Part shown: positions 1-28,286 of the stretch, in pieces
Position numbering within the stretch: the stretch's first letter is position 1
Layout of the letters: the number at the start of each line of letters is the position of its first letter
Source of the DNA: a virus
IMG/VR virus record: IMGVR_UViG_3300042451_000092
Coordinates: 1-28,286 of that record
Length of the DNA stretch: 28,286 nucleotides
Strand: one strand, 5' to 3'
Notes under the pieces: model-generated
Told to the model about the DNA's origin: nothing
Seen by the model: only the letters and a program-made list of their open reading frames with translations
Databases searched by the model: none
Made by a program: the position numbers and the translations under genes

Positions 1-1187
1 TAGCTTACGGCTTTCAAGCAGTCGAAGGCTCAACCGCTCTCCCCTACCAAAAGACGGAAACAAGACTTAACATACCACGTCTTGACTACTCAAACGGTAC
101 TTGTCCAAGTTTGTTAGTAGAACCGCAAAGGACTAATTTCTTAACTTATTCAAATGACTATAGTGATTCGAGTTGGGGCAAGGCTGGCGTAACTGCTACA
201 TTAGGCACACAAATAAACCCACAAGGTATTGCATCAACTTATAGCATTGCAAACACTACTTTAGGCGATAGCTATTTACAGCAACAAGGATTACCTACAA
301 CTGCGGGAACTTATACAATGTCTGTATTTCTTAAAAATATAGATAATGTTAGCACAACTCAATTAATGGCTGTTCATCTTTTTGAGGCAGGTAATACTTC
401 GCAATTAACTTATACTTGGTCAACAAATACATTTGCAATATCTGGAGCAAATGCAATCAGCGGAAATGTAACACCCTATGAAAATGGTTGGATTCGAATA
501 AGTTTCACATATAGCATTGGAGCATTAACTACATTACATTTTTCAAGGTTATATGCAAACTATAATTTATCAGTTACCAAATCAGCTTTAGTTTATGGTT
601 TCCAAACTGAAGCGGGAAGCTATCCGACAAGCTACATACCTACAACCTCAGCAAGTGTAACACGCAACGCAGATGTTATTTCAAAGACTGGTATTAGTTC
701 GCTTATAGGGCAAACAGAGGGTGTCGTGTTTTTGGATTTTGTATATACTGAATTAGATTCAAATGGACTAATTCCAATTACAATAGGTTCAAATTCTTCT
801 AACCATATGTATTATTATATTGAAGGTAATGAAAGAATAAATTTTGATTTTATTGTTGGTGGAAGTGATGTTTTGAGTATTCAAACCGCAGTAGGTTTTG
901 CGGTTAAAGGAACTCGTTACAAAATAGCCCTTGCATATAAAGCAAATGATTTTGCAGTTTATATAAATGGTGCATTAATTGGCACACAAAATTCGGGAGC
1001 AATTACGGGATTCAATGATTTTTATTTTGGCTATCCTTATGCAAGTGGTTATAGTTATCCTAATAGATACAACGCTGCCGCCCTTTGGAAGACCCGCCTA
1101 ACAAATGACGAATTAGAACGCCTAACTGGAACGGGCTTTAACACATACGCAGAAATGGCTAACTACTATAATTATATTACACAATGA
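1..1187 (+). CDS. Tail fibre / lectin-like virion protein, 5' truncated
   Basis: The reading frame is open from position 3 (AYGFQAVEGSTALPYQ...), so the gene begins upstream of the window and the internal ATG at 111 is not its true start. It carries the LLVEPQRTN segment followed by a beta-rich domain with the NGWIRISF and YGFQTEAGSYPTSYIPT motifs seen in phage tail proteins with carbohydrate-binding-like modules. The C-terminal part (from about VTRNADVISKTG, near nt 657) resembles a LamG/concanavalin-type domain with YKIALAYK and VYINGALIG strands. It is paralogous to the next gene over most of its length, and the two overlap by ATGA (1184-1187). Inferred role: receptor or surface-glycan binding on the virion. 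The family assignment is from motif recognition only; there is no enzymatic motif I can point to. Confidence 0.7.
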   Translation, partial: AYGFQAVEGSTALPYQKTETRLNIPRLDYSNGTCPSLLVEPQRTNFLTYSNDYSDSSWGKAGVTATLGTQINPQGIASTYSIANTTLGDSYLQQQGLPTTAGTYTMSVFLKNIDNVSTTQLMAVHLFEAGNTSQLTYTWSTNTFAISGANAISGNVTPYENGWIRISFTYSIGALTTLHFSRLYANYNLSVTKSALVYGFQTEAGSYPTSYIPTTSASVTRNADVISKTGISSLIGQTEGVVFLDFVYTELDSNGLIPITIGSNSSNHMYYYIEGNERINFDFIVGGSDVLSIQTAVGFAVKGTRYKIALAYKANDFAVYINGALIGTQNSGAITGFNDFYFGYPYASGYSYPNRYNAAALWKTRLTNDELERLTGTGFNTYAEMANYYNYITQ

Positions 1188-2884
1188 TAGAACAAGCAAG
1201 TTTAGTAATAGGAGAGGGTAACTGGGCAGTCAAATCAGATAGCTTATTAGGCTATAAGATTAATGGCGGCAAGTATTACCCAAGAGAAATGTCAGTAGTA
1301 AGAGCTACTACTGGAACACGGATTAATGAAGATGGATTAGTAGAGCTTGTGCCTTATAACTATATACAATATTCAGAGTTGTTTAGCGATGCGTCTTGGA
1401 CTAAAACCGATTCTAATATTGTGGGAGGGTTTATTTCTCCAACTGGAGATGCTAATGCTTCAAAACTTTCAGTTACTGCAGCAAATGGAATAATTCAAAA
1501 ACCAGTTTCTTTAACTGATTTAAGAACTGTTTCTATATATGCCAAAAGAGGAACGCATCAATACTTAAGATTTGGCGCTTATGGCGGCACTAATAGCTAT
1601 GGCAATTTTGATTTGGAAAATGGAGTAATTACAAGTGGTGCAAATACTCAAATAGAAGATGTTGGGAATGGGTGGTATCGCTGCACTTGTCATAGCGCAA
1701 ATGGTACAACTGGAGGAGTTCAGATATTTAGTAGCAATAGCCCAACTGGAGCTGCAACTACTGCTGGTGACATTTACATTTGGGGAGCGCAAGCAAACGA
1801 AGGTTCTTCAGCTCTTGACTACCTACCTACTACTGATAGATTAGACGTAGCAAGAATAGACTATTCAAGTGGAAGCGGTGCTTTGCTTGTAGAGCCACAG
1901 AGAACGAATTTAGCTCTTTATAGTTCGTCTTTTGACAACGCAGCTTGGACTTCGTTTTTTGGTACAATAACAGCTAATAATACAATTGCACCCGATGGAA
2001 CTTTGACTGCGGATAGATTAAATTCAACAACCAATACTTATTCTGGTATTTATCAAAGTATAGGAACTTTAGCATCAACTGTATATACATATTCAATTTA
2101 CGCTAAAGCTGGAACTAACAATTATTTATGTATGCTTGCTCAAGGAAATGGAAATGAAAGAGCATTTTTTAATTTGAATACTGGCACAGTAGGAGCGACA
2201 CAAAATATTGATTCTGCTTCAATTGAAAGCGTTGGAAACGGATGGTATAGATGTCAAATACAAAAGACTTGCACTGGTATAGAAATGTTTGTTTTTTCAA
2301 GTAATATTGAAAATACAACTCCAACTGCAAATGGAAACATTTACCTATGGGGCGCACAACTTGAACTCGGAAGCTATGCAACAAGCCTAATACCAACTCA
2401 AGCGGCTACGGTAACACGAAATGCAGATGTAATAAGCAAGACTGGAATAGCTGACTTAATCGGACAGACAGAGGGAACTTTGTTTGCGGAGATATATGCA
2501 GACCAAGCGGGTAGTGCAAACAATTGGTTTGAAATTTATGACGGAACTTCTAATAATTGGATATTTTTAGGTAAGGAAGGAATTACAATGCGAGGTTACA
2601 TTCGTACAAGTGGCACAACTCATTTCGACAATACTACATTTACAATTACCGACAACGCACCAATGAAAGTAGCTTTAGCTTACAAGTCGGGTGACAATGC
2701 TTTTTATATCAATGGAACTCTTATTGCTTCGAGTAGTTCGTCTTTTACTATAAACAATAGCATCTCAATAGTGAATTTTGGTTTTGGATTGGGTACAGTA
2801 GGCGACTCATCTGCATATAAAGCTGCAGCCCTTTACAAAACACGATTAACCAACGCACAACTCGCCTCGCTCACAAGTTTATAA
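1184..2884 (+). CDS. Tail fibre / lectin-like virion protein with duplicated binding modules
   Basis: 566 aa, starting at an ATGA overlap with the preceding gene. Two successive copies of a beta-sandwich-like module are visible. Copy one is about residues 60-215 (NYIQYSELFSDASWTK ... NGWYRCTCHSANG ... IYIWGAQANEGSS). Copy two is about 235-405 (LLVEPQRTNLALYSS ... NGWYRCQIQ ... IYLWGAQLELGSYATSLIPT). A LamG-like C-terminal domain follows (about 410-566: VTRNADVISKTG, MKVALAYKSGDNAFYINGTLI, AALYKTRLTNAQL). Such modules are typical of phage tail or appendage proteins that bind host surface sugars; the function here is inferred. The C-terminal domain is clearly related to that of the upstream partial gene, so the pair likely arose by duplication. 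Confidence 0.7.
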   Translation: MIEQASLVIGEGNWAVKSDSLLGYKINGGKYYPREMSVVRATTGTRINEDGLVELVPYNYIQYSELFSDASWTKTDSNIVGGFISPTGDANASKLSVTAANGIIQKPVSLTDLRTVSIYAKRGTHQYLRFGAYGGTNSYGNFDLENGVITSGANTQIEDVGNGWYRCTCHSANGTTGGVQIFSSNSPTGAATTAGDIYIWGAQANEGSSALDYLPTTDRLDVARIDYSSGSGALLVEPQRTNLALYSSSFDNAAWTSFFGTITANNTIAPDGTLTADRLNSTTNTYSGIYQSIGTLASTVYTYSIYAKAGTNNYLCMLAQGNGNERAFFNLNTGTVGATQNIDSASIESVGNGWYRCQIQKTCTGIEMFVFSSNIENTTPTANGNIYLWGAQLELGSYATSLIPTQAATVTRNADVISKTGIADLIGQTEGTLFAEIYADQAGSANNWFEIYDGTSNNWIFLGKEGITMRGYIRTSGTTHFDNTTFTITDNAPMKVALAYKSGDNAFYINGTLIASSSSSFTINNSISIVNFGFGLGTVGDSSAYKAAALYKTRLTNAQLASLTSL

Positions 2885-2885
2885 T

Positions 2886-3590
2886 ATGGCATTAGTTTAC
2901 ATACATATGAAGCCAAGCACACGTGATATTTATTATGTAGGGATTGGCAATTCAAAAGAACGCGCTCATAGAAATGAGGGTAGAAATTCTCATTGGACAC
3001 GCGTTTTCAAAAAGTATGGTAAAATAGTCGATATAATTGCTGATGATATTTCTTTGGATGGGGCTAAAGAAATGGAAAAATTTTTGATTTCTTCAATAGG
3101 TATAGAAAACTTATGTAACCAAACATTAGGTGGCGAAGGGGCTTTTGGTTTAAAACATACTGAAGAAACTAAAAGAAGAATATCAGAAGCAAATAAGGGA
3201 AAAGTTTTTTCGCCAGAAACACTAGCTAAAATATCAGCAAAATCAAAAGGACACCCTAACTATAATTTAAGTCATACAGATGAAGCAAAAGCCAAAATTT
3301 CAGCAGCTTTTAAGGGTAAAAAAAGAAGTGAGTATTTTTGCAGTCAAGTTAAAAAATCTAAACATGGATATAGGCCTCACCCTTCTGCTTGGGAAGGTGC
3401 TACTAAATTAAGAAAAGAAAAAGCCGCTTTAATTATTGAAGTAAACAGTGGTTTCATCGGTAAGATTTGGGAAATAGAAAAACAATTCAATATTGATAGA
3501 AGAGCAGTTTATTATAATTGCAAGAGAGAAAAGGAAATATTAACAAGAGAATGGAAAGGATTAAACTTTAAAAAATACACAACCCTTTAA
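2886..3590 (+). CDS. GIY-YIG homing endonuclease with NUMOD3 motifs
   Basis: 234 aa, very lysine-rich and AT-rich compared with its neighbours. The N-terminus fits a GIY-YIG nuclease core: V4-Y5-I6 stands for GIY and Y17-V18-G19 for YIG, with R26 (ERAHR) as the likely catalytic arginine and E62 or E64 (KEMEKFLI) as the likely metal-binding glutamate. Three NUMOD3-like DNA-binding repeats follow (about 88-106 GLKHTEETKRRISEANKGK, 108-123, 128-145 LSHTDEAKAKISAAFKGK). A helix-turn-helix-like tail (about 192-214, KIWEIEKQFNIDRRAVYY) closes the protein. This is the layout of free-standing phage homing endonucleases of the Seg/I-TevI type, which cut cognate DNA and spread by repair. It sits between fibre genes, one base after the previous stop, with no intron visible around it. 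Confidence 0.85.
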   Translation: MALVYIHMKPSTRDIYYVGIGNSKERAHRNEGRNSHWTRVFKKYGKIVDIIADDISLDGAKEMEKFLISSIGIENLCNQTLGGEGAFGLKHTEETKRRISEANKGKVFSPETLAKISAKSKGHPNYNLSHTDEAKAKISAAFKGKKRSEYFCSQVKKSKHGYRPHPSAWEGATKLRKEKAALIIEVNSGFIGKIWEIEKQFNIDRRAVYYNCKREKEILTREWKGLNFKKYTTL

Positions 3591-3600
3591 TATATGCATA

Positions 3601-3963
3601 ATGGAACAAAATATCTTTAAATTAAGCTACACAAACAAAGAAGCAGCAGTTGCTGACTTAAAAGCCAAAAACATTCTCATTGAAGTTGACGGCATTGACG
3701 GAGAAAAACACGAAGCATACGGAAACGGAGTAGCTGCAGTTGTCGAACTTGGTTTGATTATGGTAACCCCACCCGTAATGGATGGAATGGATATCGTAAC
3801 ACCGCCCGTTTATGCTGATGGCTACCACTACGATGTAATGTCTTCTGAGCTTTACGACTTTGGGGCTAACCTTGTAGAACCTAAGAACCCGAAACACGCA
3901 TTTGCTGGACACGCAATAACTGAAGAGTTTCCTTATGAGCCAATGGTGCAAATTGAAGAGTAA
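3601..3963 (+). CDS. Hypothetical fibre-cluster protein
   Basis: 120 aa, acidic, no signal peptide or membrane segment. It contains a short internal duplication (VTPPVMDGMD then VTPPVYADGY). I do not recognise a family. It lies between the homing endonuclease and the repeat-rich fibre genes and its stop overlaps the next start (TAATG), so it is probably a small virion or fibre-associated protein. This is inference from context only. Confidence 0.6.
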   Translation: MEQNIFKLSYTNKEAAVADLKAKNILIEVDGIDGEKHEAYGNGVAAVVELGLIMVTPPVMDGMDIVTPPVYADGYHYDVMSSELYDFGANLVEPKNPKHAFAGHAITEEFPYEPMVQIEE

Positions 3964-4247
3964 TGACTAAAAGCGGATCGGTAACTACTGTAACAGCAAG
4001 TATCTTTACTTGTGTTGATAAGATAGGTAATGATGTCTTGAGTATGCGATTTACAAATGACATTAGCTACACGTTAGAAGTTTTTTTGTATGTCGCAAAA
4101 GAAGACAGAACAGTAGATTTGTATACGCTAATACTTGACGCAGGAGATGTTGTAACTGATAATTTAAAATACGAACTAGCACAAGGAGATAAAATATTGG
4201 CTAGATCATCTGTAGCTAATACTTTTTATACTCTTAATATAGAGTAA
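3963..4247 (+). CDS. Hypothetical small beta-rich protein
   Basis: 94 aa. The sequence alternates hydrophobic and polar residues as in a beta-sandwich (SYTLEVFLYVAKEDRTVDLYTLIL) and has no motif I recognise. It starts at a TAATG overlap with the gene before it and is followed directly by the large fibre gene (4248), so it is almost certainly co-translated with them. Possible roles are a fibre-attached domain or an assembly factor; the sequence does not decide between these. Confidence 0.55.
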   Translation: MTKSGSVTTVTASIFTCVDKIGNDVLSMRFTNDISYTLEVFLYVAKEDRTVDLYTLILDAGDVVTDNLKYELAQGDKILARSSVANTFYTLNIE

Positions 4248-7200
4248 ATGGAGAAAATAAATAAGTATGGTCTTGGCTCTAATAATAGAGAGCTTGTTGT
4301 AACTGATAAGTATGGAAATGTAAAGTCCATATTTCAAAATAAAATCGCACTTACAACATTAGGCTCTTCAGGGCCTTCTACTTTTATAAATAATGTCCTA
4401 AACATTCCTAACTACTCAACAGCTTTGAGTGGTTATGTACCAAATAGCAGGACGCTAACAATCAATGGCACAACATATGATCTAAGCGCTAATAGGACTT
4501 GGAATGTTGGAACTGTGACAGCAGTCACTGCATCAGCTCCGTTGAGCTCATCAGGTGGTACTACACCTAATATCACAATACCACAGGCAAACATTAGCAC
4601 TAGTGGCTTCTTAAGCTTTACTGATTGGAATACTTTCAATAGTAAGCAGCCTGCAGGCAACTATATCACTGCACTAAGTGGTGAGGCTACAGGATCAGGC
4701 CCGGGGACAGCTTCTGTGACACTTAATAACGCCTCGGTGACCGCTAAGGTCTTAACAGGCGTAAATGTCACTGGAGGCTCTATAAATGCCTCTGACAGCA
4801 TTCTTACTGCATTCGGTAAGTTGCAGAATCAAATCAATGGGTTGATAGGTAGTTCAATCTACCAAGGTACTTGGAACGCTTTGACAAATACACCTGCCTT
4901 AACTAGCGGTGTTGGTACTCGTGGTTACTACTACATTGTCAACGTGGCAGGTAGTACTAACCTTGACGGCATCACTGATTGGAACGTAGGCGACTGGGCT
5001 ATATTCGATGGCACGGCATGGCAACAGGTTGACAACACTGACTCGGTTACATCTGTCAATGGACAGACCGGGGCTGTTAGCTTGACAAGTGACAACATCC
5101 CTGAGGGTGTTACAAACCTTTACTTTACAAACTTACGCGCACGTCAATCTTTAAGCTTAACAACTACAGGATCAAGCGGAGCCTCAACGTATGACAACAC
5201 AACAGGTGTACTTAATGTGCCAAACTATACATTAAGTGGGATTGGTGGTGTACCTTTAAGCAGAACGCTAACAATCAATGGTACTGCTTACGACCTAAGC
5301 GCTGACCGCTCATGGGCAGTGGGTACCGTAACGAGCGTTGACATGACTGTGCCTACAGGCTTAACATTAACAGGTAATCCTATAACAGGAGCGGGTACGT
5401 TTGCGTTAGGTCTTCAATCAGGGTATTCAATACCAACAACAGCCAATCAATCTAACTGGACAACTGCATATAACCGCTCAATTGTATCTGCTGCTGTAAA
5501 CTATGGCGTTGCCGCAACAAGCATTGTACTTACTCAGCAGAATACAGGTACTGTTACAGCAAATTTAATTGCGGGTGCTGCCACTACAAATGACTTTGTG
5601 TTTTTTAACGGAAGTAATTTAGCATACACTCAGTTAAACACTACGGCTCCTTTGAGCTTTAATGGTGCTACAAAGACTTTCTCAATTAGTCAAGCAGGAG
5701 CGTCAACAAACGGGTTCTTAAGTTCAACTGATTGGAATACATTCAACAATAAGCAGAACGCAATTACACTTACCACTACAGGATCAAGTGGAGCGGCTAC
5801 GCTTATTGGCAGTACTTTAAATATACCAAACTACTCATCAGCATTAAGCGGCTATGTTCCGACAAGCCGTCAGTTAACAATAAATGGTACGTCATACGAC
5901 CTATCTGCTGACAGATCATGGAGTGTTGGTACAGTTACAAGCATTGGCGTAACTGCAGGCCCTAGAATCGTCTCTGAGGACGGCCCTATTACATCATCAG
6001 GCAATATCACAATATCTCACGGCATAGGCCAAGGGTTAGACGTTCAGGGTGCTCAAGACTTAATGAACAGATCAATTGAGGATGGGGGGTCATTTGAGGC
6101 GTTTAGATGTCTAGCTACATCATTAGGTGAGCTTGGTGATTTTGAGACTCCATTGGGTACATTTAACTCAATAGGCACTGTCATTCAAAACATCATGCTC
6201 GATGAGTTTGGCCATATCTTAGGTATTGGCTCAAAGACATTGTACACTAGTGACATCATTGAGGATACTAATTTATACTTCACTGACGCTAGAGCAAGAG
6301 CTGCTATCAGCTTGACAACAACAGGCACCGGTGGTGCTGCTACATATAACAGCTCTACAGGTGTGTTAAACATACCTCAGTATCAGTCAGTTATAACTAA
6401 CCCTGTCACAGGTACAGGCACAGCTAACTATGTGGCGAGATGGACATCATCATCACAGATCGGAACAGGTGTGCTGTATGACAATGGGACGAATGTTGGT
6501 ATAGGTACTGCAAGTCCGAGTTCTAAGTTAGAAATAAGAGGAGATCAAAGTGCTTCTAAATCTTCACTACTATTGTTGTCAAAGTTTGATTATGGAGCAA
6601 CTACATTCTTTCAGAACTATAGTAATATATTCTATGCTAATGGTAAAAGTTTAGAAATAGAAGTAGAGACATTACCAATGTTGCAATTAGCTACAAATAA
6701 TGCGGCAACACAAGGTAAAGTTATTTTTCCTAACGGAAACGTAGGCATTGGTACGAATACTCCGGGTGATAAATTAACAGTAGATGGTAATATAAATTCA
6801 AGAAATACAGCATTATTTTTTGGAGATGGTTCAGATAATAGTGCAAGTGTTTTTGCAACAGGTGGTCCTGTAAAGTTTTTTGCTAACTCTTCTGAGCGTA
6901 TGCGTGTTGCTGGAAACGGCAACGTAGGTATCGGAACAACTGCTCCTGCTAAAATACTTGAGTTGTCTCAAGCTGAGCCATATTTAAGATTTAATCCAAC
7001 GGCAGTTTCAGGTGCATATTTACTTGGTGCTGCTGATGGTAAATTTTATTTTACACCTGAGTCAACTTATGTACCTACAATGACATTAAGTTCAGGTAAC
7101 GTTGGTATTGGTACTACTAACCCATCAGGTCAGCTATCAGGAACAAAAGGGCTTTCAATTGTAGATGGGACTAATGCTGCATTAGGTTTATCTAATGGCA

Positions 7201-8498
7201 CAAATCATTGGTTAAATTATCTATCAGGAACAACATATAGGATTTGGAATAATACTAGCAATGAAGTAATGACAATTACTTTAGCAGGTAATGTAGGTGT
7301 TGGTGCAACAAATCCTCAAGCTAAATTACATATTAATAATTCATCAGCTATTTCAACTACGTTTTTAGCTGGAAATATTAATGGTGGTGCTTATTTCGGT
7401 TGGGATTCTGACAATACAGGTCTAGTTGCTACATATACAAATGCAGCTATAAAATTTGGCGGTACTTATTATTCATCATTTAATGAATGGATGCGCATCA
7501 CAAATGCAGGTAGACTAGGCATTGGAACAACTACACCGGGATATGTTTTAGAAGTAAACGGTGGTTCAGATACATTTGTTGCTAGCTTTATCAATTCATC
7601 AGCAGCTCAGTCTTTTATTAGAGTTGGTGATACAAGTGATCTTAATTACTCAGGACTAGCTTTATATTCTGACAGTGGAACTGGTCAGATATTTAAGAAT
7701 GGTACGGGTAGTAATTCATGGGGTGGTAATGCCTCTTTGAATATCTACAACAGCAATGGTTCAATTGCATTCCATCCTAACAACACTGCCAATGCAATGT
7801 TTATTGCTACAAATGGCAACGTAGGTATTGCAACAACAGCTCCATCTGAAAAACTTCACGTATCCGGCAACCTTCGTGTTACAGGAACAATTATTGACTC
7901 CAATAACTCTCCCGGAACTAGTGGTCAAGTCCTTAGTTCAACAGCAACAGGTACAGATTGGGTAAGTCTTTCTGAAATATCAGGAGTAGACGGAACAGGT
8001 ACTGCCAACTACGTTGCTAAGTGGAGTGATACTGATACGATTGCTAACTCACAGATATTTGATAATGGAACAAACGTTGGTATCAACAATACTACTCCTA
8101 AGACTAAGCTAGACATTAACGGAACTATTGGATTTGGATCAAAGAGTATGTCTATTACAGATGCCTTTGCTACCGCTCTTACGTTAAATATGAATGACCA
8201 CAATGGATGCTATGTGAAAATAACTGCCTTTGGAGACTGGGGCAGCCATAGCACTATTGCATACCTAGGAGAGTTCTTTATTCAAGCTTCTGCTGGCGCA
8301 TATAATGAGCCTGGTATAATCATACGTCAAGTGGACAATACTGGAGGCGGTGATGACATTCAAGCACAAATCGTTGATCCAGCAGGTACTGGAACTAGGG
8401 ATTTTGTAATACAATTAAAATCAACATCTTCTTCTAACACCCCATTCACTGCTCACCTTCAGTATGAGGTTCGTGGTATGTATAATTCTGTTTCTTAA
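4248..8498 (+). CDS. Large repeat-built tail fibre protein
   Basis: 1416 aa, starting directly after the previous stop. The N-terminal half is made of repeated modules: LTTTGSSG...LNIPNY..LSGYVP.SR.LTINGT.YDLSADRSW.VGTVTSV occurs at about residues 35-94, 302-365 and 505-568, with a partial fourth copy near 687-715. FLS.TDWNTFN.KQ and NLYFTN.RARQSLS each occur twice. The C-terminal half carries eight copies of an NVGIGT..P...L.V unit, each followed by a variable stretch. The last about 125 residues form a distinct C-terminal domain (FIQASAGAYNEPGIIIRQ). Such modular fibres are typical of phages of Bacteroidota and probably form trimeric, beta-rich receptor-binding appendages. I see no S74 peptidase/chaperone motif at the C-terminus. 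Confidence 0.8.
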   Translation: MEKINKYGLGSNNRELVVTDKYGNVKSIFQNKIALTTLGSSGPSTFINNVLNIPNYSTALSGYVPNSRTLTINGTTYDLSANRTWNVGTVTAVTASAPLSSSGGTTPNITIPQANISTSGFLSFTDWNTFNSKQPAGNYITALSGEATGSGPGTASVTLNNASVTAKVLTGVNVTGGSINASDSILTAFGKLQNQINGLIGSSIYQGTWNALTNTPALTSGVGTRGYYYIVNVAGSTNLDGITDWNVGDWAIFDGTAWQQVDNTDSVTSVNGQTGAVSLTSDNIPEGVTNLYFTNLRARQSLSLTTTGSSGASTYDNTTGVLNVPNYTLSGIGGVPLSRTLTINGTAYDLSADRSWAVGTVTSVDMTVPTGLTLTGNPITGAGTFALGLQSGYSIPTTANQSNWTTAYNRSIVSAAVNYGVAATSIVLTQQNTGTVTANLIAGAATTNDFVFFNGSNLAYTQLNTTAPLSFNGATKTFSISQAGASTNGFLSSTDWNTFNNKQNAITLTTTGSSGAATLIGSTLNIPNYSSALSGYVPTSRQLTINGTSYDLSADRSWSVGTVTSIGVTAGPRIVSEDGPITSSGNITISHGIGQGLDVQGAQDLMNRSIEDGGSFEAFRCLATSLGELGDFETPLGTFNSIGTVIQNIMLDEFGHILGIGSKTLYTSDIIEDTNLYFTDARARAAISLTTTGTGGAATYNSSTGVLNIPQYQSVITNPVTGTGTANYVARWTSSSQIGTGVLYDNGTNVGIGTASPSSKLEIRGDQSASKSSLLLLSKFDYGATTFFQNYSNIFYANGKSLEIEVETLPMLQLATNNAATQGKVIFPNGNVGIGTNTPGDKLTVDGNINSRNTALFFGDGSDNSASVFATGGPVKFFANSSERMRVAGNGNVGIGTTAPAKILELSQAEPYLRFNPTAVSGAYLLGAADGKFYFTPESTYVPTMTLSSGNVGIGTTNPSGQLSGTKGLSIVDGTNAALGLSNGTNHWLNYLSGTTYRIWNNTSNEVMTITLAGNVGVGATNPQAKLHINNSSAISTTFLAGNINGGAYFGWDSDNTGLVATYTNAAIKFGGTYYSSFNEWMRITNAGRLGIGTTTPGYVLEVNGGSDTFVASFINSSAAQSFIRVGDTSDLNYSGLALYSDSGTGQIFKNGTGSNSWGGNASLNIYNSNGSIAFHPNNTANAMFIATNGNVGIATTAPSEKLHVSGNLRVTGTIIDSNNSPGTSGQVLSSTATGTDWVSLSEISGVDGTGTANYVAKWSDTDTIANSQIFDNGTNVGINNTTPKTKLDINGTIGFGSKSMSITDAFATALTLNMNDHNGCYVKITAFGDWGSHSTIAYLGEFFIQASAGAYNEPGIIIRQVDNTGGGDDIQAQIVDPAGTGTRDFVIQLKSTSSSNTPFTAHLQYEVRGMYNSVS
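4350..6394 (+). repeat. Dispersed long module repeats within the fibre gene
   Basis: Imperfect in-frame repeats of about 180-190 nt begin near 4350, 5153 and 5762, and a shorter copy covers about 6307-6394. Each encodes the TTTGSSG...LTINGT.YDLSA.RSW.VGTV unit. A shorter unit encoding DWNTFN.KQ occurs near 4606-4650 and 5712-5757. Synonymous differences between copies show they are old or under selection for protein rather than DNA identity. Confidence 0.75.
6492..8090 (+). repeat. Eight VGIGT-type coding repeats
   Basis: Eight 18-nt cores encoding N-V-G-I-G-T or close variants start at 6492, 6738, 6921, 7098, 7290, 7512, 7818 and 8073. The most common DNA form is near AACGTAGGTATTGGTACT. 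Spacing is irregular, about 180-310 nt, with variable sequence between cores. The sixth copy is RLGIGT, the seventh NVGIAT and the eighth NVGINN, so the motif decays towards the C-terminus. Confidence 0.85.
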
Positions 8499-8503
8499 TT
8501 ATT

Positions 8504-11500
8504 ATGGCAAATCAAACAACCCCCGCAATTCAAATAAAAGATTCTAACGTAGGTATTGGTACTGTTAGTCCAATTTACAAATTGGACATTGTAGGAACCG
8601 ATGATATAACACCAGAAATAAGAATAGGTAATAGTTCTAGTAAAACTGCTTTTATTGGTTTTAGTAGTACATATGGTTTTGATGTAGATGCTGGAGGAGT
8701 AGGTGGTAATTATCTTAATTTAAAGGGTGGAGCTAATGGTTCAACAGGAGGAATTACGTTTTCAACCTTTGGTCTTGAGCGCATGCGAATTGATTATACT
8801 GGCAACGTTGGTATTGGTACTAGTAGTCCAAGTCAAAAGTTAGAAGTTAGTGGTGGAAATGCACAATTTAATGGTGGTGGGATTGATGGAAATCTTGGTG
8901 AAGCAATCTTGTTTGGCAACACAACATATTCAACAAGCTTCAAAAATAGAATTAGATCTTCTATTTCAGCATCAACAAATGGAAATTTGTTATCATTAGA
9001 AGCTGGCACAGCTACTGTTGGAGTTTATAATAATAATCAATTAGTATTAAGGGGAGATGGTAATGTAGGTATTGGAACTGCTAGTCCTACATATAAGCTA
9101 GATGTGCAAGGAACTAATGTAGGAGCCCCATTAGTATCATTTGTTGAAACTAGTACTGATGCTGGTAGATATTCTCAATTAGAATTTCAAGCTGGAAATA
9201 GATTTGGTTACATATGGTTAGCTAATGAGAATAGTGGAAGTTGGGCAGGCCCGGGTGGTTTAAATATTTATACTTCTAGTGGGAATATAGATTTATGGAC
9301 AAGTGGAAGTCAGAAAGTTCGTATTGATACATCAGGCAACGTAGGTATAGGTACTACTAATCCTGTAAGTAAATTAACTGTAAAATCACCTGGAGAAGTT
9401 GGTAGTTACGGAGAGGGATTTGTTCTACAAAGAAATGTAAATACTGCTAAACTTATTAGAATGTATGAAAGCAGTGCTGATGGATTCTTAGAAGTTAGAA
9501 CAGGTGCTGATGATATTATTTCAAAAATATCAGGATACAGCGGAACTCCTACTTTTTTCTTAAGCAACGTAGGTATTGGTACTTCTAGTCCGAGTCAAAA
9601 ACTTGATGTTATTGGTCAAGCCGCAATAGGATCTGGTGCTCAAGCTATTATTGGAACAGATGGAACCTATGCTGGATATTCTACTATAGGATTTGGTGGT
9701 ACAACAAATGGATACAATAGAGTATTTGGAAACAATGGAACAGGAGACGGTTTATATCTATCAGCAGCAACAGGTAATGGTATTTGGTTCTGGACAAATG
9801 GTTCTAATCTTAGAATGCATATCTCCCCAACAGGTTTAGTAGGTATTGGTACTTCTATTCCTTCTCAACTACTTCATGTAAACGGTAGAGCATTAGTAGA
9901 TCAATTCCAATATACTAAAGCTATAAGTTATAATGGTGATTTAAACAGTTTATTAACTGCAGGTTTCTATGATGGTTCAGGAATGACCAATGCTCCAAAC
10001 ACAGGTTGGTTTTATGTTACAGTAGAAACACATCATGGAAGTACTGATTGGATTCACCAAACAGCTACATCCTTTGGTGCAGGAAATACAGCAAATGAAG
10101 TCTATACTCGTGTAAGAGAGGGTGGTACATGGGGGGCATGGAAATTATTAGGAGATGCTGGTAGTGTTTCGGGTACAACAAACTATGTAGCTAAATTTAC
10201 TAGTGGAACTGCTATTGGGAATAGTCAAATATTTGACAATGGTACAAATGTAGGTATTGGAACTACTAGTCCTGCTGCTAAACTTACAGTAGTCGGAGAT
10301 GGGTCAGGTGCTGCTTTAATGGGGTCTGCAGGTTTTGGATCTAATTATACAGGATTATCATTAAATGGTACTTTAAATACAGGTTCTTATAACTTATTAA
10401 GTTCACCAAACGACAACCACTTATATATCAACAGGCCTTCAGGTAATGATATTTACTTTAGAATGGCTAATAGCGATCAAGCTGTTATTAAGAATTCAGG
10501 GCTTGTTGGTATTGGTACTACTAATCCTGATTCTACATTACATGTAAATACAACAGGCGGAGCAGTAGGTGGTATTAAGTTAACCTCATCAACTAATACT
10601 AATGGAGCTGCTTACTTAGCTCAAAACGCAGGTGGTACATCTTATTTTGGTAGAAATAATGTTACAGGTGGATCATTCGGTGGAACTGCATACTCAACTG
10701 TTATTTACAGTAGTGGAGCATATCCAATGGAGTTCTACACTAATGACACTGAAAGAATGCGTATTGCAGCAAATGGGAATGTCGGAATTGGAACAACTTA
10801 TACCGACGGGCTCATAAGTGGTACAGAAAAAGTATTAAAGGTTTCAAATTCAAATATTGCATCAATATATTTAGAATCAGCAGGCAATGGTATTTGGGCT
10901 AATTATATAAATCCTGCAAGGAGTTTAGTTTGGTATGACATAACAGCTGATGCCGAGCGCATGCGCATCACTAGCGCAGGCAACGTAGGTATTGGTACAA
11001 CTACTCCTGCTTATAAGCTAGATATTGTTGGGGATATTAGATTGCCTGAGAATAATTACTTGTATTTCGGTAACACTTCTAATTTTATAAGAAGAGATAG
11101 CTCTAATATATTAACTGTTGCAGGATCTAGTTCTGTTTACTTAACTACTTCTGGATCAACTAGAGTAGCTGTAATGGGGTCGGGCGATGTTGGTATAGGT
11201 ACTACTAGTCCTGATGTTAAACTTCATGTTGTAGGTACATCATTCGTGCCTACTACGATGAAGCTTGTACATAGCCAATCATTTGGAGCTCCTCAGACTT
11301 TATCTTTAAGTTCAAACTCTACAGGAGTGTCTTCTTTAGATCTTTCATTTGCTAATCCATTTGCCATAAATATTGGTGGATCTGAAATGATGCGTATAGC
11401 TGCTAACGGTAGTGTAGGCGTTGGAACAACTGCTCCTGATACATCATCTATTATGGACTTGTCATCAAGAAGGCAAGGTTTCTTACCTCCGAGAATGACA

Positions 11501-11611
11501 AATTCAGAAATGAACAGTATAGGGTCACCTGCTACAGGATTAATTGTGTATGACACAACTAACAATAAAGTAACAGTATACAACGGAAGCAGTTGGGTAC
11601 CATTGCATTAA
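8504..11611 (+). CDS. Second large VGIGT-repeat tail fibre protein
   Basis: 1035 aa, 5 bases after the previous fibre gene. The protein starts directly in the repeat region (SNVGIGTVSPIYKLDI at about residues 14-29) and carries twelve copies of the VGIGT unit, separated by 55-110 variable residues that often contain ERMRI or MRI..(A/S)GN just before the core. A connector G(T)TNYVAKF...IGNSQIFDNGTNVGI at about 554-585 matches connectors in the preceding fibre gene. The C-terminal segment (about 975-1035: RRQGFLPPRMTNSEM, GLIVYDTTNNKVTVYNGSSW) is a module common at the end of Bacteroidota and phage fibre proteins. Likely an appendage or receptor-binding protein partnering or alternating with the previous one. 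Confidence 0.8.
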   Translation: MANQTTPAIQIKDSNVGIGTVSPIYKLDIVGTDDITPEIRIGNSSSKTAFIGFSSTYGFDVDAGGVGGNYLNLKGGANGSTGGITFSTFGLERMRIDYTGNVGIGTSSPSQKLEVSGGNAQFNGGGIDGNLGEAILFGNTTYSTSFKNRIRSSISASTNGNLLSLEAGTATVGVYNNNQLVLRGDGNVGIGTASPTYKLDVQGTNVGAPLVSFVETSTDAGRYSQLEFQAGNRFGYIWLANENSGSWAGPGGLNIYTSSGNIDLWTSGSQKVRIDTSGNVGIGTTNPVSKLTVKSPGEVGSYGEGFVLQRNVNTAKLIRMYESSADGFLEVRTGADDIISKISGYSGTPTFFLSNVGIGTSSPSQKLDVIGQAAIGSGAQAIIGTDGTYAGYSTIGFGGTTNGYNRVFGNNGTGDGLYLSAATGNGIWFWTNGSNLRMHISPTGLVGIGTSIPSQLLHVNGRALVDQFQYTKAISYNGDLNSLLTAGFYDGSGMTNAPNTGWFYVTVETHHGSTDWIHQTATSFGAGNTANEVYTRVREGGTWGAWKLLGDAGSVSGTTNYVAKFTSGTAIGNSQIFDNGTNVGIGTTSPAAKLTVVGDGSGAALMGSAGFGSNYTGLSLNGTLNTGSYNLLSSPNDNHLYINRPSGNDIYFRMANSDQAVIKNSGLVGIGTTNPDSTLHVNTTGGAVGGIKLTSSTNTNGAAYLAQNAGGTSYFGRNNVTGGSFGGTAYSTVIYSSGAYPMEFYTNDTERMRIAANGNVGIGTTYTDGLISGTEKVLKVSNSNIASIYLESAGNGIWANYINPARSLVWYDITADAERMRITSAGNVGIGTTTPAYKLDIVGDIRLPENNYLYFGNTSNFIRRDSSNILTVAGSSSVYLTTSGSTRVAVMGSGDVGIGTTSPDVKLHVVGTSFVPTTMKLVHSQSFGAPQTLSLSSNSTGVSSLDLSFANPFAINIGGSEMMRIAANGSVGVGTTAPDTSSIMDLSSRRQGFLPPRMTNSEMNSIGSPATGLIVYDTTNNKVTVYNGSSWVPLH
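8546..11428 (+). repeat. Twelve VGIGT-type coding repeats
   Basis: Cores of 18 nt start at 8546, 8814, 9062, 9338, 9566, 9836, 10247, 10502, 10778, 10982, 11186 and 11411. They encode NVGIGT or LVGIGT/DVGIGT/SVGVGT variants followed by (S/N/T)P and a hydrophobic strand such as KLDV or KLHV. Spacing is about 200-410 nt. The units are shared with the preceding fibre gene, making both genes good substrates for recombination. Confidence 0.85.
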
Positions 11612-11617
11612 TTTTCA

Positions 11618-11625
11618 TATATTTG
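11618..11625 (+). promoter_or_regulatory. Bacteroidota-type -7 element (TATATTTG)
   Basis: TATATTTG matches the Bacteroidota -7 consensus TAnnTTTG and lies 22 nt before the ATG at 11640, in the short gap after the second fibre gene. No TTTG -33 element is found at the expected 19-21 bp spacing. It is followed by TGTAAAAACTTTAATT, resembling the leaders at 16705 and 22727. Confidence 0.6.
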
Positions 11626-11639
11626 TAAAAACTTTAATT

Positions 11640-11777
11640 ATGACAAAAGAACAAGCTTACCAAGTATTAGTAGATGCAGTAAACGTAGCAACTACAAAAG
11701 GAGCGTTTAACCTGCAAGATGTGTCTGCAATCATCGCAGCACTTCAAGCATTAAAACCAGAAGAAGATGACAACTGA
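11640..11777 (+). CDS. Small hypothetical protein (45 aa)
   Basis: Short ORF beginning MTKEQAYQVLVDAV and ending LKPEEDDN. It is predicted to be mostly helical, with two amphipathic helices (residues 3-18 and 25-38) and an acidic tail. It directly follows a TAnnTTTG promoter element and its end overlaps the next gene's start by 11 nt. These features make it likely to be a real gene though short. No family recognised; the two-helix design could suit a small adaptor or regulator. Confidence 0.6.
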   Translation: MTKEQAYQVLVDAVNVATTKGAFNLQDVSAIIAALQALKPEEDDN

Positions 11778-12099
11778 TTGGGTAATCTCAGCAATGGAGT
11801 GCAGAGTTCATGAAGAAAACATGGACGATGTAGTCATCATTGTGCATTGGAGATATCAAGCAAGAGAATTGCATGAGGAGAAAGAATATTTCGCAGAGAC
11901 ATATGGCGCAACTAGCGTTGGTATGCCTGATCCTGAAACGTTCACTCCATATGATCAATTAACAAAAGAACAAGTTGTTGGTTGGTTAGAAGAAGAGTTG
12001 GATGTAGAGCAAATGAATGCTTCACTTCAAGAGAACATTAATCTACAGATTAATCCTGTAACTGTTACACTTCCGCCGGCTTGGCAGCAAAATGTATAA
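11767..12099 (+). CDS. Conserved-type small phage protein, fibre-adjacent
   Basis: 110 aa beginning MTTDWVISAMECR and containing VVIIVHWRY, with a C-terminal INPVTVTLPPAW motif. I recall similar proteins (W.IS.ldC, V..VHWRy, N-P-..-v.lPpPW) near fibre or structural genes in marine phages, currently of unknown function. The acidic middle (about residues 57-92) looks helical and the ends beta-like. It overlaps the preceding 45-aa gene and is followed 3 bases later by a small membrane protein gene. Function not known; a virion-accessory role is inferred from position. Confidence 0.65.
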   Translation: MTTDWVISAMECRVHEENMDDVVIIVHWRYQARELHEEKEYFAETYGATSVGMPDPETFTPYDQLTKEQVVGWLEEELDVEQMNASLQENINLQINPVTVTLPPAWQQNV

Positions 12100-12102
12100 T
12101 AA

Positions 12103-12357
12103 ATGCAAGAGTTGATTCAATTTGGTATGGTTACGGCCATAGCTATTATAGGATATTTTTTAAAGATGGTTCACTCTGATGTACGTAAGAACACTGAAGA
12201 TGCCGGCAAGCTCAAGGGAAAGATTGAGCTTGTCGAGCAAGAATCTCGTCTCAAATATCAGGCCATTCAAGAACAAACCCAATTGGAAATAAAAAACTTA
12301 GCTAGAAGTGTAGCTGAGTTATCAGACGCAGTAAAGCAACTAATAATTAATAGATAA
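12103..12357 (+). CDS. Small membrane protein with coiled coil, holin/XhlA-like layout
   Basis: 84 aa. One predicted membrane segment at the N-terminus (about residues 5-22, IQFGMVTAIAIIGYFLKM) is followed by a long charged coiled coil (about 25-80). This layout resembles XhlA-like or holin-associated proteins of lysis cassettes, but it is also found in other phage membrane proteins. The membrane part loosely resembles the two genes that follow (QFG....IGYFLK versus EYG....LGYVAWLF). Its stop overlaps the next start (TAATG). Confidence 0.6.
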   Translation: MQELIQFGMVTAIAIIGYFLKMVHSDVRKNTEDAGKLKGKIELVEQESRLKYQAIQEQTQLEIKNLARSVAELSDAVKQLIINR

Positions 12358-12491
12358 TGGATACAGTATCAACAACACCTGACTTCGGTGTATTCTCACA
12401 GCTATCTGAGTACGGGCCACTAGGACTCGTTGTATTGGCATTAGGCTATGTGGCATGGTTATTCATCAAAAGACATTTAGATAATAAGTAA
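12357..12491 (+). CDS. Tiny one-TM membrane protein (44 aa), paralog of the next gene
   Basis: The ORF starts at a TAATG overlap at 12357 and its stop overlaps the next start in the same way. The protein is a short extramembrane N-terminus, one membrane segment at about residues 20-37 (GPLGLVVLALGYVAWLF) and a basic tail (IKRHLDNK). The membrane part matches the next gene closely (YG.LG..VLALGY..W.F..R), which strongly supports it as a real gene despite its size. A holin-like or holin-regulating role is an inference from size, topology and its place in a lysis-type cluster. Confidence 0.7.
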   Translation: MDTVSTTPDFGVFSQLSEYGPLGLVVLALGYVAWLFIKRHLDNK

Positions 12492-12733
12492 TGTCATTCG
12501 GTCCATTTGAAGTATTAACGCAGTATGGTGTCCTAGGATTCGCAGTATTAGCACTTGGCTACTTGTGTTGGATGTTCCTTAATCGACTTATGCAGAGCGA
12601 GGATGATCTTAAAACAAAGGTAAATGAGCTAGAGGGTGAGTATCGTGAGAAACTTGACAGCAAGCTCACAGAGAGCACTGAGAGCTCCAAAAGTCTCAAG
12701 GAGATAGTTCTGATGTTCTTAAGTAAGAAATGA
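12491..12733 (+). CDS. Small one-TM membrane protein with cytoplasmic-type coiled coil
   Basis: 80 aa. The membrane segment is at about residues 12-31 (YGVLGFAVLALGYLCWMFL), followed by a charged, helical region to about residue 78 (DDLKTKVNELEGEYREKL). It is paralogous to the 44-aa protein just upstream and appears to be that protein plus a coiled-coil extension. The stop overlaps the following start (ATGA, 12730-12733). The role is probably lysis-related (holin or holin partner), inferred only from topology and context. Confidence 0.65.
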   Translation: MSFGPFEVLTQYGVLGFAVLALGYLCWMFLNRLMQSEDDLKTKVNELEGEYREKLDSKLTESTESSKSLKEIVLMFLSKK

Positions 12734-13089
12734 AACGTAAGCTCATTATTGTAGGCTCTCTATTTATTATACTTGTGGTAACGCAAGTATTCTCAAGCGG
12801 ACATGGTCACGTTGTTGTCGTAGAAGATAACATACAGCTAACCGGTGAGAACAAGAAGCTTACAACAGCTAATAAGAAACTTACTAATAGTGTAAACGAA
12901 TTAAAAGCTGATAAAGAGAACTTACAAGACATGGTATCTGAGGTCATAGGAGACCTAGACAGTACCAAGTCGGTTGTAAAAGATATTAAAAAAGAACTAG
13001 ATAATGAGAAAGATATTGTTCGTAGTCAGTCTACTGGTAAGCAGTTTGAGTTTCAGCCAATCACGTTACCCACTTCAGACGGTAATTGA
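12730..13089 (+). CDS. Membrane-anchored periplasmic coiled-coil protein, i-spanin-like
   Basis: 119 aa. An N-terminal membrane anchor (about residues 4-21, KLIIVGSLFIILVVTQVF) is followed by a long heptad-rich helix (about 33-98, NKKLTTANKKLTNSVNELK...) and a short non-helical tail. This is the architecture of inner-membrane spanins (Rz-like). The next gene starts inside it in another frame, as in Rz/Rz1 pairs, with 86 nt of overlap. However the downstream partner lacks a lipobox, and a separate one-protein spanin candidate lies at 15368, so the assignment is tentative. Confidence 0.5.
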   Translation: MKRKLIIVGSLFIILVVTQVFSSGHGHVVVVEDNIQLTGENKKLTTANKKLTNSVNELKADKENLQDMVSEVIGDLDSTKSVVKDIKKELDNEKDIVRSQSTGKQFEFQPITLPTSDGN

Positions 13090-13558
13090 TGGTGACTCTG
13101 TTGTCATACTAACAAAGGCACAGGCTGATACAATAAACGCAATATTCGAAAATCAGAAGGCTAGGATTGCAAGATTTAAGTCCGATGTAAAGACAAAGGA
13201 CTCTATTATATCAGTTAGAGATACAGTGCTTATGTTCTACAGCCAACAGGTTGTGCAGTACAGAAACGTGATTGACCTACAGATTGTACGTGAAGATAAG
13301 CTTGACACCATACGTCAGTGGCTTCAGAAAAGAGCCATTGAGGGAGCTTGGATCTACTACTCATACATAAACAATGAGATAGTAGCTGTGGACTTATCTG
13401 ACTACGTTGTAAGAAAAGATGACTATACGGGTGATATAATGTTCTATAAGAGAACAGAAGACTGCCCTGATGATAATAAACAAAAAGAACCGCCTGTTGG
13501 TTGGCACTACGATGTAGTAAAACCAAAAAGACCTAAACTAAATATTTTTAAACTATGA
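13004..13558 (+). CDS. Secreted/periplasmic helical protein of unknown function
   Basis: 184 aa. Starts inside the previous gene (86-nt overlap, different frame). The start is supported by a clean signal peptide, MRKILFVVSLLVSSLSFSQS, ending in the LSFSQ form common in Flavobacteriia. There is no cysteine near the cleavage site, so it is not a lipoprotein. The mature part begins YPLQTVIDGDSVVILTKAQ and then forms a helical region (about 38-115), ending in a mixed tail (GWHYDVVKPKRPK). It could be the outer partner of a spanin-like pair or a periplasmic factor acting before lysis; neither is proven. Confidence 0.6.
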   Translation: MRKILFVVSLLVSSLSFSQSRYPLQTVIDGDSVVILTKAQADTINAIFENQKARIARFKSDVKTKDSIISVRDTVLMFYSQQVVQYRNVIDLQIVREDKLDTIRQWLQKRAIEGAWIYYSYINNEIVAVDLSDYVVRKDDYTGDIMFYKRTEDCPDDNKQKEPPVGWHYDVVKPKRPKLNIFKL

Positions 13559-13809
13559 AAAAGTTTTTCAGAGAGTTAATCTCAGACGATAATCAAATTA
13601 ACGAGCAGGCCTTTGTTGGCGTCATCTCGTTTTTCGCAATGGTGTTTGTCTTATTGACAGATGTAATCACCGGTGTAATTGGTAACGAACTTGTCATTAA
13701 AGAATTTATCTTTGATGGATTTATGTTACTAACTTTGGGAGCGTTTGGCATCACAACTGCCGGACGTATTATGAAACTTAAAAATAAAGATAAAGATGCA
13801 ACTGAGTAA
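13555..13809 (+). CDS. Candidate holin (two TM segments)
   Basis: 84 aa. Two predicted membrane helices at about residues 20-43 (FVGVISFFAMVFVLLTDVITGVIG) and 52-72 (IFDGFMLLTLGAFGITTAGRI) are separated by a short loop and followed by a basic C-terminus (MKLKNKDKDATE). It sits directly before and overlaps the endolysin gene by 14 nt, the classic holin position. Topology fits a class II holin with both ends in the cytoplasm. Holins lack conserved motifs, so the call rests on topology and neighbourhood. Confidence 0.7.
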   Translation: MKKFFRELISDDNQINEQAFVGVISFFAMVFVLLTDVITGVIGNELVIKEFIFDGFMLLTLGAFGITTAGRIMKLKNKDKDATE

Positions 13810-14257
13810 AAATTTAGCACTAGCAGAAGTAACACGTAGCGAAACTGCAAAACGTAAAGGCATTTCTAATATGCCTACACCTGAGCACTTGGAGAACTTC
13901 AAGAAGTTAGCTGAGAACGTGTTCCAACCAATCCGTGAGCACTTTGGTGTTCCTATTCACATCTCATCAGGCTACCGCTCTGCTGCTTTGAACAAGGCCG
14001 TAGGGGGCAGCGCATCTAGTCAACATTGCACTGGTGAAGCGATTGATATCGACATGGATGGTACATCTATCACAAACGCTCAAATCTTTAACTTCATCAA
14101 GGACAACTTAAACTTTGACCAAATGATTTGGGAATTTGGAACAGATACTAATCCTGATTGGGTTCACGTATCTTATGAGTCTACCGGCAAGCAACGCAAG
14201 CAAATCCTTGTAGCTAAGCGTGTAGGTGGCAAGACTACTTACGTTCCTTACAAGTAA
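13796..14257 (+). CDS. Endolysin: M15-family zinc peptidase
   Basis: 153 aa. Matches the peptidase M15 (M15_3, D-Ala-D-Ala carboxypeptidase-like) fold. The motif SSGYRS (58-62) is followed by SSQHCTGEAIDID with zinc ligands H77 and D84, and by DWVHVS with the third ligand H124. The whole protein is one catalytic domain, about the usual length for phage M15 endolysins, with no signal peptide and no separate wall-binding domain. It would cleave peptidoglycan peptide cross-links or stems after the holin opens the inner membrane. The start overlaps the holin gene by 14 nt. Confidence is high for the enzyme family and good for the endolysin role. Confidence 0.9.
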   Translation: MQLSKNLALAEVTRSETAKRKGISNMPTPEHLENFKKLAENVFQPIREHFGVPIHISSGYRSAALNKAVGGSASSQHCTGEAIDIDMDGTSITNAQIFNFIKDNLNFDQMIWEFGTDTNPDWVHVSYESTGKQRKQILVAKRVGGKTTYVPYK

Positions 14258-14268
14258 CAAATATTTAG

Positions 14269-14276
14269 TAAATTTG
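14269..14276 (+). promoter_or_regulatory. Possible -7 element (TAAATTTG)
   Basis: TAAATTTG fits TAnnTTTG in the gap after the endolysin gene, but ends only 4 nt before the ATG at 14281, so any transcript would be leaderless or nearly so. No -33 TTTG at the right distance. Weak call. Confidence 0.35.
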
Positions 14277-14280
14277 TGAC

Positions 14281-14418
14281 ATGAAGAAGAATAAATCAGA
14301 GTCTACATCAATCGTAAAGGTTAAAGTAAGCAGACCCGGTGTTCATGCAAAGTGCAAGACATCTAAGTTGAAGTCTTCTAAAAGTTATAAAAAGTCATAT
14401 AAAGGACAAGGAAGATGA
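14281..14418 (+). CDS. Tiny basic protein (45 aa)
   Basis: Short ORF, MKKNKSESTSIVKVKVSRPG ... SYKKSYKGQGR, strongly basic (many Lys plus Ser). It overlaps the next gene as ATGA. The SRPGVHAK.KTSK...YKK.Y.GQG pattern is one I recall from short genes in other phages of Bacteroidota, which supports it as genuine; this recollection is unverified. Possible nucleic-acid binding because of the charge; no function known. Confidence 0.6.
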   Translation: MKKNKSESTSIVKVKVSRPGVHAKCKTSKLKSSKSYKKSYKGQGR

Positions 14419-15008
14419 AAATACAAAACTATTCTGTAGAGGCACCTACAACAAATGATATATTGATAGGAACAAATGTTTCTACGAATAATGCTACAGC
14501 TAACTTTAGGATTGCTGATATTTTATCTTTAACAAATGCATCTTCCTTTAAATTTGATGATATGCTTGGTGGTACCTTAACAGGTGTAGGTACTCTTGTC
14601 ATATTATCTAGCGTTATGATTCCTGCTAACACATTGACTGATGATTGTACTTTAGATTTTGTCTCAAGATTTTTAAAGACTGATGCTAACGTAACTTCTT
14701 CTACAGTTAGATTATTTGTAAATACATCAAATAACTTAACAGGCTCTACAAACTTGGCCTTTGCTTTAGGAACTAGTACTTCAACACGAAGTGCCTCTTT
14801 TTCTAGAACATTCTATATCAAAAACTCTGTATTAAGAGGACATGATTTTGGGTCTGAGGCTTTAACAGATGAGTCTAATAGCCCTTTTGCAGATGGATCT
14901 TACAATATAGATATAACAGTTGATAATTACTTTATGGTTGCAGCTTCAAACGCTGCATCAACATCAACGATGTCTGTACCATTCTCACGATACATTGTCT
15001 ATAGATGA
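14415..15008 (+). CDS. Probable virion surface/appendage protein
   Basis: 197 aa, rich in Ser, Thr and Asn and low in charge, as usual for virion beta-structured proteins. The N-terminal segment (about 1-40, KIQNYSVEAPTTNDILIGTN) resembles the attachment region of fibre proteins, and the rest (about 50-197) looks like a jelly-roll or lectin-type domain (TVRLFVNTSNNLTGSTNLAF). It lacks the VGIGT repeats of the large fibres. Placed after the endolysin block and before small basic genes. Likely a head- or tail-decorating or binding protein, inferred from composition. Confidence 0.55.
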   Translation: MKIQNYSVEAPTTNDILIGTNVSTNNATANFRIADILSLTNASSFKFDDMLGGTLTGVGTLVILSSVMIPANTLTDDCTLDFVSRFLKTDANVTSSTVRLFVNTSNNLTGSTNLAFALGTSTSTRSASFSRTFYIKNSVLRGHDFGSEALTDESNSPFADGSYNIDITVDNYFMVAASNAASTSTMSVPFSRYIVYR

Positions 15009-15112
15009 TAATCGCAAAATGGATACCAAATAAAAAGTACAGTAGCTCATTAGTGGCTACTGTCTTTGTTTATAACCTTATCAAAGATGAGAAACAAATT
15101 AGCAGGAACTAA
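15005..15112 (+). CDS. Doubtful tiny ORF (35 aa)
   Basis: An ATG overlapping the previous stop (ATGA) opens a 35-codon frame (MIIAKWIPNKKYSSS...) that overlaps the next likely start at 15087 by 26 nt. The coupling pattern and the 78-nt gap it fills argue for it; the short length and lack of any recognisable feature argue against. Confidence 0.25.
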   Translation: MIIAKWIPNKKYSSSLVATVFVYNLIKDEKQISRN

Positions 15113-15368
15113 AACAGGTACATCAAGGAGTGCTAAGTATTATCAGTCAAACCCTGAGGCGAGAGCCAAGAAGGAGAAGTATGACAAGGAATACCACTCT
15201 TCAGATGAGCGTAAAGAATACCGTGCCGGCCTCAACAAAGAGAACCGTGAGCGTGGTACCTACGGGAACGGAGATGGTAAGGACGTAGCCCACAAGTCTC
15301 GCACGCGTACACGTATGCAGTCTCAATCAAAGAACCGCGCTGATAAGAAGCGCTCATTTTTTAAGTAA
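15087..15368 (+). CDS. Small basic conserved-type phage protein
   Basis: 93 aa from the ATG at 15087 (MRNKLAGTKTGTSRSAKYYQ). An upstream TTG in the same frame at 15066 would add seven residues and is less likely. Very rich in Lys and Arg, with a NPEARAKKEKYDKEYHSS segment and the motif ENRERGTYGNGDGKDVAHKS. I recall this GTYGNGDGKD...H pattern from small proteins in many marine phages, where it has no established function. Basic charge suggests nucleic-acid contact or packaging into the virion. Its stop overlaps the next start (TAATG). Confidence 0.65.
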   Translation: MRNKLAGTKTGTSRSAKYYQSNPEARAKKEKYDKEYHSSDERKEYRAGLNKENRERGTYGNGDGKDVAHKSRTRTRMQSQSKNRADKKRSFFK

Positions 15369-15859
15369 TGAAAAGACTTGCACTTACTCTTGCTGCACTG
15401 CACCTACTTTTTGCGTGCTCGTCAAACTACCACCTAAACAAGGCCATAAAGAAAGGGTACCGATGCGAGGAGGTCTCTGATACAATTCAGATAACTTCGA
15501 TAGACTCAATTCCTGTCATCGTGCACGACTCAATTGTGTGGGAGAAGATCTTGGTCCAAAAAGATACAATCATTCGTTACAAGCAAAGTATTGTGCCTAA
15601 AACGAGGCTTGAGATAAGATTGGATAAGCGCAAGTTTAGCGATAGCCTCAAGACCATTAGAAGGATGTACTCTGACAGCTTAAAGGCTGATGTCAAAATG
15701 CATCGTGACAGCTTAAAGTCTAATGTCAAGTTAATTAAGCAAAAAACTAGACAAAATAAGAAAAGCCAAAACCTATTCCTATTTGGTTTAGTGACAGGTG
15801 TAATACTCACTATAATCATAAGGTATGCAATTAATCAAGCACTCAAAAAATTTACATGA
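15368..15859 (+). CDS. Unimolecular spanin candidate (lipoprotein with C-terminal TM)
   Basis: 163 aa. The N-terminus is a lipoprotein signal with lipobox L14-F15-A16-C17 (MKRLALTLAALHLLFACSS), which would tether it to the outer membrane. The C-terminus has one membrane segment (about 135-155, NLFLFGLVTGVILTIIIRYAI) and a basic end, which would sit in the inner membrane. A long charged helical region (about 85-130), with three copies of a DSLK unit, spans between. This both-ends-anchored design is that of u-spanins such as T1 gp11, which fuse outer and inner membranes at the last step of lysis. The gene overlaps the next by 35 nt. Architecture is clear; function is inferred. Confidence 0.75.
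   Translation: MKRLALTLAALHLLFACSSNYHLNKAIKKGYRCEEVSDTIQITSIDSIPVIVHDSIVWEKILVQKDTIIRYKQSIVPKTRLEIRLDKRKFSDSLKTIRRMYSDSLKADVKMHRDSLKSNVKLIKQKTRQNKKSQNLFLFGLVTGVILTIIIRYAINQALKKFT
15674..15729 (+). repeat. Short direct repeat in the spanin gene
   Basis: Two near-identical 23-nt copies (15674-15696 and 15707-15729, starting GACAGCTTAAAG and ending GTCAA) with a 33-nt period. They encode DSLK(A/S)(D/N)VK, giving an 11-residue period in the predicted periplasmic helix. Confidence 0.8.
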
Positions 15860-16697
15860 GTTAATCGTCCCGACAGATGATTTTCAGATAGCAATGCTAT
15901 CAGACATCCATTGGGACAATCCAAAGTGCGATTGGGATGTCTTGAGAAGTCACCTAGATTACTTCAAGAAGAACAACATACCCGTCATGATAAATGGCGA
16001 TTTTTTCTGTTTGATGCAGGGTCGTGGCGATAATCGTAGAAACAAGTCTGACATTAGACCTGAACACAATAATTTCAGATACCTAGACTCAATTGTTGAG
16101 ACTGCTGTAGAGTGGTGGACGCCATATGCTGACATCTTAACAGTAATTGGATATGGTAACCATGAGACAGGTGTCATCAAATGGCAGGAGACTGACATAC
16201 TTCAGCGATTTGTTGATCTACTCAACCTTAAGTGCGGCACAAACGTACAGGTTGGAGGCTACGGCGGGTGGTTGGTATTTAAGATTGGCACTAGAAATAT
16301 GTTGCCATACAAGGTGAAATACTTCCATGGCTCAGGAGGCGGTGGAATTGTTACAAAGGGCGCCATAAATCTGACTAGAGCGCTAGAGCTTTATGAGGAC
16401 TTTGATGTATTTACAATGGGCCACATTCATGAGAACGCATCACGTAATGACGTTAGAGATATGATTCAGCATCATCCAAACTTAGGTTATCAAATGAAGC
16501 AGCGTCAGATTCATTTAATGCTTACAGGTACCTATAAAGAGGAGTATGAGGATGGGCATCATGGTTGGCATGTTGAGAGAGGTGCTCCACCAAAACCAAT
16601 TGGTGGACGTATACTTCGTCTTAAAAATATACGTATAATAAAGAATGGTATAGATAGGATGGAAAAGACTATTGACTCAACAAAAATAATTATCTAA
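15825..16697 (+). CDS. Metallophosphoesterase (calcineurin-like)
   Basis: 290 aa. The motifs of the calcineurin-like phosphoesterase fold appear in order: D27-x-H29 (SDIHWD), G58-D59 (INGDFF), G111-N112-H113-E114 (YGNHE), H168 (KYFHGS) and G199-H200-I-H202 (MGHIHE). All expected di-metal ligands are present, so an active enzyme is likely; whether the substrate is a nucleic acid, nucleotide or protein phosphate cannot be read from sequence. The start lies 35 nt inside the spanin gene. No signal peptide, so it acts in the cytoplasm. A phosphoesterase between lysis and packaging genes could serve DNA processing or host manipulation; this is speculative. Confidence 0.85.
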   Translation: MQLIKHSKNLHELIVPTDDFQIAMLSDIHWDNPKCDWDVLRSHLDYFKKNNIPVMINGDFFCLMQGRGDNRRNKSDIRPEHNNFRYLDSIVETAVEWWTPYADILTVIGYGNHETGVIKWQETDILQRFVDLLNLKCGTNVQVGGYGGWLVFKIGTRNMLPYKVKYFHGSGGGGIVTKGAINLTRALELYEDFDVFTMGHIHENASRNDVRDMIQHHPNLGYQMKQRQIHLMLTGTYKEEYEDGHHGWHVERGAPPKPIGGRILRLKNIRIIKNGIDRMEKTIDSTKIII

Positions 16698-16704
16698 TAA
16701 ATTG

Positions 16705-16712
16705 TATCTTTG
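16705..16712 (+). promoter_or_regulatory. Bacteroidota-type -7 element (TATCTTTG)
   Basis: TATCTTTG matches TAnnTTTG and lies exactly 23 nt before the ATG at 16728. The following leader TAAAAATTAAATC is shared almost base for base with the element at 22727. No -33 TTTG at 19-21 bp. It falls in the 30-nt gap after the phosphoesterase gene and would start the 16728-onward operon. Confidence 0.65.
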
Positions 16713-16727
16713 TAAAAATTAAATCCA

Positions 16728-16961
16728 ATGAAAGTAGAAAAGTTTTTAACTAAGGAGGAGCTAGAGGCTACTCAAGGAATGCACAACGAGTTTAACAAGC
16801 TAAAGATTCAGCTTGCTGACGTTGAGCTACAGAAGCACGGTCTATTAAAGCATATTGATATGCTAAGACTAGAGTTTCAGCAACACGAAAAAGGTCTAAT
16901 GGACAAGTACGGTGAGGATGCTGTAATCAACCTTCAAACCGGAGAGGTCACAAAAAAATAA
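16728..16961 (+). CDS. Small coiled-coil phage protein
   Basis: 77 aa. Mainly one long helix with heptad spacing (about residues 8-63, ELEATQGMHNEFNKLKIQL ... DMLRLEFQQHEKGL), ending in KYGEDAVINLQTGEVTKK. The YG.DA.INLQTGE.. ending resembles small helical proteins I recall from other phages, with no known function. It is the first gene after a promoter-like element and is followed by two more small genes and the GroES-like gene, suggesting an assembly-support role. No DNA-binding motif seen. Confidence 0.65.
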   Translation: MKVEKFLTKEELEATQGMHNEFNKLKIQLADVELQKHGLLKHIDMLRLEFQQHEKGLMDKYGEDAVINLQTGEVTKK

Positions 16962-16977
16962 AATATGTCAGGTGACT

Positions 16978-16985
16978 TATTTTAG
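16978..16985 (+). promoter_or_regulatory. Degenerate -7-like element before 16998
   Basis: TATTTTAG differs from TAnnTTTG at one fixed position and sits 20 nt before the ATG at 16998. The following AAATTAAATTCAATGG strongly resembles the leaders at 16728 and 22750. It may be a decayed copy of the same promoter-leader unit. Confidence 0.25.
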
Positions 16986-16997
16986 AAATTAAATTCA

Positions 16998-17225
16998 ATG
17001 GAAATCAGGAAAATATCAGTCGGACCGGACTACAAGGGTGGAGCAATGCATTACATTGTTGGTCAGAAAGTACTAGGTGATACTCAAGATATTCACCTCA
17101 TCAAGTACGACGACTACAAGCAATCAATTAAGATTTATATTGCCAATGATAAGAATGAGATTGTCCTTTGGAAAGAGTTCAATAATACCGTTCCTGTTGC
17201 CATTGAGTACAATATAAATATCTAA
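16998..17225 (+). CDS. Hypothetical small protein
   Basis: 75 aa, beginning MEIRKISVGPDYKGGAMHYI and containing DIHLIKYDDYKQSIKIYIAND. Predicted mainly beta strands with no membrane segment. I do not recognise a characterised family. It has its own A-rich leader, and its stop overlaps the start of the GroES-like gene (TAATG at 17225), so the two are co-translated. Position suggests a role linked to capsid assembly or packaging. Confidence 0.65.
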   Translation: MEIRKISVGPDYKGGAMHYIVGQKVLGDTQDIHLIKYDDYKQSIKIYIANDKNEIVLWKEFNNTVPVAIEYNINI

Positions 17226-17788
17226 TGCAATCACCATTTTACTTTATCACTAAACCACTTAAGGGGAAGAGATACAACAACACCAAGGATATTGGTGGTA
17301 TCGACCTTATTATAAGCACTTCAGAAGAAGACCATAGGTTTTCAAATAGAGAGGCAGAGGTTGTCGAGATACCACTAGGATATGAAGGGCCTATCAAGCC
17401 CGGGCATAAGCTACTTGTACATCACAACGTATTCAAGTTCTACAACGACATGAAGGGTCGCCGCAAGAGCGGTAAGAGCTTCTTCAAAGAAGATTTATTT
17501 CTTATTGAGCCCGATCAGTTTTATATGTTCCATGATGGAGAGTCTTGGATGGCCTACGACAAGTACTGCTTTGTTGAGCCTGTCAAACCTGAGGAGTCGT
17601 ACATCTACAAGCCATTAAGCGAAGAGCCACTGATGGGCATTATGCGCTATCCAAACGAGGCGCTTATAAAGGCCGGAGTAAAGGCCGGAGATAAGGTGTG
17701 CTTTAAACCTGAGAGTGAGTATGAGTTTATCGTAGACGATGAGAAGCTATACCGTATGTATGACCATCAAATCACAGTGAAATTATGA
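17225..17788 (+). CDS. GroES-like co-chaperonin candidate
   Basis: 187 aa. Residues about 1-120 read like a GroES (Cpn10) domain. The opening ITKPLKGKRY is followed by a G24-G25-I26-D-L-I tripeptide region, where GroES has its GGIVL mobile loop. Then come EAEVVEIPLG, IKPGHKLLVHHNVF (compare VKVGDIVIF) and WMAYDKYCFVEPV (compare SDILAIVEA). Residues about 121-187 look like a second, shorter copy of the barrel half: VKAGDKVCF, EYEFIVDDEKLYRMYDHQITVKL. T4 gp31 is the known precedent for a phage co-chaperonin needed to fold the capsid protein. Placement just before terminase, portal and capsid genes fits that. The call is by pattern, without an alignment, and the GroEL-binding function is inferred. 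Confidence 0.6.
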   Translation: MQSPFYFITKPLKGKRYNNTKDIGGIDLIISTSEEDHRFSNREAEVVEIPLGYEGPIKPGHKLLVHHNVFKFYNDMKGRRKSGKSFFKEDLFLIEPDQFYMFHDGESWMAYDKYCFVEPVKPEESYIYKPLSEEPLMGIMRYPNEALIKAGVKAGDKVCFKPESEYEFIVDDEKLYRMYDHQITVKL

Positions 17789-18069
17789 GTAGAGAGAAAG
17801 ACTTAAGACGTAATATTATTGAGGCAGGATACAGAGCCGTTGAGCAACTCATCAAGGTTGCTAAAGAGGATATCATTAAACCTGATCCTGAGGATGACTT
17901 ATCAGTGGACAAATTAAAGAACGCTGCTGCGTCAAAACGATTAGCTATATTTGATGCATTCGAAATTCTAAATAAAATCGAAGCCGAGAAGGCTATATTG
18001 GAGGAGGTAAAAGATGAATCACCAAAGCTTGACATTAAACAGGGATTCGCAGAGCGAAGAGCTAAATAG
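17785..18069 (+). CDS. Candidate small terminase subunit
   Basis: 94 aa, largely helical and charged (REKDLRRNIIEAGYRAVEQL, DKLKNAAASKRLAIFDAFEIL, KIEAEKAILEEV). It overlaps the GroES-like gene by ATGA at its start and the large terminase gene by 56 nt at its end. Size, helical content and position directly before the large subunit match a small terminase, the DNA-recognition part of the packaging motor, but no clear helix-turn-helix could be named. It could instead be another small packaging-linked protein. Confidence 0.5.
   Translation: MSREKDLRRNIIEAGYRAVEQLIKVAKEDIIKPDPEDDLSVDKLKNAAASKRLAIFDAFEILNKIEAEKAILEEVKDESPKLDIKQGFAERRAK
18003..18007 (+). promoter_or_regulatory. Shine-Dalgarno-like site deciding the terminase start
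   Basis: GGAGG ends 6 nt before the ATG at 18014, inside the upstream coding region. Most other genes here have A-rich leaders without such a site. It supports the choice of 18014 as the terminase start despite the 56-nt overlap, although the bases also encode Glu-Glu in the upstream frame. Confidence 0.45.
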
Positions 18070-20275
18070 GTTATATACAGTCGTAAAAGGCCACATACCA
18101 AAAGTAGTTTTTGAAAGAAAGAATCGCAACAACAGTTGGTTGCATGGTTATAATGACCAATACGATGTTGTTATATTGTCAAAGACAGGTAGAATAGGCG
18201 AGATATACAACATCAATGGTGTTTATATCGCGCTACCTGACGTTCCAAAGAACTGTCATAGCAGAAGCACAAAGTCATCTGAGCAGTATTGGCAGAGAGA
18301 AGATATACCAAAACAGTTGGGTCGCATTCAGTCAATCTTCCAATGGCATGAGATGCCTAAAGAGTTCAAGGCGCAATACGTTGACTACATAGAGCAAGAG
18401 TTTGATCGTAGAGATCAGGGGCATTGGTTTATGAACAATGGCACTCCTACATATATGACGGGGTCCCACTATATGTACCTTCAATGGTCTAAGATTGACG
18501 TCGGATACCCTGACTTTCGGGAAGCAAATCGCATCTTCTTTATCTATTGGGAGGCCTGTAAGGCTGACTATAGAAGCTTTGGTATGGTATATTTAAAGAT
18601 ACGTCGTTCCGGGTTCTCCTTTATGTCATCATCAGAATGCGTGAATATTGCAACTCTCGCTAAAGATTCACGGGTTGGTATCTTGTCAAAGACAGGTTCC
18701 GATGCCAAGAAGATGTTTACGGACAAGGTTGTGCCCATCAACAGTAACTTGCCGTTTTTCTTTAAGCCGGTGATGGATGGTATGGATAAACCAAAGACAG
18801 AGCTTGCCTATCGTGTTCCTGCTTCCAAGATCACCAAAAAGAATATGCATGAGATTGATGAGGATGGCGTAGACGGCCTTGACACAACAATAGATTGGAA
18901 GAACACAGATGAGAACTCTTACGATGGTGAGAAACTATTGTTTTTAGCACATGACGAGAGCGCAAAATGGACTAAGCCAAATAATATCCTGAACAATTGG
19001 CGTGTAACCAAGACGTGTTTGCGATTGGGTTCTAAGATTATCGGTAAGTGTATGATGGGTTCGACATCCAATGCATTGAGCAAAGGCGGTCAGAACTACA
19101 AAGACTTGTATGAGGATTCTAAGCCGTCTACACGAAATGCCAATGGTCAAACAAAGTCGGGGCTTTATGGTCTATTCATCCCGATGGAGTGGAACATGGA
19201 GGGCTTCATTGACCTTTATGGTATGCCTGTATTGCGTAAACCAAGTGCTCCTATCAAAGGAGTTGATGGGAATATGATTGTTAATGGGGCCATTGACTAT
19301 TGGGAGGCAGAGGTTGACTCATTGAAGAACGACCCTGACGCACTTAACGAATTCTACCGTCAGTTCCCAAGAACAGAGTCGCACGCATTTAGAGATGAAA
19401 GCAAGGCTGCTCTATTTAACTTGACTAAGATATATCAGCAGATTGACTTTAATGATACATTGATTAAAGAGCACCACTACACTAGAGGCTCATTTAGTTG
19501 GAAGGATGGCATCAAAGATACGCAAGTGATATTTACTCCTGATCGAAGGGGAAGGTTCTTGATAGCATGGGCTCCTGCAAGGCATTTACAAAACCAAGTA
19601 TACACAAAGAACGGCATTAAGTATCCCGGAAATGAACATATTGGTGCCTTTGGCTGTGACTCCTATGACATCTCAGGAGTTGTGGTAGGACGTGGTTCAA
19701 ATGGTGCACTGCATGGTCTAACCAAATACCACATGGATGAGGCGCCTATAAACCAATTCTTCTTAGAATACATTGCGCGTCCTCAGACTGCTGAGATATT
19801 TTTTGAGGAGGTATTGATGGCCTGTGTGTTTTATGGTATGCCAATTTTGATTGAGAACAACAAACCTCGTTTGCTGTATCACTTTAAGAACAGAGGGTAC
19901 CGTGGTTTCTGTATCAATCGTCCTGACAAGGTGTACGCTAAGTTGTCTAAGACAGAACGTGAGTTAGGTGGTATACCAAACTCATCAGAGGATGTCAAGC
20001 AGGCGCACGCTGCGGCTATTGAAAGTCACATCGAGAAGTACATCGGTGTTAGAGAAGATGGGGAAATGGGATTTATGCCGTTCAACAAAACACTAGAGGA
20101 TTGGGCTAAATTCGATATTAGCGACCGTACAATGTTTGATGCGACAATTAGCTCAGGATTGGCTATTATGGCTTGTCAGAAGCACTTATATCAACCTGAG
20201 GTAAAAGAGTCAAAAATAAGCATTAAATTTGCTACATATAATAATAAAGGGAATATTAGCTCCTTGAATACATGA
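18014..20275 (+). CDS. terL: Terminase large subunit
   Basis: 753 aa. ATPase: the Walker A region is K195-I-R-R-S-G-F-S202, lacking the usual GK(T/S) but matching the lambda gpA variant KSARVGYS, where the lysine comes early. Walker B is LLFLAHDE with D314 and E315, and a coupling-type segment GKCMMGSTSN lies near 344-353. The motif FYRQFPRTESHAF (447-459) is typical of large terminases. Nuclease: likely metal ligands D549 (FGCDSYD), E614 (LIENNK) and D709 (TMFDATIS) fit the RNase H-like fold. It would cut concatemeric DNA and drive it into the prohead. The next in-frame ATG is over 100 codons in, so 18014 is kept as start. The stop overlaps the portal start (ATGA, 20272-20275). Confidence 0.9.
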   Translation: MNHQSLTLNRDSQSEELNRLYTVVKGHIPKVVFERKNRNNSWLHGYNDQYDVVILSKTGRIGEIYNINGVYIALPDVPKNCHSRSTKSSEQYWQREDIPKQLGRIQSIFQWHEMPKEFKAQYVDYIEQEFDRRDQGHWFMNNGTPTYMTGSHYMYLQWSKIDVGYPDFREANRIFFIYWEACKADYRSFGMVYLKIRRSGFSFMSSSECVNIATLAKDSRVGILSKTGSDAKKMFTDKVVPINSNLPFFFKPVMDGMDKPKTELAYRVPASKITKKNMHEIDEDGVDGLDTTIDWKNTDENSYDGEKLLFLAHDESAKWTKPNNILNNWRVTKTCLRLGSKIIGKCMMGSTSNALSKGGQNYKDLYEDSKPSTRNANGQTKSGLYGLFIPMEWNMEGFIDLYGMPVLRKPSAPIKGVDGNMIVNGAIDYWEAEVDSLKNDPDALNEFYRQFPRTESHAFRDESKAALFNLTKIYQQIDFNDTLIKEHHYTRGSFSWKDGIKDTQVIFTPDRRGRFLIAWAPARHLQNQVYTKNGIKYPGNEHIGAFGCDSYDISGVVVGRGSNGALHGLTKYHMDEAPINQFFLEYIARPQTAEIFFEEVLMACVFYGMPILIENNKPRLLYHFKNRGYRGFCINRPDKVYAKLSKTERELGGIPNSSEDVKQAHAAAIESHIEKYIGVREDGEMGFMPFNKTLEDWAKFDISDRTMFDATISSGLAIMACQKHLYQPEVKESKISIKFATYNNKGNISSLNT

Positions 20276-22707
20276 AAGAAGTAATAGTAAACATATCATC
20301 TACATCATTTCCGAGTCAATTCGCAACTGATGCAGAAAAGGCAACCGATGAGTTTGGTCTCCAAGTTGGACAGGCTATACAATATGAGTGGTTCCGTAAA
20401 GATGGCAATCAATGTAGATACTACAGCCAATGGCGTGACTTTCACCGCTTGCGTTTATATGCGCGTGGTGAGCAGCCTATTGCTAAATACAAGGATGAGC
20501 TTGCTATTGATGGTGATCTATCATACATCAACCTTGATTGGACACCTGTGCCAATCATTCCTAAGTTTGTTGACATTGTTGTCAATGGAATGTCTGACCG
20601 TTTATTCAAGGTTAAGGCATATGCTCAGGATGGAATGTCTCAGGCAAAAAGAAACAAGTATCAAGATATGATTGAGAGTCAGATGGTTGCAAAAGACCTT
20701 CTGATGAATATACAAGAGCAAACAGGTGTTGATCCATTTGTAATGAACCCTGATGAGCTTCCAAGCACTGACGAAGAGCTATCATTGTATATGAACCTCA
20801 ACTACAAACCTGCAATTGAGATTGCAGAAGAGGAGGCTATCAATACCATTCTTGATGAGAATAGATATGACAATATTCGTAAGCAGTGTGACTACGACCT
20901 AATGACTCTTGGTATCGCTGTAGAGAAGCATGAGTTCCTTCCGGGAGCAGGTGTTCAAATCTCATACGTAGATCCTGCAAACATTGTTTACAGCTACACT
21001 GAAGATCCATACTTTAGAGACTGCTTCTATTGGGGTGAAATAAGAACGCTTTCAATTACAGAGCTTTACAAGATTGACCAATCGCTAACGCGTGAGGACT
21101 TGGAGCAAATTTCAAAATACAGCCAAAGTTGGTATGACTACTACAATGTAGCTCAGTTCTACGAGAATAATGTTTTTTACCGTGATACGTGCACTCTTCT
21201 TTACTTTAACTATAAGACTACTAAAAAAATTGTATACAAGAAAAAAATTCTTGACAATGGAAATACGAGAGTAATTGAGAAAGACGATAACTTCAATCCT
21301 CCTGTGGAGATGATGGAAGAAGGTCGCTTTGAAAAAATTGAGAAAACAATTGACGTTTGGTATAATGGTATCATGGTTATGGGTACCAATATCCTACTTA
21401 AGTGGGAGTTAGCTGAGAATATGGTTAGACCAAAGTCAGCTACTCAGCACGCTTTACCAAACTATGTAGCTGTTGCTCCACGTATGTACAAAGGTGTTAT
21501 TGAGTCAATGGTTCGTCGAATGATACCATTTGCTGACTTGATTCAGTTGACGCACTTGAAGCTTCAGCAAGTAATTGCACGTGTTGTACCTGATGGTGTG
21601 TTCATCGATGCTGATGGTCTCAATGAGGTTGACCTTGGTACAGGAGCGGCTTACAATCCTGAGGATGCACTCCGACTATACTTCCAAACGGGTAGTGTAA
21701 TTGGACGTAGCTATACTCAAGATGGTGAGTTCAACAATGCTCGTGTTCCAATCCAAGAGTTAAACAGTAACTCCGGTGCTGCTAAGACACAAATGCTTAT
21801 TGCAAACTACAACCACTATATGGATATGTTGCGTTCAGTAACAGGTCTTAATGAGGCTCGTGATGGTTCAGACCCTGATCCGCGTGCGTTGATTGGTGTA
21901 CAGAAGCTTGCAGCGCTTAACTCAAACACAGCTACACGCCATATTCTTGACGGTAGTCTATATATGTTCAAATCAATAGCCGAGGCACTTACGTATAGAA
22001 TTGCAGATATTCTTGAGTACGCTGACTTTAGAGATGACTTCGCCAATAAGATTGGCAAATACAATGTATCTATTTTAAATGAAATTAAAGACCTATACGT
22101 ATATGACTTCGGAATTTTCATCGACATCTCTCCAGACGAAGAAGAGAAAGCGCAGCTTGAGCAAAATATTCAAGTTGCTTTATCTAAGGGTGATATTAAC
22201 CTTGAGGATGCAATTGATATACGCGAGATTAAAAATCTCAAGTTGGCTAACCAACTCTTAAAACTCAAGCGAGTTAAGAAAGAGGAGAAAGAGCAACAGC
22301 GTTTAATGCAGACTCAGGCTATTCAAGCTCAACAGCAAGTTCAAATCCAACAGATGGCAGCTCAAACTGCTATGCAGAAGATTCAACTTGAGACTCAGTC
22401 TAAGATGCAGATTAAGCAAGCCGAAGTGGCTTTTGAAATTGAGAAGATGAAGAATGAGGCCATTCTTAAGCAGCAATTGATGCAGACTGAGTTTGATATG
22501 CAAATGCAACTTAAGGGCGTTGAGGTTGACTCTATGGATAAAAGAGAAAAAGAAAGGGAAGATGCTAAAGCTAAACGTATTAGTCAACAAAACTCAGAGC
22601 AATCTAAGTTGATTAATCAGCGAAAGAACAATCTACCACCAATTAGTTTTGAATCCAATGAGGATTCCCTTGATGGCTTTGACATGGCTGAATTTGAGCC
22701 ACGTTAA
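20272..22707 (+). CDS. Portal protein
   Basis: 811 aa, at the usual place after the large terminase. The N-terminal region (WRDFHRLRLYARGEQPIAKY, VPIIPKFVDIVVNGMSDRLF) and the central segment GLNEARDGSDPDPRALIGVQKLA (about residues 525-547) are typical of portal proteins of large podoviruses, including crAss-like ones. The stem/wing region is followed by a long Gln- and Met-rich coiled coil (about 635-770: QTQAIQAQQQVQIQQMAAQ) and a flexible acidic tail. The dodecameric portal forms the DNA entry vertex, docks the terminase and joins the tail. The coiled coil is longer than in minimal portals and could be the barrel or an internal tail. Confidence 0.88.
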   Translation: MKEVIVNISSTSFPSQFATDAEKATDEFGLQVGQAIQYEWFRKDGNQCRYYSQWRDFHRLRLYARGEQPIAKYKDELAIDGDLSYINLDWTPVPIIPKFVDIVVNGMSDRLFKVKAYAQDGMSQAKRNKYQDMIESQMVAKDLLMNIQEQTGVDPFVMNPDELPSTDEELSLYMNLNYKPAIEIAEEEAINTILDENRYDNIRKQCDYDLMTLGIAVEKHEFLPGAGVQISYVDPANIVYSYTEDPYFRDCFYWGEIRTLSITELYKIDQSLTREDLEQISKYSQSWYDYYNVAQFYENNVFYRDTCTLLYFNYKTTKKIVYKKKILDNGNTRVIEKDDNFNPPVEMMEEGRFEKIEKTIDVWYNGIMVMGTNILLKWELAENMVRPKSATQHALPNYVAVAPRMYKGVIESMVRRMIPFADLIQLTHLKLQQVIARVVPDGVFIDADGLNEVDLGTGAAYNPEDALRLYFQTGSVIGRSYTQDGEFNNARVPIQELNSNSGAAKTQMLIANYNHYMDMLRSVTGLNEARDGSDPDPRALIGVQKLAALNSNTATRHILDGSLYMFKSIAEALTYRIADILEYADFRDDFANKIGKYNVSILNEIKDLYVYDFGIFIDISPDEEEKAQLEQNIQVALSKGDINLEDAIDIREIKNLKLANQLLKLKRVKKEEKEQQRLMQTQAIQAQQQVQIQQMAAQTAMQKIQLETQSKMQIKQAEVAFEIEKMKNEAILKQQLMQTEFDMQMQLKGVEVDSMDKREKEREDAKAKRISQQNSEQSKLINQRKNNLPPISFESNEDSLDGFDMAEFEPR

Positions 22708-22726
22708 AACAATAAAAAATAATATA

Positions 22727-22734
22727 TAACTTTG
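22727..22734 (+). promoter_or_regulatory. Bacteroidota-type -7 element (TAACTTTG)
   Basis: TAACTTTG lies exactly 23 nt before the scaffold ATG at 22750, and its leader TTTGTAAAAATTAAATC is identical over 17 nt to that at 16709-16725. No -33 TTTG at the standard spacing. It would give extra transcription of scaffold and capsid genes. Confidence 0.65.
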
Positions 22735-22749
22735 TAAAAATTAAATCTA

Positions 22750-23832
22750 ATGGAATTTAAAGTAAAAGAAGTAACAGGAATTGTTGAAAAGAGCGCAGCT
22801 CAGATTGAAGAGGAATTATTACAAAAGCATGAGGAGAGTTTAAATAACGATCCACCTGTGATTGAAACACCTCCGATTGAGCAGCCGCCAATTGAGACAC
22901 CTGAGCTAAAAGAAGAAGACGTTCTTTCATATTTGGGAAAAAGGTACAACAAGGAAATCAATTCGTTTGACGAGTTGATGGCTCAGCGTCAGGAAAACGA
23001 ACCGTTACCTGAAGATGTTGAAGCATTCTTGAAGTACAAGAAAGAAACAGGGCGTGGTATCCAAGACTACTTAAAATTGCAAGAAGACTTTGATTCCATG
23101 AATCCTGATAAAATGCTAAAGCAATACCTCATGGCTACAGAGGTTGGTCTCGATGAGGACGACATTGATGCCATGTTGGAAGAGTTTGCTTATGATGAGG
23201 ATCTAGATGATGACTCTAAAATTAAGAAAGCTAAGATTGCTAAGAAAAAGGCTATTGCTAAGGCCAAGGATTACTTCACATCTGAAAAGGAGAAATACAA
23301 ACAACCTCTTGAGTCAAGGGGAAGTACAATTGCTTCTGAAGAGAAAGAAGAGTTTGAGGCGTATAAACAATACATACAACAAGCTAAAACCCTAGAGGAG
23401 GAAAACGGTCGCAAACGTGATTGGTTCCTAAAGAAAACTGATGAGGTGTTTAGTCAAGAGTTCAAAGGTTTTGAGTTCAATATTGACGACAAGAAAGTGG
23501 TTTTCTCTCCCGGTGACGCAACAGAGCTTAAGAAGCTCCAATCAACTCCAACAAACTTTATCAATAAGTATTTGGATGAGAGCGGAATGGTAAGTGATGC
23601 TGCGGGATACCATAGAGCTTTAGCGATCGCAATGAATCCTGAGAAGTTTGCCAAGTTCTTCTACGAACAAGGTCAGGCCGATGCGACAGATAATGTCACT
23701 AAAAAAATAAAGAATGTGAATATGTCTGAGCGCAGAGCACCTGAATCAATCTCCAAAGGAGGAATGCAAATCCGAGAAGTAAATCCGGGCTCCGGCAATG
23801 GATTGAAAATCACAAGTGCAAAAAGAATATAA
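22750..23832 (+). CDS. Capsid scaffold protein candidate
   Basis: 360 aa between portal and major capsid genes. Strongly charged and mostly helical, with an acidic Pro/Glu-rich N-terminal region (about 25-58: PPVIETPPIEQPPIETPELKEE), coiled-coil stretches (about 85-240; the 148-185 part is Asp/Lys rich) and a basic C-terminal end (SGNGLKITSAKRI). This composition and position are standard for internal scaffolding proteins, whose basic C-terminus binds the capsid shell. No protease triad was seen, so it is not obviously a fused protease-scaffold. It has its own promoter-like element 23 nt upstream. Confidence 0.75.
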   Translation: MEFKVKEVTGIVEKSAAQIEEELLQKHEESLNNDPPVIETPPIEQPPIETPELKEEDVLSYLGKRYNKEINSFDELMAQRQENEPLPEDVEAFLKYKKETGRGIQDYLKLQEDFDSMNPDKMLKQYLMATEVGLDEDDIDAMLEEFAYDEDLDDDSKIKKAKIAKKKAIAKAKDYFTSEKEKYKQPLESRGSTIASEEKEEFEAYKQYIQQAKTLEEENGRKRDWFLKKTDEVFSQEFKGFEFNIDDKKVVFSPGDATELKKLQSTPTNFINKYLDESGMVSDAAGYHRALAIAMNPEKFAKFFYEQGQADATDNVTKKIKNVNMSERRAPESISKGGMQIREVNPGSGNGLKITSAKRI

Positions 23833-23852
23833 ACTATTAAAAAAGAAAAAAA

Positions 23853-25298
23853 ATGTCTGTTTTATCTACACCCGGTTATCAGTTACAGCCAAGTGCTGAG
23901 CAGGTAGCTTTGTCAACAAACTACATCCCGTCAAACGGATTTAACTTCATGAATCAGTATTTACCTGATACATATGAGAAAGAATTTGAGCGTTACGGAA
24001 ACCGTACCGTTGCATCTTTCCTTCGTATGGTAGGTGCTGAGATGCCGTCTATCTCTGACCAAATCAAATGGGCAGAACAAGGTCGTCTTCACACTAAGTA
24101 CACTAAAGTTGTTTCTACAGCTACTTTGTCTAACGCTGACAGCGCAACATTCCAAGTCAATGACTTGAACGTTACAGGTATCGCTATCCGCGCAGGTCAA
24201 ACTGTAATGATTACACCTAACGTTGCGGGTCCTACCCAAAACAAAGCTATCGTTACTGCTGTTAACACTGCTACTAACCAATTTACAGTTGCTTTCTATG
24301 AGGCATTAGGTATGACCAATGCTTCTACAGCTAACGAATTTAGCGTATTTGTTTACGGTTCTGAATTCAAGAAAGGCACTACAGGTATGATTGGTTCATT
24401 GGAAGCTGAAGACGAAATCTTCTCTAACAGCCCAATCATCATCAAAGACAAGTATGCTGTCAACGGTTCTGACATGGCTCAGATTGGTTGGATTGAAATC
24501 ACTACTGAGAATGGTGCTAACGGATACCTTTGGTATTTGAAGTCTGAGCACGAAACTCGTCTCCGTTTTGAAGACTACCTCGAAACTGCAATGTTAGAAG
24601 CTGTTCCTGCTGAATCAGGTTCAGGTGTTGCTAACTCAGGTCTTAACCCAACTTATGGTAACAAAGGTTCTGAAGGTGCTTTCTACGTTGTTAACTCTCG
24701 TGGTAACGTATGGGGCGGTGGTAACCCAACTTCATTGCAAGATTTCGATGATATGATTTCTCGTCTTGACAAACAAGGTTCTATCGAAGAGAACGTATTG
24801 TTCGTTAATCGTGATTTCTCTTTCGACATCGACGATATGTTGGCTGCTCAGAACTCTTACGGTGCTGCAGGTACATCTTATGGTTTGTTTGATAACGACC
24901 GTGACATGGCCCTCAACCTTGGTTTCTCAGGATTCCGTCGTGGTTATGACTTCTACAAAACAGATTGGAAATACCTCAACGATCCAACAATGCGTGGTGG
25001 TTTGACTTCATCTGCTACAGGAGCTTCAACTGCTAACGTAATCACAGGTATGCTTGTTCCTGCAGGTTCAACAACTGTATACGACCAAATCCTTGGTAAA
25101 AACGCTAAGCGTCCGTTCTTACACGTTCGTTACCGTGCGTCTGAAACTGAAGATCGTCGTTACAAAACTTGGATCACAGGTTCTGCCGGTGGTGCTGCTA
25201 CTAGCGACCTCGATGCAATGGAAGTTAACTTCTTGTCTGAGCGTGCACTTTGTACCTTAGGCGCGAACAACTTCTTCTTGTTCCGTTACGGTGCCTAA
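23853..25298 (+). CDS. Major capsid protein
   Basis: 481 aa. Expected HK97-fold shell protein, by position after scaffold and by the conserved-looking segments YEKEFERYGNRTVASFLRM and SISDQIKWAEQGRLH (residues 41-80) and LSERALCTLGANNFFLFRY at the end. Similar segments occur in crAss-like and related phages' capsid proteins, as far as I recall. Codon use is visibly selective (Gly GGT, Ala GCT, Arg CGT, Asn AAC, Lys AAG/AAA), unlike its neighbours, in keeping with very high expression. The leader is an A-rich run (AAAAAAGAAAAAAA) without a Shine-Dalgarno site. A strong terminator follows. No promoter element was seen directly upstream, so it is probably read from 22727. Confidence 0.88.
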   Translation: MSVLSTPGYQLQPSAEQVALSTNYIPSNGFNFMNQYLPDTYEKEFERYGNRTVASFLRMVGAEMPSISDQIKWAEQGRLHTKYTKVVSTATLSNADSATFQVNDLNVTGIAIRAGQTVMITPNVAGPTQNKAIVTAVNTATNQFTVAFYEALGMTNASTANEFSVFVYGSEFKKGTTGMIGSLEAEDEIFSNSPIIIKDKYAVNGSDMAQIGWIEITTENGANGYLWYLKSEHETRLRFEDYLETAMLEAVPAESGSGVANSGLNPTYGNKGSEGAFYVVNSRGNVWGGGNPTSLQDFDDMISRLDKQGSIEENVLFVNRDFSFDIDDMLAAQNSYGAAGTSYGLFDNDRDMALNLGFSGFRRGYDFYKTDWKYLNDPTMRGGLTSSATGASTANVITGMLVPAGSTTVYDQILGKNAKRPFLHVRYRASETEDRRYKTWITGSAGGAATSDLDAMEVNFLSERALCTLGANNFFLFRYGA

Positions 25299-25314
25299 TT
25301 AGCACTCAAAATAT

Positions 25315-25346
25315 GAGAGGGGCTTCGGTCCCTCTCTATTTTTATT
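25315..25346 (+). terminator. Intrinsic terminator after the capsid gene (UUCG loop)
   Basis: A 9-bp stem (25315-25323 with 25328-25336, one G-T pair) closes a TTCG tetraloop, followed by TATTTTTATT. The GC-rich stem with cUUCGg loop is very stable. Located 17 nt after the capsid stop; it should end or reduce transcription beyond the most highly expressed gene. Confidence 0.92.
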
Positions 25347-25371
25347 GTAAACTTTAATTATATTATATCTT

Positions 25372-26130
25372 ATGTCAAAAAAAGTCACGTTGGCTGCTGC
25401 CGACAGAGTCTATCGACTCAAAAATGAAAAGGCACCATTGTCTTATATGCTATCAGCAAGAAACACAAAACGCTCAGCACTCCTTTGGTACGATGAGGAA
25501 ACCAATCAAAACAGACCTCTCCGTTACGCAGTAAACCAAAAGAGCCCATTTGAGGATGAGCAAGATGGCAACCCACTTATCCAACCTATTATCTTTGAGA
25601 ATGGCTTCTTAAGCGTTCCTAGAAACAATCCTGTGCTACAGGAGTTCTTATATTACCATCCACAAAATGGTATCGTATTTGAAGAAGTAAACAAAGAGCG
25701 TGATGCACAAGAAGAGGTTGAATTCTTGGTAACTGAGGTTGATGCATTAATCAGAGCTCGTGAGTTAAGTATTGATCAACTTGAGACAGTATATCGAGTA
25801 TTATTCAACAAAGATGTAAGCCGTGTTACCACAGCAGAAATGAAGCGCGATGTGCTTATCTATGCACGTAACTATCCGGGTAGCTTCTTGAATTCTCTTG
25901 AAGATCCAATGCTACACCTACAATCACAGGTTCATATATTCTTTGACATGGGGTTACTTGGTTTCCGAAGTGGAAACAAAGAGGTTTGGTATAGCACACC
26001 AAGTAATAAGAAAAAAATGATGAATATACCTTACGGTGAAGACCCATATGTGCTAGTCGCTATGTATCTTAAAACCGATGAAGGTGTTGAAGCATTGAAA
26101 ATGTTAGAGCACCATTTGGAGAATGCATAA
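25372..26130 (+). CDS. Capsid-adjacent structural protein, unknown role
   Basis: 252 aa, between the capsid terminator and the neck genes. Opens with a basic segment (MSKKVTLAAADRVYRLKNEK), then a beta-rich part including FLYYHPQNGIVFEEVNKERD (about 92-111), then helical regions (EEVEFLVTEVDALIRARELS, 114-133). The F(L)...HPQNG..FEE pattern resembles proteins I recall next to capsid genes in marine phages, without a defined function. Its leader contains TTGTAAACTTTAATTAT, similar to the leader at 11640 but without a good TAnnTTTG element. Candidate for a minor capsid, cargo or head-completion protein. The end of the gene contains the -33 part of the next promoter. Confidence 0.6.
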   Translation: MSKKVTLAAADRVYRLKNEKAPLSYMLSARNTKRSALLWYDEETNQNRPLRYAVNQKSPFEDEQDGNPLIQPIIFENGFLSVPRNNPVLQEFLYYHPQNGIVFEEVNKERDAQEEVEFLVTEVDALIRARELSIDQLETVYRVLFNKDVSRVTTAEMKRDVLIYARNYPGSFLNSLEDPMLHLQSQVHIFFDMGLLGFRSGNKEVWYSTPSNKKKMMNIPYGEDPYVLVAMYLKTDEGVEALKMLEHHLENA

Positions 26131-26145
26131 ATAATGTTATATTTG
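26115..26145 (+). promoter_or_regulatory. Full Bacteroidota-type promoter (TTTG-N19-TATATTTG)
   Basis: TTTG at 26115-26118 and TATATTTG at 26138-26145 are separated by 19 bp, the expected -33/-7 arrangement for Bacteroidota sigma-ABfr-type promoters. It is the only two-part match I found. Predicted start near 26152. The -33 box lies inside the end of the upstream gene. Confidence 0.75.
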
Positions 26146-26151
26146 TAACGT

Positions 26152-26215
26152 TGTTTTAGAGTTCTACTCATTTGTTTGTTTGATAAAGGTGTCCTAGTGG
26201 CACCTTTATTTTTTT
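26152..26215 (+). ncRNA. Candidate small RNA or short attenuated leader (about 60 nt)
   Basis: Between a two-part promoter (26115-26145) and a strong terminator (26183-26209) there is no ATG and no coding frame of useful length. The expected transcript would begin near 26152 with about 30 unpaired U-rich bases (ACTCATTTGTTTGTTTG) and end in the terminator hairpin, like many bacterial small RNAs. It might instead be just the start of a read-through transcript into the neck genes, controlled at the terminator. No homology is claimed. Confidence 0.4.
26183..26215 (+). terminator. Intrinsic terminator before the neck genes
   Basis: ATAAAGGTG (26183-26191) pairs perfectly with CACCTTTAT (26201-26209) around a 9-nt loop TCCTAGTGG, followed by a run of six further T (to 26215). 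A new -7 element begins two bases after the T-run. Confidence 0.9.
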
Positions 26216-26216
26216 G

Positions 26217-26224
26217 TATCTTTG
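26217..26224 (+). promoter_or_regulatory. Bacteroidota-type -7 element (TATCTTTG) after the terminator
   Basis: TATCTTTG directly follows the terminator T-run and lies exactly 23 nt before the ATG at 26240, the same spacing as at 16705 and 22727. No -33 TTTG at the standard distance; the terminator hairpin occupies that place. Confidence 0.65.
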
Positions 26225-26239
26225 TGAAAAGATATTTCA

Positions 26240-26986
26240 ATGATTAACTCAGTAAGAAACACCGTATTGTCAGTTCTTAACAAGAACAACTACGGATATA
26301 TCTCACCATCTGACTTTAATTTGTTTGCAAAACAGGCACAGATGGAGATATACGAAGAATACTACAGCAGCTATAATAAGACCATAAATGCAGAGAATGC
26401 AAGGCTATCAGGCACTGAGTATGCTGATATCGAGAATCCTATTGCAGAGGTCTTAGAGGGCTTCTTGCGTAATGATACGCTCACACAGGTTACGCCTGCA
26501 ACAAACCAATACTATGTACCATCGCTAACGACTACAGGTTATAACTTCTATATGATTAGTAGACTTACTTGTTTTAATGGTACCACAAGATTAGGTGATG
26601 CTGAGAAGGTTGCTAACGCACGTTTGTATATGTTATTGGACTCAATGCTTACGGCACCAACTACAAAGTATCCATCTTATATTATCGAGGGTGATACTAT
26701 CAGTGTATATCCTGATACCATCAATGGTGTATCATCATTGAAGTGCTCATACTTTAGGTTGCCTTTAGACCCTAAGTGGACATACATTACATTGTCAAAT
26801 GGTGAGCCTGCATTCGATCAATCACAACCTGACTATCAAGACTTTGAGCTTCCGGGTGAAGATGAGTACAAAGTAGTAATGAAGATTCTTCAGTACTGCG
26901 GTATGTCAATTAGAGAGATTCAAGTTGCTCAATACGCAATTCAACAAGAACAGAGTGAAAACCCTGCATTTAGCCAACAACAATAA
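26240..26986 (+). CDS. Neck/ring (head-tail connector) protein candidate
   Basis: 248 aa. Begins MINSVRNTVLSVLNKNNYGYISPSDFNLFAKQ, a helical N-terminus of the kind seen in structural ring proteins of Bacteroidota podoviruses. A beta-rich middle follows (YPSYIIEGDTISVYPDTING, SLKCSYFRLPLDPKW) and a helical, Gln-rich end (REIQVAQYAIQQEQSENPAF). The Y...P....G..I.VYP pattern is common to head-completion or connector proteins in this position. It is transcribed from its own -7 element and followed 6 nt later by another neck gene. The exact ring layer cannot be decided. Confidence 0.6.
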   Translation: MINSVRNTVLSVLNKNNYGYISPSDFNLFAKQAQMEIYEEYYSSYNKTINAENARLSGTEYADIENPIAEVLEGFLRNDTLTQVTPATNQYYVPSLTTTGYNFYMISRLTCFNGTTRLGDAEKVANARLYMLLDSMLTAPTTKYPSYIIEGDTISVYPDTINGVSSLKCSYFRLPLDPKWTYITLSNGEPAFDQSQPDYQDFELPGEDEYKVVMKILQYCGMSIREIQVAQYAIQQEQSENPAFSQQQ

Positions 26987-26992
26987 TAGACC

Positions 26993-27916
26993 ATGGCATA
27001 TATTTCACAGTATCAATATTACGAGAATGGCGGTAATGCGCCTGAGGACGCTAATTGGGGGTCTTATCAGTACGTAAGTCTGCATGACATTGTCAATAAT
27101 TTCTTGTTGATGTATACAGGAAACCACTCATTGGTTAATAATGAGGAGCGTTACAAGATAATCTTTCACGCAAAGAGAGCTGTACAAGAGCTTAACTACG
27201 ATGCGTTTAAAGAAATTAAAGTACTTCAGCTTACCGTTTGTGATCAGCTAAGATTTGTTTTACCATCTGACTACGTCAATTGGGTTCGTATATCTTTATA
27301 CAAAGATGGGTATATTAGACCAATGACTGAGAATATTCAAATTCAATCAGCAAAAGCCTATCTTCAAGACCATAATTGTAAGATTTTATTTGATCAGAAT
27401 GGCAACGCCCTTGAGCCTGAGTACTCTGAGCTTGATTGGGATCGTATTACGGGCACTCAGAAGAGTATCTATTTAAATCCGGGTCATCAATTTGACGGGC
27501 AAGAAGGTTGGTATTATGAGGGGGATTGGTATTTTGAAGCAGGTATTGGTGCCAGATATGGTTTAAATACAGAGACCGCTAATAGAAATCCTACATTTAC
27601 TATTGATAAGAAGTCAGGAGTTATTAACTTTAGCTCACATATGTCAGGTGAGTCTGTCATCCTTGAGTACATATCTGATGGTATGGAGAATGGAGATGAT
27701 AGTTTAATTACTGTAAACAAGTTATTTGAGAAGTATGTGTACGCATATATTCAGCATGAGATACTCAATTCAAAGCTTGGTGTACAAGAGTATGTGATAA
27801 TGAGAGCAAGAAAAGAAAAATCTTCTTTATTACGAAATGCAAAAATTAGATTGAGCAATATTCATCCGGGCAGATTATTAATGAACCTACGTGGTCAGAA
27901 TAAGTGGATAAAGTAA
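26993..27916 (+). CDS. Tail tubular/ring protein candidate (P22 gp4-like position)
   Basis: 307 aa. Contains LHDIVNNFLLMYTGN, RYKIIFHAKRAVQELNYDAF (about 60-79) and a following strand segment LQLTVCDQLRFVLPSDYVNWVRIS. This combination is one I associate with tail-tube/ring proteins of crAss-like and related podoviruses: a helical FHAKRA.QEL region then a LP.DYVN.V.. region. The C-terminal part is helical and basic (VYAYIQHEILNSKLG, KEKSSLLRNAKIRLSNIHPGRL). It would stack beneath the portal to build the neck. The start ATG at 26993 follows the previous stop by 6 nt; the next gene starts 2 nt after its stop. Confidence 0.7.
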   Translation: MAYISQYQYYENGGNAPEDANWGSYQYVSLHDIVNNFLLMYTGNHSLVNNEERYKIIFHAKRAVQELNYDAFKEIKVLQLTVCDQLRFVLPSDYVNWVRISLYKDGYIRPMTENIQIQSAKAYLQDHNCKILFDQNGNALEPEYSELDWDRITGTQKSIYLNPGHQFDGQEGWYYEGDWYFEAGIGARYGLNTETANRNPTFTIDKKSGVINFSSHMSGESVILEYISDGMENGDDSLITVNKLFEKYVYAYIQHEILNSKLGVQEYVIMRARKEKSSLLRNAKIRLSNIHPGRLLMNLRGQNKWIK

Positions 27917-27917
27917 C

Positions 27918-28286
27918 ATGGCTAAACTTACAAGAAACTTCAATCAGGGTAAAATGAACAAAGTCGTTGATGAACGACTAATCCCTGATGGACAATATAT
28001 TGACGCGCTCAATGTAAGAATGGGTTCTACAGAACAGAAGAGCATTGGAGCCATTGAGAACACTAAAGGTAACTTAAAAATTACATCTTTAATCTACATT
28101 GATGGTACGCCATTAAGCTCAAATGCTAGAACCATTGGTGCGTTTGAGGACGGTGCAAATGAGACCATTTATTGGTTTGTGCACGACTCAAATTTTCCGG
28201 TTGGAGCGACCGATAAGCTTGACTTGATTGTTTCATTTAACATACTTACAAACATACTAACGTACCACGTCATCAGTATTGATGAT
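27918..28286 (+). CDS. Tail stabilisation/muzzle-like protein, 3' truncated
   Basis: Open from ATG 27918 to the window end (123 codons). The start reads MAKLTRNFNQGKMNKVVDER followed by LIPDGQYIDALNVRMGST and IGAIENTKGN. The pattern G.MN.dlDERL.P.G.Y.DA.N.......G...N..GN is typical of the N-terminus of long neck/tail proteins in crAss-like and related podoviruses, often annotated stabilisation protein (P22 gp10-like) or muzzle. The remainder (YIDGTPLSSNARTIGAFED, TIYWFVHDS) looks like beta-propeller-type strands. Role inferred from this pattern and from its place after the ring genes. Confidence 0.72.
   Translation, partial: MAKLTRNFNQGKMNKVVDERLIPDGQYIDALNVRMGSTEQKSIGAIENTKGNLKITSLIYIDGTPLSSNARTIGAFEDGANETIYWFVHDSNFPVGATDKLDLIVSFNILTNILTYHVISIDD

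Follow-up and report, generated by a model that had tools for sequence, protein, structure and literature searches.

In an uncultured flavobacterial virus, does the short gap that separates two virion genes encode a small RNA, or does it hold a leader that controls entry into the downstream neck genes? The window analysed here is the whole contig of 28,286 nucleotides, in which genes for terminase (at 18014), portal (20272), a gene in the scaffold position (22750) and the gene for the major capsid protein (23853) follow one another. Gene A (25372 to 26130, + strand; 252 amino acids, unknown function, phrog_34748) lies between the major capsid gene and the neck genes. Gene B (26240 to 26986, + strand; 248 amino acids, phrog_14543), with a predicted 11-nucleotide leader, encodes a virion structural (neck) protein and is followed by more structural genes. 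A NUMOD3 homing endonuclease gene (2886 to 3590) adjoins tail genes. The nearest annotated phage is the uncultured podovirus MW202828, and remoter annotated kin include Maribacter phage Panino, Flavobacterium elemoviruses, and Cellulophaga phages Calle_1 and phi38:1 (Pervagoviridae). We took the gap between genes A and B from relatives found through gene A, the capsid protein and short patterns, which gave a family survey of 125 distinct gaps, each of at most 250 nucleotides. Judging from protein identities to the window, which are 80% (gene A) and 70% (gene B) in contig L194 and 61% (A) and 95% (B) in L207, this gap looks like a recombination joint.

All elements of the gap lie on the + strand. 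TTTG at 26115 to 26118 is followed after 19 nucleotides by TATATTTG (26138 to 26145), the predicted -7 box of an upstream promoter. An intrinsic terminator (26183 to 26215) starts 37 nucleotides after TATATTTG, with a perfect 9-bp stem formed by the arms ATAAAGGTG (26183 to 26191) and CACCTTTAT (26201 to 26209) and a run of 7 T (26209 to 26215). After G26216 comes TATCTTTG (26217 to 26224), the predicted -7 box of the neck gene promoter. Both boxes have the TAnnTTTG form of flavobacterial sigma-A promoters and both are conserved. The earlier note placed these elements correctly, and its statement that no ATG lies between the upstream box and the hairpin is borne out. It also called the upstream promoter complete; the elements are present, but the -33-like TTTG lies within gene A's last codons (His-Leu-Glu) and is weakly conserved: of 34 relatives, 23 have it exactly, two have CTTG and nine lack it. 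Boxes mapped in F. psychrophilum span -12 to -5 (PMC9723704), and this geometry predicts a start at G26150 and an RNA of about 66 nucleotides, instead of the start near 26152 and the length of about 60 nucleotides proposed before.

A bare promoter-like pattern is weak evidence in this AT-rich window, whose + strand contains 23 copies of TAnnTTTG and whose - strand contains 15. By itself the pattern is not significant, and it is conservation that has to carry the case. A scan for E. coli-type promoters was uninformative (48 found, 49 expected). Further -7 boxes, mostly of the form TANNTTTGTAAAAA, lie right ahead of genes at 16705, 22727, 11618 and 14269, and none of these four has a clean TTTG at -33. 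The downstream box TATCTTTG likewise lacks a correctly spaced TTTG, because its -33 region falls in the terminator hairpin.

Conservation was assessed in 34 contigs of the window's clade, for whose selection only the downstream box and the start codon were used, not the upstream box. TAYATTTG is present in all 34, at 63 to 81 nucleotides before the T-run, and the base 12 nucleotides after the box start, which is the predicted first base of the transcript, is G in every one. Thirty of the contigs begin GTTGTTTTAG[AG]GTT at the predicted +1 (G26150). This 5' block is not essential in all carriers, as it is absent in the other four (L193 to L196), whose predicted RNAs start with GTTCTAATACTC- or GTTCTAATA-type sequence. 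In genes A and B, fourfold-degenerate sites are mostly 45 to 70% identical between the window and relatives with the element, two near-identical members excepted. Since hardly any change is seen in the upstream box or in the 14 bases transcribed first, while the flanking fourfold sites have diverged, a degree of conservation beyond the neutral expectation, the box and 5' block must, to judge from this comparison, be under strong purifying selection. Part of the conservation of the box could be structural, as a 6-bp hairpin may form around the box and leave it in the loop (94% of cells paired). In a relative of 66,935 bp with a 99-nucleotide end repeat (G001), whose gene A product is identical to that of the window, the element's box is the only intergenic box of the late region that does not lie 11 to 39 nucleotides before an ATG, and the genome holds no second copy of the element. 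Two other contigs, L227 and L245, end within or right beside the element, perhaps through assembly breaks.

The predicted small noncoding RNA extends from 26150, set by the -12 to -5 geometry, to 26215, at the end of the T-run. Its conserved 5' end, GTTGTTTTAGAGTT (26150 to 26163), runs into a small hairpin, GAGT-TCT-ACTC (26159 to 26169), whose loop varies in sequence and length. This hairpin is pairable in every case, although its changes are one-sided only, with no two-sided covariation. The stretch is not coding, because its loop and linker vary in length among relatives; indels of one or two bases in the loop, together with early stops, speak against coding on either strand. A search of Rfam matched no family. 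A resemblance to boxA-like antitermination signals was considered by eye and dropped, since those bases vary. At the level of sequence, then, a putative promoter and a terminator bound a short noncoding stretch, as in a small RNA gene. A search for duplexes with the starts of 90 phage ORFs gave nothing above shuffled sequences (44/100).

The upstream promoter and the body of about 40 nucleotides behind it occur only in the window's clade, in part of a second clade and in one further lineage; most of the wider family is without the upstream element. In the second clade, 8 of 14 contigs keep TATATTTG and the body. In the remaining six, the site of the box reads TACATTTC, TACATTGC or TATATTGC and the body is about 40 nucleotides shorter, with the terminator and downstream box unchanged. 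On a quick tree of gene A, which has many open forks, these losers are nested inside carriers (93% support), and the element changes at least 4 times versus 20.8 for shuffled labels. L113, of the second clade, keeps the GTTGTTTTAGAGTT body, and in the L207 and L208 types the body has diverged and has a hairpin of its own. The third, distant lineage (L049, L222 and L233) has TATATTTGCAATCGTTGTTTG followed by a different hairpin and a terminator. Outside the window's clade, the strict TAYATTTG is found in 5 of 94 pre-terminator segments versus 0.4 expected, three of the five being close kin. The earlier note had named loss of the box from a retained hairpin as evidence against its proposal. Such loss does occur in relatives, but the RNA body disappears along with the box, a pattern that speaks for the small RNA and not against it.

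A covariance-model search for further copies yielded none that was convincing. In an unrelated flavophage-like contig (L219, 9570 to 9643, - strand; also L247), TATATTTGTAACGTTGTTTTTCATAG and then a terminator come right after a stop codon. A second RNA gene of this kind may be present there; the covariance-model E value for L219 is 0.008, from a contig that was picked by a pattern overlapping the model. The same pattern also retrieved L236 and L242, which we did not retain; the match in L236 adjoins the start of an opposite-strand gene and reads there as that gene's leader.

In contrast to the upstream element, the terminator and the box behind it belong to the whole family. The terminator hairpin is not a product of chance: it folds more stably than its shuffles (z -5.1; 0 of 200 shuffles), as does the entire gap (z -5.4), all cells are paired, and four pairs show two-sided, compensatory change in relatives. 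With its G+C-rich stem and T-run it has the features of an intrinsic terminator. Our script called a terminator in 124 of the 125 distinct gaps, and inspection of the one exception, L152, showed a script miss. TAnnTTTG stands behind the terminator in 122 of the 125 (by script), beginning 1 to 3 nucleotides past the T-run in 122 of 123 gaps and usually 21 to 25 nucleotides before the start codon. The L003 gap has lost its TATCTTTG through a 7-nucleotide deletion, which may be a natural variant or an assembly error. Cultured phages phi38:1, Calle_1 and elemoA have the same layout. In loci from 78 relatives, 69 of 93 coding-strand terminators are followed by a TAnnTTTG box, versus 19 of 219 T-runs that lack a hairpin, many of the 69 being the same junction of genes A and B. 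By these counts, a terminator that all but touches the promoter behind it is an ordinary family trait, and this fusion would be a simple layout for separating transcription of capsid genes from that of neck genes. The earlier note thought that the contact looked designed; it is real, but since it is found across the family whether or not the upstream promoter is present, it does not speak for a cassette.

We consider it probable, although well short of certain, that the 3' UTR of gene A harbours a gene for a small noncoding RNA at positions 26138 to 26215. Its box, TATATTTG, would be recognized by the host's sigma-A RNA polymerase, which would start near G26150, and transcription would end at the terminator, which the gene A mRNA presumably also uses, to give the RNA of about 66 nucleotides. 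This RNA is predicted to have a conserved single-stranded 5' end, GUUGUUUU, then a weak hairpin, a U/G-rich linker and the terminator hairpin. The product would function as RNA, with the conserved 5' end as its most likely point of contact with an RNA or protein of the host or the phage. Transcription of the neck genes would begin anew at a promoter of their own, which is fused to the terminator's end. The conserved box and first 14 transcribed bases, and their joint loss, favour the proposal of an independently made RNA. A bolder extension, which we hold to be distinctly doubtful, is that the elements belong to one family of RNAs in which the 5' end (GUUGUUU) is fixed and the hairpins evolve freely. 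Such a family would occupy this junction in three or more lineages, might extend to L219 and L247, and would target a host factor, for example a defence system or translation.

The strongest rival, although a fairly unlikely one, is control in cis. Because the T-run and the downstream -7 box are 1 to 3 nucleotides apart in nearly every gap, a terminating polymerase would cover the downstream promoter. Upstream transcription that ends atop this promoter might then lower neck gene transcription by occlusion or raise it by polymerase reuse, with the RNA as a by-product. In vitro, polymerase remains on the DNA past termination and can restart (PMC6978322; PMC6978380), which lends this idea some plausibility. 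However, it does not account for the constancy of the 14 leading bases of the transcript when linker and loop vary, and transcription of gene A into the same terminator would act alike in all relatives.

The conserved box could also be something other than a promoter. Together with its flanks it might be a DNA operator, the inverted repeat AATGTT-ATATTTGT-AACGTT, or a hairpin in the 3' UTR of the gene A mRNA, and the fold of the whole gap does place the box in a hairpin loop, with one compensatory pair. We find this improbable, because the stem is broken in L183 and weak in L194 to L196 and L207 and yet the box is kept throughout. Moreover, the change of the box that does occur, TATA to TACA, falls in the free nn of TAnnTTTG.

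The other function suggested in the earlier note, an attenuator or regulated leader governing entry into the neck genes, is very improbable. A promoter and then a terminator do precede these genes, as such a leader would have it. However, none of eight variants folded gave an antiterminator, the hairpin is a plain terminator with no competing, mutually exclusive fold, and Rfam gave no family. The neck genes also have their own downstream promoter in essentially every relative, with or without the upstream one.

RNA anti-CRISPR activity, in which a solitary repeat-like RNA mimics the repeat of a host CRISPR array, is scarcely credible here. Solitary repeat units often lie right behind a promoter (PMC10651486), and GTTTTAGAGTT is identical to the first bases of the type II-A-like repeats of two Clostridia arrays. 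However, this match is of 11 bases only and in the wrong phylum; a two-copy search returned Clostridia arrays only, with no match to a CRISPR repeat in Bacteroidota, a longer exact pattern had no match in a genome collection of 84,980 species, and hairpin and loop drift freely. Finally, a chance promoter-like match in AT-rich DNA before an ordinary terminator is conceivable given the 23 such patterns on the + strand, but it is extremely unlikely for a box kept in 34 of 34 contigs at near-saturated synonymous divergence and lost jointly with its body.

To our knowledge, only a few small RNAs have been described in phages that infect Bacteroidota. As a conserved and precisely bounded candidate with a natural series of losses, this element offers a direct test case for the function of such RNAs. 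Type I 3' UTR-derived bacterial small RNAs have their own promoter. The candidate resembles them in that its promoter lies at the end of a coding gene (here with the -33-like part in the last codons), in the terminator common to it and the mRNA and in its short, structured product; it differs in its setting, a phage of Bacteroidota hosts, and has no known target or evidence of an RNA chaperone. Like the Racr RNA anti-CRISPRs (PMC10651486), it would be a small RNA of a phage with its own promoter immediately in front, although it has only the 11-base resemblance to Clostridia repeats and no matching host repeat. With phage-encoded small RNAs in general (PMC12197685) it shares the character of a short noncoding RNA in a phage genome, whereas those reviewed have reported functions and this one is predicted and has no Rfam match. 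In Pseudomonas phage LUZ100, an antisense noncoding RNA near the capsid gene was seen by sequencing (PMC10134795). Although that RNA is antisense and sequenced and the present candidate is sense and predicted, both are noncoding transcripts placed just downstream of a capsid gene, among structural genes.
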